Source: Pseudomonas sp. B21_DOA
Lineage (GTDB): Bacteria > Pseudomonadota > Gammaproteobacteria > Pseudomonadales > Pseudomonadaceae
Length of the DNA stretch: 64,000 bases
Assembly: GCA_030544685.1 (NCBI GenBank)
Contig: CP086683.1
Location: 2,480,001-2,544,000 of the forward strand
Direction: 5' to 3'
The notes below the pieces were generated by a model. It ran no database searches, was not told the DNA's origin, and saw nothing but the letters and a program-made list of their open reading frames with translations. The stretch's first letter is position 1; every line of letters begins with the position of its first letter. Positions 1 to 64,000 of this stretch are shown in pieces. A program made the position numbers and the translations under genes.

Positions 1-51
1 GTTGCGCAGCTCGATCAGGTCACGGCTGACTTTATAGTTGCTGTAGAACTC
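1..51 (-). pseudogene. nadB: Displaced original 3' segment of nadB (continues left of window)
   Basis: The minus strand reads [17 protein letters not shown]. This matches 16 of 17 residues of the intact NadB encoded at 6252-6302, while only 39 of 51 bases agree. It is therefore the host gene's former tail, cut off from its body by the insertion; the rest lies outside the window. Confidence 0.88.
35..51. repeat. Left attachment-site repeat (attL core candidate)
   Basis: TAGTTGCTGTAGAACTC here matches TAGTTGCTGTAAAACTC at 6286-6302 with one mismatch. Host nadB sequence lies to its left and element sequence to its right, as expected for an attachment junction. The exact crossover point within the 17 bp cannot be resolved by reading. 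Confidence 0.8.
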
Positions 52-61
52 GACCGTATGA

Positions 62-93
62 GGCTAAACCCAATGGATACAGGGGTTTCAGCC
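62..93. repeat. Hairpin between attL and the integrase start
   Basis: GGCTAAACCC (62-71) faces GGGTTTCAGCC (83-93). They pair except for one bulged base, around an 11-nt loop, and end directly before the integrase ATG at 95. It could limit integrase translation or be a recombinase or excisionase binding site; neither role is shown by sequence alone. Confidence 0.45.
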
Positions 94-94
94 G

Positions 95-1631
95 ATGACC
101 GTCAACCACCGCTCCCAAAGTGGGACAAACCTGTTACAAACTGCGCTCGCCAAGCCGTACCACTATCGCCGGTCTGGTCGCTATTACCTTCGCCTTCGCC
201 CTCAAGGAACCGTTAAGGGCTTCTTCACGCTGTCACTCAGGACTACCGACAAGGCCACCGCAATGACCATCTCCGACGACATCCTCTCGACTCTCAAGGC
301 TTACCACTTGGACAACCCTGAGGCGTCATGGGACGAACTCCGTGAGCGCTTGATTGAGTTCGCTGAGTACAACCTGACGATGGCACACGGTGATAGCTCG
401 CTGGTCGCTTACGAGATGATCAACGATGAGCATCACTTGGCACTTCGTAAGGCCTCCGCAAAGCTGCCCCTGAGCGTCAACCAGCAACGAGCAGTGAGTA
501 AGGCTCTTGAGATTCTTGAGGCCTCTCAGGAGCGTATGCGGGGAAGTCAGGGAAGCTGGTCGAAATCGTAAAGGACCTCAACGAAGAATCTTGTGGCACG
601 TCTTTGGCCCTCTCCTTGCCTTCATCTGTAAACGCTTTTCCGAGGCTGACCTTTAAGTCTCTCTCTGCGCTCTACATGGAGGAACGCAAAGACAGCATTC
701 AGCCCAGCACCATGCGCGACGTGAAGTCATCGTGTGAAGCTATCGGCGCGGTCCTTGGCGAGCTGGACATGAAGAACCACACACGGGAGGACATGAAGAG
801 CCTCAGGGACAAGCTTCTTGAGGACCGTAAGCCTTCGACAGTTAAGAAGCTGCTGACCCGGCTATCAACGGTCATGGATTGGGCTGTGAACAATGGCTAT
901 CTCGACAAGAGTTTCGATAAGGGCCTGAAGCCAACTAAAGGCGCTGACAGCTCCCGTGAGGCACTCTCTCAAGATCAGGTAAAGGCCCTGATGACTCACG
1001 CTAACTCACTACCAGTGGACGCATGGCAGCGTTGGGCGTTGTCCCTTGGGGTCATCACCGGGACCCGTATCGAGGAGCTCAGACAGTTGACCAAGGATGA
1101 CGTAAAGCAGGTTGGGGAGTGTGGGTCATCGACATCAATAGGAACGACGGCAAGACAGCCAAGACCAGGAACGCTTTGCGTGTCATACCGCTGACTGACG
1201 GTGCCTGTGGGTTCGACCTTCAAGCGTTCCGTGGGTTTGTCGATAAAGCTGATTCCCGACTGTTCACGTTAGGGGCTGGTCAGTTCTCGAACGTGCTTAA
1301 TAAGGCCCTTAGGGATGTCCTAAGTTTGAACGCTGATCGGACCCAGACCTTCCATTCTTTGCGTCACTCTCTGGCCGGTGCATTGAAGGCTGCTGAGATC
1401 CCTGTGGGGACCGCTGAGTCAATCTTGGGGCATGCTTCGGGATCTATCAGTTATGACCTTTATGGCGCTGGAAGTACGGTCGAAGTGACTCGATTAGCTG
1501 AGGCTTTGAAAGTAGCTTTGCGTTTCAGGGTGAAATTTTTAACATTCCTTGTGGTAATTACTGAGCCGATCTTGGGGCACCGGGGCACGCTTCATGGTCG
1601 GTCAGTTATGACTGATCTTATGGGCAAATAG
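95..1631 (+). CDS. Tyrosine recombinase / phage integrase, split by two one-base deletions
   Basis: Three consecutive reading frames together make one phage-type integrase. The N-terminal part (95 to about 540) resembles the short domain that opens many phage integrases (YHYRRSGRYYLRLRP). A SAM-like core-binding domain follows (ALYMEERKDSIQPSTMRDV), then the catalytic domain with TGTRIEEL (Arg), HSLRH (His and Arg), LGHASG (His) and YDLYG (Tyr). All expected catalytic residues are present across the shifts. The shifts fall in GGGG runs at 540-543 and 1114-1117. Adding one G to each gives an uninterrupted frame of 512 aa. Many genes in this window have the same type of error, so the enzyme may be intact in the cell. 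Its position beside attL fits a role in integration and excision at nadB. Confidence 0.85.
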
Positions 1632-1657
1632 AAATTATACAATTAGGTCTTAATGGA

Positions 1658-2002
1658 ATGAGAAATCTCGAACTTTATGGCGGTGAAAAGGTAGCTCAAG
1701 AGCTTAGAAAACGTGAGCTACAGCTGCTTTCGATAGATTCAAATGGTGAAAAAGCCGCAAGAACTATGGCTTGGAAAATGTTTTGCGATGATGAGCTAAA
1801 AATAGACGACAGCAATAGTAATTTATCACGGCTCGCACAGATCAAGTATTTTCATGCCGTTGACTTACTTCCTCAATATGGCCTGTCGATGGATATTGAT
1901 GAGCGTAAATTCAGAGATTGTTTTCTCGATGAGTTGTGGGTGATAAATAAGAGTGTCACTAAGAAGGAGTTCAATTGGTGTTTTACGTGTTTGTGGCTTT
2001 AG
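1658..2002 (+). CDS. Hypothetical protein, 114 aa
   Basis: Short AT-rich frame 26 bp after the integrase stop, on the same strand, starting at ATG 1658 with only a weak GGA upstream. The product is charged and predicted mainly helical, with no motif I recognise. Composition differs from the flanking chromosome and resembles the opposed gene pair at 2077-3767, suggesting the same foreign cargo. It ends face to face with that pair. It may be a small partner of the cargo or a degraded gene; no function is proposed. Confidence 0.5.
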   Translation: MRNLELYGGEKVAQELRKRELQLLSIDSNGEKAARTMAWKMFCDDELKIDDSNSNLSRLAQIKYFHAVDLLPQYGLSMDIDERKFRDCFLDELWVINKSVTKKEFNWCFTCLWL

Positions 2003-2038
2003 GCCTGTTTGGGCTATACAAGATATTTTTCTGATGCC

Positions 2039-2071
2039 TGCGACCAAGACCTTGAGTGGGTCGAGGTCGCA
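2039..2071. terminator. Stem-loop between convergent genes
   Basis: TGCGACC-AA-GACC pairs with GGTC-GA-GGTCGCA around TTGAGT. It lies between the ends of two convergent genes and probably terminates transcription from one or both sides. It has no clean T-tract. Confidence 0.45.
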
Positions 2072-2076
2072 AGTCT

Positions 2077-2580
2077 TTATTGGTCTCGAAATATTTGAAG
2101 TAGAGTGGTGGGTGATTTGATTTGATTGTTCATAAAATCAAAATAGTCTCGTCCGCCTGCCGCTTGTCCTTTATCGAATCCTTCTACTCCTTGTAGTTGC
2201 ATTGAGGCGCGAGTGTACTCATCGGTGGAGCCTATGTCTTTTCTTAGCAAGGCTTCATGTCCGTACAGCATGCAAATGAAAAACTCCTCATCGTCTCTTA
2301 ATGGTGCATTCGAATACTGTAAGGAAGCGTCAAGAAAACCTATAAAATAGCCTCTTACAAAGTCGCTGCTGAGTTTGGCTTTATAGCTTGATACGGATCT
2401 GCACAGCATGAGATTAAATTCAAGAATAGTAGCTGTGCGTGAAAGTGTTTCTCTGATTTGCTGATTTTGGGGGTGGGTTTTTTCTTTAAGAAGCCAAACA
2501 TTTAAAGCGTCCTGTATACTAAAATTTGTCCGGGCGATTTGTCTGCGAAGATTTGCCTCGGGAGTCCTGTCCAGAGTCAC
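2077..2580 (-). CDS. Hypothetical cargo protein, 167 aa
   Basis: The start codon overlaps the stop of the upstream 396-aa gene by 4 bp (2577-2580), the usual sign of translational coupling, so the two products probably work together. The sequence is rich in predicted helix with no transmembrane segment and no catalytic motif I recognise. Base composition is markedly AT-richer than the chromosome and codon use includes rare Pseudomonas codons, pointing to transfer. A role as regulator, antitoxin or accessory subunit for its partner is possible but rests only on the gene order. Confidence 0.65.
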   Translation of the reverse strand: MTLDRTPEANLRRQIARTNFSIQDALNVWLLKEKTHPQNQQIRETLSRTATILEFNLMLCRSVSSYKAKLSSDFVRGYFIGFLDASLQYSNAPLRDDEEFFICMLYGHEALLRKDIGSTDEYTRASMQLQGVEGFDKGQAAGGRDYFDFMNNQIKSPTTLLQIFRDQ

Positions 2581-3767
2581 TCGAGATTTGTTTTTGCTGC
2601 TTCCTCGTTTTCTTGAATTCTGAGTTCGAAGGTATTGGATAGATGAGTGTACTGATGGATTTGATCCAGAATCAGAAAGCCTATTAGTGACGCTTTTCTT
2701 GTAAATGAAGAGGTCGGGTTTTTGCCATGGCTGACTGTGTTTCTACTTATGAAGTCAGTTTCTTCAGTAACGTTGAAATCTTTAAAATAGTGCTTGTTTA
2801 GATACTCTCCGAATCTATCGGGGAGTAGTCTTGTGATTGTGTGAGTGTGCTTTGTTACATTGGTGGATATGTGAGAAGATAGCGCGCTCTGTTGTCTTCC
2901 TTGTTTTTGAGGGTTTGCTCGGATGAAGTCCTCTCGGAGAAGTGCCTCAATCCTTGGGTATAATATGTGTATTGATGCGTCATAATCCTCATTCAGATGG
3001 TACTTCATTGATTTTTCAATGAGGGCGTAATGTGGTTTTATTTTCTCGTTGTTGCTTATTTTTGATAGCCAATTGTTACTGTCGTCACATAACTTTTGGT
3101 CGATGCTTTGCTCTATTTCCTGAGTGTCCCAGTCGAGCTTTAAATAATTAAGCAGGTTTAGTTGTTGCTCGTAATCAAGATAAGAGAACGGGAACCAACC
3201 GGAAGCAATGATTTTACGCCACTCGTCGTCATTTAAATCAAATATCTCTGGAAAAACCGAAGCCGAGAATCCAGTAGCTATAAGGCGACCTACGTCGTAG
3301 TCTATAGGTGCGTAATTTTCATTTTCTAATAGAGGGCCGAAATCCCAGAATAGAATTCTCTCCCATCCATTGTTTAGTATGATTACATAGCCACAATCCT
3401 TGGGGAATTCTATACCTTCTAATATCATTTTGTCGAAGTGGTGGAGGTCATTTTTTCTTACTGCGTCACCAGCTTCAACGCTTCTGGTTACCAATGCTTC
3501 AGCATATATGTCGAAGTCATTTAGATGTACTTCTGTCTCAAGATTTTCGTGAATTATGGCGACGAAGCGCTTAACCGTTGAGGCGTGGAAGTCCGCGTAG
3601 GCCATTTCTAAAATTTGGTTAGGGAAAGCTTCAACCTTACGAATGAAATCTCTACCGCTTGACGATAGGGAAACCCCTCGGTACTGGATAAGTGCGGGTT
3701 CTCCAGCTCTCGCAGCGTTCGTGCAGTAACCGGCAGGCTTTTCTTTTAGGTGAATTACTTTCTTCAT
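2577..3767 (-). CDS. Large cargo protein with C-terminal HEPN-like motif, 396 aa
   Basis: First gene of a two-gene minus-strand unit in the element. The N-terminal 200 residues are acidic and aromatic with no motif I recognise. The C-terminal part resembles DUF4209/Apea-type HEPN regions: a helical stretch (HILYPRIEALLRE) followed by RNTVSHG. R342 and H347 form the R-x4-H arrangement typical of HEPN ribonucleases. HEPN proteins commonly act as RNA-cleaving toxins or antiviral effectors. That function is inferred here from the motif and from the location in phage-associated accessory DNA. Low GC relative to the chromosome supports horizontal origin. The start is ATG 3767, and a small palindrome at 3835-3849 lies upstream. 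The gene could equally encode a non-catalytic helical protein in which the motif is coincidental. Confidence 0.7.
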   Translation of the reverse strand: MKKVIHLKEKPAGYCTNAARAGEPALIQYRGVSLSSSGRDFIRKVEAFPNQILEMAYADFHASTVKRFVAIIHENLETEVHLNDFDIYAEALVTRSVEAGDAVRKNDLHHFDKMILEGIEFPKDCGYVIILNNGWERILFWDFGPLLENENYAPIDYDVGRLIATGFSASVFPEIFDLNDDEWRKIIASGWFPFSYLDYEQQLNLLNYLKLDWDTQEIEQSIDQKLCDDSNNWLSKISNNEKIKPHYALIEKSMKYHLNEDYDASIHILYPRIEALLREDFIRANPQKQGRQQSALSSHISTNVTKHTHTITRLLPDRFGEYLNKHYFKDFNVTEETDFISRNTVSHGKNPTSSFTRKASLIGFLILDQIHQYTHLSNTFELRIQENEEAAKTNLE

Positions 3768-3834
3768 CGCTCGATCCCTATGTGCCGAATTCTTGACTGC
3801 CCTTGCTTAAGACTCTGCCAGAAATAATCACTTT

Positions 3835-3849
3835 ATGCCAATAAGGCAT
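3835..3849. promoter_or_regulatory. Small palindrome upstream of the cargo operon
   Basis: ATGCC-AATAA-GGCAT, 5-bp arms, 68 bp upstream of the start of the 396-aa gene on the opposite strand. Its position suits an operator or promoter element; no clear -10/-35 pair was identified. The rest of 3768-3894 shows nothing else. Confidence 0.3.
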
Positions 3850-3894
3850 CGTGCCGATATTCGTTGGTTTCCCCCATCCTTACAGTTTCTTGAA

Positions 3895-4132
3895 TTTACA
3901 GGTGGGTTTCGCCCGATGGTCTGAGGATTTTGCAGGGCGTAGGGCTGAACTATAACGGAACCAAGTAGCTGCTCGTTAAGATCCGCTACGAATTACTTAA
4001 AGCTCTTGAGATGTTCTCTATGGAGACCATCGTGTCACGTATGTGCCCATTTCTCGGATGGCCCGCCGTTACCTGCAAGCCTTAAGGTCGCCGTGCAAAT
4101 GCTGATGAGGCCCCACCTAAGGGACAGAGGGC
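3895..4132 (+). pseudogene. Decayed copy of the 4447-4956 gene
   Basis: This stretch aligns with about 4590-4840 of the intact gene downstream. Shared blocks include CGATGGTCTGAGGA, TCTATGGAGACCATCG versus TCTACGGAGACCATCG, GGATGGC(C/T)CGCCG, and the following CTTATGAGG/CTGATGAGG region. The reading frame is broken by indels and in-frame stops and both ends are missing. It is therefore a relic of a duplication or of recombination between related phages, not a working gene. Confidence 0.7.
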
Positions 4133-4446
4133 TTTGTCCTTCTGAGATTCTGCCGGGTAGGTTGGAATAAACCCTTACTTACAATGGAAGATACGAATAG
4201 TTTCTTCTGATGCCCATTTAGATTTGTCTGTAAAGACCCTCACTAAGGCCACAGGACTAATACCTCCGGGCCCACTCTCGTAAACCTTAGTCGAGCCAAT
4301 TGGGCTTAAATCCCAATCTACGCATGGATGACGGTTACAACCTCGGAACTCCCCACTTAAAACCCCTCACCTAAACAGGGACCACCGAGCCCATCCTAAT
4401 CCCCTCGCAACCAACGGAGACCACCGCTACCAAGGAGACCCGCCAC
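4133..4446. other. Non-coding leader of the helix-turn-helix-like gene
   Basis: No convincing gene. The stretch holds the T7-type promoter-like site at 4231-4253 and ends with a strong ribosome binding site (AAGGAG at 4432-4437) before ATG 4447. Otherwise nothing recognisable. Confidence 0.5.
4231..4253 (+). promoter_or_regulatory. T7-type (gh-1-like) phage RNA polymerase promoter candidate
   Basis: The site begins TAAAGACCCTCACTAAGGC. The Pseudomonas phage gh-1 promoter consensus, as I recall it, begins TAAAAACCCTCACTRTGGC, and the T3 promoter shares the CCCTCACTAA core. Over 23 positions about 20 agree. It lies 194 bp upstream of the gene at 4447, in the correct orientation. No single-subunit RNA polymerase is encoded in the element, so any activity would need one from another phage. 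Confidence 0.6.
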
Positions 4447-4956
4447 ATGACCCATTTCTCTACCGTTCTATTTCAAACCCTGGCCCATGACTTCGACCGG
4501 GCCGACTACCTGACAGGTCTTCGCCTTGTGCCTAATAAACCCAAGCGAGGAACCGTGCCGACAATCATTGATAACCCTTTCTGTGGTCAACTGGATTTTC
4601 AGGACCGGTATGACCGATGGTCTGAGGACATCCTTTCAGGAGTCGCAAGGCTGGACCACGGCGGAGCCAAACAGCTCCCGGTTAAGACCCTCTATGAATT
4701 GCTTGAGGCCCTTGAGGTTTTCTCTACGGAGACCATCGGGGCACACCTGGGTCTGTCCTCCCGGATGGCTCGCCGCTATCTCAGTGCCCTTGAGGTCGCC
4801 TTGCAACCGCTTATGAGGTCCCGGCCTAAGTGGCTGAGGGCTGCTATGGGAGACTTTGAATGTCACCAGCGCGAGACCACCCCGGCCATTCAATCGACAC
4901 CCAACCAGATGGCACAGCTACGTCTGGACCTGGGAACTGATGCGTTCGCCATTTAA
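4447..4956 (+). CDS. Hypothetical phage protein with helix-turn-helix-like region, 169 aa
   Basis: Starts at ATG 4447, 9 bp after AAGGAG. Residues about 85-120 (FSTETIGAHLGLSSRMARRYL) read like a winged or tri-helical helix-turn-helix: a helix, a Gly-containing turn and a basic recognition helix. A DNA-binding role is therefore plausible. The N-terminal half is unrecognised. A decayed paralogue lies just upstream (3895-4132) and a T7-type promoter-like site precedes the gene, suggesting that expression was tied to a phage transcription programme. It could be an element repressor, an excisionase or a replication accessory protein. Confidence 0.7.
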   Translation: MTHFSTVLFQTLAHDFDRADYLTGLRLVPNKPKRGTVPTIIDNPFCGQLDFQDRYDRWSEDILSGVARLDHGGAKQLPVKTLYELLEALEVFSTETIGAHLGLSSRMARRYLSALEVALQPLMRSRPKWLRAAMGDFECHQRETTPAIQSTPNQMAQLRLDLGTDAFAI

Positions 4957-5271
4957 TGCGGACACAAGATAAAGAACCCTAAGTACCGACCTCTAAGAGG
5001 CACTGACTCAATGAGGACACAAGACTAAAGCCATCCCTAAATGACCCTTCCTTTGTGACGGGGATTATTTGCTGATAAGCAATCCCACCTCTTAGAGACC
5101 TTTAAGACCCTCTGAGCTTAGTGCCTGGGTCTACCGACCACTGATTGAAAGCACCACTGAGCAACCTTTAAGAGACCACTGAGCAGCCGCCCAGGACCTG
5201 CGCGCACCTCTAAGACCTGCACCATGGGTCACTAAGGAGAACCACCACCACACAATAAGGAGACATCTACC
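4957..5271. repeat. Non-coding spacer with short direct and inverted repeats
   Basis: No gene is seen. GGACACAAGATAAAG (4960-4974) recurs as GGACACAAGACTAAAG (5015-5030). Between them lies the palindrome CCTCTAAGAGG (4990-5000). ACCACTGA occurs three times at about 5138-5180. A strong AAGGAG (5257-5262) precedes the HNH gene. The repeats could be protein binding sites, an origin-like region or degenerate phage promoters and RNase III sites. Confidence 0.45.
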
Positions 5272-5811
5272 ATGCAAAACATTCAGATCGACGTTAAGAA
5301 CCTTTCCGCTTCCTACAAGGCCGACCCTAAGAGCCCTTCGGGCCTTGCGACCCTTGAAGGTCAACCCGTAGGCAACCAGCGTCCCGATGGCTATTGGTCA
5401 TTTCAAGGGCTGGCAGTTCACCGGGTCGTGTACGCACTGGTCACCGGCAAGGACCCTCAAGGGCTCTACATCGACCACCGCGACGGGAACCCCGGGAATA
5501 ACAAGACCAGCAACCTAAGGGCCTGCACCAATCGCCAGAACGCACAGAACACCCCAGGTCGTTCCCGCTTCCTGCCTAAAGGGGTCTACATCAACGCTAA
5601 GACTGGCCGTGTGTCTGGCTGTGTAGAAGGCTACGGCCTGGGTAAAAGTTTCATGCTGGCCGATGACCATGACAGCTCGCAGCTCAACGCAATGTGTCGT
5701 GCTGCCTATGAGGCAATCCTTGAGGAACACGGAGAGTTCGCCAACGTAAGGAGCTTCTTTTGTCAGTTACCCATTGAGGCCGTAATGGGGCCCGCTGAGG
5801 GGCCTTGCTAA
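5272..5811 (+). CDS. HNH homing-type endonuclease, 179 aa
   Basis: Residues about 50-90 carry the HNH nuclease signature of phage homing endonucleases: VHRVVYALVTG, then YIDHRDGNPGNNKTSNLRACT, in which the two His and the Asn residues form the metal-binding and catalytic core. A C-terminal AP2-like DNA-binding part (KGVYINAKTGRVSGCV) follows, the order typical of T7-like phage HNH proteins. ATG 5272 is preceded by AAGGAG at 9-bp spacing. It is the last gene before the right end of the element. The family cuts specific DNA sites, often in competing phage genomes, so it could act against a co-infecting phage or be a selfish gene; the target is unknown. Confidence 0.85.
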   Translation: MQNIQIDVKNLSASYKADPKSPSGLATLEGQPVGNQRPDGYWSFQGLAVHRVVYALVTGKDPQGLYIDHRDGNPGNNKTSNLRACTNRQNAQNTPGRSRFLPKGVYINAKTGRVSGCVEGYGLGKSFMLADDHDSSQLNAMCRAAYEAILEEHGEFANVRSFFCQLPIEAVMGPAEGPC

Positions 5812-6119
5812 GGCTGTTTAAGAGAGGACTCCCTCTGAAAGTCCCCGTATCGCCTGAGCCCTGCTGGGCTGACTTGTTGCTGACTCAAAGGCGACTAAAC
5901 GAGAGCCTAAGGGGAGATGAGGAAATGACACGAAAATCTGAATGACCACCTGTAACTACTAACCTGCGCGCTTACCCCCGTGGGCCTTGCACGCTCATTC
6001 GGGCGCACGTTAAGGACCCTTGCGGGCAGGCGATAAGGACCCCAGCGTTAGGACAAATATGTGCCAAAGCTGTTACAGATCGGGGGCTTATGGTGCTACG
6101 CTAAGGGTCCTAACGTGCC
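5812..6119. other. Non-coding right end of the element
   Basis: No gene. A weak stem-loop (AGAGG-ACTC-CCTCT, 5823-5836) just after the HNH stop may terminate it. The last 115 bp hold a cluster of short repeats and a near-perfect inverted repeat described separately. The sequence ends at the nadB stop codon. Confidence 0.5.
6005..6118. repeat. Inverted repeat and arm-type site cluster near attR
   Basis: GCACGTTAAGGACCCTT (6005-6021) is repeated in inverse orientation as AAGGGTCCTAACGTGC (6103-6118), differing only by one extra A. Between them the core recurs as GATAAGGACCCC (6032-6043) and GCGTTAGGAC (6045-6054). Several spaced copies of a short motif within about 180-300 bp of the attachment core look like integrase arm-binding sites. 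The pair could also form a long stem that terminates nadB transcription. Confidence 0.5.
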
Positions 6120-7727
6120 TCATCTGGTCGGTGTAAGGATCGTATCCTTCGCCTCTGGCAGCATCTCTGGATAGTCCAGCGTGTAGTGCAGACCCCGAGA
6201 TTCCTTGCGTTCCATCGCTGACTGGATCATCAGTTCAGCTACCTGAGCAAGGTTCCTCAACTCAATAAGGTCTCTGCTTACTCGGTAGTTGCTGTAAAAC
6301 TCATCGATCTCATCCAGCAACAGACGCACCCGGTGCTGCGCCCGTTGCAGACGCTTGTTGGTGCGCACGATGCCGACGTAGTCCCACATGAATCGGCGCA
6401 GCTCGTCCCAGTTGTGCGCGATGATCACATCTTCATCCGAGTCGGTGACCTGGCTGGCGTCCCAGACGGGCAGGGCGCTCGGCGCCGCGATATCATCCAG
6501 CTGCGCGAGAATGTCCGCCGCCGCCGAACGGGCGTAAACGAAGCATTCCAATAGCGAGTTGCTGGCCATGCGGTTGGCGCCGTGCAGGCCGGTAAAACTG
6601 GTTTCGCCGATGGCGTAGAGGCCGGGCACGTCGGTGCGCCCATGCTGATCGACCATCACGCCGCCACAGGTGTAGTGCGCGGCGGGAACCACCGGGATCG
6701 GTTGTCTGGTGATGTCGATGCCGAAGCCCAGGCAGCGCTCATAAACAGTCGGGAAGTGGCTTTTGACGAACGCTTCGGGCTTGTGACTGATGTCGAGATA
6801 CACGCAGTCGACACCCAGACGCTTCATTTCATGGTCAATGGCCCGCGCGACAATGTCACGAGGCGCCAGCTCGGCGCGTTTATCGAAGCGATACATGAAG
6901 CGCTCGCCATTGGGCAGCTTCAGATGCGCGCCTTCGCCACGCAGGGCTTCGGTGATCAGGAAGCTTTTGGCTTGCGGGTGATACAGGCAGGTCGGATGGA
7001 ACTGATTAAATTCCAGGTTCGCCACCCGGCAGCCGGAGCGCCAGGCCATGGCGATGCCGTCACCGCAGGCGCCGTCAGGGTTGCTCGTATAAAGATAGAC
7101 CTTGGCCGCGCCGCCCGACGCCAGAATCACGAAACGTGCGCCGTAGGTATCGACTTCCCCGGTGGCACGATTCAGTACGTAGGCGCCGAGACAACGGTCG
7201 CCTTCCATGCCCAAGCGGCGTTCGGTAATCAGATCGATGGCAACGCGCTGTTCCAGCAGTTCGATGTTCGCGCGCTCTTTGGCCTGGGCCAGCAAGGTCT
7301 TGAAGATCGCAGCGCCGGTGGCGTCGGCAGCATGGATGATCCGCCGATGGCTGTGGCCGCCTTCGCGGGTCAGGTGAAATTCGAAACCACCGTCTTCAGT
7401 GCCGGACTGTTCGTCGCGGGTGAACGGCACGCCCTGGTCGATCAGCCATTGGATGGCTTCGCGGCTGTGCTCGACGGTAAAGCGTACGGCGTCTTCATGG
7501 CACAAGCCGCCGCCCGCATTGAGGGTGTCGTCGACATGGGATTCGACAGTGTCGGTATCGTCGAGCACTGCGGCCACGCCACCCTGGGCCCAGAAGGTCG
7601 AACCGTTGGCGAGATCGCCTTTGCTCAATACGGCAATGCGCAGATGACCGGGCAAGGTCAACGCGAGACTCAAACCGGCAGCACCGCTGCCAATTACCAG
7701 AACATCGTGTTGGAACTGTTGGCTCAT
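6120..7727 (-). CDS. nadB: L-aspartate oxidase, 3' end supplied by the integrated element
   Basis: Converts L-aspartate to iminoaspartate with FAD, the first step of de novo NAD synthesis. The 535-aa product has the N-terminal FAD-binding [10 protein letters not shown], the substrate-domain region [16 protein letters not shown], and the usual C-terminal helical domain. The start is ATG 7727 (MSQQFQHDV); upstream in-frame codons are not conserved-looking. Everything 3' of position 6302 is element DNA: the last 55 or so codons use AGA, AGG, CTT and ACA codons rare in the rest of the gene, yet preserve the protein. The gene is therefore probably functional. It is divergent from algU, as in other Pseudomonas. 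Confidence 0.95.
6286..6302. repeat. Right attachment-site repeat (attR core candidate)
   Basis: TAGTTGCTGTAAAACTC lies inside nadB and matches 35-51 with one mismatch. Host-type nadB sequence begins immediately to the right. To the left lies the element-borne gene tail. Confidence 0.8.
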
Positions 7728-8003
7728 TTCAGGATTCCGCTCAAAGCGACCCGGGTCGGGGTTGGCGCAAGACAGCTGGATCGGCGAGTCAAGACAGCCA
7801 CACAGCCCACTAGTATATAGAGGGGTTGGGCGGCACAATAGCCGGGCCCAGATGGCATTGTGAGACTACTGCGCGGTGAAAAGGGCTGTGCTTCGTCGGA
7901 AGATTTTTTCACAGGTGTGGGAAAAGACACCTGTATCGGCGCTGAAACAGACTTTTCCGCCCACGGTTGCGCAATCTCAGGTGGGTACGGCTATAAATAA
8001 TTG

Positions 8004-8030
8004 GAACTTTTGCCAAAGGGCCAAGATCAA
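8004..8030 (+). promoter_or_regulatory. Possible distal AlgU-dependent promoter of algU
   Basis: GAACTT at 8004-8009 is followed 17 bp later by TCAAT. The -35 element is perfect for the AlgU/RpoE class, while the -10 match is weak. Confidence 0.4.
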
Positions 8031-8196
8031 TAGACGGTGCCAGAAACCACGGACAGTGTCGGCTTCAGTGCGGAATCTGCGTTTGGATTCCTGCCGGCGA
8101 AACCGATAACAAGATTATTCGCGCAGCCGGTTTATCCCGCGCTGCGTTTTTCGTGCGTGCCAAATCAGAGCTCGCAGGAAACTTGCTTGGAGGGGA

Positions 8197-8223
8197 GAAC
8201 TTTTGCGAAAAGCCCGAGTCTAT
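8197..8223 (+). promoter_or_regulatory. AlgU-dependent promoter of algU
   Basis: GAACTT (8197-8202), a 16-bp spacer, then TCTAT (8219-8223), close to the AlgU/RpoE consensus GAACTT-N16/17-TCTGA. It lies about 55 bp before the algU start and indicates autoregulation, as known for algU in P. aeruginosa. Confidence 0.65.
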
Positions 8224-8282
8224 GTTTGCAAGTCTGGTCGTTTAGTAATGCAAGTCTCCTCCGGGCTTATCGAGGAGTGTTC

Positions 8283-8864
8283 ATGCTAACCCAGGAAGAG
8301 GATCAGCAGCTGGTCGAACGCGTTCAGCGTGGCGACAAGCGAGCTTTCGATCTGCTGGTGCTGAAATATCAGCACAAAATTCTCGGGTTGATCGTGCGTT
8401 TTGTGCACGACACCCATGAAGCCCAGGACGTTGCTCAGGAAGCCTTTATCAAGGCGTATCGGGCACTTGGAAATTTCCGCGGTGACAGTGCGTTTTATAC
8501 GTGGCTGTATCGTATTGCCATTAACACGGCAAAGAACTACCTGGTTTCCCGCGGCCGTAGGCCGCCGGATAGCGATGTAAGTTCAGAGGATGCGGAGTTC
8601 TACGATGGCGATCACGGCCTCAAGGATCTCGAATCACCGGAACGCGCATTGCTGCGGGATGAGATCGAAGGCACTGTCCATCGAACCATTCAGCAACTGC
8701 CAGAGGATTTGCGTACGGCTTTAACTTTACGTGAATTCGATGGTCTGAGTTACGAGGACATTGCGAGCGTCATGCAGTGTCCGGTGGGTACCGTGCGCTC
8801 CCGGATTTTCCGCGCTCGGGAGGCCATCGACAAAGCCCTGCAACCGTTGTTGCAGGAAAACTGA
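8283..8864 (+). CDS. algU: RNA polymerase sigma factor AlgU (AlgT, sigma-22)
   Basis: ECF sigma factor for envelope stress and alginate genes, 193 aa, the usual length. Region 2 is seen in DVAQEAFIKAYRALGNF and the -10 recognition stretch FYTWLYRIAINTAKNYL. Region 4 is LTLREFDGLSYEDIASVM followed by GTVRSRIFRAREA. ATG 8283 follows GAGGAG at suitable spacing; a longer upstream frame runs through the promoter and is not coding. It heads the operon with mucA and mucB, whose products hold it inactive at the inner membrane until stress triggers proteolysis of MucA. Confidence 0.97.
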   Translation: MLTQEEDQQLVERVQRGDKRAFDLLVLKYQHKILGLIVRFVHDTHEAQDVAQEAFIKAYRALGNFRGDSAFYTWLYRIAINTAKNYLVSRGRRPPDSDVSSEDAEFYDGDHGLKDLESPERALLRDEIEGTVHRTIQQLPEDLRTALTLREFDGLSYEDIASVMQCPVGTVRSRIFRAREAIDKALQPLLQEN

Positions 8865-8894
8865 GACAGCGGCGACAGCCAAGAGAGGAACGCC

Positions 8895-9482
8895 ATGAGT
8901 CGTGAAGCCCTGCAGGAATCGCTGTCCGCAGTGATGGATAACGAAGCGGACGAACTGGAATTGCGTCGAGTGCTCAGCGCACTGGATGATGTTGATACCC
9001 GTGAGACCTGGGCTCGTTACCAGATCGCTCGGGCAGCCATGCACAAGGATCTGCTGCTTCCGCGTCTGGATATCGCTGCGGCAGTGTCTGCTGCGCTGGA
9101 AGACGAAACGGCTCCGGCCAAAGTATCCCGCAGCCCATGGCGTAACCTGGGTCGCCTCGCTGTTGCCGCTTCGGTAACCGTGGCCGTTCTGGCCGGTGTT
9201 CGCCTGTACAACCAGGACGAAATCGCTGGTGTTGAGCTGGCCCAGCAGTCGAATCAACCTACCCTGGCCACTCCACAGGTCAAGGGTCCGGCAGTTCTGG
9301 CGGGTTACAGCGAAAGTTCGGAAGCGACTGGCCCGATGGCCAATGGCGTCCTGCAAGGTCAGCCAGGCTGGCATGATCAGCGTCTGCCAGGCTACCTGCG
9401 CCAGCACGCTCAGCAGGCTGCACTCAAGGGAACTGAAAGCGCGCTGCCATACGCACGTGCCGCAAGCCTGGAAAACCGTTAA
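8895..9482 (+). CDS. mucA: Anti-sigma factor MucA
   Basis: Inner-membrane anti-sigma factor that binds AlgU in the cytoplasm, 195 aa. The N-terminal RseA-like domain (SREALQESLSAVMDNEADELEL) is followed by one membrane segment at about residues 85-103 (RLAVAASVTVAVLAGV) and a periplasmic tail that MucB would cover. It is preceded by AAGAGAGGAACGCC at proper distance and lies 30 bp after algU. The frame is intact, so no mucoid-type mutation is apparent. Confidence 0.96.
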   Translation: MSREALQESLSAVMDNEADELELRRVLSALDDVDTRETWARYQIARAAMHKDLLLPRLDIAAAVSAALEDETAPAKVSRSPWRNLGRLAVAASVTVAVLAGVRLYNQDEIAGVELAQQSNQPTLATPQVKGPAVLAGYSESSEATGPMANGVLQGQPGWHDQRLPGYLRQHAQQAALKGTESALPYARAASLENR

Positions 9483-9490
9483 GGAGGATC

Positions 9491-10456
9491 ATGCGCGCCA
9501 TCCCTCTACTTTCGCTTCTGCTCAGTGGCTGGTTCATTGTTCCAGCCCACGCTGACGAGGCCCAGGACTGGTTGACCCGTCTGGGCCAGGCCGAGCAGCA
9601 GCAAAGCTTTCACGGTACTTTCGTTTACGAGCGCAACGGCAGTTTTTCCACGCACAACATCTGGCATCGCGTCCAGAATGGCCAAGTCCGCGAGCGGTTA
9701 TTGCAGCTCGACGGCTCGGCTCAGGAAGTCGTGCGCATTGATGGGCGTACTCAATGCGTCAGCGGCACCCTGATTGCGGGATTGGGTGATTCACCCAACG
9801 CTGCCGCCCGTGCGCTGGATCCCAAAAAGCTGAAGAATTGGTATGACCTTGCCGTCATTGGCAAGTCGCGTGTGGCCGGTCGCGATGCCGTGATCGTGTC
9901 ACTCACGCCTCGTGATCAGCACCGCTACGGTTTCGAGCTGCATCTGGACAAGAAGACCGGGCTGCCGCTCAAGTCGTTGCTGTTGAACGACAAAGGGCAG
10001 TTGCTTGAGCGTTTCCAGTTCACCAGCCTCGACACTGATGAGATCCCGTCGGACAAGGACTTGTTGGCAGACGCCGATTGCAAGCCGATCAACATCGCAA
10101 GCGACAAGGCTTCTGCAGCCAAGACCGTGCAAAACTGGCGTTCGGACTGGCTGCCGCCAGGCTTTGAGCTGACCAGCAGCAGTTCGCACAAAGATGCGCA
10201 AACCAAGACCCAAGTCAGCAGCCTGATGTATGACGATGGTCTGGCGCGTTTCTCGGTGTTCCTTGAACCGTTGAATGGCGCAACCGTCACTGACACCCGC
10301 ACTCAGTTGGGCCCGACCGTCGCGGTATCCCGTCGCCTGACCACGCCGCAAGGCGAAATGATGGTCACGGTTGTCGGCGAAATCCCGATTGGCACCGCCG
10401 AACGAATCGCTCTATCGATGCGTAACAACGATGGCGCTGCGACCAGCAAGCAGTGA
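9491..10456 (+). CDS. mucB: Periplasmic regulator MucB (RseB-like)
   Basis: A 321-aa exported protein with signal peptide MRAIPLLSLLLSGWFIVPAHA, an N-terminal lipoprotein-carrier-like domain (FHGTFVYERNGSFSTHN) and a C-terminal RseB domain. It binds the periplasmic tail of MucA and shields it from the AlgW protease, releasing it when envelope damage is sensed. AAGGAGG lies 5 bp before its ATG, which follows the mucA stop by 8 bp, showing co-transcription. Confidence 0.95.
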   Translation: MRAIPLLSLLLSGWFIVPAHADEAQDWLTRLGQAEQQQSFHGTFVYERNGSFSTHNIWHRVQNGQVRERLLQLDGSAQEVVRIDGRTQCVSGTLIAGLGDSPNAAARALDPKKLKNWYDLAVIGKSRVAGRDAVIVSLTPRDQHRYGFELHLDKKTGLPLKSLLLNDKGQLLERFQFTSLDTDEIPSDKDLLADADCKPINIASDKASAAKTVQNWRSDWLPPGFELTSSSSHKDAQTKTQVSSLMYDDGLARFSVFLEPLNGATVTDTRTQLGPTVAVSRRLTTPQGEMMVTVVGEIPIGTAERIALSMRNNDGAATSKQ

Positions 10457-10548
10457 GCTGATTTCAGTCATTTCCACTTCGTCGTCGAGACGTCGAAATG
10501 TTTGCTGAGCATTTTCATTTGCAAAACCCCTGAAAATTTTTTATAGGT

Positions 10549-10575
10549 CAGAGCCTCACGGCTCTGGCCTTGTTT
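10549..10575 (+). terminator. Possible terminator between mucB and mucD
   Basis: CAGAGCC-TCAC-GGCTCTG stem, then a T-rich stretch GCCTTGTTTGTTGTT. It may attenuate transcription into mucD. mucC, present between mucB and mucD in P. aeruginosa, is absent here. Confidence 0.5.
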
Positions 10576-10664
10576 GTTGTTCCCGGAACAAAAATGCCGG
10601 TCTGTGGTTTCCGGTGTTCCTTTGCTCCATATCGCTTAACCCTGCTCGTCGTAACGGGAGCTGT

Positions 10665-12098
10665 ATGTCGATACCAAGTTTAAAGTCTTACCTTTCCATC
10701 TTCGCCACCGTGCTGTTGCTCGGTCAGGCGGTGCCTGCTGCGCAAGCGGCCGATCTGCCTGATTTCACCCAGTTGGTCGAACAAGCGTCGCCCGCGGTGG
10801 TGAACATCAGTACCACGCAGAAACTGCCGGACCGTCGCGTGAATCAGCAGATGCCGGATCTGGAAGGCCTGCCACCGATGCTGCGCGAATTCTTCGAGCG
10901 CGGCATGCCGCCTCAGCAGCGCTCGCCGCGTGGCGACGGCCGCCAGCGTGAAGCGCAATCGCTGGGTTCGGGATTCATCATTTCGCCGGATGGCTACATC
11001 CTTACCAACAACCACGTGATCGCCGATGCCGACGAAATCCTCGTCCGTCTGGCTGACCGCAGTGAGATGAAAGCCAAGCTGGTCGGCACCGATCCACGTT
11101 CGGACGTGGCCTTGCTGAAAATCGAAGGCAAGGATCTGCCGGTGCTCAAGCTCGGCAAATCCCAGGACCTGAAGGCCGGCCAGTGGGTCGTCGCGATCGG
11201 TTCGCCATTTGGCTTCGACCACACTGTGACCCAAGGCATCGTCAGCGCCGTGGGCCGCAGCCTGCCGAACGAAAACTATGTACCGTTCATTCAGACCGAC
11301 GTGCCGATCAACCCGGGCAACTCCGGTGGTCCGCTATTCAACCTGAACGGTGAAGTGGTCGGCATCAACTCGCAGATCTACACCCGCTCCGGTGGTTTCA
11401 TGGGCGTGTCGTTCGCCATCCCGATCGACGTGGCGATGGACGTTTCCAATCAGCTCAAAAGCGGTGGCAAAGTCAGCCGCGGCTGGCTGGGCGTGGTCAT
11501 TCAGGAAGTGAACAAGGATCTGGCCGAGTCGTTCGGTCTGGACAAGCCGGCCGGCGCCCTCGTTGCACAGATTCAGGATGACGGCCCCGCGGCCAAGGGC
11601 GGCCTGCAGGTTGGCGACGTGATCCTGAGCATGAACGGTCAGCCGATCGTCATGTCCGCAGACCTGCCGCATCTGGTCGGTGCGTTGAAGGCTGGCGCCA
11701 AAGCCAATCTGGAAGTGATTCGTGAAGGCAAGCGCAAAAACGTCGAGTTGACCGTCGGCGCAATCCCGGACGAAGACAAAGAGCTGGACGCGTTGCCGAA
11801 ATCCGGCGCTGAAAGCAGCAGCAATCGTCTCGGCGTTGCAGTCGGCGAATTGACCGCCGAGCAGAAGAAAACCTACGACCTCAAAGGCGGTGTGGTGATC
11901 AAGGAAGTGCAGGACGGTCCTGCGGCCCTGATCGGTCTCCAACCGGGTGACGTGATCACCCACCTGAACAACCAGGCCATCGGCTCGGCCAAGGAGTTCA
12001 CCGACATCGCCAAGGCGTTGCCGAAGAACCGTTCGGTGTCGATGCGCGTGCTGCGTCAGGGCCGTGCCAGCTTCATCACCTTCAAACTGGCTGAATAA
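10665..12098 (+). CDS. mucD: Periplasmic serine protease MucD (DegP/HtrA family)
   Basis: Quality-control protease and negative regulator of alginate production, 477 aa. It has a signal peptide ending about AAQA-AD (residue 29), a trypsin-like domain with the triad H117 (TNNHVI), D147 (PRSDVAL) and S220 (NPGNSGGPL), then two PDZ domains (about 280-370 and 390-475). ATG 10665 follows CGGGAGCT; an upstream in-frame extension lacks a ribosome site and would disrupt the signal peptide. It is separated from mucB by 208 bp containing a stem-loop, so it may also have its own promoter. Confidence 0.95.
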   Translation: MSIPSLKSYLSIFATVLLLGQAVPAAQAADLPDFTQLVEQASPAVVNISTTQKLPDRRVNQQMPDLEGLPPMLREFFERGMPPQQRSPRGDGRQREAQSLGSGFIISPDGYILTNNHVIADADEILVRLADRSEMKAKLVGTDPRSDVALLKIEGKDLPVLKLGKSQDLKAGQWVVAIGSPFGFDHTVTQGIVSAVGRSLPNENYVPFIQTDVPINPGNSGGPLFNLNGEVVGINSQIYTRSGGFMGVSFAIPIDVAMDVSNQLKSGGKVSRGWLGVVIQEVNKDLAESFGLDKPAGALVAQIQDDGPAAKGGLQVGDVILSMNGQPIVMSADLPHLVGALKAGAKANLEVIREGKRKNVELTVGAIPDEDKELDALPKSGAESSSNRLGVAVGELTAEQKKTYDLKGGVVIKEVQDGPAALIGLQPGDVITHLNNQAIGSAKEFTDIAKALPKNRSVSMRVLRQGRASFITFKLAE

Positions 12099-12118
12099 AC
12101 CAGCTACAAGGTAAAAGA

Positions 12119-12146
12119 AACCGCCTCGAAAGAGGCGGTTTTTTTG
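12119..12146 (+). terminator. Rho-independent terminator after mucD
   Basis: CCGCCTC-GAAA-GAGGCGG followed by TTTTTTT, a textbook intrinsic terminator 20 bp after the mucD stop. Confidence 0.93.
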
Positions 12147-12175
12147 TGTCTGCAGCTTCTACCTTGCGGGGAAAC

Positions 12176-13609
12176 TCAGCCCATCATGTCCTTGACCATG
12201 CGCTCCTGCTCCATCAGCTCGCGCTGACGGGCGTCGATGCGCGAGGACAGCGGGAAGTTGTTGCCGGCCTTGCGCTTGGCGAAGTCCAGTTGCTGAATGG
12301 CCTGGCGGTAATCGCCGACCAGCGCAAAGTACTCAGCGCGCGCCTGATGCAGGCCAATGATGTTGCCCGACAGGCCGCGAGTTTCGGCAACCTGATACCA
12401 GACGTCCGGATCATCCGGGCGGGTCTTGAGCAAACTGTCTAGCGCCTTCTCGGCATCGGCGGCGCGATTCTGTTTCAGCAGCAGATCGACGCGCACCTGA
12501 TTCAGCGGGTAATTGCCGGGGTATTGAGTGAGCATGCGATCGACCCGCGATTGCGCATCCGGCAGGCGATTGTTGGTGATGTCCAGATCGACCTGAGCGA
12601 GGTTGTAAATGATTTCGTTCGGCGACTTGGCCAATAGCTGCTTGAGGTTCTCGCGGGCTTCGTTGAGCTGGCCGCCCTTGATTTGCGCGATGGCCAAGCC
12701 GTAACGCGCCACATCGTTTTTCGGATTCTCATCGAGCAGGGCGCGGAAACGCTTGGCGCCCAGTCCCGGGGTTTCCTCATAGATCAACTGCACGCGCGCA
12801 CGAATCAACTGATAACGCATGCTGTCTTCAATGCCGCCCGGTTTCGCCTGCTCGGCGCGGTTGCGAGTGTCAGCGATACGCGATTCGGTGACCGGGTGAG
12901 TCAGGAGGAATTCCGGCGGCTTGGCGTCGAAGCGATACTGGCGCATCAGTCGTTCGAACATGGTCGGCATCGAACGCGGGTCGTAGCCGGCCTTTTCCAG
13001 ATTGAGAATGCCGATACGGTCCGCTTCCTGTTCGTTCTGCCGCGAGAAGCGTCGTTGTTCCTGCAATGCCGCAGCCTGAGTGCCGGCAATGGTAGCGATG
13101 CCGGCATCACCGCCACCAGCCGCGGCGATGACGATGCCGGCGAGCAAAGCGGCCATCATCGGCACCTGCATTCTTTGTGACGCTTCGACGCCGCGAGCAA
13201 AGTGACGTTGCGACAAGTGCGCCAGTTCGTGAGCGAGCACCGAGGCGTATTCACCTTCGGTCTGGGCGTTGAGGAACAGACCGCCGTTGACCCCGACCAC
13301 GCCGCCCGGTGCAGCGAAGGCGTTGAGTTGCGGGCTGTTGATCAGGATGAATTCCAGGCGTCGGTCGGAGACCTGGCTGGTCTCCACCAACTTGTAGACG
13401 CTGGATTCGACGTAATCCTTGAGCTGCGGATCGTTTAGCTGAGAAACCTGGCTGCGCAGCACGGCCAGCCAGGCGCGGCCGAGCTGGTATTCCTGCTGCG
13501 GCGAGACGATGGCAGAACTGGCGTCGCCGAGTGACGGCAGATCGTCGGCAAAGCCTGGTGAGGCGAGCAGGCAAGCGAGCGTCAGCAGGGTAGGGCGCAG
13601 AAAAGTCAT
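12176..13609 (-). CDS. bepA: M48 periplasmic metalloprotease, BepA/YfgC-like
   Basis: Outer-membrane assembly protease and chaperone, 477 aa. It has a signal peptide (MTFLRPTLLTLACLLASPGFA), an M48 zinc site H127-E128-L-A-H131 (AHELAHLSQRH) with the third ligand in NEQEADRIG, and C-terminal TPR-type repeats from about residue 300 (RYGLAIAQIKGGQLNEAREN). The E. coli homologue trims stalled LptD and supports BAM. ATG 13609 is chosen because it starts the signal peptide; an ATG seven codons upstream is possible. The gene is convergent with mucD. Confidence 0.92.
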   Translation of the reverse strand: MTFLRPTLLTLACLLASPGFADDLPSLGDASSAIVSPQQEYQLGRAWLAVLRSQVSQLNDPQLKDYVESSVYKLVETSQVSDRRLEFILINSPQLNAFAAPGGVVGVNGGLFLNAQTEGEYASVLAHELAHLSQRHFARGVEASQRMQVPMMAALLAGIVIAAAGGGDAGIATIAGTQAAALQEQRRFSRQNEQEADRIGILNLEKAGYDPRSMPTMFERLMRQYRFDAKPPEFLLTHPVTESRIADTRNRAEQAKPGGIEDSMRYQLIRARVQLIYEETPGLGAKRFRALLDENPKNDVARYGLAIAQIKGGQLNEARENLKQLLAKSPNEIIYNLAQVDLDITNNRLPDAQSRVDRMLTQYPGNYPLNQVRVDLLLKQNRAADAEKALDSLLKTRPDDPDVWYQVAETRGLSGNIIGLHQARAEYFALVGDYRQAIQQLDFAKRKAGNNFPLSSRIDARQRELMEQERMVKDMMG

Positions 13610-13707
13610 GCACAAAGCCTTGGAGGACAAAGACCTTACTGTAGCCGGACACCGAAGCCGCGACCAGATATTCTAGGCAGCTCGACAACCTGAACCGGAG
13701 TGCCGCA

Positions 13708-13947
13708 ATGACCGACGCTGTAGCCCACGACGTGGAACTGGACGCCAGTGGCCTGAACTGTCCGTTGCCGTTGCTCAAGGCAAAAATGGAGCTCAATAAA
13801 ATGCAAAGCGGCGCCGTACTCAAGGTCATCGCCACCGATGCGGGCTCACAACGGGATTTCCGTACCTTTGCCAAACTGGCCGGTCATGCGCTGTTGCGCG
13901 AAGAAGACGAGGCTGGCGTTTACCGTTACTGGTTGAAAAAAGCCTGA
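13708..13947 (+). CDS. TusA-family sulfurtransferase-like protein
   Basis: A 79-aa protein with the TusA/SirA signature LNCPLPLLKAK, whose Cys18 would carry persulfide sulfur. The family moves sulfur to tRNA thiolation or molybdenum cofactor pathways, or acts in redox regulation. Which of these applies cannot be told, as Pseudomonas has several paralogues. It is followed 32 bp later by an AI-2E-family membrane protein, an arrangement suggesting one transcript. Confidence 0.88.
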   Translation: MTDAVAHDVELDASGLNCPLPLLKAKMELNKMQSGAVLKVIATDAGSQRDFRTFAKLAGHALLREEDEAGVYRYWLKKA

Positions 13948-13979
13948 CGCGAGCGCGTTAACGATCGAAGGGAATATTG

Positions 13980-15049
13980 ATGTTCAAAGTGTTACGCGAC
14001 TGGATTCAGCGCTACTTCTCCGATGAAGAAGCCGTGGTGCTGGCGGTGCTGCTGTTTCTCGCCTTCACCGCCGTGCTGACTCTCGGCGGCATGCTTGCGC
14101 CGGTGCTGGCGGGAATGGTGCTGGCGTATCTGATGCAAGGCCTGGTGGTGACGCTCGAGCGGCTGCGCGTACCCGGCGGCGTGGCGGTGGGTCTGGTGTT
14201 TGCGCTGTTCATGGGCGCGCTGATGCTGTTTATCGTCGTGGTGCTGCCCCTGCTGTGGCATCAGTTGATCACGCTGTTCAACGAGTTGCCGGGCATGCTC
14301 GCCAAGTGGCAATCGCTGCTGCTTCTGTTGCCCGAGCGCTATCCGCATCTGGTGTCTGACGAGCAAGTCCTGCAAGCGATCGAAGCGGCGCGGGGCGAGA
14401 TTGGCAAGTTCGGTCAGTGGGCACTGACCTTTTCGCTGTCGAGTTTGCCGCTGCTGGTGAACATCATGATCTACCTGGTGCTGGTGCCGATTCTGGTGTT
14501 CTTCTTCCTTAAGGATCGGGCGATGATCGGCGAGTGGGTGCGCGGCTATCTGCCTCGCGAGCGCGCACTGATCACCCGTGTCGCCCAGGAAATGAATCGG
14601 CAGATCGCCAACTACATACGTGGCAAAGGTATCGAAATCGTCATCTGTGGCGGCGTGACCTACATCGCTTTCATCGCGTTGGGCCTGAACTACGCGGCGC
14701 TGCTGGCGTTGCTGGTCGGCTTGTCGGTGGTGGTGCCGTATGTCGGTGCGGTGGTGGTGACCGTGCCGGTGCTGCTGATTGCACTGTTCCAGTGGGGCTG
14801 GAGCGATCAGTTCATTTATCTGATGGCGGTCTACGGGATTATTCAGACGCTGGATGGCAACGTACTGGTGCCGTTGCTGTTTTCGGAAGCAGTGAATCTG
14901 CATCCGGTGGCAATTATCTGTGCGGTGTTGTTGTTTGGCGGGTTGTGGGGATTCTGGGGGTGTTCTTTGCGATCCCGCTGGCGACGCTGTTCAAGGCAGT
15001 GCTGGATGCTTGGCCGCGCAAGGAGCCGGTGGTGGCGCCGTTGCTTTAA
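13980..15049 (+). CDS. AI-2E family transporter (PerM-like), one-base frameshift
   Basis: Multi-pass inner-membrane protein of about 356 aa, with hydrophobic helices at both ends and the family region GKGIEIVICGGVTYIAFIALG in the middle. Members export small solutes or ions (for example the Na+/H+ antiporter relatives) and are often misnamed PerM permeases; the substrate is unknown. The frame breaks in the GGGGG run at 14956-14960. Adding one G continues GFWGVFFAIPLATLFKAV to the stop at 15049, giving a full-length protein. It is probably a sequencing error rather than a mutation. ATG 13980 follows AAGGGAA. Confidence 0.87.
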
Positions 15050-15073
15050 ATCGGGGTGAGGCTTTTGGCCTCA

Positions 15074-15140
15074 TCGCTGGCAAGCCAGCTCCCACAGGTT
15101 TTGTATGTGCTGAACCCTGTGGGAGCTGGCTTGCCAGCGA
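15074..15140. repeat. REP palindrome pair (TCGCTGGCAAGCCAGC type)
   Basis: TCGCTGGCAAGCCAGCTCCC and its inverse copy face each other across a 17-bp loop in the gap between two convergent genes. It is a typical Pseudomonas REP doublet, able to form a long hairpin that stops or protects transcripts. Confidence 0.9.
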
Positions 15141-15168
15141 TGGCGTCGGTGACGACGCAGCAAAAACA

Positions 15169-15642
15169 TCAGGCTTTATTCAGAGCCTCAGCCGCCGCCA
15201 GCACGGCATCAACATGCCCCGGCACTTTCACGCCACGCCATTCCTGACGCAGGACACCGTCCTTATCAATCAGGAACGTGCTGCGATCAACGCCCAGGTA
15301 TTCCTTGCCGTACAGCTTCTTCAGCTTGATCACGTCGAACAACTGGCAAACCGCTTCGTCCTTGTCACTGATCAGTTCGAAGGGGAATTCCTGTTTGCCT
15401 TTGAAGTTTTCGTGCGATTTCAAACTGTCACGGGAAATGCCAAAGACTTCAGTGTTGGCAGCCTTGAACGCCGCATATTGATCGCGAAAGCCCTGACCCT
15501 GAGTGGTGCAGCCCGGGGTGCTGTCCTTCGGGTAGAAATAGATCACCACTTGCTTGCCCTTGAGTTCCGACAGGCTGACGGTCTGCCCGCTGGTCGCAGG
15601 CGCGGTGAAATCCGCAACCGGTTGGTCGATGACAACGGCCAT
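15169..15642 (-). CDS. bcp: Thioredoxin-dependent peroxiredoxin Bcp
   Basis: A 157-aa thiol peroxidase of the BCP/PrxQ class that reduces hydrogen and organic peroxides in the cytoplasm. The peroxidatic Cys45 sits in the motif STPGCTTQ, with the downstream Arg in YLGVDRSTFLID. The resolving Cys found five residues later in E. coli Bcp is a Gln here, so the enzyme would act as a 1-Cys type or use a different resolving thiol. It lies 10 bp after the gcvR-like gene on the same strand, the common Pseudomonas order gcvR-bcp. Confidence 0.93.
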   Translation of the reverse strand: MAVVIDQPVADFTAPATSGQTVSLSELKGKQVVIYFYPKDSTPGCTTQGQGFRDQYAAFKAANTEVFGISRDSLKSHENFKGKQEFPFELISDKDEAVCQLFDVIKLKKLYGKEYLGVDRSTFLIDKDGVLRQEWRGVKVPGHVDAVLAAAEALNKA

Positions 15643-15652
15643 GAAAGCTTCC

Positions 15653-16213
15653 TTACATTGGGTTTTGTGGGCGCCAAGGCTCGATCAGCGCATCCAGGTT
15701 CATCGCGTCGGCGAAGTCGAGGAACTGATCGCGCAGCCAACTGATCTGGGTACCGGCCGGCAGGGTCACGGTGAACGTGGCGTTGAGCATGGTGCCGCCG
15801 GTCTGTGGCGCCTGATAGGTGTCGCAGGTGAGGTTTTCCAGTTCGACGTTGTGGTCCATGAAGAACTGGCACAGCTCATTGATGATGTCCGGGCGATACG
15901 CCGAGCTGACGTAAGCCACGTAAGGCAGCGCCTGTGGGCGATTTTCCAGAGCCGCGCTGCGTACCACGTTGACAGTGAACGCATGACGCTTGGCCAGCAA
16001 TGGCAGGCTGCCTTCGAGGCGCGCGAGGGCGTCCCAGCTGCCGGAAATTTCCAGCACCAGGGCACTGCACTCGCCGTGGCGGGTCAGGCGAGAGGTGACG
16101 ACGGCGCAGCGGTTTTCATGGCTGGCGCGGCACAGGACGTTGGTCAGCTCCATGGGGTTGGCGCCGAGGGCACTGATGACAAGGAATTGTTCGCGAACTG
16201 TGGGGGTGGACAT
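15653..16213 (-). CDS. gcvR: Glycine cleavage system transcriptional repressor-like ACT protein
   Basis: A 186-aa protein built of two ACT domains: residues about 5-85 (FLVISALGANPMELTNVLC) and 90-175 (YVAYVSSAYRPDIINELCQFF). This matches the GcvR family, which senses glycine and in E. coli binds GcvA. Pseudomonas members are annotated this way by homology, and the actual target may differ. It is divergent from dapA, with bcp immediately downstream. Confidence 0.85.
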   Translation of the reverse strand: MSTPTVREQFLVISALGANPMELTNVLCRASHENRCAVVTSRLTRHGECSALVLEISGSWDALARLEGSLPLLAKRHAFTVNVVRSAALENRPQALPYVAYVSSAYRPDIINELCQFFMDHNVELENLTCDTYQAPQTGGTMLNATFTVTLPAGTQISWLRDQFLDFADAMNLDALIEPWRPQNPM

Positions 16214-16539
16214 GCAGCATTCCTAAAGCGATGAGCGGTCGGTAGGTTGACGGGCGTTGGTGGCCGGGAGTGCCTGTTCTGGCGGCCGTATAAAGAGACC
16301 CGGCCAGCGTTCGCGGCTCGCTCCACTGTGCGGGAGCGCGTCGATGCGACGCAGGAACGGGGCCTGGGAGGCCGAAAAGGGAGGCTGAAACCCGGCGTAC
16401 AAGCTGATCTGTACCGATCAAAGTCTGAAGGGTAGCGAAAAGCGGCGCCAAGGGGAATGGCGGCGGCGCAGTACTTCGCTTGTGCAAGCATCTTGGCGCC
16501 AGTACCATTACCGCTCTCTTTTCCGGCAGGAGCGGTTTC
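16214..16539. other. gcvR-dapA divergent intergenic region
   Basis: A 326-bp region between divergent genes that must hold both promoters. I see no gene, strong repeat or clear consensus promoter in it. Confidence 0.5.
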
Positions 16540-17418
16540 ATGATTGCGGGCAGTATGGTGGCACTGGTCACTCCCATGGATGCACAAGGGCGTCTTGACT
16601 GGGACAGCCTCAGCAAACTCGTGGACTTCCACCTCAAGAACGGCACCCATGCCATCGTCGCCGTCGGTACCACCGGCGAGTCGGCCACCCTTGATGTAGA
16701 AGAGCACATCGCCGTCATCAAAGCCGTGGTCAAACAGGTTGCCGGGCGCATTCCGGTCATCGCCGGCACCGGCGCCAATTCGACCCGCGAAGCCGTCGAG
16801 CTGACCCGCAACGCCAAGGCCGCCGGCGCCGATGCCTGCCTGCTGGTGGTTCCTTATTACAACAAGCCGACCCAGGAAGGTCTGTACCAGCACTTCAAGC
16901 ACATCGCTGAAGCCGTCGACATTCCGCAGATTCTCTACAACGTTCCCGGCCGCACCTCCTGCGACATGCAGGCCGAGACGGTGATTCGCCTGTCCACCGT
17001 GCCGAACATCATCGGCATCAAGGAAGCCACCGGCGATCTCAATCGCGCCAAAGCGATCATCGATGGCGTGAGCAAGGATTTCATCGTGCTGTCCGGCGAC
17101 GATCCGACCGCTGTCGAGCTGATCCTGCTGGGCGGCAAAGGCAACATCTCGGTCACCGCCAACGTCGCCCCGCGCGAAATGGCTGACCTGTGCGAGGCCG
17201 CGCTGAAGGGCGACGCCGATACCGCGCGCGCAATCAACGAAAAACTGATGCCCCTGCACAAGGACCTGTTCATCGAAGCCAACCCGATTCCGGTGAAATG
17301 GGCTTTGGTCGAAATGGGCCTGATGCACGAAGGCATCCGCCTGCCACTGACCTGGCTGAGCACCCCTTGTCATGAAACGCTGCGCTCGGCCCTGCGCCAG
17401 TGCAGCGTCCTGGTTTAA
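16540..17418 (+). CDS. dapA: 4-hydroxy-tetrahydrodipicolinate synthase
   Basis: Condenses pyruvate with aspartate semialdehyde in the lysine and diaminopimelate pathway. The 292-aa TIM barrel has the Schiff-base Lys161 ([10 protein letters not shown]), Tyr133 (ILYNVPGR) and Arg138, and the Thr44-Thr45 pair in [11 protein letters not shown] 16540 follows CAGGAGCGG; a 20-codon upstream extension is not family-like. It is followed 17 bp later by bamC and then purC, the conserved Pseudomonas order. Confidence 0.96.
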
Positions 17419-17435
17419 TTGAGGAAGTACAACGC

Positions 17436-18551
17436 ATGAAGCGAATGGCCGGACTTTCCGCACTTGCCTTGATTATCTCCAGCACCAGTGGCTGCGGATG
17501 GGTCTGGGGGCCGGAAGGTTATTTCCGCGACCGTGGAAGCGATTACCTGCAAGCGCAACAGACTGCACCGATGCAATTGCCACCGGATGTGAGCACTGCC
17601 AAGCGTCTCGATCCGCTGTTGCCGATCCCGCGCAACGTGGCCGATGACACCGCGACGGGCGAATACGTTGTTCCGCGTCCTCAGCCGCTGTCGGCGGTTG
17701 CCGATGCCACTGATTATTCGCTGCAGAAGAGCGGTGATACGCGTTGGGTCGTGGCCCAGCATCCACCGGCCGAAGTCTGGCCAGTGGCGCTGCAGTTCTT
17801 CCAGGACAACGGTTTCCGTCTGGATGAACAGCGTCCGCAGACCGGTGAATTCACCACCACCTGGCAGCACTCCGACGAGCTGTCCGCGTCGATGGCCAAG
17901 CGCCTGAGCGCGGCCGGTATCGCCAGCGACAGCGAAACCCGCGTGCGCGTGCGCATCGAGCCGGGCGTGCAGCGCAACACCAGTGAAATCTACGTGGTCA
18001 GCGCCGAGCGTCCTGCTGGCAGCACGGCCGACGTAGCCTTCACCAACCGTTCGGTCAACACTGGCCTGGACGCTGCGCTGGTCGACGACATGCTCGCGAG
18101 CATGAGCCGCACCTCCGAGAAGGGCGGTTCGGTGTCGATGCTGGCCTCGCGTGATTTCGACGCGCCAAGCCGCGTCAGCCTCAGCGAAGACGGTAGCGGC
18201 AACCCGGTGTTGAACGTCGGTACCGATCTGGACCGCGCCTGGTCGAGCGTCGGCCGTGCGCTGGAACAGGGCGAATGGCGCGTTGAAGACATCAACCGCA
18301 GCCTGGGCCTGTACTACATCAACCTGGCCGAAAAAGCCGAGAAGAAAGACGACAAGCCTGGCTTCCTCAGCAGTCTGTTCGGCAGCGCGCCGAGCAAGGA
18401 AGAAGTCGAAGCCCGCGCCGAGCGTTATCAGGTTCGCCTGAGCAAGGTGGGCGAGAACATCCAGGTCACCGTCGAAAAGAACATCAACACCGTCGCACCT
18501 GCCGATGTCGCGCGTAAAGTGTTGAGCGTGATTCAGGACAACCTGGGCTGA
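17436..18551 (+). CDS. bamC: Outer membrane assembly lipoprotein BamC
   Basis: A 371-aa BAM complex lipoprotein (NlpB/DapX family). The lipobox STSGC places the lipidated Cys at residue 20 after a short signal peptide. An unstructured segment that would contact BamD follows (LPPDVSTAKRLDPLLPIP), then two helix-grip domains at about 100-210 and 250-370. ATG 17436 lies 17 bp after dapA and follows GAGGAAGT, suggesting one operon. Confidence 0.93.
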   Translation: MKRMAGLSALALIISSTSGCGWVWGPEGYFRDRGSDYLQAQQTAPMQLPPDVSTAKRLDPLLPIPRNVADDTATGEYVVPRPQPLSAVADATDYSLQKSGDTRWVVAQHPPAEVWPVALQFFQDNGFRLDEQRPQTGEFTTTWQHSDELSASMAKRLSAAGIASDSETRVRVRIEPGVQRNTSEIYVVSAERPAGSTADVAFTNRSVNTGLDAALVDDMLASMSRTSEKGGSVSMLASRDFDAPSRVSLSEDGSGNPVLNVGTDLDRAWSSVGRALEQGEWRVEDINRSLGLYYINLAEKAEKKDDKPGFLSSLFGSAPSKEEVEARAERYQVRLSKVGENIQVTVEKNINTVAPADVARKVLSVIQDNLG

Positions 18552-18557
18552 TCCGAT

Positions 18558-19318
18558 ATGCGTTTTGCCGTTCTCGGCAGCGGTAGCCAAGGGAACGGCA
18601 CGCTGATCGCCAGTGCTGATACGTATGTGCTGGTGGATTGTGGTTTTCCCTGCGGGAAACCGAAAGACGTCTGTTGCGCCTGGGTGTGCACCCGGCGCAA
18701 CTGAGCGCGATACTTGTGACCCACGAACATGCCGACCACGTGCATGGCGTGGGTTTGCTGTCTCGGCGCTACAATCTGCCGGTCTACCTCAGTCGCGGCA
18801 CGTTGCGGGGGATGCGCAAACCGCTTGAACCGGCGGGCTTTCTGGCCGGCGGCGAGCAACTGCAGATCGGCGCACTGAACGTCGGGGTCATTGCCGTGGC
18901 CCATGACGCGCAGGAGCCGACCCAGTATGTCTTCAGCGATCAGGAACAGCGGCGCTTCGGCCTGCTGACCGACCTGGGGTCGTTCTGCGAGCGGGTGCTG
19001 GATGGCTATCGGGATCTCGATGCGTTGATGATCGAGTCCAACCATTGCCGCGACATGTTGGCCCGTGGTCATTACCCGTACTTTCTCAAGCAGCGGGTGG
19101 GCGGCGAACGCGGGCATCTAAACAACCATCAGGCGGCATTCCTGGTGGCCGAGTTGGGCTGGCAGGGTTTGCAACACCTGGTTCTGGCCCATCTGAGCAG
19201 CAAGAACAACCTGCCGCAGCTGGCCCGGCAATGTTTTGTCGACACCCTCGGGTGCGACCCGGACTGGCTGCAACTGGCCGATCAAGATTCAGGGCTCGAC
19301 TGGCGCCACATCGCCTAG
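18558..19318 (+). CDS. MBL-fold metallo-hydrolase (YycJ/WalJ-like), one-base frameshift
   Basis: A 253-aa metallo-beta-lactamase-fold hydrolase with N-terminal [11 protein letters not shown] and metal-binding HEHADHV ([10 protein letters not shown]); later ligands fall in SNHCRDM and HLSSKNN. Relatives are predicted exonucleases or hydrolases acting near DNA and cell-wall regulation; the substrate is unknown. The frame breaks at TTTT 18644-18647. One added T restores [15 protein letters not shown] and a whole-codon length. ATG 18558 lies 6 bp after bamC, so it belongs to the same transcript. Confidence 0.85.
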
Positions 19319-19346
19319 CCCACCTACTTAGCAAGCGGAGCCCATC

Positions 19347-20060
19347 ATGGAAAAACGTGAAGAACTCTACCGCGGCAAAGCCAAATCGGTTTACAAGACC
19401 GACGACGCTGACCGCTTGATCCTGCTGTTTCGCAACGACACCTCGGCGTTCGACGGCAAGCGCATCGAACAGCTCGATCGCAAAGGTATGGTGAACAACA
19501 AGTTCAACGCCTTCATCATGCAGAAGCTCGAAGCGGCCGGCGTGCCGACCCAGTTCGACAAACTGCTGGGCGACAACGAATGCCTGGTGAAGAAACTCGA
19601 CATGATCCCGGTGGAATGCGTCGTGCGTAACTACGCCGCCGGCAGCCTGGTCAAGCGTCTGGGCGTCGAGGAGGGCATGAAGCTCAACCCGTACACCTTC
19701 GAACTGTTTTTGAAGGACGACGCCAAGGGCGACCCGTTCATCAACGAATCCCATGTCGTGGCGTTCGGTTGGGGCACCGCCGAGCAACTGGCACGCATGA
19801 AAGAACTGTCGCTCAAGGTCAACGAAGTCCTGAGCAAACTGTTCGACGACGCCGGCCTGCTGCTGGTCGACTTCAAGCTTGAATTCGGCGTGTTCAGCGA
19901 CGGCTCCATCGTCCTCGGCGACGAGTTCAGCCCGGACGGCTGCCGTCTGTGGGACAAGGACACCAAGAAGAAGATGGACAAGGACCGCTTCCGTCAGGGC
20001 CTCGGTGACGTCATCGAAGCCTACGAAGAAGTCGCCGCTCGTCTGGGTGTACCGCTTTAA
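19347..20060 (+). CDS. purC: Phosphoribosylaminoimidazole-succinocarboxamide synthase
   Basis: SAICAR synthetase of purine biosynthesis: joins aspartate to CAIR using ATP. The 237-aa protein starts [16 protein letters not shown] and carries the family signatures [12 protein letters not shown] and [12 protein letters not shown] 19347 follows AAGCGGAG. It is downstream of the MBL-fold gene by 28 bp, the usual Pseudomonas order. Confidence 0.96.
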
Positions 20061-20143
20061 TCGACGCAAGCATCTGATAGCACGGAAAAAATTTCGTTTG
20101 GGGGTTCGCAACCAACGAAAGTGTTGTTATGATGCGCGCCGTT

Positions 20144-20233
20144 GGAGAGATGCCAGAGTGGCCGAATGGGACGGATTCGAAATCCGTTGTACCTTCACCG
20201 GTACCTAGGGTTCGAATCCCTATCTCTCCGCCA
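20144..20233 (+). tRNA. tRNA-Ser (CGA)
   Basis: A 90-nt cloverleaf with acceptor stem GGAGAGA/TCTCTCC, anticodon CGA in the loop flanked by GGATT/AATCC, a long class II variable arm (GTACCTTCACCGGTAC), T-loop GGTTCGAATCC and encoded GCCA end. Confidence 0.95.
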
Positions 20234-20249
20234 TTATTGAACAAGACGA

Positions 20250-20287
20250 AGCCCCCGTAATCATTGCTGATTACGGGGGCTTTTTCG
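20250..20287 (+). terminator. Rho-independent terminator after tRNA-Ser
   Basis: AGCCCCCGTAATCA and TGATTACGGGGGCT form a perfect 14-bp stem with a TTGC loop, followed by TTTTTCG. Confidence 0.92.
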
Positions 20288-20353
20288 TTTCTGGCGTTTT
20301 GTTCGTTACGCTTTTCGGGTACAACCTGCCGACTGCATAAAAGGAACAGCTCG

Positions 20354-21708
20354 ATGAGTGAAGTTCAGCCGTTGGCGGGGGATGACGATGTGAAGCCGCA
20401 GGCCGTGAGTCTGCGCGAGGCTTTCTGGTTCTGGTTGAAGCTGGGCTTTATCAGTTTCGGCGGGCCGGCCGGGCAGATTTCGATCATGCACCAGGAGTTG
20501 GTCGAGCGGCGACGCTGGATTTCCGAGCGGCGTTTTCTGCATGCCTTGAACTACTGCATGTTGCTGCCGGGGCCGGAGGCGCAGCAGTTGGCGACCTACA
20601 TCGGCTGGTTGATGCATCGAAGCTGGGGCGGCATTGTGGCCGGGGCTTTATTCGTGTTGCCTTCGCTGTTCATCCTGATTTTCCTGTCGTGGCTGTACAT
20701 CGCCTTCGGTGAAGTGCCGGTGGTGGCCGGGCTGTTTTACGGGATCAAGCCTGCGGTGACGGCCATCGTGGTGCAGGCGGCGCATCGCATTGGTTCGCGG
20801 GCGCTGAAGAACAATTGGCTGTGGGCGATTGCGGCAGCGTCGTTTACCGCGATTTTTGCGTTCAATGTGCCGTTCCCGCTGATCGTGCTGGGCGCGGCGG
20901 TGATTGGCTATTTTGGCGGACGCTTGGCGCCGGAGAAATTCAGGGCCGGCGGGCATAGCGCGGCGAAGAAGTCTTTCGGTGCGGCGTTGATCGACGACGA
21001 CACGCCAACTCCGGCGCATGCCCGTTTCAGCTGGACGAAACTGGCCATGCTCGCCGTGATTGGCGCCGCGCTCTGGGCATTGCCGATGGGCGTATTGACC
21101 GCGCTATTCGGCTGGCAGGGCACGTTGACGCAAATGAGCTGGTTCTTCACCAAAGCTGCGCTGCTTACCTTTGGCGGAGCTTATGCGGTGTTGCCCTATG
21201 TCTATCAAGGTGCGGTCGGCCACTACGGCTGGCTGACCCCGACGCAGATGATCGACGGCCTGGCGCTGGGCGAAACCACGCCCGGGCCGCTGATCATGGT
21301 GGTGGCATTTGTCGGTTTTGTCGGGGCTTATGTGACGCAGGTGTTCGTTGCCGATCAGGTGTTTCTTGCCGGAGCGGTTGCCGCTGCGCTGGTCACTTGG
21401 TTCACCTTTCTACCCTCATTCCTGTTCATCCTCGCCGGCGGCCCGCTGGTGGAGTCGACGCACGATGAACTCAAATTCACCGCCCGCTGACCGCGGTCAC
21501 CGCTGCGGTGGTTGGGGTGATCCTCAATCTGGCGTGTTTCTTCGGTTATCACGTGCTCTGGCCGCAGGGCTTCAGCGCCAGCCTGGACTGGCCGTCGGCG
21601 TTGATTGCGATTGCCGCGGCCATTGCGCTGTTTCGCTTCAAGCGCGGGGTGATTGAGGTGCTGCTGGGGTGTGCGCTGATCGGGTTGGTGGTGCATTTGC
21701 TGCGTTGA
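20354..21708 (+). CDS. chrA: Chromate efflux transporter ChrA, one-base frameshift
   Basis: A chromate ion transporter of the long-chain CHR type, 451 aa in two homologous halves. The first half opens FWFWLKLGFISFGGPAGQI with PGPEAQQLATYIGW; the second has FTKAALLTFGGAYAVLPYV with GETTPGPLIMVVAFVG. Both carry the Gly-Gly-Pro signature region. The frame breaks at CCC 21483-21485. One added C joins it to the final helices (VILNLACFFGYHVLWP) and the stop at 21708. It confers chromate export in characterised relatives. ATG 20354 follows AAGGAACAG. Confidence 0.88.
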
Positions 21709-21709
21709 T

Positions 21710-22540
21710 TCATGCGGTCAGGCCCAGCCAGCCGTGGAAACCGACGTAAAGCCCAACCGCGATAATCAGAACGCCAGACACATACGGCGCCCTCCGCGCC
21801 AATGTGCCCAACCACGGCCAACGATTGGACGCCTGTCTGGCGCCAATCGCCGCCGCAGCTCCCACGGTCACCAGAGTGATCGCCAAGCCGATGCTGAAAC
21901 ACAACACCAGCATGCCGCCCAGCGCGACCTCTTTGACTTGCAAACACAGCAGCAGAACGGTGATCGCGGCGGGGCAGGGGATCAAACCGCCGGTCAAACC
22001 GAATACAACAATCTGCCCCGTTGTCACTTCGCGATGGCTAAAGCGCTTGCGAATATCCTCGGCATGCGCGCGCTCATGGGCGTCCTGATAACCTTCAACT
22101 GCCAGCGCCAGACCTTCCGATTCGGTGTGACCATGGTGATGCTTGTGATCATGATCGTCATGATGATCATGCCCATGAGCAACGTTGAACATCCGCTCAC
22201 CCCGCCAGGTCCGCCACAACATCCATAGCGCAATCGCAATGATCAACGCCGCAGACGCCAGCTGAAAGTACGGCTCGGTGGTCTGCGCATCCAGCCCGGC
22301 GCCCAGGTACATTCCGCCAATCGCCACCAGCCAGACCACCGCCGTGTGCGACAACGTCGCGGCCAGGCCCAACAGCACGGCCTGTTTGACCGAGCCACGA
22401 ATGGCGACGATGAACGCCGCCATCATTGTTTTCGAATGGCCCGGTTCCAGGCCATGCAAAGCGCCGAGCAGAACCGCACTGGGGAAATACAGCCAGGCGT
22501 TGGCCCCGCCTTGTTGCAGCAGTTGAGCAAAATCGGGCAT
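21710..22540 (-). CDS. rcnA: Nickel/cobalt efflux protein, RcnA family
   Basis: A 276-aa polytopic inner-membrane exporter with a His- and Asp-rich cytoplasmic loop (HGHDHHDDHDHKHHHGH) between membrane segments, the RcnA/NicO hallmark. LHGLEPGHSKTM in the first helices and PCPAAITVLLLC near the C-terminus are typical metal-path motifs. ATG 22540 is only 8 bp after the regulator gene, so the two form an operon: the regulator senses metal and the exporter removes Ni2+ or Co2+. Confidence 0.92.
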   Translation of the reverse strand: MPDFAQLLQQGGANAWLYFPSAVLLGALHGLEPGHSKTMMAAFIVAIRGSVKQAVLLGLAATLSHTAVVWLVAIGGMYLGAGLDAQTTEPYFQLASAALIIAIALWMLWRTWRGERMFNVAHGHDHHDDHDHKHHHGHTESEGLALAVEGYQDAHERAHAEDIRKRFSHREVTTGQIVVFGLTGGLIPCPAAITVLLLCLQVKEVALGGMLVLCFSIGLAITLVTVGAAAAIGARQASNRWPWLGTLARRAPYVSGVLIIAVGLYVGFHGWLGLTA

Positions 22541-22548
22541 GTCGGAAC

Positions 22549-22848
22549 CTAGAGGTATTTGGTGATTTGTTTGAACGCTTCCAGCGGTGCGCGCTCGCCG
22601 TTGCCCAGTGCCGAGACGGTGTCTTCCAGGCAATGGTCGATGTGATCCTGAATCAACGTGCGCTTGGCCTGGCAGATGGCTTTTTCAACCGCGTGCAGTT
22701 GCTGGGCGATGTCCACGCACTCGCGGCCTTCTTCGATCATCGTGATGATGCCGCGCAAATGACCGTCCGCACGCTTGAGGCGTTTGATGATTGCTTCGTG
22801 GCTTTGGTGAACATGAGCATGCCCGTGTTCGTGTGTGTGCTTACTCAT
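22549..22848 (-). CDS. rcnR: Metal-sensing repressor RcnR-like (CsoR/FrmR family)
   Basis: A 99-aa all-helical DUF156-type repressor. The N-terminal His-rich MSKHTHEHGHAHVHQSH, then KRLKRADGHLRGI, the metal Cys/His set around ECVDIAQQLHAVEKAI, and DHIDHC. RcnR members release DNA on Ni2+ or Co2+; the conserved His after the start Met region and the Cys35-type residue fit this rather than copper sensing. ATG 22848 follows GGTGC weakly. It is first in the rcnRA operon, with a palindrome just upstream. Confidence 0.88.
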   Translation of the reverse strand: MSKHTHEHGHAHVHQSHEAIIKRLKRADGHLRGIITMIEEGRECVDIAQQLHAVEKAICQAKRTLIQDHIDHCLEDTVSALGNGERAPLEAFKQITKYL

Positions 22849-22887
22849 TTTTTGCACCTCGAAGCAGATCTGAACGTGCGCCAATGC

Positions 22888-22904
22888 TATCCCCCTGGGG
22901 GATA
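22888..22904. promoter_or_regulatory. Probable RcnR-type operator
   Basis: TATCCCCCTGGGGGATA is a near-perfect palindrome with C5/G5 tracts, 40 bp upstream of the regulator gene. CsoR/RcnR repressors bind G-tract palindromes of this kind, so autoregulation of the rcnRA operon is likely. Confidence 0.7.
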
Positions 22905-23137
22905 CTAACAAGCCCTGAAACAGCGCGTCGTGAACCCGTTGCTGTGTGATTAGTTCCGCTCAATTCAAAGCGAGCAGCGCAAGCGGCACACCGCCGTTTC
23001 GCTTGATCCCGCGGTTCAAACCATTTGTCCTGTCACTTCAAATTTTTTGAAATTTCCGCGAAGACAATGCTTCACAAAAGGGTAGGCAGGCTTTTAACCC
23101 ACGACTTGCCACGCTTATCCGACTGAGGAGATTTGTC

Positions 23138-24022
23138 ATGTTTCTACATAACAAGCGACTTCAATACACCGTTCGTGTCGCCCAGCCCAATCCGGGACTG
23201 GCCAATCTGTTGCTCGAGCAGTTTGGCGGCGCACAAGGTGAACTGGCGGCGGCTTCGCGCTATTTCACTCAAGCGCTGGCCGAGGACGATCCGGGACGCA
23301 AAGACCTGCTGATGGACATTGCCACTGAAGAACTCAGCCACCTGGAAATCATTGGCTCGATCATCGTCATGCTCAACAAGGGCGCGAAAGGCCGGATGGC
23401 CGAAGGCGTCGAGCAGGAGGGTGAGCTGTATCGCTCTTTGAATGGCAATGGCAATGACTCGCACATCACCAGCCTGCTCTATGGTGCCGGTTCGCCGTTG
23501 ACCAACTCGGCCGGTGTGCCTTGGACGGCGGCATACATCGATACGATCGGCGAGCCCACCGCCGACATGCGCTCCAACATCGCTGCAGAAGCGCGGGCGA
23601 AGATTGTTTACGAGCGCTTGATGAACGTGACCGATGACCCCGGCGTGAAAGAGGCGCTGGGCTTTCTGATGACCCGCGAGATCGCCCACCAGTTGTCGTT
23701 CGAAAAAGCCCTGCATTCGATTCAGCCCAACTTCCCGCAAGGCAAGCTGCCCGGCATGCCTGAGTTCACCAACGTCTACTTCAACATGTCGCAAGGCACC
23801 GAAAGCATGCGCGGGCCGTGGAATCAGGGCGACGATTGGGAGTTTGTCGAAAGCCCAACGCCGGCGGTCGACGGCGGTGATGGCCTGGCCACCGTGCAAC
23901 TGGATAGCGCCGACGAAGCGCTGCTGGAAAACATGAAGATGCGGACCATGTCCGATCCCAACAGCGAGCCGGTTACCGGTGCGGATCTGGGCTCCGGCGC
24001 GCAGGCCAAGCCTGGTTTGTAA
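23138..24022 (+). CDS. Manganese catalase
   Basis: Non-haem dimanganese catalase that disproportionates hydrogen peroxide, 294 aa. The ferritin-like four-helix bundle supplies ligands Glu35 (GGAQGELAAAS), Glu65 and His68 (ATEELSHLE), and the second Glu-His pair around REIAHQLSFEKAL. The C-terminal tail is loosely structured. ATG 23138 follows TGAGGAGAT. A DUF892 ferritin-like gene follows, as in many stress loci. It is probably under stationary-phase or osmotic control, but no promoter was identified. Confidence 0.93.
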   Translation: MFLHNKRLQYTVRVAQPNPGLANLLLEQFGGAQGELAAASRYFTQALAEDDPGRKDLLMDIATEELSHLEIIGSIIVMLNKGAKGRMAEGVEQEGELYRSLNGNGNDSHITSLLYGAGSPLTNSAGVPWTAAYIDTIGEPTADMRSNIAAEARAKIVYERLMNVTDDPGVKEALGFLMTREIAHQLSFEKALHSIQPNFPQGKLPGMPEFTNVYFNMSQGTESMRGPWNQGDDWEFVESPTPAVDGGDGLATVQLDSADEALLENMKMRTMSDPNSEPVTGADLGSGAQAKPGL

Positions 24023-24029
24023 GGCACGT

Positions 24030-24060
24030 GGGGCGCGCCGGACATCAGGCGGCGCGCCCC
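24030..24060 (+). terminator. GC-rich stem-loop after manganese catalase
   Basis: GGGGCGCGCC and GGCGCGCCCC form a perfect 10-bp stem around an 11-nt loop. No T-tract follows, so it may be an RNA-stabilising stem rather than a full terminator. Confidence 0.5.
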
Positions 24061-24099
24061 GGTTGATCACTGTGAAATCATCAAGAAGAGGATTCGACA

Positions 24100-24609
24100 A
24101 TGGCTACTCCACAGGAAAACCTGCTCGACTGGCTGCGTGATGCCCATGCCATGGAGCAACAGGCCGAGCAGATGCTCAAGGCGCAATCCAAGCGCCTGGA
24201 GCATTACCCGCAGCTCAAGGCACGCATCGACCAGCACATCGAAGAAACCCTCGGCCAGCAGAAACTCATCGACGAATGCCTGCAACGTCTGGGCGGTGAT
24301 TCGTCAACGATCAAGGACTTGGGCGGCAAATTGATGGCGTTCGGTCAGGCGGTTGGCGGCTCCTTGATGAGCGACGAAGTGATCAAGGGCGCCATGGCCG
24401 GCTACGTTTTCGAGAACATGGAGGTTGCCAGCTACACCGTGCTGATCGCAGCGGCGAAAGCAGCGGGGGACACGCAGACGCAGAAGGCCTGCGAACAGAT
24501 TCTGCCGCAGGAAGTGGCCATGGCTGAATGGCTGCTCAAGCATTTGCCGCAACTGACTGACGCGTTTCTCGAGCGCTCGGCGGAACCGGACAAGGAAGCC
24601 AAGAAGTAA
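24100..24609 (+). CDS. DUF892 ferritin-like protein (YciE/YciF type)
   Basis: A 169-aa four-helix protein with the DUF892 pattern: LLDWLRDAHAMEQQAEQMLK at the start, repeated HIEETLGQQKLIDECL, then VFENMEVASYTVLIAAAKA. The Glu/His positions resemble a di-iron or dimanganese site. Relatives are stress-induced and often found beside catalases; their chemistry is not settled. It lies 77 bp after the manganese catalase and follows AGAGGATTC. Confidence 0.87.
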   Translation: MATPQENLLDWLRDAHAMEQQAEQMLKAQSKRLEHYPQLKARIDQHIEETLGQQKLIDECLQRLGGDSSTIKDLGGKLMAFGQAVGGSLMSDEVIKGAMAGYVFENMEVASYTVLIAAAKAAGDTQTQKACEQILPQEVAMAEWLLKHLPQLTDAFLERSAEPDKEAKK

Positions 24610-24621
24610 CTCTGCCCACCG

Positions 24622-24648
24622 GCGTCCGCCTGCAAACCGGGCGGACGC
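24622..24648. terminator. Stem-loop between convergent genes
   Basis: GCGTCCGCC and GGCGGACGC form a 9-bp stem around a 9-nt loop, between the DUF892 gene and the end of RNase Z. It is probably a shared terminator without a T-tract. Confidence 0.55.
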
Positions 24649-24658
24649 GGTATCAATG

Positions 24659-25647
24659 CTATGGCGCGACTTCCAGCGGTTTGCGCTCGATTGCCACGGG
24701 CTGCAAATGACCCAAGCGGTCGAGGTGATAGCGCTGAAGATCCCGCGCCAGAATCAGTCGGCCGTTATACAGCGCCGCCGCTTCGCTACGCACGTCTTCG
24801 ATCGACGGACTCAGCGCCGGGTTGGCCTGATAGCGTGCGCTGAAGTGCGTCAGCACCAGATTGCGCACCCCTGCGGCCTCGGCAAAACCGGCGACCGCAG
24901 CGGCGCTGCTGTGGCCGTAACTGGCACGAGCGCGGTCGATTGCTGCCTGCACGAATGTCGCCTCATGCACCAGCACGTCCGCCGATTGCGCCACTTCTGC
25001 CAGCAGTGCCGGGCGATCGTTATCGCCGCAAACGATGATGCGCCGATCAGGTCGCGCGCTCAGCAGATAGTCGCGAGCGTGCAGCATCCGCCCATCAACC
25101 GTCACGTCCTGACCATGGGCCAACTGACCCCACAGCGGGCCGCGTTCGATGCCCTCGGCGTCGAGGCGCCGCACGTCGAGACGCGGCTCCGGGTCGGATT
25201 CGGTAAACACATAACCGTGACACGGCACACGGTGCGACAACTCGACGGTCTGCACTTGGACGTTAACGTTGCGCCATTCGGTGAGCGTTTCCACCGCGTG
25301 CAGGTTGATCTCGAAGGGCAGATGCGATTGCGTCACCTCAAGACTCATTCTCAGCCACGGATGCAGCGCCGCCGGCAGAATAATGTCCAGCGGCCGCGTG
25401 CGTCCGGACATGCCGGTGCTCGCCAGCAGACCCGGCAAGCCCAGGCAGTGATCGGCGTGCACATGAGTGATGAAAATCGCTCGCAATTCACTCAGTGACA
25501 GCGGCGTGCGCAGCACCGGTGCTGAGTGCCTTCACCGCAGTCGATCAGGTACCAGCCCTTGCCGGCAGATGCGATCAGTGCCGTGGCGCTGACATTGCGC
25601 TGGCGGGTCGGCACGCCGGCAGACGTGCCCAGAAACAACAAATCCAC
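24659..25647 (-). CDS. rnz: Ribonuclease Z, one-base frameshift
   Basis: A tRNA 3'-processing endonuclease (ElaC family), 329 aa after correction. The N-terminal [16 protein letters not shown] is the typical start, with the zinc motif [10 protein letters not shown] (HxHxDH) and later ligands in [10 protein letters not shown] and LTHFSARYQ. The start is GTG 25647, placed 7 bp after AGGGAGAA. The frame is lost at CC 25516-25517. One more C (G in the gene) restores [15 protein letters not shown]. It could otherwise be a phosphodiesterase paralogue, but the motif order fits RNase Z. Confidence 0.87.
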
Positions 25648-25865
25648 GGTGGTTCTCCCTGGCGGTTCGGATTTGACTATGCAGACTGCCAGACGCGGTA
25701 ACCGCGTGCAGTGCTCGGTGTGCTTTCGACACTCAGCGACGCGATTCGGATCCATCGATATTGTGCGGCAACTCATCGGACACCCGTGCTGTCGGCGCCC
25801 GGCCTTGGCACTCTTCTCGCTGGTAATGGTCACAGCGAAACGCAATGAGCTTAGCGGAGGTTAGC

Positions 25866-27443
25866 TTGCCTAAAAATCCAGACCGATCGTCGACCGCGCC
25901 GACGCAGCGGTCGCTTTCGCAGGAACGCAAAGATGTGTTCTTCGCGGCGGTGCAGGTCAGCCGCATGGCCATGATCGTTACCGACCCTGCGCAGCCCGAC
26001 GATCCCATCATTTTCGCCAATAACGCGTTTCTTGAACTCAGCGGCTACGAGCTGGAAGAAGTGCTCGGGCGCAACTGCCGATTTCTGCAAGGCGAGCAGA
26101 CTGATCGCGCCGTGTTGCAACAGGTCAAGCAAGCGCTGAAACATCACCACGAAACCTGCGTGGAGGTACTCAACTATCGCAAGGACGGCTCGTCGTTCTG
26201 GAACGAGCTGTTTATCGCACCGCTATTCAACGAGCGCGGGCAACTGGTGTATTTCTTCGCCTCGCAAATGGACGTCAGCCGCCGCCGTGACGCCGAGGAC
26301 GGTTTGCGTTACAGCGAAAACATGGAAGCACTGGGGCAGTTGACCGGTGGCATTGCCCACGATTTCAACAATCTGTTGCAAGTGATGATCGGCTACATCG
26401 AACTGATCCAGCACACCGCCAAGCGGCCGAGCATCGATCCGCAGCGCATTGTGGTAGGCGCCGGTCACGCCCGTGCAGCGGCGGAAAAAGCCCGTCTGCT
26501 GACCCAACATTTGCTGGCCTTTTCCCGGCGGCAACGGCTCGAAGGCCGGGTAATCAATCTCAATGCCTTGCTGGAGCGGTCTACGCTTCCCTCGCTGGAG
26601 TCTGTTGCTCTGGAGCCACAGTTCAACCTCGCCAGGGACCTGTGGAATTGCCGCCTCGACCCGGCGCAGGCCGAGATGGCGCTGAACCATCTGCTGTCCA
26701 ATGCGCGCGACGCGCTGAGTCAGCAGCGCCAGCCGATGATCACTGTGCAGACCCGCAACGTCGTGGTGCCGGACGCAACGGATCCGCACCAGGCCGGATT
26801 GGCCGAGGGACGTTACGTGTGCATCGCAATCGCCGACAACGGTGTGGGCATTGCTGCCGACGATCTTGATAAGGTCATGGAACCGTTCTACACCACCAAA
26901 GAGGAGGGCAGCGGCGCCGGCCTCGGGCTGTCGATGGTCTATGGCTTCGTCAAGCAGTCCGGCGGCGTGGTCAAAATCGAATCGACGCCGGAACTCGGCA
27001 CCACGGTGCGCCTGTTCTTTGCGGCCGACGACAGTCTGCCGACGGCGTTGGAATCGTCGCCCGATGCCGAAAAGCTCAAAGGCACCGAGCGCATTCTGAT
27101 CGTCGAGGACCGTCCGGAGGTTGCTGAGCTGGCCCGTCTGGTCCTGTCCGAACACGGTTACCGCACCGACATCGCTGCAGATGCGCGCGAGGCGTTGGCA
27201 GTACTGCAGGGCGGCGATTATGACTTGGCGTTTACCGATCTGGTCATGCCCGGCGAGATGAACGGGCTGGCCTTGGCACGGGAAATCAGCCAGCGCTATC
27301 CGGCCATGAAAATTTTGCTCACAACCGGCTATTGCGCGGACGAGTCGACGCCCAATGAGCTGGCGGACAATGAATTCGAATTGATCGCCAAGCCTTACGC
27401 GCCCTTGGATCTGTTGCGCAAGCTGCGCTCGATGCTTGGCTGA
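25866..27443 (+). CDS. LOV-domain blue-light sensor hybrid histidine kinase
   Basis: Domain order: LOV (PAS) about residues 25-140 with the flavin-binding cysteine motif GRNCRFLQG, a HisKA helix with GGIAHDFNNLL (phospho-His), an HATPase domain (LSNARDAL, ADNGVGIA, GSGAGLGLSMVYGF), and a C-terminal receiver with FTDLVMPG (phospho-Asp). This is the layout of the P. syringae LOV-HK blue-light receptor. Two starts are possible. TTG 25866 has GCGGAGG 6-12 bp upstream (525 aa). ATG 25845 would add seven residues but has no ribosome site. It is divergent from rnz, with no response-regulator partner beside it. Confidence 0.9.
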   Translation: MPKNPDRSSTAPTQRSLSQERKDVFFAAVQVSRMAMIVTDPAQPDDPIIFANNAFLELSGYELEEVLGRNCRFLQGEQTDRAVLQQVKQALKHHHETCVEVLNYRKDGSSFWNELFIAPLFNERGQLVYFFASQMDVSRRRDAEDGLRYSENMEALGQLTGGIAHDFNNLLQVMIGYIELIQHTAKRPSIDPQRIVVGAGHARAAAEKARLLTQHLLAFSRRQRLEGRVINLNALLERSTLPSLESVALEPQFNLARDLWNCRLDPAQAEMALNHLLSNARDALSQQRQPMITVQTRNVVVPDATDPHQAGLAEGRYVCIAIADNGVGIAADDLDKVMEPFYTTKEEGSGAGLGLSMVYGFVKQSGGVVKIESTPELGTTVRLFFAADDSLPTALESSPDAEKLKGTERILIVEDRPEVAELARLVLSEHGYRTDIAADAREALAVLQGGDYDLAFTDLVMPGEMNGLALAREISQRYPAMKILLTTGYCADESTPNELADNEFELIAKPYAPLDLLRKLRSMLG

Positions 27444-27534
27444 AAAAACGAACTGACAGCGCGCGTTCGGCGTCCATCCTAAAGACCGCATTGAGCAACC
27501 AGTGAGGGGATCGATCCCCGGGGAGATTTTGGCC

Positions 27535-27765
27535 ATGAGCGATTATCCGATGGACGAAACCGATTCCGATCACCGCAACCGCCAGTTCGGCCAGGCGCTG
27601 GGGCTGGATGCTGACGAAGTGGAGCTTTGGGTCAGCGCGATTGAGGAAGACGGCAGCGGCATGGGCTACGTCGTGCACTTTTCCAGCGAGACGCCGGTGG
27701 ATGTGCTGGCCAAGGTGCAAGGGCTGGGCGAAGACCTGATGATCAATATCGGGCCGATTGACTGA
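27535..27765 (+). CDS. Conserved hypothetical acidic protein, 76 aa
   Basis: A small acidic cytoplasmic protein (MSDYPMDETDSDHRN) with no motif I can name. ATG 27535 follows GGGGAGA at good spacing. It ends 19 bp before the SDR gene and lies between the light-sensor kinase and that gene, so co-transcription is likely. The well-formed ribosome site and regular codon use support a real gene. Confidence 0.75.
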   Translation: MSDYPMDETDSDHRNRQFGQALGLDADEVELWVSAIEEDGSGMGYVVHFSSETPVDVLAKVQGLGEDLMINIGPID

Positions 27766-27784
27766 GCGTCAGGGAGGGCGATCC

Positions 27785-28762
27785 ATGCAGGAGCAACCTT
27801 TGGTGGTGATAAGTGGCGCCAGTGCCGGCGTCGGGCGTGCGGTGGCTCACCGGTTTGCCGCTGGCGGCTACCGTATCGGCCTATTGGCGCGTGATCCGGC
27901 GGGACTGGCCGCCACGCAAGAGGAGCTGCAAGCGTATGGCGTTCAGGTTGAAGCCGTCAGCGTCGACATCGCCGATGCGCTCGCCGTGCAGCAGGCCGCC
28001 CAGCAACTGGAAACCGCGCTTGGGCCGCTGGCGGTCTGGGTCAACGCGGCGATGGTCACGGTGCTTTCGCCGATAGAACAATTGTCTGCCGCCGAGATCG
28101 AGCGCGTCACTCAGGTGACCTATCTCGGCACGGTCCACGGCACTTTGGCAGCGCTGTCGCTGATGCGCCCGCGCAACAAGGGCCTGATCATCCAGGTCGG
28201 CTCGGCGTTGGCCTATCGCGCCATTCCGTTGCAGGCCGCCTATTGCGGGGCGAAGTTTGCTGTACGCGGTTTTACTGATTCATTGCGCTGTGAGTTGCTG
28301 CATGAGCGCAGCCATATTCGCGTGTGCATGGTGCAATTGCCGGCGATCAATACCCCGCAGTTCGATTGGGCCCGCAACAAATTGCCCAAGCGCCCGCAAC
28401 CGGTGCCACCGATTCACGACCCCGACGTGGCAGCACGGGCGATTTTCAGTGTGGTAAAGCATCCGCCGCGAGAGTTGTGGCTCGGAGGATCGACGATCAA
28501 AGCGATTATCGGCCAATCGGTCATGCCGGGTTTGCTCGACCGTCTGATGGCGCGCGCCGCCTGGTCCGGCCAGCAAACCAGCGAGCCTGAGGACAACGAG
28601 CACCCGGACAACCTGTTCGAGGCGCAGCCTGGATTGCATCAGACCCGTGGCCGCTTCGTCGGCCGATCAAAGGACGCGGCGCTGGCCTTGACCTCGACAC
28701 AAGTGCTGGCAGTGTCTGCGCTGATCGCCGGCCTCGTGGCCGTGGTGCTTCTACAACTCTGA
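27785..28762 (+). CDS. Short-chain dehydrogenase/reductase with C-terminal membrane anchor
   Basis: A 325-aa SDR: nucleotide-binding ISGASAGVGRAVAHRF (GxxxGxG), the AMVTV region replacing NNAG, catalytic Ser in VGSALAYRA and YCGAKFA (YxxxK). The last 25 residues (TQVLAVSALIAGLVAVVLL) form a transmembrane anchor. The substrate is unknown. The WVNAAMVT motif at the usual NNAG site is a feature of several lipid or sterol-type SDRs. ATG 27785 follows AGGGAGGGCG. Its end overlaps the end of the opposed GH13 gene by 12 bp. Confidence 0.9.
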   Translation: MQEQPLVVISGASAGVGRAVAHRFAAGGYRIGLLARDPAGLAATQEELQAYGVQVEAVSVDIADALAVQQAAQQLETALGPLAVWVNAAMVTVLSPIEQLSAAEIERVTQVTYLGTVHGTLAALSLMRPRNKGLIIQVGSALAYRAIPLQAAYCGAKFAVRGFTDSLRCELLHERSHIRVCMVQLPAINTPQFDWARNKLPKRPQPVPPIHDPDVAARAIFSVVKHPPRELWLGGSTIKAIIGQSVMPGLLDRLMARAAWSGQQTSEPEDNEHPDNLFEAQPGLHQTRGRFVGRSKDAALALTSTQVLAVSALIAGLVAVVLLQL

Positions 28763-29759
28763 CGGTTGCCAGCGAAACCAGCGATAGCCGAAGCCGGCCA
28801 AGGCCAGATTGCCTCGGTCCGGCGCGGCATATTTCCGGTCTGCGAGGATCGGTTCATAGTCTTGCAAAACGATATCGAGCGTGTCGTCGAGACTCACCGG
28901 TTTATCGCTGAGATTGCACAACATCAGTGTGCACGACTGCGCCCGGTGCACGATGGCGAATATTGCAGGATGACCGCTGTCGAGTATTTGCCATTGGCCT
29001 TCGCCGACTTCAGCAAGGTTCGCGCGCGCTCGCAGGATGCGTCGGCAACGACTCAGCAACGAGCGGTCATCCGCTTGCTGTGCGGCGACGTTCAGCTGCG
29101 CAAAAGCAAACGGCCCATGGTTGACCACCGGTGCGGCCAGCCTGGCTGAAGCGGCGGTTGAAAACCCGGCGTTGCGCTCGGCTGACCACTGCATCGGTGT
29201 ACGCACCGAGAGTCTTTCCGGACGCGCTGCCCGGTACGCCGATTGTGCGTTACGGCGAAGAAATCGGCATGGGCGAATGGCGGTAAAACTGCCCGGCCTG
29301 TTCGTCCCACTGCCAGATGCTGTCCTCCACCGACGGAAAAATCGGCTGGTTGCCATCGTCCACTGGCTGATCCGACCAGATGTAGTAATCACGATAGCGA
29401 CTATGACGATCACGCCGTGCTTGAACAAACCACGGGTGCTGATTGCTGGTGTGTTGCAATACCAGTTCCAGCACTACGCGTATGCCGCGCTTGCCCGCCT
29501 CCCTGAGCAACAGGCGCCAATCGTCTTCGGTGCCGAAGCGCGGCTCGAGCTGTCGATGGTCGCTGATGTCATACCCGGCATCGCGAAATGGCGAAGCGAA
29601 AATCGGTAACAGCCACAGTGTGCCGACACCCAGTGCCTGCAGGTAGTCGAGTCGGTCGATGACTCCGCGCAAGTCGCCGCAGCCGTCGCCGTTGCTGTCG
29701 AGGAACAGCGATGGATCAATCTGATAGATCAGGGTTTTGCGATACCAGTCGGCGCTCAT
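28751..29759 (-). pseudogene. GH13 alpha-amylase family gene broken by deletion and micro-inversion
   Basis: The N-terminal third (MSADWYRKTLIYQIDPSLF to QAGQFYRH) and the C-terminal third (ERLSVRTPMQW to the end) of a trehalose synthase/maltase-like protein are present on the minus strand. The catalytic middle is missing. At about 29228-29273 a short piece reads on the plus strand as GTPIVRYGEEIGMGE, which should precede ERLSVRTPMQW; it is therefore inverted. The minus frame ends at a stop within this piece. About 220 residues, including the catalytic acids, are lost, so no enzyme can be made. The start lies 3 bp after the stop of the intact GH13 gene, marking a former operon. Confidence 0.85.
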
Positions 29760-29761
29760 GA

Positions 29762-31288
29762 TCAGCCCTCGGCCGGGCGCAGGATCAACGCTTGTTCCGC
29801 TGCCAGCGTTCCGTTGAAAGGCTGGTTTGCGGCAACGGTGTCACTGGCGACGTCGACCCGCCAATGACCGGTCATTGGAAAGCTGTGTTCGCGCTGGTCG
29901 AAATTGATGCAGACAATCCGTTCGTCTCCCGCGCAGTGACGCCGATACGCCAGCACTTGCGGGTGTGACGGCAATTCCTGCCAGTCGCCAAGACGCAACG
30001 CTTCACTCTTGCGGCGGCAATCGAGCAATTGGCGATACAACGTGAGCGTTGATTCGGCTGAGGCTTCTTGCACCTGCACCGCCAGTTCAGCAGCGTCGGG
30101 CGGGAAGGGCAGCCACGGCGCAGACCCGCTCCAGCCGTGTGGTGGATCGGCAGCCCAGGGAATCGGCCCGCGACTGCCATCGCGGCCACCGGGGTCCACG
30201 CGGGTCTGCGCATCGACCACGGTATCTTCCAGAGCCAGCTCATCACCTTGAAAAATGAACGGCGTGCCGCGCAGAGTCAGCAGCATCACAGCGGCCGCCC
30301 GCGCCCTGTGCAGAGAACCATCGTAACGACTGCGGATGCGTCGGTTGTCGTGGTTGGACAAAGCCCAGGTCGGCCACGCTGACTGAGCGCCGAGGAGGCT
30401 TTCCACGTCGCGAATGCACAGGCGAAATACCACCGGATCCCAGGGCGCATCCAGTGGCGGAAAATTGAAGGACATATGCAGTTCATCGCAGGCGCCGTAG
30501 TAGGCGGCTACCTGCGCGGTGGAACGGATGTTCACCTCGCCGATCAGTACGCGGTCGCCAGGGTAGCCATCGACCAGACGGCGCAACCCACGCAGCACTT
30601 CATGGCTGTAGGGCTGGTCATTGATCTGAACCATGGTTTCGCCGGCCAGGCAGCGCGGATCATCGGCGAATGTCGGATCCTTGCCGACGCAATGCACCAC
30701 ATCGATCCGGAAGCCATCGACGCCGCGATCGAGCCAGAACCGCAGCACCTCGTGCATGGCCTGCACGACTTCGGGGTTATGCCAGTTCAGGTCCGGCTGT
30801 TGCGGCAAGAAGAAGTGCAAATAGTATTGCTGGCTGCCCTCGTCCCAGCTCCAGGCACTGCCGCCATCGATGGAGGCGCGCCAGTTATTCGGTTGATCCC
30901 GCCAGATGTACCAGTCGCGCTTGCGACTGTCGCGGCTGGCTCGGGATTCGATGAACCAAGGGTGCTGATCGGAAGTGTGATTGGGCACGAAATCCATGAG
31001 CACCTTGATGCCACGGTTGTGCGCTTGTGAGATCAGATTGTCGAGATCGGCGAGATGGCCGAACAGCGGATCGATGTCGGTGTAATCGCAAATGTCATAG
31101 CCGGCATCGACCATCGGCGAGCGGTACACCGGCGACAGCCACAGCGCGTCGATGCCCAGTGCCTTGAGGTAATCGAGCCGAGCGATGAGGCCGGGCAGAT
31201 CACCAATGCCGTCACCATTGGTGTCGGCGAAGGAGCGCGGGTAGACCTGATAGATGACTGCGTGTTTCCACCAGGGCGATGTCGACAT
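29762..31288 (-). CDS. Alpha-glucosidase, GH13 family
   Basis: A 508-aa cytoplasmic glucosidase of the oligo-1,6-/alpha-glucosidase type. The opening WWKHAVIYQVYPRSFADTNG and DFVPNHTSD are conserved-region signatures. The catalytic triad appears as GFRIDVVH (nucleophile Asp), LIGEVN (acid Glu) and LSNHDNRR (Asp). It hydrolyses terminal alpha-linked glucose; whether it prefers maltose, isomaltose or trehalose-derived sugars cannot be read from motifs alone. The start is ATG 31288 after AAGGAGAAACC. The downstream paralogue is wrecked, so this is the only functional copy of the pair here. Confidence 0.9.
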   Translation of the reverse strand: MSTSPWWKHAVIYQVYPRSFADTNGDGIGDLPGLIARLDYLKALGIDALWLSPVYRSPMVDAGYDICDYTDIDPLFGHLADLDNLISQAHNRGIKVLMDFVPNHTSDQHPWFIESRASRDSRKRDWYIWRDQPNNWRASIDGGSAWSWDEGSQQYYLHFFLPQQPDLNWHNPEVVQAMHEVLRFWLDRGVDGFRIDVVHCVGKDPTFADDPRCLAGETMVQINDQPYSHEVLRGLRRLVDGYPGDRVLIGEVNIRSTAQVAAYYGACDELHMSFNFPPLDAPWDPVVFRLCIRDVESLLGAQSAWPTWALSNHDNRRIRSRYDGSLHRARAAAVMLLTLRGTPFIFQGDELALEDTVVDAQTRVDPGGRDGSRGPIPWAADPPHGWSGSAPWLPFPPDAAELAVQVQEASAESTLTLYRQLLDCRRKSEALRLGDWQELPSHPQVLAYRRHCAGDERIVCINFDQREHSFPMTGHWRVDVASDTVAANQPFNGTLAAEQALILRPAEG

Positions 31289-31321
31289 GGTTTCTCCTTG
31301 AACCGTGCTTGCGGAATCGAT

Positions 31322-31843
31322 CTAGGGCTTGGGCGGCGTCAGTGCGCCGGCGGAGGGCTTGAGCTTTTCCTGCAGATCCCGAGCGGTTTTGGCCTGTTTT
31401 TCGATGCCCGGCAAGGCGGACTGGGCGAAAGCCTTGAGCTGCGGATTTTGCGATGACATCGCTTCTTTCTTGAACAGCATCAGCTTTTGCTCGAGGGTTT
31501 CGGCCTGGCTGTCGATGTAGATGCGGTCGAAGGCGTCGTCCCTTGATTCAAGGCGTAGCTGCTTGGCTTTGGATGCCATCGAAGGTTCGGTGGGAACTGC
31601 CATACTCTGGCTTTGCCCCAGTTGTCGGATTTGCTTATCGAAACGCTCATGCTCGGCGATCATTTGCCGGGCAAACGCTTTGATCTCGGGCAGGGTGGCC
31701 TTTTCCAGTGCTATGCGCGAACTGTTGTGCTGGAACAGGCTTTGCTGTGCCGCCTCTTCGATGAAGGCATCAATAGTGTCCGCATGGCTGGGCTGGACGA
31801 TTACAGCCAGCAGTGCAAGGCAGATCGCGGCGAGTGATTTCAT
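31322..31843 (-). CDS. Exported DUF4142 protein
   Basis: A 173-aa protein with a signal peptide (MKSLAAICLALLAVIVQPSHA) followed by the DUF4142 ferritin-like helical repeat, with AFARQMIAEHERFDKQIRQL as a signature and LMLFKKEAMSSQNPQLKAFAQ repeating it. DUF4142 proteins are periplasmic stress-type proteins of unknown chemistry. ATG 31843 starts the signal peptide; an upstream ATG at 31867 is less fitting. Confidence 0.85.
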   Translation of the reverse strand: MKSLAAICLALLAVIVQPSHADTIDAFIEEAAQQSLFQHNSSRIALEKATLPEIKAFARQMIAEHERFDKQIRQLGQSQSMAVPTEPSMASKAKQLRLESRDDAFDRIYIDSQAETLEQKLMLFKKEAMSSQNPQLKAFAQSALPGIEKQAKTARDLQEKLKPSAGALTPPKP

Positions 31844-31892
31844 GGCGCGTAAACTCCGCAGCATCAATGGAGGGTGGCGGCCCGGGCCCGAC

Positions 31893-32117
31893 TCATGGTT
31901 GCTGATAGTGGCCGGGGATATTGTCGCCTTCGTCGGGCTTGGTGCGTTTCTGCACCTGGACGTCGCTCAGTGAAGCAGCCTTCAATTCGGGGAAAGCGGT
32001 CTTGACCAGGGTTTCAGCGAGACCGGGGTCGAGAGTGTCGCCATCGTGGATCAGCGTGCGGCTTTGCGGCTGGTTGTCGACGATGAAACTGATGAGGTAG
32101 CGGTGCTCATGGGACAT
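31893..32117 (-). CDS. Small hypothetical protein, 74 aa
   Basis: MSHEHRYLISFIVDNQPQSRTLI opens a small, soluble, acidic protein with a charged tail (QVQKRTKPDEGDNIPGHY). There is no recognised domain. It precedes the DUF4142 gene on the same strand with a 49-bp gap. Upstream in-frame ATGs give an unlikely longer form. It may belong to the stress group around it, but only position supports that. Confidence 0.65.
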   Translation of the reverse strand: MSHEHRYLISFIVDNQPQSRTLIHDGDTLDPGLAETLVKTAFPELKAASLSDVQVQKRTKPDEGDNIPGHYQQP

Positions 32118-32250
32118 GGCTGGAATCCTTGAGTGCATGGCAGCAAACATTGCAGTACATGCACCTTTGATGAACACCGCTGACGAGCATTCAAATAAAC
32201 GCTTTGAACGGCGACAGACGGTGCCGCTTCGCCGATGAAAAGGGTCTCGC

Positions 32251-32442
32251 TCAAATCTCCTTGATTGGCGTCTCGCCCTGTACGGCTTTGATCAGGTTGA
32301 TCACGTGCAGGCAATCGGCCTTGTTCACATACGACTCGCCGCTGGCCACCGTCTCGTGGTTGCGCGCGCGCAGACGCCAGCGCCATTGGCCTTTGCCAGT
32401 GCTCGGGGTGCCGCGGGTTTGTCGGTAGATTTCGAAATACAT
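32251..32442 (-). CDS. DUF1508 / YegP-like small protein, 63 aa
   Basis: MYFEIYRQTRGTPSTGKGQW then RWRLRARNHETVASGESYVN carries the YegP core: an aromatic start, the W-RW-R-A-N pattern and GESY at a turn. YegP proteins are single or repeated small alpha-beta units of unknown role, often stress-associated. The start at 32442 follows CAGGGAGCG. Confidence 0.82.
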   Translation of the reverse strand: MYFEIYRQTRGTPSTGKGQWRWRLRARNHETVASGESYVNKADCLHVINLIKAVQGETPIKEI

Positions 32443-32641
32443 GGGTTCGCTCCCTGCGATTGATAGGCGCGCCAACCTCTGTGGCGCATCGACGCAAGCC
32501 TAGCGCAGCGGTTTTTTGGCTATCGCGGATTTGTTTCCAATCGTTCGCGGATGTTTCTGCAAAAGCTGCCGCATAAACGTTTATGGACGGCATCCCCAAG
32601 GCCTTTCTACACTGCCGCTATTCCGGGAGCAGGGGCAATGG

Positions 32642-33571
32642 ATGAATCGCAATGAACTACGCAAGGCCGACATCAACCTGATGGTGGTGTTCGAGACCCT
32701 GATGCTCGAACGCAACGTGACCCGCGCGGCGGAGAAGCTGTTCCTCGGCCAGCCGACCATCAGCTCGGCGCTCAACCGTTTGCGCACGATGCTTAACGAC
32801 CCGCTGTTCATCCGCGTCGGCCATCGCATGGAACCGACGGCCCGCGCCGAAGATATCTACCGCCATCTGAAACCGGCACTGGATTCACTGTCGGCGGCTT
32901 TGAGCCTGACCCGCGATTTCGACCCCGCCACCAGCACCATGACCTTTCGCATCGGCCTTTCCGATGACGTCGAATTCGGCCTGCTGCCGCCGCTGTTGCG
33001 CGCGCTGCGCCAAGAGGCACCGAACGTTGTGTTCGTCGTACAGCATGTCGATTACTGGCGCATTCCCGACCTTCTTGCGGCTGGCGACATCACCGTCGGC
33101 ATCAGCCAGACCCGTGGCCTGCCCGCCAACGCCAAACGCAAACTGCTGCGCCATATTCAGCCGAGCATCCTGCGCGCCGATGCCTCTGATACACCGCTGA
33201 CCCTCGACGAATATTGCGCTCGCCCGCATGTGCTGGTGTCGCACACGGCCAATGTCAGTGGCTATGCCGATGAGTGGCTGGCGGAGTTGGGGCGCACGCG
33301 GCAGGTGGTGTTGTCGGTGCCCCAGTACAGCGCACTACCGGCACTGCTGGCAGGCACCGACCTGATCGCCAGTCTGCCGGATTACACCGCCGCGGCGATG
33401 GCGGCGTCCGGGTCGCTGTTCAAGGAGCCGTTCCCGTTCAAGACGCCGACGCTGGACCTGTCGATGGTCTGGCTCAGCCACGTCGACAGCGACCCGGCCG
33501 AACGCTGGCTGCGTTCGCGGCTGGAAGCGTTCATGAGTGAACGACCAACTGAGCACCACGATCCCTTGTAG
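32642..33571 (+). CDS. LysR-family transcriptional regulator
   Basis: A 309-aa LTTR with N-terminal HTH (residues about 8-65; MVVFETLMLERNVTRAAEKL, LGQPTISSALNRLR), then an effector-binding domain beginning about residue 95 (TFRIGLSDDVEFGLLPPLL). The HTH resembles the NodD/SyrM-like group (LMVVFETLMLERNVTRAA). ATG 32642 (MNRNELRKADIN) follows CAGGGGCAATG; the upstream frame is not conserved-looking. The target is unknown. It is followed by CHMI-family and another LysR gene, not obviously linked. Confidence 0.9.
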   Translation: MNRNELRKADINLMVVFETLMLERNVTRAAEKLFLGQPTISSALNRLRTMLNDPLFIRVGHRMEPTARAEDIYRHLKPALDSLSAALSLTRDFDPATSTMTFRIGLSDDVEFGLLPPLLRALRQEAPNVVFVVQHVDYWRIPDLLAAGDITVGISQTRGLPANAKRKLLRHIQPSILRADASDTPLTLDEYCARPHVLVSHTANVSGYADEWLAELGRTRQVVLSVPQYSALPALLAGTDLIASLPDYTAAAMAASGSLFKEPFPFKTPTLDLSMVWLSHVDSDPAERWLRSRLEAFMSERPTEHHDPL

Positions 33572-33737
33572 GCGCTGCCGAACGCTCGGGCCCGATCGGA
33601 CGATCTTTTGATCTTGATTGTGAAAAACACAAAATCAAAAGCTCGCAGCCTCGTTTCACTCGACAGCTCCTGCAGGTAATGCATTGAGCCGACTGTGGTA
33701 TACGTACGCCCCCGCATCCGCCGACTGGAGATCCGCA

Positions 33738-34103
33738 ATGCCACACCTGCACGTGGAATACACCGCCAACCTGACGCAGTTGAATGCTGACATCGCCCTG
33801 ATCCGGCTCAACAACACGCTGGTCGGTTCCGGACAGTTTGGTGCCGAGTTCGATATCAAGAGCCGCGCGATCAAGGTGGAGAACTTCAAGGTCGGCACGG
33901 CCCTCGGCGAGCGCGCCTTCGTCCATGTGAAACTGGCATTGCTCAGCGGGCGCTCGGCGGAGATCAAAAAGCAGCTCTCGCAAAGCCTGCTGGCGGTGTT
34001 GCAGGAACTGTGCGAATGGCCGGCCGGGCTCCAAGTTCAACTGTGCGTCGAACTGCTCGACATCGATCGCGAGTCCTACAGCAAGGCCGCGATCGGCATC
34101 TGA
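33738..34103 (+). CDS. 5-carboxymethyl-2-hydroxymuconate Delta-isomerase-like protein
   Basis: A tautomerase-superfamily protein, 121 aa, with Pro right after the start Met (MPHLHVEYTANL) that would become the catalytic N-terminal Pro after Met removal, and FKVGTALGERAFVHVKLALLSGRS, typical of the HpaF/HpcD family. In homoprotocatechuate degradation this isomerises CHM. The other hpa genes are absent here, so it may have another role. ATG 33738 is preceded by ACTGGAGAT. It is convergent with the LysR gene at 34107. Confidence 0.85.
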   Translation: MPHLHVEYTANLTQLNADIALIRLNNTLVGSGQFGAEFDIKSRAIKVENFKVGTALGERAFVHVKLALLSGRSAEIKKQLSQSLLAVLQELCEWPAGLQVQLCVELLDIDRESYSKAAIGI

Positions 34104-34106
34104 GGC

Positions 34107-35042
34107 TCAGACGCTTTCCAGCTCGCTGCACACCTGAATCACCTGCTCGCGCAGCCAGAGGTTGGCGCTGTCCTGATCGGCGTTCTGGCTCCACTGCATG
34201 TCGAGAGTGAAACCCGGCAAGCCATTCGGCGCCTCGCAGTGATTGAACACTGCATCGTTGGTCAGCAAACGCTGGATACGCCGGGGCAGGGTGAGGATGA
34301 AATCAGTGCCGGTAATCATTTTCAACGCGGCGCTGTAGCTGTTCGAGCGCGCGACGATCTGGCGTTTCTGCGCCTGCCGCGCCAGCCAGCCGTCGACCAT
34401 GTTGGTGCTCGAAGTCCACGGCGTCGGGAATACATGCCGACGCTCGGTGAATGCTTGCAGGCTCAGGCGCGGCTCCAGTGGTGTGGCGCGTTTGTCGAAG
34501 ACACAGACCAGGTCATCTTCCAGCAGCATCCGTGATTTCAGATCTGCATGCTGGCGGTGAAAGTGCGGGCCGAAACTGATCACCAGATCGAGGCTGCCGT
34601 CGCGCAGCTCATCGGCCGGCACGTCGGTTTCAAACTTGTGCATGTTGACCATCACCGGCAAGTCGTCGAAATCGAAGCGCTTCAACAGGCGCGGCAGGAT
34701 CAATTGCTCGAAATATTCCGGCGCGCAGATGTTGAAGGTCACCGCTTGCCGGCTCGGGTCGAAGGCCGGGGCACCAGCGTGGCAGAGGTTGATGCTTTCG
34801 AGGATCTTCTGCACATGGCCATACATGCTGCAGGCCTTGTAGGTCGGGCGCATGCCGGTGCGGGTATTGATGAACAACTCGTCTTCGAAACTGGTGCGCA
34901 GTTTCTTCAGGCAATAACTGACGGTGGACTGACTGACAAACAGCGTTTCCGAGACATCGGTGACGCTGCTCTGCTCATACACGGCGACAAATACCATCAA
35001 ATCCTGCATGTCGAGCTTGCGAAGCAAATTACTGTTCAGCAT
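34107..35042 (-). CDS. LysR-family transcriptional regulator
   Basis: A 311-aa LTTR. HTH in residues about 10-65 (MVFVAVYEQSSVTDVSETLFVSQ, STVSYCLKKLRTSFEDELF), then an effector domain from about residue 95 (AVTFNICAPEYFEQLILPRLL). It ends 3 bp after the CHMI stop on the other strand. ATG 35042 gives the standard LysR start (MLNSNLLRKLDMQDLMVF). It faces the CynX-like transporter gene, so regulation of that transporter is possible but unproven. Confidence 0.9.
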   Translation of the reverse strand: MLNSNLLRKLDMQDLMVFVAVYEQSSVTDVSETLFVSQSTVSYCLKKLRTSFEDELFINTRTGMRPTYKACSMYGHVQKILESINLCHAGAPAFDPSRQAVTFNICAPEYFEQLILPRLLKRFDFDDLPVMVNMHKFETDVPADELRDGSLDLVISFGPHFHRQHADLKSRMLLEDDLVCVFDKRATPLEPRLSLQAFTERRHVFPTPWTSSTNMVDGWLARQAQKRQIVARSNSYSAALKMITGTDFILTLPRRIQRLLTNDAVFNHCEAPNGLPGFTLDMQWSQNADQDSANLWLREQVIQVCSELESV

Positions 35043-35217
35043 GAGTTCCGTCTCGCTGTGCCCTTGCGCAGAATTCGCGCAAACGTGTGCGTACGATCCT
35101 AACGGAACGATGGTGCCAGGAGAAACCCTTGTAGGGCGTTTCACGGATACATGTGGGACAGAAACTTTTAGCAACACGACGTTGCCAATCCCGTGCGGGA
35201 AAGATGGCCAGAGGCCT

Positions 35218-36390
35218 CTAGTCCGGGCCAGGCAAGTGGCGCGCGTAGTGGCGTGGGTCGAAGCGCATCACCATCAGCAGCATGATTACCATCACCGCCG
35301 TCAGCGCCCACCACGCGCCTTCGAAATTGCCCAGCCGATCGCGGATCAGGCCTGCCAACAGCGGCGAAAGTCCGGCGATCAGATAGCCGATCCCCTGCAC
35401 GAACGCGGTCAGGCCTCCGGCGCGCTGCGGCTCGTCGCAGTGATCCAGCGCGACGATCAGGCTCATTGGAAACAGGCCGCCAATCCCGAGCCCCAACAAA
35501 CACGGCCACAGCAGGACCAGATGCGCCGGGGCGAATATCAGCCCGCAGAAACCGCCGATGATCAGCATCAGCAAAACCGCCAGTATTGCGCGTCGATCAT
35601 GACTGCGATTGGCGATCGCCGGCACTGCCAGGCCGGAAATGACCTCCATCGCCGTAAGAAAACCCAACAGCAACCCGGCGTTTTGTTCGCTCCAGCCTTT
35701 TTCCACGTAGTACGGGGCGAGCCAGGCGAGGATGCAGGTGTAGGACGCCGTACCGAGGCCAAAGAAAATCGCCAGCAACCAGGCGCGGCGGCGCGTTATG
35801 AAAGACTCCCGCTGGGTCACCCTTGATACGGTTTGCGCCGGCTGCAAGCACCAGACCAGCAACGCGATCAATGCCAGCGCGGCCCAGATGGCCAGCCCCA
35901 CACGCCAACTGCCGGCCTGCGCCAGCACCAGTGGCGCGAACGAGGCGGCAATCGCGGCGCCGCCCATGATCGACGTGACGTAGACGCCCATGCATAACGC
36001 CACGTTGTCAGGGAAGCGCGACTTGATCAGCACCGGCATCAACGCCTGGATCAACGCGATGCCAGTACCGACCACTATTGCGCTGACGATCAGTTCAATG
36101 GCCGAATCGATAAACAGCCGCGACAGGGTCGCCAGCCCGATGATCAGCAATGACAGCAAAATAGTGCGCTGTTCGCCCATGCGCTCGCTGATGCTCAGGC
36201 CGAAGAACATCGCCAGTCCCATGGCCATGACCGGCAGCATCGTTAACAGAGAGGCAATGGTAAAGCTCAACGGGATATCGCCACGGATCGCCGAAAGCAG
36301 CGGCCCGATAGCTGCCATTGAGGGGCGCAGGTTGAGTGCGACGAGGACGATTGCCAGCATCAGCCAGACAGCAGGGCGGGTTTGATTCAT
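35218..36390 (-). CDS. MFS transporter, CynX/NimT family
   Basis: A 390-aa major facilitator with 12 predicted membrane segments. LNLRPSMAAIGPLLSAI in the first helix is the CynX/NimT signature; the mid-loop region WCLQPAQTVSRVTQRESF separates the two halves. CynX-like proteins export cyanate-related or other small organic anions; the substrate cannot be given. The start at 36390 is MNQTRPAVW. It is divergent from the EptA-like gene by a 314-bp region. Confidence 0.88.
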   Translation of the reverse strand: MNQTRPAVWLMLAIVLVALNLRPSMAAIGPLLSAIRGDIPLSFTIASLLTMLPVMAMGLAMFFGLSISERMGEQRTILLSLLIIGLATLSRLFIDSAIELIVSAIVVGTGIALIQALMPVLIKSRFPDNVALCMGVYVTSIMGGAAIAASFAPLVLAQAGSWRVGLAIWAALALIALLVWCLQPAQTVSRVTQRESFITRRRAWLLAIFFGLGTASYTCILAWLAPYYVEKGWSEQNAGLLLGFLTAMEVISGLAVPAIANRSHDRRAILAVLLMLIIGGFCGLIFAPAHLVLLWPCLLGLGIGGLFPMSLIVALDHCDEPQRAGGLTAFVQGIGYLIAGLSPLLAGLIRDRLGNFEGAWWALTAVMVIMLLMVMRFDPRHYARHLPGPD

Positions 36391-36704
36391 CAGCGGATCT
36401 TCGATTGCAGAGGCTGGTGATTAAGCGTGGCGACGCGCGCATCGGCAAATCAGAAAATCCCGGGCCAGACCTAAAAACTCGATAACACCGCACTCCTGCA
36501 AGGAAATTGTGAACGGCGAGAAACTGAATAAAACCTGAACCATTCTCAAATACGCGCAAACTTTCATCTCGGTACTCGAAAGCAACTAATCATTAGCATC
36601 TTTTTCACGAAAAATTGATCCATGCCTGCCTAAAGTTTGTCATGCCTCGGTGAATGAATTTTTCACAATTGACGAGGCTCTTCTTTCAGGAACTGTCACT
36701 CATC
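36391..36704. other. Divergent control region between MFS and EptA-like genes
   Basis: A 314-bp AT-rich stretch. It contains CTAAT-CATTAG (36586-36596), an imperfect palindrome about 110 bp before the EptA-like start that could bind a two-component regulator. No classical PmrA box was recognised. No gene is seen. Confidence 0.4.
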
Positions 36705-38353
36705 ATGTTGAAGTTAAAAGCCGTGCGCCCGGAATGGGTGACGTTGTTCGCCAGCGCCTTTTTGTTGCTCGGTTTCAATCTGGTGCTTTGGCAACATCTG
36801 CTCGAGATCACCGCTGCCGACGGCAAGGGCATCGCCATGCGCGTGGCGTTTGGCGTGATGATCTTTGCCGCGTTCAATATCGTGCTGACGTTATTCGCTT
36901 TCCGGCCACTGCTTAAACCACTGTTGACTCTTTTGTTTTTAGTCAGCGCCGGCGTGGCTTATTTCATGAGCCAATATGGCGTGATGATCGATGCCGGCAT
37001 GTTGCGTAACTTTGCCGAAACCAATGCGACGGAAGTGCGTGATCTGCTCTCGTTGAAGTTATTCGCTTATATTCTCTTGCTGGGTGTTTTGCCGTGTTTG
37101 TTGTTGTGGAAAGTACCGGTCAATTATCGGCGCTGGCATCGTGAGTTGTTCAGCAAAGTTATCGTCAGTGTCGCCTCTGCGGCAGTGATCGGTGTAGTCG
37201 CATTGGCCAACTACCAAGGCTTGTCGTCGCTGTTTCGCAATCATCACGAAATTCGCCTGATGCTGGTGCCGAGCAATTACATCGGCGCATCCATTGGTTA
37301 CCTGCAGGAGCAAGTGGTTTCGGCGCAGCAGCCGTTTATCAAGATTGGCGAAGATGCCCAGCGCAATCCCGACTTGCAGTTCCAGCCACGCAAATCGCTG
37401 ACGGTGCTGGTGGTGGGGAAAGTGCGCGGGCGCAGAACTTCGGCATTCTCGGTTACGACCGAGACACCACGCCGCAGCTGAACAAGGAGGCCGGGCTGAT
37501 CGCCTTTACCGATGTGCATTCCTGCGGCACGGAAACTGCGGTTTCGGTGCCATGCATGTTCTCCAACATGGGCCGCAAGGATTACAACGCCAGCAAAGCC
37601 AAGAACGAAGAAGGTTTGCTCGATGTGCTCAAGCGGGCCGGCATTGATGTGATCTGGCGCGATAACCAGTCCGGCTGCAAGGGCACTTGCGACCGCGTCA
37701 CGGTGCAGGATGTCAGCAAGTTGCAGGATCCGGCGCTCTGCGCCAACAGCGAATGCCGTGATGAAATACTTCTGCAGGGCCTGCAAAGTTTCATCGATCA
37801 TCTGGACAAGGACACCGTGCTGGTTCTGCACCAGATGGGCAGTCACGGCCCGGATTACTTCAAGCGTTATCCCAAGGAGTACGAACACTTCACTCCGGTC
37901 TGTGAAAGTAACGCACTGAACAATTGCAGCCGCGAAAGTATCGTCAACGGTTACGACAACACACTGGTGTACACCGACCATGTGCTGGCGAGCCTGATCG
38001 ATGTGTTGCGCATTAATCAGGACAAAGTCGACACCGCCATGCTTTATCTGTCCGATCACGGCGAATCGCTGGGCGAGTACAACCTGTTTCTGCACGGCAC
38101 GCCGTACATGTTGGCGCCTGAGCAACAAAAGCATGTAGCGATGCTGGCGTGGTTCTCCGACAGTTATCAGAAGGCTTACTCGGTCGACACACACTGTTTG
38201 CAAATGAGCCGGGACAAACCGCTGAGTCAGGACAACCTGTTCCACTCGATGCTCGGTCTGCTGGAGGTGCGCAGCAGCGTTTATCAACCTGCCTTGGACA
38301 TGTTTGCCGGCTGTCGCGGCGCGGTGATCGACGGCGTGTTGGCCAAGGAGTGA
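36705..38353 (+). CDS. eptA: Lipid A phosphoethanolamine transferase, EptA-like, one-base frameshift
   Basis: An inner-membrane enzyme that adds phosphoethanolamine to lipid A, lowering affinity for cationic peptides and polymyxin. About 549 aa: five N-terminal membrane helices (about 1-190) and a periplasmic sulfatase-fold domain. The metal-site Glu falls in VVGESARAQNFGILGY, the nucleophile Thr in SCGTETAVSVPCMFS, and the later ligands in LSDHGESLGE and HGTPYM. The frame breaks at GGGG 37416-37419. One more G restores VVGESARA and an uninterrupted protein. The start may be ATG 36705 (MLKLKAVRPEW) or ATG 36654, 17 codons earlier. Assignment to EptA rather than another phosphoethanolamine transferase is by motif only. 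Confidence 0.87.
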
Positions 38354-38516
38354 AGCGTTTGCGGCCCGTCGCGTCGATGCGACAGGCCTTTCTGTTTCTG
38401 CTGTCAGACTATTCTTGCTGACAGGCAAGATATTTCCTTACAGCTCTTGCCCTGCAAAGGCGCGTAAATCGTCGGTGGCGATATATACTGCGCGCCATTC
38501 TTCAAGGGAGAGCCGT

Positions 38517-39650
38517 GTGGCTATCGATATTCACTGGATTCGCGACAACGAAAGCCTCGCGCAGTTTTGCGCCGAGTGGCAGCAGCTGCCGTTCGTTGCC
38601 CTCGACACCGAATTCATGCGGGTCGACACCTTCTACCCGATTGCCGGCCTGTTACAGATCGGCGACGGCAAGCGCGCCTACCTGATCGATCCGCTGACCA
38701 TCAACGCCTGGCAACCGCTGGCCGCGCTGCTGGAGAACCCGGCGGTGCTGAAAGTCCTGCACGCCTGCAGCGAAGACCTCGAAGTGCTGCTGCGCCTGAC
38801 CGGCAGCCTGCCGGCGCCATTGTTTGACACGCAACTGGCCGCCGCTTATCTGAATCTCGGTTTCTCGATGGGCTACTCGCGTCTGGTGCAGGAGGTGCTC
38901 GGCATCGACCTGCCCAAGGGCGAAACCCGCTCCGACTGGTTGCAGCGTCCGCTGTCCGAAACCCAGATCAGCTATGCCGCCGAAGATGCCGTGCATCTGG
39001 CCGAGGTGTTCGTCGAGTTACGCCCCAAGCTGTCCGACGACAAGTTCGCCTGGGTGCTGGAAGATGGCGCCGAACTCGTCGCCAACCTGCGCCGCGAGAC
39101 CGATCCGTACGAGGTCTATCGCGAGGCGAAACTGGCGTGGAAGCTGTCCCGCGCGCAACTCGCTGTGCTGCGTGAACTGTGCGCCTGGCGCGAAAAAGAA
39201 GCCCGTGCCCGCGACTTGCCGCGCAACCGCATTGTTCGTGAACACTCGCTGTGGCCCCTGGCCCGCACGCAGCCGGATAACCTCGCGGCGCTAGGCAAGA
39301 TCGAAGACATGCACCCGCGTACCGTACGTCAGGACGGGCAGTTTCTGCTTGATCTGATCAAGCGCTCTGGCAGTGTGAGCCCTGATCAATGGCCGCCGGC
39401 AGTGCCGGAGCCGTTGCCGATCGAAGCCGCTGCGCTGATCAAACAACTGCGCGCACTGGGCCAGGCTGAGGCCGAACGCCTGGGTATTGCGCCGGAACTG
39501 ATGCTGCGCAAGAAAACCCTCGAAGCCCTGGTCAAAAGCGGCTTTCCCGAGGGGCCTTACCAATTGCCCGATTCGTTGCGTGGCTGGCGCCGCGAATTGC
39601 TCGGCCAGAAGCTGCTCGACAGCCTGGCCACCGCCGGAGAACAGCCTTGA
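38517..39650 (+). CDS. rnd: Ribonuclease D
   Basis: A 3'-5' exoribonuclease that helps mature tRNA 3' ends, 377 aa. The DEDD catalytic acids appear in VALDTEFMR (D30, E32), [10 protein letters not shown] and YAAEDAVHL; an HRDC domain lies at about 210-290 ([20 protein letters not shown]). The start is GTG 38517, 5 bp after AAGGGAGAG; longer upstream frames have no ribosome site. It is followed by ycgL with a 4-bp overlap, so the two form an operon. Confidence 0.94.
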
Positions 39651-39940
39651 AACGTATTTGCTCCATCTACCAAAGCTCCAAGCGCAGCGGCATGTATCTT
39701 TACGTGCTCAAGAGCGATGCGCTCGAGCGCGTGCCGGATGCGCTGATGACGGCTTTCGGCAAAGCGAAGCATTCGTTCGATCTGGTGCTGTCGCCCGAGC
39801 GCAAACTGGCCAGCGAAGATATTACTGTGGTCCTGGAAAACCTCGACAAGCAGGGCTATCACCTGCAGATGCCACCGGCCGAGGACGAGTACATCGAGCA
39901 CCTGCCCGAAGAGTTGCTGCGACGCAACGACCCGGTCTGA
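39647..39940 (+). CDS. ycgL: YcgL-domain protein
   Basis: A 97-aa protein of the YcgL (DUF709) family: [19 protein letters not shown] and [10 protein letters not shown] mark it. The start overlaps the rnd stop (ATGA), a conserved order in gammaproteobacteria. Function unsettled; structural studies of the family show a small alpha-beta fold, and its link to rnd suggests an RNA-related role. Confidence 0.9.
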
Positions 39941-40045
39941 CCCGCGAGGCCCTGTCCTGGGCCTCGGTTAACCCTGGAACTGTTTTTACCGCGATGGCCG
40001 GCCCCAACCCGGCGGCCGTCTGCACGGTTTGCGAAAGGTTTGAAG

Positions 40046-40978
40046 ATGCGCGTTCTGATTGCCGAACACGACCACGCGATATACGCCCGCCTGCTGCGTC
40101 AGGCACTGCCCGAGCTTGAAGTCCTGACCAGCGGCGACTCCGCCGAACTGGCGCGTCAGGCCGCCGATTGCCCGGTGTGGCTGGGCCAGCCGGATCTGCT
40201 GGCGACCCTGCTGCGCCAAGGGCATCAACCGCAATGGCTGCAATCGACCTGGGCCGGCATCACGCCGCTGCTCGCCGACGGCCTGCGCCGCGATTATCGC
40301 CTGACCCGCGCCGTGGGGATTTTCGGTCAGGTCATGGCCGAATACGTGCTGACCTACATCCTTGGCCACGAACGCGAAGTGCTCGCGCGGCTGGTCAGTC
40401 AGGTCGAGCGCAAGTGGGACAACCGCAGCGGCCAGAGTCTGGTCGGGCGCAAGGTGCTGATCGTCGGCACCGGTGACATTGGCCAAAGTGTCGCGCAATT
40501 TCTGCTGCCGTTCGGCGTCGAGCTGTACGGCATCGCCAGCACCGCGCGGGAACAGGCGCCATTCGTCGAAGTCGGCGCGCTGGCCGATCTGCCACGGTTG
40601 GTGGGCGAGGTGGACTACGTGGTCAATCTGCTACCGAACACCGAACACACCCACGATATCTACGACGCGGCGCTGTTCAAGCAATTCAAACCGACCGGGT
40701 TGTTCATCAACGCTGGACGCGGTGTCGCGGTGGTCGATGCCGATCTGGTCGAGGCTTTGAAAGAAGGGCATCTGGCCGGCGCGGTGATCGACGTCTGCCG
40801 CCAGGAACCATTGCCGCAACGCCACCCCTTCTGGACCGCTTGGGGCTTGCTGCTCACCGGACACAGCTCGGCACCGACATCGCCGGCGTTGATGGTGGAT
40901 TTGTTCGTGCACAACCTGAAAGCGTACGAGGCGGGTGAGGCGTTGCGTGGCGAGGTGGATTTCACCCGCGGTTACTGA
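40046..40978 (+). CDS. D-2-hydroxyacid dehydrogenase family protein
   Basis: A 310-aa NAD(P)-dependent dehydrogenase. The Rossmann motif VLIVGTGDIGQSVAQFLLPF sits at about residue 135; INAGRGVAVVDADLVEAL, then DVCRQEPLPQRHPFW and the C-terminal HSS (TGHSSAPTSP) supply the catalytic Arg/Glu/His set. The product is most like glyoxylate or hydroxypyruvate reductases of the GhrA type; substrate undecided. ATG 40046 follows GAAAGG. A TTG two codons upstream is also possible. Confidence 0.88.
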   Translation: MRVLIAEHDHAIYARLLRQALPELEVLTSGDSAELARQAADCPVWLGQPDLLATLLRQGHQPQWLQSTWAGITPLLADGLRRDYRLTRAVGIFGQVMAEYVLTYILGHEREVLARLVSQVERKWDNRSGQSLVGRKVLIVGTGDIGQSVAQFLLPFGVELYGIASTAREQAPFVEVGALADLPRLVGEVDYVVNLLPNTEHTHDIYDAALFKQFKPTGLFINAGRGVAVVDADLVEALKEGHLAGAVIDVCRQEPLPQRHPFWTAWGLLLTGHSSAPTSPALMVDLFVHNLKAYEAGEALRGEVDFTRGY

Positions 40979-40997
40979 CTCACCCGATTTCGCTGTG

Positions 40998-41086
40998 GCA
41001 GCGAGCCCGCTCGCGAAGAGGGCGTGTCAGTCGACAACAGCGTGTCTGACACAGCGCTTTCGCGAGCAGGCTCGCTCCCACATTGG
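40998..41086. repeat. REP elements (GAGCCCGCTCGCG and inverse GAGCAGGCTCGCTCCC)
   Basis: A GGCAGCGAGCCCGCTCGCGAAG copy, cut here to its core, faces TTCGCGAGCAGGCTCGCTCC downstream. The two are about 50 bp apart, in the 250-bp gap between two genes. Typical Pseudomonas REP doublet. Confidence 0.85.
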
Positions 41087-41230
41087 TTTCAAAGTGCAGC
41101 CACCAGTTTGCTCAGCGGGCGGCGCTGGCGCTGACAAGCGGATTTACCGGCAGTCGCCAGCGCTTGGCCCTTGCCTCCGCTGGCACTAGACTGGCGGCCT
41201 TTTCACCACCTTGATGTTGATGCTTGAGCC

Positions 41231-41680
41231 ATGGCCGCCATAGTCGAACCGTTCTGGAAACGCAAAACCCTCGATCAACTCGATCACGAGGAATGGGAAT
41301 CGCTGTGTGACGGCTGCGGTCTGTGCTGCCTGCAAAAGCTCGAGGACGAAGAAGACAACAGCGTCTATTACACGCGCATAGCCTGCAAACTGCTGGATCT
41401 GAAAACCTGCCAGTGCAGCGATTATCCGAACCGGATCAAGTTTGTCCCGGACTGCATTCAGCTAACGCCGGGTCAGGCGGAACAATTCAAATGGCTGCCG
41501 CCGACCTGTGGTTATCGTCTGGTCAGCGAGGGCAAGGATCTGCCGTTATGGCATCACCTGGTGTGTGGCGACCGCGATGCGGTGCACCATGAGCGGATTT
41601 CCCAATCCGGGCGCATGCTCGCTGAAGGCAGCGTGCCGGAGGATGACTGGGAAGATCATCTGATCTTTCGCGCGGGCTGA
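41231..41680 (+). CDS. ycgN: YcgN-family cysteine-cluster protein
   Basis: A 149-aa UPF0260 (YkgJ-like) protein. The cysteines form CDGCGLCC near residue 25, then C-x13-x-C and PDCIQLTP, a candidate iron-sulfur or zinc cluster. The role is unknown. ATG 41231 opens [17 protein letters not shown], and is preceded by TTGATGCTTGAGCC with weak ribosome site. Confidence 0.88.
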
Positions 41681-41707
41681 AATTTTCTCCCTTCAGGTAT
41701 ATCGCAA

Positions 41708-41761
41708 TCGCTGGCAAGCCAGCTCCCACAGGTTTTTCTGTGGGAGCTGGCTTGCCAGCGA
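41708..41761. repeat. REP palindrome (TCGCTGGCAAGCCAGC type)
   Basis: TCGCTGGCAAGCCAGCTCCC and its inverse copy across a short T-rich loop (TTTTTCT), in a gap between convergent genes. Same family as the copy at 15074-15140. Confidence 0.9.
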
Positions 41762-41792
41762 AGAGGCCATCAGCGGCGCTGAGGATCCCGGA

Positions 41793-42170
41793 TCAAACCC
41801 CGGCTTTCGGCGAGGTCAGCGAATCATTGCCGGTCACAGTGGCTGTTTCAGTAGCCACTTCGGCATTGGTCTTCAGCTTGCTCAGTTCTTCCCCGGCGCG
41901 TTCGATCTTCGCCCGCACGTTGCTCATGTCCTGACGGCCTTTTTCCAGCAGGCTTTTCGCCGAGCAGTGCCCGGTAATGCCACGGGCCACGGCCATGCCG
42001 CCGAGCGCCACTTGAATCAGGCCGAACACGCCGCCCCGGCGCAGGCCCTTGCCGACCATCAACACGCCGCCGGTCAACGAGCCGACGCGCTCCCATCCAT
42101 GCACATTTTTGTGCGCAGGCGACTGGAACGGGGTGGATTCGATGCGTTCTACGCGTTTGAGCTCGCTCAT
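41793..42170 (-). CDS. DUF2892 membrane protein, 125 aa
   Basis: A short protein with the DUF2892 pattern: NVHGWERVGSLTGGVLMVGKGL and IQVALGGMAVARGITGHCSA, each a membrane-spanning hairpin half. The C-terminal 45 residues are charged and predicted coiled coil (MSNVRAKIERAGEELSKL). Function unknown. Relatives are inner-membrane proteins near rhodanese domains in other bacteria; no such partner is present here. Confidence 0.82.
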   Translation of the reverse strand: MSELKRVERIESTPFQSPAHKNVHGWERVGSLTGGVLMVGKGLRRGGVFGLIQVALGGMAVARGITGHCSAKSLLEKGRQDMSNVRAKIERAGEELSKLKTNAEVATETATVTGNDSLTSPKAGV

Positions 42171-42251
42171 GATCTATCTCCAGGCAGGGTGCGATTGATA
42201 GATAAGCTGACTGCCACGGCGGTCAGCTTGTTCCATCGAATGTGCGACGCT

Positions 42252-42721
42252 TCAGCGGAATTTCGGCCCGGAGCGGGTATTCAGCCCTTTGGCCATGCGG
42301 TCGTAGAGCACGACATTGACGGTGGCGGCGAGGTTCATGCAGCCGGTGGTCGGGATGTACACGACGTCTTCGCACCAGTCGCGAATCTCTTTATCCAGCG
42401 AGCCGTCTTCCGGGCCGAAGATGTACAGCGCGCGGTCGGGGTGGGTGTATTCCGGCAGCGGCCGGGCGCCTTCGACCAGCTCCACCGCCACGGGCACGCA
42501 GTTGAGCGGGAGAATTTTTTCAGGTCGTCGATGCCGATCAGCGGGATGTCGTAGTGCACGCGCTTGGTGTCGGTGACGAAATCGGCGGCGCGTTCATAAC
42601 GCTTGCCGGTGTAGAACACCGACGCCACGCCGTAACACCCTGCGGCGCGCATCACCGAGCCGACGTTCTCCGGTGATTTGGGGTTATACAAACCAATGCA
42701 GCTGTACCGTTTGTCTGCCAC
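42252..42721 (-). CDS. TrmH/SpoU-family RNA 2'-O-methyltransferase, one-base frameshift
   Basis: A SPOUT-fold RNA methyltransferase of 156 aa. Motif 1 region: NPKSPENVGSVMRAAGCYG; motif 2: ALYIFGPEDGSL; motif 3: IPTTGCMNLAATVNVVLYD. Together these form the SAM knot. The target RNA is not readable from motifs. The frame breaks in the run of six T at 42515-42520 (A in the gene). One more A restores DDLKKILPLNCVPVAV. The start is GTG 42721, with GAAGG nearby upstream. Confidence 0.86.
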
Positions 42722-42805
42722 GAGCGGGATGCCTTCGGGAAAAAGAGCGGGATTATACGGGGATTGGGCGGTTGTGGTCAGATCATGGATTGGCGGTGCC
42801 CGAAC

Positions 42806-42890
42806 GGCCGCCTTCGCGAGCAAGCTCGCTCCCACAGTGGTTTTGTGCATGACACCGATCCAGTGTGGGAGCGAGCTTGCTCGGGAAGGG
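42806..42890. repeat. REP elements (GAGCAAGCTCGC type)
   Basis: CGCGAGCAAGCTCGCTCCC and its inverse GGGAGCGAGCTTGCTCG, separated by about 35 bp, between the methyltransferase and YajD-type genes. Confidence 0.85.
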
Positions 42891-42912
42891 CCAGTCAGGC
42901 CAATGAAGAACT

Positions 42913-43284
42913 TTAATCTTCTTTTTTCATGAGACCGGCCAGAGCGGCAAACGGGTTATGCGTGGCCTTGGCGATTTTCGGTGTGCTCAGCGAGCCGTCG
43001 CCGAAATACTGCTGATCGGTGTAACGCGAGTGTTCGTTGTCATGGCAGTACAGGCACAACAGCTCCCAGTTCGAGCCGTCCTGCGGGTTGTTGTCGTGGT
43101 TGTGGTCGCGGTGGTGCACGGTCAGTTCGCTCAGGCGCTTGCCGGAAAACTCACGAGCGCAGCGGCCGCAGACGTGCGGATACATCTTCAGGGCCTTGTC
43201 GCGGTAGCCCATTTCCTTGTCGCGCTGGTTGTCGGCGAGGATGCGGTCCAGCTTCGACGTGTTGGTGGGGGTGGACGAACTCAT
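42913..43284 (-). CDS. yajD: HNH nuclease, YajD family
   Basis: A 123-aa HNH-fold protein. CGRCAREFSG and LLCLYCHDNEHS give the two zinc CxxC pairs; LTVHHRDHNHDNNP supplies the His-His of the HNH core. YajD is a conserved housekeeping-type nuclease of unclear target. ATG 43284 starts MSSSTPTNTSK after AGGTGAACCC. It differs from the phage HNH at 5272 in having zinc ribbons. Confidence 0.88.
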   Translation of the reverse strand: MSSSTPTNTSKLDRILADNQRDKEMGYRDKALKMYPHVCGRCAREFSGKRLSELTVHHRDHNHDNNPQDGSNWELLCLYCHDNEHSRYTDQQYFGDGSLSTPKIAKATHNPFAALAGLMKKED

Positions 43285-43333
43285 GGGTTCACCTTTGCAG
43301 AAAGACTGATGACGGTTATGCGCAGAGTTTAGC

Positions 43334-44020
43334 TCAGCCCTTGAGCTTCTCGGCAATCCAGATCGTGTGGCGGGTGCCCTTGTTGCCGTGGGCGAAGACC
43401 TGGACTTCTTCGGCCTTGAAACCGGCCTTCTTCAATTTCTTGGAAAACTGCCGATCGGCGCTGGCCGACCACACGGCGAGCACGCCTTTGGGACGCAGCG
43501 CCTTGGCGCAGGCATTCAGGCCAGCGGCGGAATACAGCCAGCTGTTGGCCTTCTGAGTCAGGCCTTCAGGGCCGTTGTCGACGTCGAGCATGATTGCGTC
43601 GAAACCGTTCGGCTCGCTTTGCAGCACGTTGGCCACGTCTTCCTGGCGGATCCCTGTGCGCGGGTCGAGCAATGGCCGGCCGGATTTCTCCCCGAGCGGG
43701 CCGCGATTCCACTCGACCACGCCGGGCACCAGTTCGGCAACCACTACTTCGGCGGATTTACCCAGATGCTTGAGTGCCGAGGCGAGGGTGAAGCCCATGC
43801 CGAGGCCCCCGATCAACACCCGCGAATGCGGCCGGCCGGCGACCTTGCGGCAGGGAATCTCGGCCAGTGCATCTTCGGAACCGTGCATGCGCGTATTCAT
43901 CAACTGCCCGCCATCGCCGCCCTGAATCTTGATGACGAAGTCCTCGCCGTACTCGAACAGGCACAGGGCACCGCCGTTTTCAGGGATCGGGGTGGTGTCG
44001 AGCAGAACGAAACGTTTCAT
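43334..44020 (-). CDS. Spermidine synthase-like methyltransferase-fold protein
   Basis: A 228-aa protein with the spermidine synthase-type Rossmann fold: RVLIGGLGMGFTLASALKHL is the SAM-type binding loop and AIMLDVDNGPEGL the acid loop. The substrate Asp region of true SpeE enzymes is altered (no GGGDG), so the reaction is uncertain; homologues are annotated spermidine synthase-like. ATG 44020 (MKRFVLLDTTPIP) is the natural start. Confidence 0.83.
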   Translation of the reverse strand: MKRFVLLDTTPIPENGGALCLFEYGEDFVIKIQGGDGGQLMNTRMHGSEDALAEIPCRKVAGRPHSRVLIGGLGMGFTLASALKHLGKSAEVVVAELVPGVVEWNRGPLGEKSGRPLLDPRTGIRQEDVANVLQSEPNGFDAIMLDVDNGPEGLTQKANSWLYSAAGLNACAKALRPKGVLAVWSASADRQFSKKLKKAGFKAEEVQVFAHGNKGTRHTIWIAEKLKG

Positions 44021-44099
44021 GGAAATCTCTACAAGGGGGAAGGCAAGCAGGCGCGTTGGGAGTAGCCTGAGCACAGACTAAGGCCAAACGGAGCCCTTG

Positions 44100-44384
44100 A
44101 TGAAGCGCACCATTCTAACGGTCATTACCCTGGCCGCGCTCGCGATTACTGCAGTGCAGGCCCAGCAAAGCGTTCCGGTCAGCCCGATGCCGCAACCCGG
44201 CTCGCCCGGTACTGCAACGCCGACGCCGTACCCGCAGATCACTCCGATCACTCTGCCGAAATCGGGCGCCGGCAGCGGCAGCCCGCCGCTGGTACCGATC
44301 GAAATGCCCAGCCCGCCGAGCAAGGATCAACCGGTGCCGGGCATCGAGCCGAACGGCAACAAGGTCAAATCTCCCGGCGGTTAA
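44100..44384 (+). CDS. Small exported proline-rich protein, 94 aa
   Basis: A signal peptide (MKRTILTVITLAALAITAVQA) followed by about 70 residues rich in Pro, Gly and Ser (PVSPMPQPGSPGTATPTPYP), with no fold I recognise. Likely a flexible periplasmic or envelope protein. Start ATG 44100. Its stop codon shares TTAA with the opposed cNMP-domain gene. Confidence 0.72.
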   Translation: MKRTILTVITLAALAITAVQAQQSVPVSPMPQPGSPGTATPTPYPQITPITLPKSGAGSGSPPLVPIEMPSPPSKDQPVPGIEPNGNKVKSPGG

Positions 44385-44854
44385 ACCTGTTGCGCAGCGA
44401 GTTGGCCGTCGGCCATGCGCAGGCGTTTGGACAGCGAGACAGCGAGGGCGCGGATGATCTTCGCGGCGATTTTCGGCGCGTCGTTGAGCATTTTTTCCAG
44501 CGAGTCCTTGCCCAGATTGAGCAACTGACAATTGCTCGCCGCGATACACGTGGCCGAACGGCGCTCGCCATCGAGCACGGCCATTTCACCGAAGGCGCGG
44601 CCGCTGCGCAGGGTGGCCATGGTGATCACCTGGCCGTCGGCGCCGGTTTTCTGCACGGCGACCTGGCCGGTGTGGATGATGCACATGAAGCTGCCGGCAT
44701 CGCCCTCGCGAAAAATCGCCTCGCCCTCAGCCACGGTGCTGATGCTGAAGTAACCGGAAGCGGCCGCAAAGTCGGCCAGCTGCAATTGATCGAACAGGCC
44801 ACAGTCCATCAGCCAGTCGCGGATTTCGTTGTTCAGAAAGGTCGGTTCGGACAT
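44381..44854 (-). CDS. Cyclic nucleotide-binding domain protein, 157 aa
   Basis: A Crp-type cNMP-binding beta barrel alone: GEAIFREGDAGSFMCIIHTG, then RSGRAFGEMAVLDGERRSATCIA, the phosphate-binding cassette with FGEMA and RRSA. No helix-turn-helix follows, so it is not a transcription factor on its own; it may regulate a partner or bind c-di-GMP or cAMP. It follows a weak ribosome site before ATG 44854. Confidence 0.88.
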   Translation of the reverse strand: MSEPTFLNNEIRDWLMDCGLFDQLQLADFAAASGYFSISTVAEGEAIFREGDAGSFMCIIHTGQVAVQKTGADGQVITMATLRSGRAFGEMAVLDGERRSATCIAASNCQLLNLGKDSLEKMLNDAPKIAAKIIRALAVSLSKRLRMADGQLAAQQV

Positions 44855-44912
44855 GTCGATGCGGTCTTTTTGTTATCACATTTCAAGGCTATACACGGAT
44901 CCCGTAGGAATG

Positions 44913-45050
44913 GGCTTTTGTGGCGAGGGATTTATCCCCGTTGGGCTGCGCAGCAGTCGCAAATCCTGCCAACTCGGTGCTTCAGGAATACTGAGTTTGC
45001 AGGTTTTGGGGCCGCTTCGCAGCCCAACGGGGATAAATCCTCGCCATAAG
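44913..45050. repeat. Long inverted repeat of the GGCGAGGGATTTATCCCCG type
   Basis: GGCGAGGGATTTATCCCCG at the left faces CGGGGATAAATCCTCGCC at the right, about 100 bp apart. The same family recurs at 49336-49463. It is a second Pseudomonas dispersed-repeat family, distinct from the REP types above. Confidence 0.8.
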
Positions 45051-45087
45051 GGTCTGCTGTTAAGACCCAAGCCACCCACAGAGTTCC

Positions 45088-47142
45088 TCAGGCAATCTGC
45101 AAAACCTTGAACACAAATGCATATTCGAGCGCTACGTCACGTAATCCCTGATAGCGCCCGCTCATGCCGCCATGCCCGGCGCCCAGTTCGGTCTTGAGCA
45201 GCAGCAAGTTGTCGTCGGTCTTGGTCGCGCGTAATTTCGCTACCCACTTGGCTGCTTCCCAATACTGCACGCGGCTGTCGTTGTAGCCGGCGATCACCAG
45301 CAGCGGCGGATAAGCCTGCGCCGCGACATTTTCGTACGGCGCGTAAGCCTTGATCCGATCATAGACGTCCGGTTCTTCCGGATTGCCCCATTCGTCGTAT
45401 TCAGTGACGGTCAACGGCAGCTCAGGGTCGAGCATGGTGTTGAGCACGTCGACGAACGGCACTTCGGCAATCGCCACGCCGAACAGATCCGGGCGTTGAT
45501 TGAGCACCGCGCCGATCAGCAAACCACCGGCGCTGCCGCCGCTGATCGCCAGTTTCTCCGCCGTGGTGATGCCGTTGAGGATCAGAAACTCGGCGCAGGC
45601 GATAAAGTCGCTGAAGGTGTTGTGTTTGTGTTCCTGCTTGCCGGCGCGATACCAGGCTTCGCCCAATTCACCGCCGCCACGAACATGAGCGATGGCAAAG
45701 GCCATGCCGCGCTCGAGCAGGCTCAGGCGCGCGTGGGAGAACCACGGATCGAGACTCGACCCGTAGGCGCCGTAACCGTACAGATACAGCGGCACCGGTT
45801 TGCCGACCATCTCGCGCTTCATCACCAGACTGATCGGCACCTGCGTGCCATCCGGGGCGGTGGCCCACAGGCGCTGACTGACATAGGCGTCGGCATCGAA
45901 CGGGCCGAGCACCGGCGTTTGCTTGAGCACCGTTTGCTCGCCGCTGGCGAGAATCAACTGGCGCACCTGGGCCGGACGATTCAACGCTTCGTAACGCAGA
46001 CGAATGCGATCGCTCTCGAATTCCAGGCTGTTTTGCACATGGAGGCTATAGGCCGCATCGGGCAACTGCACGCGATACGGCGCCAGGCCCTGCGGGTGGA
46101 CCTCAATGATCGGCAGGCCACCTTCGCGCAGGCTCAAGGTCATTGCCTCTGCGTTGAGGCTGACGCCGTCGAGCATCACTTCGTCGTTGTGCGGGATCAG
46201 GCTCTGCCACTCGGCTTCGCTCGGCGGTACGCCGGTGTCCGCAGCCTGATACAGGGCGAAATTGATGCCGTCGCGGTTGGTGCGAATAAACCAGGTCCAG
46301 ACGCCATCAAGCAGGCCGTGGTCGACGTCGTATTCGTGATCCTCCACCCGTGGCGCCAGGCAGCTGAACGGCAGGTGCGGTTGGTTGGCGTCCAGCGCCC
46401 ACACTTCGCTGGTGGTCTTGCTGCCCAGTGACAGCAGCAATTGCTGTTCGGAGCTGGCGCGGTAGCAATGCAGGAAGAACCGCCCGTCCGGCTCGTGGAA
46501 GACTTCTTCAGCGGCAGTGCCATCGAGGCGATAGCGGAACAGTTTATGCGGGCGATGGGTGTCGTCGAGCACGCCGAAGAATAGGGTCAGGCTGTCGTTG
46601 GCCCAGGTCATGCTGCCGTCGCAGTCCTCGAATTCCAGTTCGCTGACCTTGTCGTTGGACAGCTCTTTGACGAACAGCGTGTAGACCTCGTCGCCCGAGG
46701 TATCGACGCTGTAGGCCAGGCGCTGGTGATCAGGACTGATGCTGAAAGCACCGAGCGAGAAGAAGCCGCCATTGGCCAGCGCATTCGGGTCGAGCAACAG
46801 TTGCTCGCGGCTTTCATCGAGGGTCAGGCTGTCGTCCGCCGGGCGCGGGCTGCGGTAGTGCCGGGCATATTCGTCACCGGCGGTGGTGCGCGTGTAATAC
46901 AGATACGGGCCCCAAGGCGAGGGCAGGGACAGGTCGGTTTCGAGGATCCGGCCCTTGATCTCGTTGAACAGGCTTTCGCGCAGCTCGGCCTGATCGGCGG
47001 TTTGCGCTTCCTGATAAGCGTTTTCAGCCTTGAGGTAGTCGAGCACCGCGTCGGTGTCGCGCTCCTGCAGCCAGGCATACGGGTCGGCGCCGGGCGCCCG
47101 CTGGGCAATTGGGGCAGTCATGACATTGGCGGATTCGGGCAT
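45088..47142 (-). CDS. ptrB: Oligopeptidase B-type prolyl oligopeptidase
   Basis: A 684-aa S9 serine peptidase that cuts oligopeptides after basic residues. The N-terminal beta-propeller covers about 70-400. The C-terminal alpha/beta-hydrolase domain has the nucleophile in AISGGSAGGLL, the Asp region VIAGYNDSRVQYW and catalytic His in GAGHGGMSGR. VPLYLYGYGAYG marks the hydrolase start. ATG 47142 (MPESANVMTAPIAQ) or the internal ATG at 47121 may be the true start; an upstream extension runs into REP sequence and is not coding. Confidence 0.93.
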   Translation of the reverse strand: MPESANVMTAPIAQRAPGADPYAWLQERDTDAVLDYLKAENAYQEAQTADQAELRESLFNEIKGRILETDLSLPSPWGPYLYYTRTTAGDEYARHYRSPRPADDSLTLDESREQLLLDPNALANGGFFSLGAFSISPDHQRLAYSVDTSGDEVYTLFVKELSNDKVSELEFEDCDGSMTWANDSLTLFFGVLDDTHRPHKLFRYRLDGTAAEEVFHEPDGRFFLHCYRASSEQQLLLSLGSKTTSEVWALDANQPHLPFSCLAPRVEDHEYDVDHGLLDGVWTWFIRTNRDGINFALYQAADTGVPPSEAEWQSLIPHNDEVMLDGVSLNAEAMTLSLREGGLPIIEVHPQGLAPYRVQLPDAAYSLHVQNSLEFESDRIRLRYEALNRPAQVRQLILASGEQTVLKQTPVLGPFDADAYVSQRLWATAPDGTQVPISLVMKREMVGKPVPLYLYGYGAYGSSLDPWFSHARLSLLERGMAFAIAHVRGGGELGEAWYRAGKQEHKHNTFSDFIACAEFLILNGITTAEKLAISGGSAGGLLIGAVLNQRPDLFGVAIAEVPFVDVLNTMLDPELPLTVTEYDEWGNPEEPDVYDRIKAYAPYENVAAQAYPPLLVIAGYNDSRVQYWEAAKWVAKLRATKTDDNLLLLKTELGAGHGGMSGRYQGLRDVALEYAFVFKVLQIA

Positions 47143-47200
47143 GGAAGGCTCTCGGACAATATTCGGATAAAGGTTTCGCGTATTTTGAAACCGCCGCAGA

Positions 47201-47296
47201 GCCCTGTGGGAGCGAGCTTGCTCGCGAAGGCGTCCTGGCAGATGACTTTTGCTGCAATGACACACCGCATTCGCGAGCAAGCTCGCTCCCACAGGG
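47201..47296. repeat. REP elements (GAGCTTGCTCGCG type)
   Basis: GGGAGCGAGCTTGCTCGCG faces CGCGAGCAAGCTCGCTCCC across about 60 bp, directly upstream of ptrB in the divergent gap. Confidence 0.85.
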
Positions 47297-47376
47297 ATAA
47301 CAGTGGTCGTCTGGTATTGGGACAAGCCGCATGGGCGAAAAGTCGTTACTATAAGCGCCAATTTGCCTGCCTTGCC

Positions 47377-47874
47377 ATGGACACCATGACCGAGAACGAC
47401 TATCTGATCGCCTGGGGCCTTTACGCCTTTGCCGCCGTGGGCTGCCTGCTGGTATGGATGCGCCTGACCACCTGGATGTGGCGCTGGCTGCGCGAGCCGC
47501 TGCGTGTGCTGATGGCAGTATTGCTGTTCAGCCCGACCATCGTCGATCCGGTGAAAGCCAAAGTGGCACCGGCCATCGCCATCACCGCCCTGGACATGCT
47601 GTTCAAGGTCGGCAACAACGCCTGGCGCGCGGTTTCCGATCTGTTCATGTACGGCATGATCGCCTTCGGCGTTTATCTGGTTTTTGTCTTGATCCGCCTG
47701 CCGATCGAGCGCGCCTCGACAGCGCGGCGTGAACGCGCCGAGGCCGCCAAGGCCGCCGCCCGTGCCGAAGAGCGCGACGATGATCAACCGTTCGGCGGCG
47801 CCGGTGACGACCGCTACGGTCGCCCGCCGGTGCCGAACAATCCGCAGCGCATGCGGGTCGAGCCGCGTCTGTAA
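47377..47874 (+). CDS. Hypothetical inner-membrane protein, 165 aa
   Basis: Three hydrophobic segments near residues 10-27, 45-60 and 95-112 (DLFMYGMIAFGVYLVFVLI), then a charged C-terminal tail of about 50 residues rich in Arg, Glu and Ala. No family recognised. ATG 47377 and 47386 are both possible starts and neither has a strong ribosome site. It ends 15 bp before the YafJ gene, suggesting co-transcription. Confidence 0.75.
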   Translation: MDTMTENDYLIAWGLYAFAAVGCLLVWMRLTTWMWRWLREPLRVLMAVLLFSPTIVDPVKAKVAPAIAITALDMLFKVGNNAWRAVSDLFMYGMIAFGVYLVFVLIRLPIERASTARRERAEAAKAAARAEERDDDQPFGGAGDDRYGRPPVPNNPQRMRVEPRL

Positions 47875-47889
47875 CCCGAGAGTCCGCAC

Positions 47890-48666
47890 ATGTGTGAATT
47901 ACTGGGCATGAGTGCCAACGTGCCGACCGACATCGTGTTCAGCTTTACCGGCCTGATGCAGCGCGGCGGCCGCACCGGCCCGCACCGCGACGGCTGGGGC
48001 ATTGCCTTCTACGAAGGGCGCGGCTTGCGTCTGTTTCAGGATCCGGCAGCAAGCAGCGAGTCGGAAGTGGCCAATCTGGTCCAGCGTTATCCGATCAAGA
48101 GCGAAGTGGTCATCGGCCACATCCGCCAGGCCAACGTCGGCAAGGTCTGCCTGTCCAACACCCACCCGTTCGTCCGCGAGCTGTGGGGGCGCAACTGGTG
48201 TTTCGCGCACAACGGCCAGCTCGCTGACTTCACCCCGATCAAGAGTTTTTACCGCCCGGTCGGCGATACCGACAGCGAAGCGGCATTCTGCGATCTGCTC
48301 AACCGTGTCCGTGCGGCGTTTCCGGAACCGGTCGATATCGAAGTGCTGCTGCCGGATCTGGTCGCGGCTTGCGCCGAATATCGCAGCAAAGGTGTGTTCA
48401 ATTGCCTGCTCAGCGACGGCGACTGGCTGTTCTGTTATTGCTCGACCAAACTGGCCCAGATCACTCGGCGCGCCCCGTTCGGCCCGGCGCGGCTCAAGGA
48501 TGTCGATGTGATTGTCGACTTCCAGGCCGAAACCACGCCCAACGACGTGGTCACCGTAATCGCTACCGAGCCCTTGACCGAAAATGAAACCTGGACCCGC
48601 TACGAACCGGGCCAATGGAGCCTGTGGCGACGCGGCGAATGCGTCAGCCAGGGCAAGACCGAATAA
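47890..48666 (+). CDS. yafJ: Class II glutamine amidotransferase YafJ-like
   Basis: A 258-aa Ntn-type glutamine amidotransferase domain protein. Cys2 becomes the N-terminal nucleophile after Met removal ([12 protein letters not shown]). [17 protein letters not shown] and AHNGQLADF line the active site. It lacks a synthase domain, so its acceptor is unknown; one suggested role in relatives is gamma-glutamyl metabolism, unproven here. ATG 47890 begins right after the preceding gene. Confidence 0.9.
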
Positions 48667-48678
48667 GGATTTGCACCC

Positions 48679-49221
48679 ATGTTGCTCAGTTATCTACGGC
48701 TGGTGTTGTTTGCGGCGGGACTGTTGATCGGTGTCCAGGTGCCGGGATTCATCAACGATTACGCCCAGCGTGTCGAAGCGCACCTGATCGAAGCGCAGAC
48801 CGGCCTGCGTGGTTTCCAAGGCACGGCCGATCAGTTTTTCAAAGGCGACATGCAGGCGCTGGTCGCGCATTACCGTGCCAGCGAAGACCCGATTTTCCGC
48901 AGCGATGCCGACAGCCTGAACACCTTGCTTACCCGCCAGGTCGCGCTGGATAAACAATTCCAGGCGATGCAAGGGCCCTGGTACGTGCGTTTCCTGCAAG
49001 TGGTGCTGGCGGCTGATCCGGATATTCGCAAGGAAACCTGGAACGGCTACAGCTACCAGATCCTGCTGACGCCCGAGGCGATGATCTGGGGCATGAGCGG
49101 CGCGTTGCTGCTGTCGTTCGGCATCGAATGCCTGTTCCGCCTGATCGACTGGGTCGTCCTCGGCGGCCGCCGCCTGCGCCAGAGTCGACCGATCGAAGAT
49201 CGCGACGTCCGCGGTTTGTAA
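48679..49221 (+). CDS. DUF2937 membrane protein, 180 aa
   Basis: An N-terminal membrane helix (YLRLVLFAAGLLIGVQVPG) and a C-terminal one (EAMIWGMSGALLLSFGIECLF), with a soluble helical middle (about 30-125) between. This is the DUF2937 layout; function unknown. It follows yafJ by 12 bp on the same strand. Confidence 0.85.
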   Translation: MLLSYLRLVLFAAGLLIGVQVPGFINDYAQRVEAHLIEAQTGLRGFQGTADQFFKGDMQALVAHYRASEDPIFRSDADSLNTLLTRQVALDKQFQAMQGPWYVRFLQVVLAADPDIRKETWNGYSYQILLTPEAMIWGMSGALLLSFGIECLFRLIDWVVLGGRRLRQSRPIEDRDVRGL

Positions 49222-49267
49222 GACCTGCTCAATCCCCTCTGGCAACAGAGGCTTTATGGCATGGCGA

Positions 49268-49345
49268 TTCTGTGGTCAGTGGGCTCTGTGGCGAATGGGC
49301 TCTGTGGTGAATGAGTTCTGTGGTGAGTGGGTTCTGTGGCGAGGG
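49268..49345 (+). repeat. 16-bp tandem repeat, about 4.9 copies
   Basis: Units at 49268, 49284, 49300, 49316 and 49332 read TTCTGTGGTCAGTGGG, CTCTGTGGCGAATGGG, CTCTGTGGTGAATGAG, TTCTGTGGTGAGTGGG and TTCTGTGGCGAGGG. The last unit runs into the dispersed repeat that follows, so the array seems to have arisen by expansion from its edge. Confidence 0.85.
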
Positions 49346-49463
49346 ATTTATCCCCGTTGGGCTGCGCAGCAGCCCCAAAACCTGCAAATGCGGTACCTCT
49401 GAAAGACCGCGTTGGCCGCAATCACGACTGCTGCGCAGCCGAGCGGGGATAAATCCCTCGCCA
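49336..49463. repeat. Long inverted repeat, GGCGAGGGATTTATCCCCG type
   Basis: GGCGAGGGATTTATCCCCG faces CGGGGATAAATCCCTCGCC, with GCTGCGCAGC close to each arm. It is the same family as the repeat at 44913-45050, in the gap between two convergent genes. Confidence 0.82.
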
Positions 49464-49468
49464 CGTAA

Positions 49469-50383
49469 TCATTCAGTTAGGGTGATGTAGTCCTTGCCGA
49501 CCTTGTGCGCATACCCCGCCAAGACCTGCTGACACAACGTCACAATCTCCTCGACCCACTCAACCCCGACCCGCCACGACACCACCACCGGCAGATTCGC
49601 CGGCCGCTGCTCGATGTCGAGCAAGATCAATTCGCCCCGCGCCAGCTCCTCCGTCACCAGCACCGGCGGCAGCGCGCCGATACCGAAGCCGTCGCGCAAC
49701 AACCGGGTGATCGCCGACACCGAGTTTACGCAATTCAAGCGTGGCGCCATGACGCCGCTGGCCTGCATCAGCGCGACGATATCCTGATGCGGTCGTGAGT
49801 TTTTCGAATAGGTGATGATCCGCTCCTGTGCCAGTTCGGCGAGGTCGGCGTAGTCACGGTTGTAGATCGAATTGCTCGCGACAATCCAGCCCAGCGGATG
49901 GCTGGCCAGCTCTAGGCTGCGCACGCTTTCGTGACGGACCAGATCGGTTTGCAGGACCAGATCAAGGAAGCCTTTTTGCAGTTGATCGCAGAGGTTCAGC
50001 GCGGTATCCGCGACCAATTCGATTTCCACCCGTGGGTACAGATCGGTCATCTGCGCCACCAGCGGGCTAAGCCAGGTATGGATCACTGTGTCCATCACGC
50101 CGATACGCACCCGCCCGACCTTGCTCGAACGGGTTTCGATCGATTGTTTCAGCGCCGCCATGGTGTCGAGCATCTGTTCAGCGTAATCGAGCACCTTCAA
50201 GCCTTCCGGGGTCAGGCTGACGCCGCGTGAATCGCGCAGGAACAGCTTCACGCCGAGCTCGCCTTCGAGCACCGCAATGCGGCTGGAAATCGATGCCTGG
50301 GTGGTGAACAGCTTGTCAGCGGTCAGGCGAAAACTCTTCAGGCGCGCGACCCAGACAAAGGTCTCGAGAAACTTCAGATTCAT
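49469..50383 (-). CDS. LysR-family regulator, divergent from the 5-oxoproline operon
   Basis: A 304-aa LTTR. N-terminal HTH: ETFVWVARLKSFRLTADKLF and TTQASISSRIAVLEGELGVK; effector domain from about residue 90 (GRVRIGVMDTVIHTWLSPLV). ATG 50383 gives the standard LysR start (MNLKFLETFV). It faces the MFS-pxpABC operon across 159 bp, the usual arrangement for a LysR regulator of its neighbour, so it probably controls that operon. Confidence 0.9.
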   Translation of the reverse strand: MNLKFLETFVWVARLKSFRLTADKLFTTQASISSRIAVLEGELGVKLFLRDSRGVSLTPEGLKVLDYAEQMLDTMAALKQSIETRSSKVGRVRIGVMDTVIHTWLSPLVAQMTDLYPRVEIELVADTALNLCDQLQKGFLDLVLQTDLVRHESVRSLELASHPLGWIVASNSIYNRDYADLAELAQERIITYSKNSRPHQDIVALMQASGVMAPRLNCVNSVSAITRLLRDGFGIGALPPVLVTEELARGELILLDIEQRPANLPVVVSWRVGVEWVEEIVTLCQQVLAGYAHKVGKDYITLTE

Positions 50384-50542
50384 GGACAAGGCTCGGCTGA
50401 CAAATTTTTCTTATGCCTAGGGCGGGTTTTTATTCGTTGGACGGCGCAGGGCAGGGCGACGAAAAATCGGCGCATCCGGTTCCCACGATAGGCGTCGTCG
50501 GAGCTTCGAACAAGACCAATAAAAGCCCTGCGGAGATTTGCC

Positions 50543-51829
50543 ATGAGTGCTCCCGACACCCTCCCGTTATCCAAACCTGTAACGCGCCCCGGGCCGTTCG
50601 ACTGGTACCGCAACATCAACCAGCAGGAGCGCCGCACGTTCTGGAGCTGCAAGATCGGCTACGGTCTGGACGGCATGGACACGCAGATGCTCAGCTTCGT
50701 TGTGCCGACGCTGATCGCGATGTGGGGCATCACCACTGGCGAAGCGGGGCTGATTCACACCAGCACCCTGATCGCCTCGGCCATCGGCGGTTGGGTCGCC
50801 GGGATTCTCTCCGACCGCATCGGCCGCGTGCGCACCCTGCAACTGACGGTGCTGTGGTTCGCCTTCTTCACCTTCCTCTGCGGCTTCGCGCAAAACTACG
50901 AACAATTGCTGATCGCCCGCACCTTGATGGGCTTCGGTTTCGGCGGTGAATGGACCGCCGGCGCGGTGTTGATCGGTGAAGTGATCCGCGCCAAGGATCG
51001 CGGCAAAGCGGTGGGCATGGTGCAATCCGGCTGGGCGCTGGGCTGGGGCCTGACGGCGATTCTGTACGCGCTGCTGTTTTCGGTGTTGCCAGCGGAAGAT
51101 GCCTGGCGCGCGCTGTTCATCCTCGGCATCGTGCCGGCGATATTCGTGATTTTCGTCCGTCGCCTGGTGAAGGATCCTGAGATTTATCGCGAAGCCAAAG
51201 CTGCGCAAACCCCGGAAAACCCGGCGAAGTTCTACGAGATCTTTGCCCCTGGCATGCTCTTCACCACGTTTCGCGCCTCCTTGCTGACCACCGGTGCGCT
51301 GGGCGGTTACTACGCGATCACCTCCTGGCTGCCGACTTTCCTCAAGAACGAACGCGGTCTGAGCGTGCTCGGCACCGGCGGTTATCTGGCGATGGTGATC
51401 GTCGGTTCCTACGTCGGTTACGTGATCAGCGCTTATCTGACCGACCTGCTCGGGCGGAAGAAGAATTTCATTCTGTTCGCGGTCGGCTCGTTCACCATCG
51501 TTCTGCTCTACACGCAGATGCCGGTCAGCAATGGCGTGATGCTGTGGCTGGGCTTTCCGCTGGGCTTCTTCGCCTCGGGGATTTTCAGCGGCATGGGTGC
51601 GTTTCTCACCGAACTGTTCCCCACGCGGATTCGCGGCTCGGGCCAGGGTTTCTGCTACAACATCGGCCGCGCGCTGGCAGCACTGTTTCCGCTGTTGATC
51701 GGCCTGCTCAGCCAGAAAGTCCCGCTGAGCATGGGCATCGGCGCCTTCGCAGCGGTGTCCTACGGTGTGGTGATTCTGGCGGCGCTGAGTCTGCCGGAAA
51801 CCCGTGGCAAGCAACTCGACGCGCAGTAA
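50543..51829 (+). CDS. MFS transporter, probably for 5-oxoproline or a related carboxylate
   Basis: A 428-aa permease of the metabolite:H+ symporter group with 12 membrane segments. [19 protein letters not shown] and [17 protein letters not shown] in the first half and [20 protein letters not shown] in the second are typical of this group. It lies 62 bp before pxpA on the same strand, so a substrate of the PxpABC pathway is likely by context. ATG 50543 follows GCGGAGATTTGCC. Confidence 0.86.
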
Positions 51830-51891
51830 CTGATAACCTGCGCAGCAATGTCCTACAGATAAAAAGATCAGCAGCTACAGGAGTGTTCACC

Positions 51892-52644
51892 GTGAGCCGC
51901 CTGCTATTGAATTGCGACATTGGCGAGAGCTTCGGCAGCTGGACCATGGGTCTGGATGCCGAGGTCATGCCCTTCATCGATTGCGCCAACGTTGCCTGTG
52001 GTTTTCACGCCGGTGACCCGAGCATCATGCGCAAAACCGTGGCGCTGGCCCTTGAGCACGGCGTGCAGATCGGCGCGCATCCTGCCTATCAGGATCTGGT
52101 CGGATTCGGCCGGCGCTCCATGGCCTATTCCGCGCAAGAGCTGCAAGACATCCTGCATTACCAGATCGGCGCTCTCGACGGCATCTGCAAGGCGCATGGC
52201 GCACGCGTGAGTTACGTCAAACCCCACGGCGCGATGTACAACGACATGATGGCCAACCCGGCGCAATTGCGCGCGGTGGTACAGGCCGTGGCCGCGTATG
52301 ACCGCAACCTGCCACTGTTGTTGATGGCAACCCGTGACAACGCCGCAGCGCAGCAAATCGGTGATGAATACGGGGTAACGTTGTGGTTCGAAGCTTTTGC
52401 CGATCGCGCCTACGACAGCGCGGGTCGATTGGTCTCGCGGCAATTGCCGGGCGCGGTGCATCACGAGGCCGAAAAGATCATCGGGCAAGCACTGACCATC
52501 GCCGCTGGCGGTGAGCTCACCGCCAGCGATGGCAGCGCCTTGGTCCTGCATGCCAATACCTTGTGCGTACACGGCGACAACGCCAGTTCGGTGGCCGCCG
52601 TGCAGCGCATTCGCCAGGCCTTGCAGCAGTCGAGTGCGTCATGA
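51892..52644 (+). CDS. pxpA: 5-oxoprolinase subunit A
   Basis: A LamB/YcsF-family subunit of ATP-dependent 5-oxoprolinase, which turns pyroglutamate into glutamate. It is 250 aa with the family opening [12 protein letters not shown] and then [34 protein letters not shown] and [12 protein letters not shown]. The start is GTG 51892 after CAGGAGTGTTC. It is the first gene of pxpABC; PxpA opens the ring after phosphorylation by the other subunits. Confidence 0.94.
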
Positions 52645-53345
52645 ATCCACGAGTTGAAGTGGTGGCGCTGGATTGCCTGATGCTGCGTCTGTTCGATGAA
52701 ATTGCCGAAGCCAACATGCCGTGGATGCTTGCCGCCAGCGAGCGTTTGCGTACGGCGTTTGGTGCACAGTTGATCGATCTGGTGCCGTCCTATACCACGT
52801 TGATGGTGCATTACGATCTGACCCTGTTGAGTCCGGCTCAGGCGCGTGAATTGATCGCCGAAGCGCTGGTCGATCTGTCGCCGAATGCGCGAAGCGGTGG
52901 GCAGTGTCACGTCTTGCCAGTCTGGTACGACCTCAGTGTCGGCCCGGAACTGAGTCTGTTGGCCGAACGTAGCGGGCTAGCGGTGGAGGAGGTGATTCGT
53001 CGCCACAGCGCACGGGAATATCAGGTGTTTGCCCTTGGCTTTGCGCCGGGTTTTGCCTTCATGGGGCTGGTCGAGGAAATGCTCGCCGCGCCACGGCTCA
53101 ACACACCGCGCAAGAAAGTCGCCGCCGGCAGCGTCGGTATCGCCGAGCGGCAGACGGCGGCATATCCCGTGGTCTCGCCCGGTGGCTGGAACCTGATCGG
53201 CCGCACTCCGGCAAAACTCTTCGATCGCCATCGCGACGGTTACAGCCTGATGCAGCCTGGCGACACGGTGCGCTTCGAAGCGGTCGATCACGCTGAATTC
53301 ATACGCTTGGGCGGCGACGACACCCCACTGGAGGCGTTGGCATGA
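52641..53345 (+). CDS. pxpB: 5-oxoprolinase subunit B
   Basis: A KipI-like subunit, 234 aa. [37 protein letters not shown] and [20 protein letters not shown] are the family stretches. PxpB and PxpC form the ATP-using part that acts on 5-oxoproline with PxpA. ATG 52641 overlaps the pxpA stop (ATGA), a sign of translational coupling. Confidence 0.94.
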
Positions 53346-54265
53346 GTCGATTGATGATCGGAGCCAGCACACCGCTGTGCCTGTTGCAGGACGCCGGGCG
53401 GTTTGGCGTGCGACATCTGGGCGTGACCCAGGGTGGCGCGGCGGACTGGTGTTCGATGAGCTGGGCCAATTGGCTGCTGGGTAATGAGCTGGATGCTGCG
53501 GTGGTGGAAATCACTCTGGGCGGGTTTGCCGTGGTGGCTGAGGAGGATTGCCTGCTGGCGCTGGCTGGCGCGGATCTCGGCGCGCAGGTTGACGGCCAGC
53601 CGCTGGCGCCGTGGCGCAGTTTCAAATTGGCGAAAGGGCAGACATTGCGGTTTATCCAGCCCTTGCTCGGCGCCCGGGCTTATCTGGCCGCTCCCGGTGG
53701 GTTCACTGCGCCGAAGGTACTGGGCAGCAGTGCCACGGTGGTGCGTGAAGAACTTGGCGGGCTTGATGGCATGGGTCTACCGCTCGCCAAAGGGGCGGCG
53801 CTCGATTACAGCGGAGAAGTGGTGGCGGAGCGGGAAATGCCTGCAACACTGCGGCCGGATTTCAAAATGGATATGCCACTGGATTTGGTCTTGGGCGCAC
53901 AGATCGGCCAGTTCAGCGGGCAAAGCCTGTTCGATGTGTTCAACAGCACGTGGACCATCGACAGTCGCGCCGACCGCATGGGCATCCGCCTGCTCGGCGC
54001 GGCGTTGCAATATCAGGGCGCGCCGATGATTTCCGAGGGCATTCCCTTGGGCGCTGTGCAGGTACCGCCGGACGGGCAGCCGATTGTGTTGCTCAATGAT
54101 CGGCAGACCATTGGCGGCTATCCGCGCCTGGGTGCGTTGACGCCGCTGGCACTGGCGCGATTGGCGCAGTGCCTGCCGGGAGCGAAGGTGAGATTGAGAC
54201 CAGTGGTGCAGGACGTTGCGCACCGCGAGCATGTCGAGTATTTGCAGCGCTTTAAAGATCGCTGA
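53342..54265 (+). CDS. pxpC: 5-oxoprolinase subunit C
   Basis: A KipA/AHS2-domain subunit, 307 aa. LCLLQDAGRFGVRHLGVTQGG, YLAAPGGFTAPKVLGSSATV and SEGIPLGAVQVPPDGQPIVL are family landmarks. ATG 53342 overlaps the pxpB stop. With PxpA and PxpB it completes the complex; all three genes are intact. Confidence 0.94.
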   Translation: MSRLMIGASTPLCLLQDAGRFGVRHLGVTQGGAADWCSMSWANWLLGNELDAAVVEITLGGFAVVAEEDCLLALAGADLGAQVDGQPLAPWRSFKLAKGQTLRFIQPLLGARAYLAAPGGFTAPKVLGSSATVVREELGGLDGMGLPLAKGAALDYSGEVVAEREMPATLRPDFKMDMPLDLVLGAQIGQFSGQSLFDVFNSTWTIDSRADRMGIRLLGAALQYQGAPMISEGIPLGAVQVPPDGQPIVLLNDRQTIGGYPRLGALTPLALARLAQCLPGAKVRLRPVVQDVAHREHVEYLQRFKDR

Positions 54266-54268
54266 AAG

Positions 54269-54334
54269 CTTCGCGAGCAGGCTCGCTCCCACAGGTAAAA
54301 GCATTCCAAGGTAGGAGCGAGCCTGCTCGCGAAG
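54269..54334. repeat. REP doublet (GAGCAGGCTCGC type)
   Basis: CGCGAGCAGGCTCGCTCCC faces GGAGCGAGCCTGCTCGCG across about 30 bp, between pxpC and the VWA gene, which converge here. Confidence 0.88.
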
Positions 54335-54353
54335 GCGTTCGTCGGGTTAACGA

Positions 54354-55533
54354 TTATTTGGAAAGAAACCGCATCCCTTCCTCAAGCCCGCGCAACGTCA
54401 GCGGATACATCTGATCCTCGATCAGATCGCGCACGATGTTGGTCGACGAGGTATAGCCCCAGGTATCTTTCGGATACGGGTTGATCCAGATGAGCTTCTT
54501 GTATTTTTCCATGAAGCGCTGCATCCACACGTAACCCGGCTCTTCGTTCCAGTGCTCGACGCTGCCGCCGGCCTGGGTGATTTCGTACGGGGCCATGGCG
54601 GCGTCGCCGATGAAGATCACTTTGTAGTCGGCGCCATACTTGTGCAGCAGATCCTGGGTCGAGGTGCGCTCGGAAGTGCGGCGCATGTTGTTCTTCCACA
54701 CAGATTCATAAATGAAGTTGTGGAAGTAGAAGTACTCCAGATGTTTGAACTCGGTCTTGCAGGCCGAGAACAGTTCTTCGCAGATCTTCACGTGCGCATC
54801 CATCGATCCGCCGATGTCGAACAGCAGCAACAGCTTCACCGTGTTGCGCCGTTCCGGGCGCATCTGGATATTCAGCAGGCCGGCGTCCTTGGCGGTGTGG
54901 TCGATAGTGCCATCGATATCGAGTTCTTCCGCCGCACCCTGGCGGGCGAACTTGCGCAATCGACGCAGCGCGACCTTGATGTTGCGCGTGCCCAGCTCCA
55001 CCGAGTCGTCGAGGTTCTTGTACTCGCGTTGATCCCAGACCTTGACCGCTTTGCCCTGACGCTTGCCGGCGTCGCCAACCCGGATGCCTTCAGGGTTGGA
55101 AACCGCCGGAGCCAAACGGGCTGGTGCCGCCGGTGCCGATCCATTTGTTGCCGCCGGCGTGGCGTTCCTTCTGTTCTTCCAGACGCTTCTTGAATTCCTC
55201 GATGAGCTTGTCCAGCCCGCCAAGGGACTGGATCTGCGCGCGTTCTTCGTCGCTCAGCGAGCGCTCGAATTCCTTGCGCAGCCAGTCTTCGGGAATCAGC
55301 GCCTGCAAGTGATCGTCGAGTTTCTCCAGGCCATTGAAGTAGGCGCCGAACGCCCGGTCGAATTTGTCGAAATGGCGTTCGTCCTTCACCAGGATCGCCC
55401 GCGACAAGTAATAAAACTCGTCCATGTCGGCGAAGGTCACACGCTGTTTCAGCGCGTTGATCAGGTCGAGCAGCTCGCGCACCGACACTGGCACCTTGGC
55501 AGCACGCATTTCGTTGAACAGGTTGAGCAACAT
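54354..55533 (-). CDS. VWA-domain protein (CoxE-like), one-base insertion
   Basis: A 392-aa protein partnered with a MoxR-type ATPase. The N-terminal helical half (MLLNLFNEMRAAKVPVSVRE to GGTSPFGSGGF) joins a C-terminal VWA domain with the metal site DIGGSMDAH (DxGxS). The two halves read in different frames: one extra base lies at 55093-55099 (GGG or GG run), and removing it links GSGGF to PEGIRVGDAGKR. Together with the ATPase it resembles MoxR-CoxE modules that insert metals or assemble complexes; the client is unknown. Confidence 0.85.
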
Positions 55534-55545
55534 GGCAGCAGCCTC

Positions 55546-56391
55546 TTAGCGGGTGCCGCGCCGGCTCATGAACGCCAGGCGCTCAAGCAGTTGCACGTCT
55601 TGTTCGTTTTTCACCAGTGCGCCAGCCAGTGGCGGAATGGCTTTGGTCGGATCGCGCTCGCGCAGCACCGCTTCGCCGATATTGTCGGCCATCAGCAGTT
55701 TCAGCCAGTCGACCAGCTCGGACGTCGAAGGCTTTTTCTTCAGGCCCGGTACCTTGCGCACGTCGAAAAACACGTCGAGCGCTTCGCTGACCAGATCTTT
55801 CTTGATATCCGGGTAGTGCACGTCGACGATTTTCTGCAGGGTAGTGCGATCAGGGAAGGCGATGTAGTGAAAGAAGCAACGGCGCAGAAAGGCGTCCGGC
55901 AGCTCCTTTTCGTTGTTGGAGGTAATGATGATGATCGGGCGTTTCTTGGCCTTGATGGTCTCGTCGATTTCGTAAACGTAGAACTCCATCTTGTCGAGTT
56001 CTTGCAACAGGTCGTTGGGGAACTCGATGTCGGCCTTGTCGATTTCGTCGATCAGCAGAATCACCCGCTCCTCGGCCTCGAAGGCTTCCCAGAGCTTGCC
56101 TTTCTTCAGGTAGTTGCGCACGTCGTGGACTTTTTCATTGCCCAGCTGCGAGTCGCGCAAACGGCTGACCGCGTCGTACTCGTACAAGCCCTGATGGGCC
56201 TTGGTGGTGGATTTGATGTGCCAGGTGATCAGCTTGGCACCGAACGACTCGGCCAGTTGCTCGGCGAGCATGGTCTTGCCGGTGCCCGGCTCACCCTTGA
56301 CCAGCAGCGGCCGCTCCAGGGTGATGGCGGCGTTGACCGCCAGCTTCAGGTCATCGGTGGCGACGTAAGCCTGGGTGCCTTCGAACTTCAT
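55546..56391 (-). CDS. MoxR-type AAA+ ATPase
   Basis: A 281-aa AAA+ ATPase. Walker A is LLVKGEPGTGKTML; Walker B is VILLIDEIDKADIEF; sensor I falls in IIITSNNEKELP; the arginine finger is in AFLRRCFFHYIAFPD. Such proteins remodel partner complexes, here probably with the VWA protein 12 bp downstream. ATG 56391 (MKFEGTQAYVATDDLKL) is preferred; a TTG two codons earlier is possible. Confidence 0.92.
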   Translation of the reverse strand: MKFEGTQAYVATDDLKLAVNAAITLERPLLVKGEPGTGKTMLAEQLAESFGAKLITWHIKSTTKAHQGLYEYDAVSRLRDSQLGNEKVHDVRNYLKKGKLWEAFEAEERVILLIDEIDKADIEFPNDLLQELDKMEFYVYEIDETIKAKKRPIIIITSNNEKELPDAFLRRCFFHYIAFPDRTTLQKIVDVHYPDIKKDLVSEALDVFFDVRKVPGLKKKPSTSELVDWLKLLMADNIGEAVLRERDPTKAIPPLAGALVKNEQDVQLLERLAFMSRRGTR

Positions 56392-56590
56392 CTGCAAATC
56401 CTCGAACGGTAACGCCGACCTGACGGGCAGGGCGGGGGCGAAAAATCGGATGCCCGACTATAACGCGCACGCCGGTCGACTGTGAACGCAGACGGCTTAT
56501 TCAGTCTCTGAATGGAGCGTCACATGTTGACTCAGTCTCGGCGGATGGCCAGTATTCCGGTATCGCCGATTTGGCGATAGCTTGTAATCC

Positions 56591-56821
56591 ATGTCTACTA
56601 AATACCGGTTTCGCGATAAATACCGCATCCAGCTGCGTGAGAAAGATCACCCACCGCCCCATGTCCACCTGACCGGTGGCGGCGTCGACGTGATGCTCAG
56701 CCTGGAAACGATTGAAGTCATGATGGGCAAGGCCCCGCCGCTGATCGTCAAAGAAGCGTTGGCTTGGGTGGGCGCACATCAGGCGCAACTACTGAAGGAG
56801 TGGAAACGATGTTACCCATGA
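56591..56821 (+). CDS. DUF4160 protein, 76 aa
   Basis: A small basic protein with the DUF4160 core: YRIQLREKDHPPPHVHL, where HPPPHVH is its hallmark, followed by LTGGGVDVML. It overlaps the start of the next gene by 13 bp, so the two are translationally linked. Such pairs with DUF2442 proteins look toxin-antitoxin-like, though the activity has not been settled. Confidence 0.85.
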   Translation: MSTKYRFRDKYRIQLREKDHPPPHVHLTGGGVDVMLSLETIEVMMGKAPPLIVKEALAWVGAHQAQLLKEWKRCYP

Positions 56822-57306
56822 AACGGCCGCGTCTGCGATCTGCGCACGTCCTGTCGGATTTCAGGTTGGCGCTGACATTTATCAATGGTCAGGAACTGAC
56901 AGTTGATTTGGGGACGGATATTCATACTTATCCAGGTCTGCGGCCACTGCTTGATCGCGAAGTCTTTGCGACTGCCGCAGTCGGGGACGAGGGTTGGATC
57001 GTTGAATGGATTGAACCCGACGTACAGATGGGTGCAGACACCTTGTATATGGATGCGCTAGCGCAAAATGCCCAGGATGAGAACACGCGCATTTTTATCG
57101 ATTGGCGCGCCCGTACCGGACTTTCTCTCAATGATGCGGCCGAAGCGCTCGGTGTGAGCGCTCGCAGCATCAGCCGTTACAGCAATGGGCGTGAAGCAGT
57201 GCCACGTTCTTTGGCGTTGGCCTGTCTGGGCTGGGATTCGCTGCAACAGCGTTCATCGATAGCGGCCGAAGACACAGGTCGATATGTCGTCAACCGCAAA
57301 ACTTAA
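56809..57306 (+). CDS. DUF2442 protein with helix-turn-helix, 165 aa
   Basis: Residues about 5-85 carry the DUF2442 fold (HVLSDFRLALTFINGQELTV and WIEPDVQMGADTLY). A C-terminal HTH (TGLSLNDAAEALGVSARSIS, then RYSNGREAVPRSL) resembles XRE-type regulators. ATG 56809 follows GAAGGAG. It probably binds DNA and may autoregulate the pair, as antitoxins do. The stop shares TTAA with the opposed DUF748 gene. Confidence 0.87.
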   Translation: MLPMKRPRLRSAHVLSDFRLALTFINGQELTVDLGTDIHTYPGLRPLLDREVFATAAVGDEGWIVEWIEPDVQMGADTLYMDALAQNAQDENTRIFIDWRARTGLSLNDAAEALGVSARSISRYSNGREAVPRSLALACLGWDSLQQRSSIAAEDTGRYVVNRKT

Positions 57307-58379
57307 TCCTCATCTGGCTTCGGCCGTTCGTACCGCGCATTGAATGCCTGGATGAAGCCATTGCGCAAAATCTGCAGAAACGCTTCAAAGGCGTTGACGT
57401 TCTGCTGGTGAACATTGCCGCTGAGTTCAACGCGGGTGGCGAACTGGTTTTTGTTCTGGTTCTTCAGCACGGTCTCGGTGCCGCCGACCAGCGCTTCCCA
57501 GATTGAGCGGAACAGGCCTTTGTTCTTGTTTTCGACGTCTTGCTGCCAGTTGAATACATCGACGTCGCGCAGCAGGGGTTTGATGTAGCCGGTGAGTCGG
57601 GCTTTCTCTGCCTTGGCTTCGATAACCACGTCGCCGTGGCCGGCGTTGAAGTCGAATTTGCCGTAGGCGGCGGCGAAGTCGTTCATGCGTTTGAGCTCGA
57701 TGTCACGGGCGCGCAGGCGGAATTCGAAGTCTTCGAAGTTGCTCAGTGGATCGAAGGTGGCGGTGGTTTCCAATGGCGCGTGGCCCAGCAGCAACGCCTT
57801 GCCTTCAAAGCGCGCGTCGCGTTTGCCTTCCTTGTCGACCACATTGGTCAGGTTGTAGATACTGGCGTTGACGTTGCTGGCGTTCATGTTCACCGGCGGC
57901 TTGGAATTGAAGTTGCGGAAGGTGATACGGCCGTCGTTGATCTGCACTTCATCGAGGGTGATTGGCAGCAGCTTGCCCAACTGCTCACGCCAGTCGGTGC
58001 CCTGACCGGTCTGCGAGTTCTGTTTGTTGGGGCCGCCGTCGACAAAGTTGATTTCGGGGTTGAGAAATTGCACCTGCGCGACCACGGCATGGTCGTACCA
58101 CAGTGAATGCCAGCTTACCGACAGGTCGATCATCGGCGCATCGACGAACGGCACCGGTACTTTGCCGTCGACCTTGACGATCTTCAGGCCGTTGATTTTG
58201 TAGGCGCCGCGCCACAGCGCGAGGTCGACATCGGTGATCTGGCCACGGTAATCGCCCATGTCCGCAAGTTTGTCATTGAGGTAGTCGCGTACCAGATAGG
58301 GCAGGGCGAAATGCAGGGCGACCAGCAGCACCACGACACCCGTCAGGGTCCAGAGCGGCCAGCTGTAACGACGTTTCAT
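57303..58379 (-). CDS. DUF748 membrane-anchored protein, 358 aa
   Basis: An N-terminal membrane segment ([21 protein letters not shown]) and a long periplasmic part built of repeated beta-strand units ([20 protein letters not shown] and [24 protein letters not shown]), as in AsmA-like and DUF748 proteins. Likely involved in envelope lipid or outer-membrane matters by similarity to AsmA. ATG 58379 is the natural start. It faces cysK. Confidence 0.87.
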
Positions 58380-58520
58380 GCCATTGTTCCTTCAAGAGTG
58401 TGGCTTGACGATTCAAAGCGATTGACTCCGCGCGTTTGCAGACGTTCGACCCGACTGGACTGTGATCGGCAACGGGCTTACCTTGGAAGGCTGAATTCAA
58501 CGCTGCATAAGGACCCAGCC

Positions 58521-59495
58521 ATGAGCCGTATTTACGCTGACAATGCCCATTCCATCGGTAATACGCCGCTGGTCCAGATCAACCGCATCGCGCCGCGCGG
58601 CGTCACGATCCTGGCCAAGATCGAGGGGCGCAACCCCGGTTATTCGGTCAAATGCCGGATTGGCGCCAACATGATCTGGGACGCCGAAAGCAGCGGCAAA
58701 CTCAAGCCGGGCATGACCATTGTCGAGCCGACTTCGGGTAATACCGGTATTGGCCTGGCCTTCGTCGCTGCCGCGCGCGGCTACAAACTGATGCTGACCA
58801 TGCCGGCGTCGATGAGCATCGAGCGCCGCAAGGTCCTCAAAGCCCTGGGTGCGGAGCTGGTATTGACCGAGCCGGCCAAGGGCATGAAGGGCGCCATCGA
58901 GAAAGCCGCGGAAATCGTCTCCAGTGATGCCGAGAAATATTTCATGCCGGCGCAATTCGATAACCCGGCCAACCCGGCGATTCACGAAAAGACCACCGGT
59001 CCTGAGATCTGGAACGACACCGACGGCGCCGTGGATGTGCTGGTGGCTGGGGTCGGCACCGGCGGAACCATTACCGGCGTGTCGCGGTATATCAAGAACA
59101 CCGCCGGCAAACCGATTCTGTCGGTTGCCGTCGAGCCGGCGTCTTCGCCCGTCATCACGCAAGCATTGGCCGGTGACGAGATCAAGCCCAGCCTGCACAA
59201 GATTCAGGGTATCGGTGCCGGTTTTGTGCCGAAAAACCTTGATCTGTCGATGGTCGATCGCGTCGAGCAGGTGACGGACGAAGAGTCCAAGGCCATGGCT
59301 TTGCGCCTGATGCAAGAAGAAGGAATTTTGTGCGGCATCTCCTGCGGTGCCGCCATGGCGGTGGCGGTGCGTCTGGCGGAGAAACCAGAGATGCAAGGCA
59401 AAACCATCGTCGTGGTGCTGCCGGATTCGGGTGAGCGTTATCTGTCGAGCATGTTGTTCAGTGACTTGTTCACCGAGCAGGAGAACCAGCAGTAA
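58521..59495 (+). CDS. cysK: Cysteine synthase A (O-acetylserine sulfhydrylase)
   Basis: A PLP enzyme that makes cysteine from O-acetylserine and sulfide, 324 aa. Lys44 in [11 protein letters not shown] binds PLP; the substrate loop is [13 protein letters not shown]; the phosphate loop is [14 protein letters not shown]; CysK-type [10 protein letters not shown] closes the protein. It is longer than the CysM class, supporting CysK. ATG 58521 follows ATAAGGACCCAGCC. Confidence 0.95.
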
Positions 59496-59679
59496 TCCTG
59501 TTGATTCAGGTCAGCCGAGGTTCAGGCGCTGTATGTTAATAAAGGCTTTGTTGCGCAATGCTTAACACTGAATCTTGTGTCAGGCGGGTTTTTCCCGGAG
59601 CCGGTAGTGTTTATCATGGCCGGCTGCCATGCCGGGAAAAGGGCATTGCGCAGCGTTGTCTTTATCCAAGGAGTCGTTG

Positions 59680-60618
59680 ATGACCGTTTCATTTGCCGCC
59701 AAGGCGTTTGTGCTGTTGCTGTTCCTGGGCAGCACGCTCTATGTGCATTTGCGCGGCAAGGCGCGTTTGCCGGTATTGCGCCAGTTCGTCAACCACTCGG
59801 CGCTGTTCGCCCCGTACAACGCTTTGATGTACCTGTTCTCCGCAGTGCCGTCCAGACCGTATCTGGATCGCAGCAAGTTTCCGGAACTGGATGTGCTGCG
59901 CGATAACTGGGAAACCATCCGCGACGAAGCCATGCATCTGTTTGACGAGGGCTATATTCGCGCCGCCGAAAAGAACAACGACGCCGGTTTTGGCTCGTTC
60001 TTCAAGAAGGGCTGGAAGCGCTTCTATCTGAAGTGGTACGACAAACCGCTGCCATCAGCCGAAGCCCTGTGCCCGAAAACCGTGGCACTGGTCAGCGCCA
60101 TACCGAACGTCAAGGGCGCAATGTTCGCGCTGCTGCCGGGCGGCAGCCACCTCAACCCGCACCGCGACCCGTTCGCCGGCTCCCTGCGTTATCACCTCGG
60201 TCTGTCGACACCCAACTCTGACGATTGCCGGATCTTCGTCGACGGTCAGGTTTACGCCTGGCGCGACGGCGATGACGTGATGTTCGACGAGACTTACGTG
60301 CACTGGGTCAAGAATGAAACCGATCAGACTCGCGTCATTCTGTTCTGTGACATCGAACGCCCGCTGAGCAACCGCTTGATGACCCGGATCAACCGCTTCA
60401 TCAGCGGCTGGCTGGAGCGCGCCACCGCGCCGCAGAACCTTGATGATGAGCGCGTCGGCGGGATCAACCAGGCCTATGCCTGGAGCAAGAACTTCAGCGA
60501 CCGTTTCAGCGGCGTGGTCAAACAGTGGAAACGCCGCCATCCGAAGGCCTACAGGGTAATGCGCCCGGTGCTGGCGGTGCTGGTGCTGACATTGCTGGGG
60601 TATTGGTTGTTCGGTTAA
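59680..60618 (+). CDS. lpxO: Aspartyl/asparaginyl beta-hydroxylase-like protein (LpxO type)
   Basis: A 312-aa Fe(II)/2-oxoglutarate-type hydroxylase. The N-terminal membrane helix (FVLLLFLGSTLYVHLRG) precedes the double-stranded beta-helix with LLPGGSHLNPHRDPFAGSL (His-x-Asp) and ETYVHWVKN (second His). This matches LpxO, which hydroxylates lipid A myristate, although a true protein hydroxylase cannot be excluded. A second helix (VLAVLVLTLLGYWLF) anchors the C-terminus. ATG 59680 follows AAGGAGTCGTTG. A terminator follows. Confidence 0.87.
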   Translation: MTVSFAAKAFVLLLFLGSTLYVHLRGKARLPVLRQFVNHSALFAPYNALMYLFSAVPSRPYLDRSKFPELDVLRDNWETIRDEAMHLFDEGYIRAAEKNNDAGFGSFFKKGWKRFYLKWYDKPLPSAEALCPKTVALVSAIPNVKGAMFALLPGGSHLNPHRDPFAGSLRYHLGLSTPNSDDCRIFVDGQVYAWRDGDDVMFDETYVHWVKNETDQTRVILFCDIERPLSNRLMTRINRFISGWLERATAPQNLDDERVGGINQAYAWSKNFSDRFSGVVKQWKRRHPKAYRVMRPVLAVLVLTLLGYWLFG

Positions 60619-60634
60619 CGTTTGGCCAGAATTA

Positions 60635-60661
60635 AAAAAACCGCTCCGTAGGAGCGGTTTT
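60635..60661 (+). terminator. Rho-independent terminator after lpxO-like gene
   Basis: AAAACCGCTCC-GTA-GGAGCGGTTTT: a GC-rich stem flanked by A and T tracts, effective in both directions. It lies 17 bp after the stop. Confidence 0.9.
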
Positions 60662-60821
60662 CACAATCGGCCAGCGGCAAGCACTGAGGGCTCATCTTCG
60701 ATGCCGGTGATCAGCAGTTGTAAGAGACGCCGTTGATTAGCGGTCAATTCATGATCAGCCAATCTTCTGGTTTTCAGCGATCTGACCAATGCTTCGGGAG
60801 GTCTCTGTTTCGCTTTTTCAT
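60661..60821 (-). CDS. Small hypothetical protein, 53 aa, one-base frameshift
   Basis: From ATG 60821, 5 bp after GGGAGG, the frame reads MKK and then stops early. If the TTTTT run at 60814-60818 had one more T, it would continue as MKKAKQRPPEALVRSLKTRR and end after DEPSVLAAGRL, 53 codons, a basic helical protein. The fix matches the error type seen elsewhere. Function unknown; it may be expressed with the GNAT-like gene upstream. Confidence 0.6.
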
Positions 60822-60856
60822 GTCGCCTCCCGGTTTGATCAGTAATTGATTGGCTT

Positions 60857-61402
60857 TCACAGTACTGGATTCTCCAAGGTTTTGACAAGGCGGCCTTCGA
60901 TGTCGAAGCTGAACCCCAGCTTCTGATAAACGGGTATCGCCCCGTCCAGCGGCTCTTGTATTTCGATAACATCGCAGCCAACGAAATGCGCGTATTGCTC
61001 AATTACCATCATCGCTAGTAGTCCTATCCGATTTTTCAAAGGATGTGTTCCGCCAGGGCGTCCTTCCAATCTCACAACTCGTAATCTTCGTCGACTATTG
61101 TTCGGGTTCGCAAAACACAGGCCGCAGAGCTGCCCGTCGAACCAGATAGAGATGTCCAATGCGCGTGGTTCACGTGATTTCCACGCGATGACTTCTTGCC
61201 AGAAAAAGCAGGGTTCTTCCCATGTTTCAAAAGCATTCAGCGCATGCCTGTTTATCGGTTCGAACCGAATCAGAGATAAATCCATAATCGAAGCGTCGGC
61301 CGCCTTGAGTTGGCCCTGTAAGCCGCCAATCTGCGAAGCAGCCCGCTTCCTCGCCTCCGACCGATAAACCTGATACCGCAAATACGTCCGTTCCCTTGGC
61401 AT
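60857..61402 (-). CDS. GNAT-like acyltransferase-fold protein, 181 aa
   Basis: The C-terminal half resembles a GNAT fold: LRVVRLEGRPGGTHPLKNRIG, then LLAMMVIEQYAHFVGCDVIEI and YQKLGFSFD, the last a hallmark of the acetyl-CoA region. The N-terminal part (RTYLRYQVYRSEARKRAASQ) is basic and unrecognised. Start ATG 61402 (MPRERTYLRY). Substrate unknown. Confidence 0.78.
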   Translation of the reverse strand: MPRERTYLRYQVYRSEARKRAASQIGGLQGQLKAADASIMDLSLIRFEPINRHALNAFETWEEPCFFWQEVIAWKSREPRALDISIWFDGQLCGLCFANPNNSRRRLRVVRLEGRPGGTHPLKNRIGLLAMMVIEQYAHFVGCDVIEIQEPLDGAIPVYQKLGFSFDIEGRLVKTLENPVL

Positions 61403-61590
61403 ATGATCTCTTGCATTCCGTGTCTCCTGACAATCCATTGCCACCGCCATTTACCCTAATCACCCGACGCCAGACTGTCGCTACCGGCCCTTTGCCCAAG
61501 TCATTGCAATCTGTGTCGCGAGCTGGTTATAGTCAGCTCGCCCGAGCCGCCCGGCTCGCGCTTTCATTTCTTCAATGTGGATCTGTATCC

Positions 61591-61755
61591 ATGCCTGCAT
61601 CCCTCATCAGCGCGGTAGTCGATTCAGCGGTCAACGCTGCCGTCGTGCCGTGCGGGAATCAGCAGCCTGTGCAGATCAGTCATTACCCTCCACCTGTCAG
61701 TAGCACGCCGGTGTGCGCAGTCGTATCGCCGCCGGGCATTGGTGTTCGGGGCTGA
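61591..61755 (+). CDS. Small unknown frame, 54 aa, upstream of EamA gene
   Basis: MPASLISAVVDSAVNAAVVP, then HYPPPVSSTPVCAVVSPPG, a proline- and valine-rich peptide, ending 95 bp before the EamA gene on the same strand. It could be a leader peptide controlling that gene or a small protein in its own right. The frame has ordinary Pseudomonas codon use; the ribosome site is weak (GGATCTGTATCC). Confidence 0.45.
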   Translation: MPASLISAVVDSAVNAAVVPCGNQQPVQISHYPPPVSSTPVCAVVSPPGIGVRG

Positions 61756-61850
61756 TCGGCAGTTTCTGCTGACCCCTGCGCCCGCCAGAAAAAGCTACTG
61801 GATTTCAGCTTCGGCTGAGTTGGCTTCTTGCCTGACTACAGGTGGTATTC

Positions 61851-62714
61851 ATGTTTGTCCTTTCGAAACAGTCCGCGCTCGCGGCGACGTCCACGAGCCT
61901 GTTCGTTCTGCTGTGGAGCAGCGGGGCGATTTTCTCCAAATGGGGGCTGGCCCATGCTTCGCCCTTTGCCTTTCTGCTGATTCGCTTCGCCATCGCCCTG
62001 TGCGGGCTGGTCTTGCTGGCGCCGCTGCTGAGATTGAGGCTCCCCAAGGGTAGCAAGGCGATGCTGTTTGCAATTGCCACGGGACTGGTGTTGCTCGGGG
62101 CCTATCAGATCTTTTATCTGCTGGCGCTCGATTGCAAAGTCACGCCGGGGGTGATGGCGACGATCATGGGCGTTCAACCGATCCTCACCGTGGTACTGAT
62201 GGAGCGCCAGCGTTCGGCGAGCCGCCTGTTCGGCCTGGCGCTGGGCCTGGCCGGGCTGATCATGGTGGTCTATCAGGGTATCGGTCTGGCCGGGATGTCC
62301 TGGGCTGGGATGCTGTTCGGTTTGCTGGCGCTGGCGAGCATGACGCTCGGTTCGATCATGCAAAAACGCATCACCGACAACCCGCTCGGTACGCTGCCAG
62401 TGCAGTACTTGGCCGGCCTGTTGCTCTGCGCGATCTTCGTACCGTTCCAGCCGTTTCACTTCGAGCACAGCGCAGGCTTCATCGTCCCGGTGTTATGGAT
62501 GGGCCTGGTGGTGTCGGTGCTGGCGACGCTGTTGCTGTATCGACTGATCGCGCGGGGCAATCTGGTGAACGTCACCAGCCTGTTCTATCTGGTGCCGGCG
62601 GTGACGGCGGTGATGGATTACCTGATTTTCGGCAATCGGCTGGCGGCGTTGAGCGTGTTGGGAATGCTGCTGATTATTGTTGGATTGGTATTTGTGTTCC
62701 GTAAAACCGGATAG
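61851..62714 (+). CDS. EamA-family (DMT) transporter
   Basis: A 287-aa drug/metabolite transporter with ten predicted membrane segments and two EamA halves: LFVLLWSSGAIFSKWGLAHA in the first and LLALASMTLGSIMQKRITDN in the second. Substrate unknown. ATG 61851 (MFVLSKQSALAAT) is preferred; in-frame GTG 61842 is possible. A second EamA gene lies opposite 114 bp downstream. Confidence 0.88.
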   Translation: MFVLSKQSALAATSTSLFVLLWSSGAIFSKWGLAHASPFAFLLIRFAIALCGLVLLAPLLRLRLPKGSKAMLFAIATGLVLLGAYQIFYLLALDCKVTPGVMATIMGVQPILTVVLMERQRSASRLFGLALGLAGLIMVVYQGIGLAGMSWAGMLFGLLALASMTLGSIMQKRITDNPLGTLPVQYLAGLLLCAIFVPFQPFHFEHSAGFIVPVLWMGLVVSVLATLLLYRLIARGNLVNVTSLFYLVPAVTAVMDYLIFGNRLAALSVLGMLLIIVGLVFVFRKTG

Positions 62715-62748
62715 CCGATAGGCAGGTGGCGCTTGTTGCGCCGCCTTT

Positions 62749-62812
62749 CGCGAGCAGGCTCGCTCCCACATTGGAATGTATTTTTCTGTGGGAGCGAGCC
62801 TGCTCGCGAATA
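62749..62812. repeat. REP doublet (GAGCAGGCTCGC type)
   Basis: CGCGAGCAGGCTCGCTCCC faces GGGAGCGAGCCTGCTCGCG across about 25 bp, between the two convergent EamA genes. Confidence 0.88.
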
Positions 62813-62827
62813 TCTGCGGCAGAAAAT

Positions 62828-63735
62828 CTAACGGACTGACATCTTTGCAGGCTTCACCACCGCCGGCTTCAACACCAGCCACAACGCCGCCGCAATCAGC
62901 ACGCCGCCATAAATGTGCGCCATCGACAACGGCTCATCCAGCAACAACGCCCCCACAGCACGCCGAACGGCGGGATCATGAAGGTCACGGTCATCGACTT
63001 CACCGGGCCGATTGAGCTGAGCAGGCGGAAATAGATGATGTAGGCGAACGCCGTGCAACCCAGGCCCAGGCCGAGCAGCGACAGCCAGACCTGCCAGCCG
63101 CCCCAGCTGACCGGCGGCGCAGTGATGGTGCTATAGGCGAACAGCGGCAGCAAAAACAACGTCGCCCCGAGCATGCTGCCCAGTGCCGACAAACGGCTGT
63201 CCAGCCCACCGGCCTGATCCAGCCAGCGCCGTGCGAGGAATCCGGCAAAGCCGTAACAAGTGGTTGCCAGCAGGCATGCAACTGCGCCCATCAGCAGTTG
63301 CAGATCGAAGGCTACGGGACCGGCGCGCGTCAGCACGCCGACGCCGAACAGGCCGAGGAACACACCGCTGAGCTTGGCCGCCGTGAGCTTTTCGCTGAAG
63401 AACAAACCGCCAATCAACACGCCCATCAATGGCGTGGTGGCGTTGAAGATCGCCGAATAGCCGGCAGGCAATACCTGGGCGGCAACCGAATACAGCGTCG
63501 CCGGAATCCCCGAGTTGATCACGCCGAGCAGCATCACGGTCTTCAGCTTGCCCTTGAAATCCCAGCTGATGCGCATCAGCCCAAGGATCACCAGCAGCCC
63601 GGCAGCCGCGATCGACACGCGAAAGAAACCGGTCGGGATCGTGCCGATCACCGGGGCAATGATGCGCATGAACAGAAAACTCGCGCCCCAGATAGCGGCC
63701 AGCGACAACATGCGGAAAATATCGACAGGGCTCAC
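62828..63735 (-). CDS. EamA-family (DMT) transporter, one-base frameshift
   Basis: A 302-aa DMT transporter with ten membrane segments. LSLAAIWGASFLFMRIIAPV opens the first EamA half and VACLLATTCYGFAGFLARRW the second. The frame is lost at CCCCC 62950-62954. One more C (G in the gene) turns GVLWG into GVLWGALLLDEPLSMAHIYG, the usual end of the family (E-P in the last half), and reaches the stop at 62828. Probably intact in the cell. Substrate unknown. Confidence 0.86.
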
Positions 63736-63949
63736 GGCGGGCTCCTTCCTTGATCGGGACGAGAGTGTTGCCGAGCGTCCGGATCATGGCAACCGCTATT
63801 CGGGCTTTTAATTCTGCTTGCCGATGCATCGGCACGAGAAACCCCGTCAACGGTCAACCCCGTATCGGTTTTGGCAGAAATTGCGCTTTTCCTGCGAGCG
63901 CTTCCGTGACTAAGCTCAGACCAACCGAATTCCCGCCGAGGTTTCATTT

Positions 63950-64000
63950 ATGTCGCAGCAATGGCCAGCCACCGAGATCGCGCGGATGATCCTCGCCGGC
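63950..64000 (+). CDS. aceK: Start of probable isocitrate dehydrogenase kinase/phosphatase (partial)
   Basis: The last 17 codons read MSQQWPATEIARMILAG. As I recall, Pseudomonas AceK begins MxQQWPAxxIARMIL, so this is probably aceK, running out of the window. AceK controls isocitrate flux between the TCA cycle and glyoxylate shunt. The GAGG upstream at 63938-63941 would serve as ribosome site. Confidence 0.65.
   Translation, partial: MSQQWPATEIARMILAG

Follow-up and report, generated by a model that had tools for sequence, protein, structure and literature searches.

A 6.25-kb element inside nadB of a Pseudomonas chromosome is very probably an integrated satellite of T7-like phages

The window analysed here (64,000 nucleotides of Pseudomonas sp. 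B21_DOA, contig CP086683.1, positions 2,480,001 to 2,544,000) has at its left end a 6.25-kb element that lies inside nadB. The features of the element and its flanks were as follows, in window coordinates.

1..51, minus strand: displaced native nadB 3' tail; the remainder precedes the window, starting near G000:C1:2479885
35..51, no strand: left att core copy, 17 bp with one mismatch to the right copy (direct reading)
95..1564, plus strand: tyrosine integrase, in three frames here (ORFs 95-571, 604-1194, 1119-1631)
1658..2002, plus strand: small ORF of cluster C9 (4 elements); no Pfam, PHROG or PADLOC match
2077..2580, minus strand: variable cargo gene 1, cluster C11; no Pfam, PHROG or PADLOC match
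2577..3767, minus strand: variable cargo gene 2, cluster C12, 396 aa; no Pfam, PHROG or PADLOC match
3891..4038, plus strand: degenerate, incomplete duplicate of the gene at 4447-4956 (75-76% in direct repeats D1 and D4)
4230..4252, plus strand: T7-like (gh-1/3MF5-type) phage RNA polymerase promoter, 18.5 bits
4357..4379, plus strand: second T7-like phage promoter, 20.1 bits
4447..4956, plus strand: cluster C7 protein, phrog_3360, weak HTH, downstream of the phage promoters
5272..5811, plus strand: HNH endonuclease (HNH_3)
5919..5986, plus strand: T7-like concatemer-junction (terminal-repeat boundary) site, from the junction HMM
6120..6302, minus strand: recoded 3' end of nadB, brought in by the element
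6120..7727, minus strand: resident full-length nadB, 535 aa from MSQQ, a hybrid of the host 5' part and the element 3' end
6286..6302, no strand: right att core copy (direct reading)

An earlier note, made from the sequence of the window, had proposed that the element integrates within nadB and rebuilds the gene with a protein-preserving, codon-diverged 3' end, and this part of its interpretation was borne out. Positions 1-51 agreed with 6252-6302 at 39 of 51 bases (76%) and 16 of 17 residues, the very figures of the note. nadB carried on to the left of the window, where G000:C1:2479899-2480051 was 78% identical to window positions 6150-6302, and the alignment of native and recoded tails spanned 167 bp. 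Over 51 codons, 48 residues were kept despite 34 base differences in 153 (7, 3 and 24 at codon positions 1, 2 and 3), corresponding to 24 synonymous and 3 nonsynonymous codon differences; an equal number of changes placed at random 5000 times kept a mean of 28.4 residues and a maximum of 36. The recoding recurred in all 15 genomes compared, with 17-28 synonymous and 2-4 nonsynonymous codon differences of 51. Two genomes, G206 and G030, were excluded from the tail means as out of register, and both distort the tail tree; their second-site junctions had about 13-14 bp of the nadB att core in common. The preserved protein suggests that the rebuilt nadB kept working, and the divergence of the tails may in addition make the element less prone to loss through recombination between them. 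An uninterrupted nadB locus exists, since the joined flanks aligned unbroken through the related G110 genome (2549 of 2549 bp, 87.6%), where a chimeric nadB looks like the scar of element loss by tail recombination. We also considered a tRNA-linked island and rejected it, the sole tRNA found in the window lying at 20144-20233, far from the element.

The window integrase was compared with that of a nearly identical element (G198), where it forms a single 490-aa frame. Eight indels separated the two, six of them a G or C run one base shorter, while the coding genes neighbouring the window integrase had no indels relative to G198. Sequencing error and genuine decay could both explain the broken frames, and because the frame is broken in the assembly the window copy may be disabled. 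Structure comparison of the C7 protein returned no significant PDB match; its relatives sat in Pseudomonas phages of 73-95 kb (among the 15 records shown of 39). No defence family was found in the window cargo with PADLOC. The C12 protein has an R-x4-H motif near its C-terminus, possibly HEPN-like, which we treat only as a lead. None of the eight longer window-element ORFs scanned matched AlpA, and the window-element ORFs of at least 60 aa included no RNA polymerase, head or packaging gene.

The nadB tail type was present in 21 of 398 Pseudomonas genomes, and related elements with other integrases occupied four other gene sites. Thirty-one of 34 complete elements measured 6251-6738 bp (6.25-6.74 kb) and two were about 13.0 kb; several are closely related, so that the counts are not independent. 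A 1.6-kb remnant (G036) and three elements at contig ends (G105, G390, G104) were left out of the sizes, as were three of the 14 other-site C2 loci, which had no integrase match (L100, L103, L106), and, among 22 named loci, eight without a measured right end and eight identical to earlier ones. The att repeats of two elements (L097 and L099) were just 18-20 bp. A 6428-bp contig of G030 was considered as an excised circle but set aside: two different right flanks meet in it, and so it resembles two repeat copies collapsed into one. No ORF longer than 494 aa was present in the 21 nadB-type loci, and the ORFs scanned included no phage RNA polymerase, portal or large terminase family.

The gh-1/3MF5-type promoters were concentrated in the elements, with 54 matches in 208 kb versus 1 in 170 kb of chromosome, and 53 of the 54 had one orientation. 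Five elements had no plus-strand promoter of at least 12 bits (L096, L101, two partial ones and the 1.6-kb remnant). The matrix behind these counts omitted 18 annotated promoters without the CCTCACT anchor, including all 12 of phi15, and three gh-1 promoters of odd length. A model built from the terminal-repeat junctions of T7-like phages matched near the right end in 31 of 32 elements, 26 of them at E<=0.001, and the site lay 301-319 bp from the right end in all 20 nadB-type elements with a match. The five weak matches had E-values of 0.0095 (G301), 0.021 (L102), 0.35 (L101 and G281) and 0.4 (L104); three of these are placed by position alone, because background matches elsewhere in the elements reached 0.046 and 0.25 in the same search. 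The phages in the model were located through one element (L098), while their repeat annotations are independent; phi15 (no exact core) and phTUNSv (record ends within the site) were omitted. The orientation of promoters and junction was constant across elements with different cargo and integrases, and this, together with the near-constant junction position, points to use and not chance capture.

Most nadB relatives, but not the window element, encode a protein (C2) with a predicted HK97 capsid fold. Structural matches to the predicted C2 structure, among them the EcCI2 capsid, had low TM-scores (0.26-0.40 to the query). C2 was present in 30 of 398 Pseudomonas genomes and had no match in the genome of the window or in 50,697 phage records. 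None was found in 369 genomes of the class, a set that held no genome known to match, and a plasmid collection gave one weak match (30.7%), on a plasmid of Enterobacter hormaechei. Because C2 was the means of finding the other-site elements, its frequency among them is uninformative. The C2 and C7 genes appear not to come from T7-like phages, which counts against the satellite reading given below.

We read the element as an integrated satellite of T7-like phages (Studiervirinae) and one member of a Pseudomonas family, with a rough probability of 85% for this reading together with the cycle proposed here. It builds on the site, the family, the near-fixed size, the promoters, the junction site and the predicted capsid-like gene of the relatives, as these appear in the sequence. 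Consistent with a satellite, we found site-specific chromosomal integration with an integrase of its own (att repeats and integrase, the latter frameshifted in the window), and no complete virion gene set yet helper-type promoters and a junction site. The integrase would recombine at a core of 13-17 bp within the 3' part of nadB, and integration would rebuild the gene because attP brings in a codon-diverged nadB end of about 180 bp. When a T7-like phage infects, its RNA polymerase would read the phage promoters of the element and switch on the genes downstream, and the element would then excise and replicate, dependent on this helper. Near its right end the element has a copy of the concatemer-junction site of the helper, which the helper terminase would recognise, packaging the DNA perhaps six units at a time. 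The copy number would follow from a unit held at about 6.5 kb so that some six units (three of the 13-kb form) fill a 37-42 kb head; six times 6.25-6.74 kb is 37.5-40.4 kb, versus 37.4-41.7 kb in the ten Pseudomonas T7-like phages fetched. Variable cargo sits between integrase and promoters, with at least one cargo gene of anti-phage type. We also regard it as likely, with somewhat less confidence, that the satellites combine helper-copied promoters and terminal-repeat junction, a unit that measures roughly a sixth (or a third) of a helper genome, forms with and without their own HK97-fold capsid, and host genes rebuilt with codon-diverged ends.

The same signals would naturally be expected if the element were the defective residue of a temperate T7-like prophage: a phage of 40 kb with an integrase would have integrated in nadB and then lost most of its DNA, keeping the integrase, some of the promoters and the terminal-repeat junction on the right. 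Integrase-bearing T7-like phages do exist and hold the closest phage integrase relatives found. However, independent deletions would not give the narrow size range seen at several kinds of site, the nadB elements measured reach 13 kb at most, and C2 lacks a match in the phage records. The phage RNA polymerase, portal and large terminase of 3MF5 do not fit, because the ORFs of the nadB-type loci are at most 494 aa. Constant size and the lack of long ORFs were our main grounds for discarding a prophage origin, which we consider improbable. An ordinary small integrative island, spread by natural transformation, passive transduction or other means and merely holding captured phage DNA, would share its integrase, variable cargo and gene-restoring att site with many islands, and packaging of the element is something we infer. 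Such capture accounts poorly for the junction found at a near-constant distance from the right end in every nadB-type match and for the single orientation of both signals, and we give it a similarly small chance. The window does start within a repeat and its integrase has homopolymer indels, as an assembly artefact or a simple gene duplication at the window edge might produce, but the one-contig genome of the window has both nadB tails 6.25 kb apart and the arrangement recurs in separately named genome records; we attach almost no weight to this explanation.

The satellite reading was compared with known systems. Replacement of the 3' end of a protein gene is a known trick, used by phage 21 and e14 at icd. 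Those elements likewise target the 3' part of a metabolic gene and carry an alternative, synonymous-rich end, but they are temperate lambdoid elements of E. coli with another target gene, integrase and element type. The larger finding here is the T7-like signals with the near-fixed size, both of which the earlier note, with its emphasis on the gene tail, had not seen. Warsawvirus 3MF5 and phTUNSv have a related integrase, the same promoter type and a terminal-repeat junction; they are, however, complete phages of 40-42 kb, with a polymerase, portal and large terminase for which the element ORFs are too short. Searches of 3MF5, phTUNSv, gh-1 and phi15 for nadB and the four other target genes gave no convincing match (best E 0.005).

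According to the available part of one source (PMC10803314), phage-inducible chromosomal minimalist islands (PICMIs) of Vibrionaceae are about 6 kb with few genes, and PICMI115 (6110 bp) is packaged in virulent phage particles as a concatemer of eight copies (about 49 kb). In that part of the source the helper yielded neither a cos nor a pac site, and the concatemers ended at random, which suggests headful packaging. The elements here resemble PICMIs in size, low gene number and fixed chromosomal site, and PICMI cargo protects against phages; PICMIs differ in adjoining fis, whereas our elements lie in nadB and other Pseudomonas genes and bear T7-like promoters and a junction site. The unit sizes of the elements are compatible with PICMI-like packaging, as a concatemer that would fill a full-size head. 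Capsid-forming PICIs (cf-PICIs), averaging 14 kb in the same source (PMC10803314), are similar in the predicted HK97-fold capsid of most nadB relatives, with EcCI2 among its structural matches, but members of the present family measure 6.5 kb and no such capsid gene is present in the window element.

Few viruses are as well understood as the T7-like phages, but a search of the PMC literature, with preprints and closed journals outside it, found no satellite family of this kind and no integrating satellite of these phages; the available parts of PMC10448857 and PMC10052179 likewise describe no T7-like satellites. If the reading is true, a 6.5-kb parasite exploits a fast lytic phage through copied promoters and one packaging site. 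The elements are also natural cases of synonymously recoded gene-tail replacement across many Pseudomonas species, and their small cargo genes form a candidate set for anti-phage action.

Scans of viral contigs returned five loci for C2 and three for the HNH gene. Among the 120 C2 metagenome proteins listed of 250, thirteen matches were on contigs of 6.1-6.85 kb, two on contigs of 5.35-6.1 kb and three on contigs of 6.85-7.6 kb; that C2 contigs are often element-sized (6.1-6.85 kb) is suggestive only.

The window spans G000:C1:2480001-2544000. The native nadB tail continues to its left, as the earlier note had supposed, because positions 6150-6302 align at 78% identity to G000:C1:2479899-2480051 of the source genome, with the alignment extending over 167 bp. 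Within the 51 bp considered in that note, we likewise observed its 39 identical bases and 16 of 17 identical residues, as well as its rare codons, with AGA and AGG used in the element tail in place of native CGT and CGC. A comparison of 51 codons between the element and native tails gave 24 synonymous and 3 nonsynonymous differences, the 34 base changes falling 7/3/24 on codon positions 1/2/3. This preserved 48 of the 51 residues, whereas placing the changes at random 5000 times never preserved more than 36. Both element ends have a 17-bp core in common (35-51 and 6286-6302, one mismatch). When the flanks were joined by script, the full length (2549/2549 bp) aligned at 87.6% to G110, a genome without the element, which bears out an uninterrupted nadB locus, and three further relatives aligned across the junction over 2310, 2317 and 1606 bp. 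The nadB end of G110 (L060:1799-1969) was chimeric, being element-type beside the core and then native-type up to the stop, while the site was otherwise empty. From its sequence, this chimera is likely a scar left when an element was lost via recombination between the two gene tails, with gene conversion a possible alternative origin. Another mosaic nadB end may occur in G186 (locus L061).

A search of 398 Pseudomonas genomes (source genome counted) with window 6050-6302 found 21 whose match covered 237 or more of 253 bases at an identity of 84% or higher and continued into element DNA. The complete elements (n = 17) had the integrase on the left, the recoded tail on the right and variable DNA in the middle. 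The recoded tail travels with the element, since element tails were closer to each other (92.4% mean identity, n = 18) than to the displaced native tails (77.8%), and identity among native tails averaged 87.3% (n = 15). All 15 genomes compared showed 17-28 synonymous and 2-4 nonsynonymous codon differences of 51 between element and displaced tail. Named nadB hosts included Pseudomonas sp. RIT-PI-r (G198), whose element was ~99% identical to that of the window over 6.1 kb, and P. paracarnis, P. marginalis, P. mandelii, P. haemolytica, P. putida and P. viridiflava. Part of a window-type integrase (89%) also occurred on a contig with the label Streptomyces sp. (L152, NZ_JAHHIU010000355.1), probably through contamination.

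Elements were also observed away from nadB. Genome G206 had an element at 1.35 Mb without adjoining nadB and an intact, native-tailed nadB at 1.50 Mb, and in G030 the element formed a 6428-bp contig whose right end runs into both nadB and another locus; these second sites have ~13-14 bp of the core in common. The gene for C2, a putative capsid protein, was found in 30 of the 398 genomes, the source genome not being among them, and in 17 of the 21 nadB-type loci. Fourteen C2 loci outside nadB were fetched, 11 of them with an integrase (39-62% identity to the nadB type over the best-matching stretch) and direct repeats 6366-6688 bp apart. Named by eye, the repeats lay in a tesA-like gene, a LysR-type regulator gene, a gene ending FWANPEMFGKYWW and the start of a SohB-like gene. 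Repeats at five of the 11 were 89-291 bp at 71-86% identity and again read as diverged gene tails, while the remaining six had repeats of 18-53 bp.

In one element, L098, DNA near the right end was similar to the terminal-repeat region of Yersinia phage AP10. A 341-bp query from this DNA matched 97 phage records; the 40 phages among the matches listed were all 38.8-41.7 kb, and the 10 phages fetched were Studiervirinae according to their records. In gh-1, AP10, 3MF5 and Kvp1, the annotated right terminal repeat follows the start of the motif core by 14-17 bp. A junction HMM built from 11 phages, and a promoter matrix based on 17 phage promoters annotated in gh-1 and 3MF5 (cut-off at least 12 bits; 18 annotated promoters without the CCTCACT anchor, including all 12 of phi15, left out), gave the following matches in the window.

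Concatemer-junction site and phage promoters of the window element
4230-4252, + strand: phage promoter 1, matrix match
4357-4379, + strand: phage promoter 2, matrix match
5919-5986, + strand: junction (packaging) site, HMM match, E 8.6e-8

Of 32 elements, 31 had the junction site, always on the + strand. Its distance from the right end was 301-319 bp for nadB-type elements and 194-207, 302-306, 449 or 533 bp for the others. Twenty-six matches had E at or below 0.001 and five were weak (E 0.0095-0.4); background elsewhere within elements reaches 0.046, so it is position that supports the three at 0.35-0.4. The HMM gave no site in a 1.6-kb remnant, and its best match in the other 56.2 kb of the window was only E 1.6. 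Six additional, previously unused nadB elements all had the site (6/6), with two promoter cores apiece. The promoter matrix gave 54 matches in the 32 elements (208 kb), 53 of them on the + strand and distributed over 27 elements, compared with one match in 170 kb of chromosome. Just downstream of the two window promoters come the genes at 4447 and 5272. Promoter variants nearer CCCACAATA or CCTCACATATAG were observed in the elements of G301, G281 and L104 (loci L044, L050 and L104), a subtype that perhaps marks elements tuned to other helper polymerases.

Element size was nearly constant, with 31 of 34 complete elements within 6251-6738 bp and three outliers of 7801, 12959 and 13046 bp, the first having ~1.2 kb of additional DNA that splits the integrase. 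Six units amount to 37.5-40.4 kb and three 13-kb units to 39 kb; the genomes of 10 fetched Pseudomonas T7-like phages measure 37359-41728 bp. Use of T7-like phages as helpers best explains these elements, because promoters and junction of one phage group occur in one orientation at fixed places, and because length is near-fixed despite otherwise different genes. PICMI is ~6 kb and packaged as an eight-copy concatemer (PMC10803314). Our element is also ~6 kb and by analogy would work like PICMI, but it is not a PICMI: it occupies another site in another host and, among the genes scanned, its gene content is different. No satellite of T7-like phages was found in the part of the open PMC literature searched.

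Relative to that of G198, the window element has eight indels, six of which leave a G or C run one base shorter in the window element. The integrase, intact in G198, is broken by some of them. Adjoining chromosomal coding genes up to 10456 had no indels relative to the G198 strain, so real decay and sequencing error are both possible. The whole window (1-64000) contained no G or C runs of six or seven, and two relatives had a few per 20 kb; together with the element indels, the missing runs hint at homopolymer shortening in assembly.

The window element encodes the integrase, a small ORF, two opposite-strand cargo genes, C7 (phrog_3360) and an HNH endonuclease. The 39 phage records with relatives of C7 are all of Pseudomonas phages; the 15 among the matches listed were 73-95 kb, so not T7-like in size. 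A degenerate partial phrog_3360 copy was observed at 3891-4038, ~700 bp upstream of the intact gene. The genes of the window element are similar to those in the first half of the 13-kb elements of G237 and, partly, G301; the second halves of these two elements carry C2-type genes. C2 is predicted to be an HK97-fold capsid protein (pLDDT 78.7, with low TM-scores of 0.26-0.40), and some C2 proteins have a C-terminal BIG2 domain. Cargo elsewhere included an FtsK-gamma and HIRAN gene within the nadB element of G356 (L047:13197-14156) and a TIR-TM gene (PADLOC) as first cargo in the G286 element (L048:6275-7102), with a 95% copy in an other-site element (L094).
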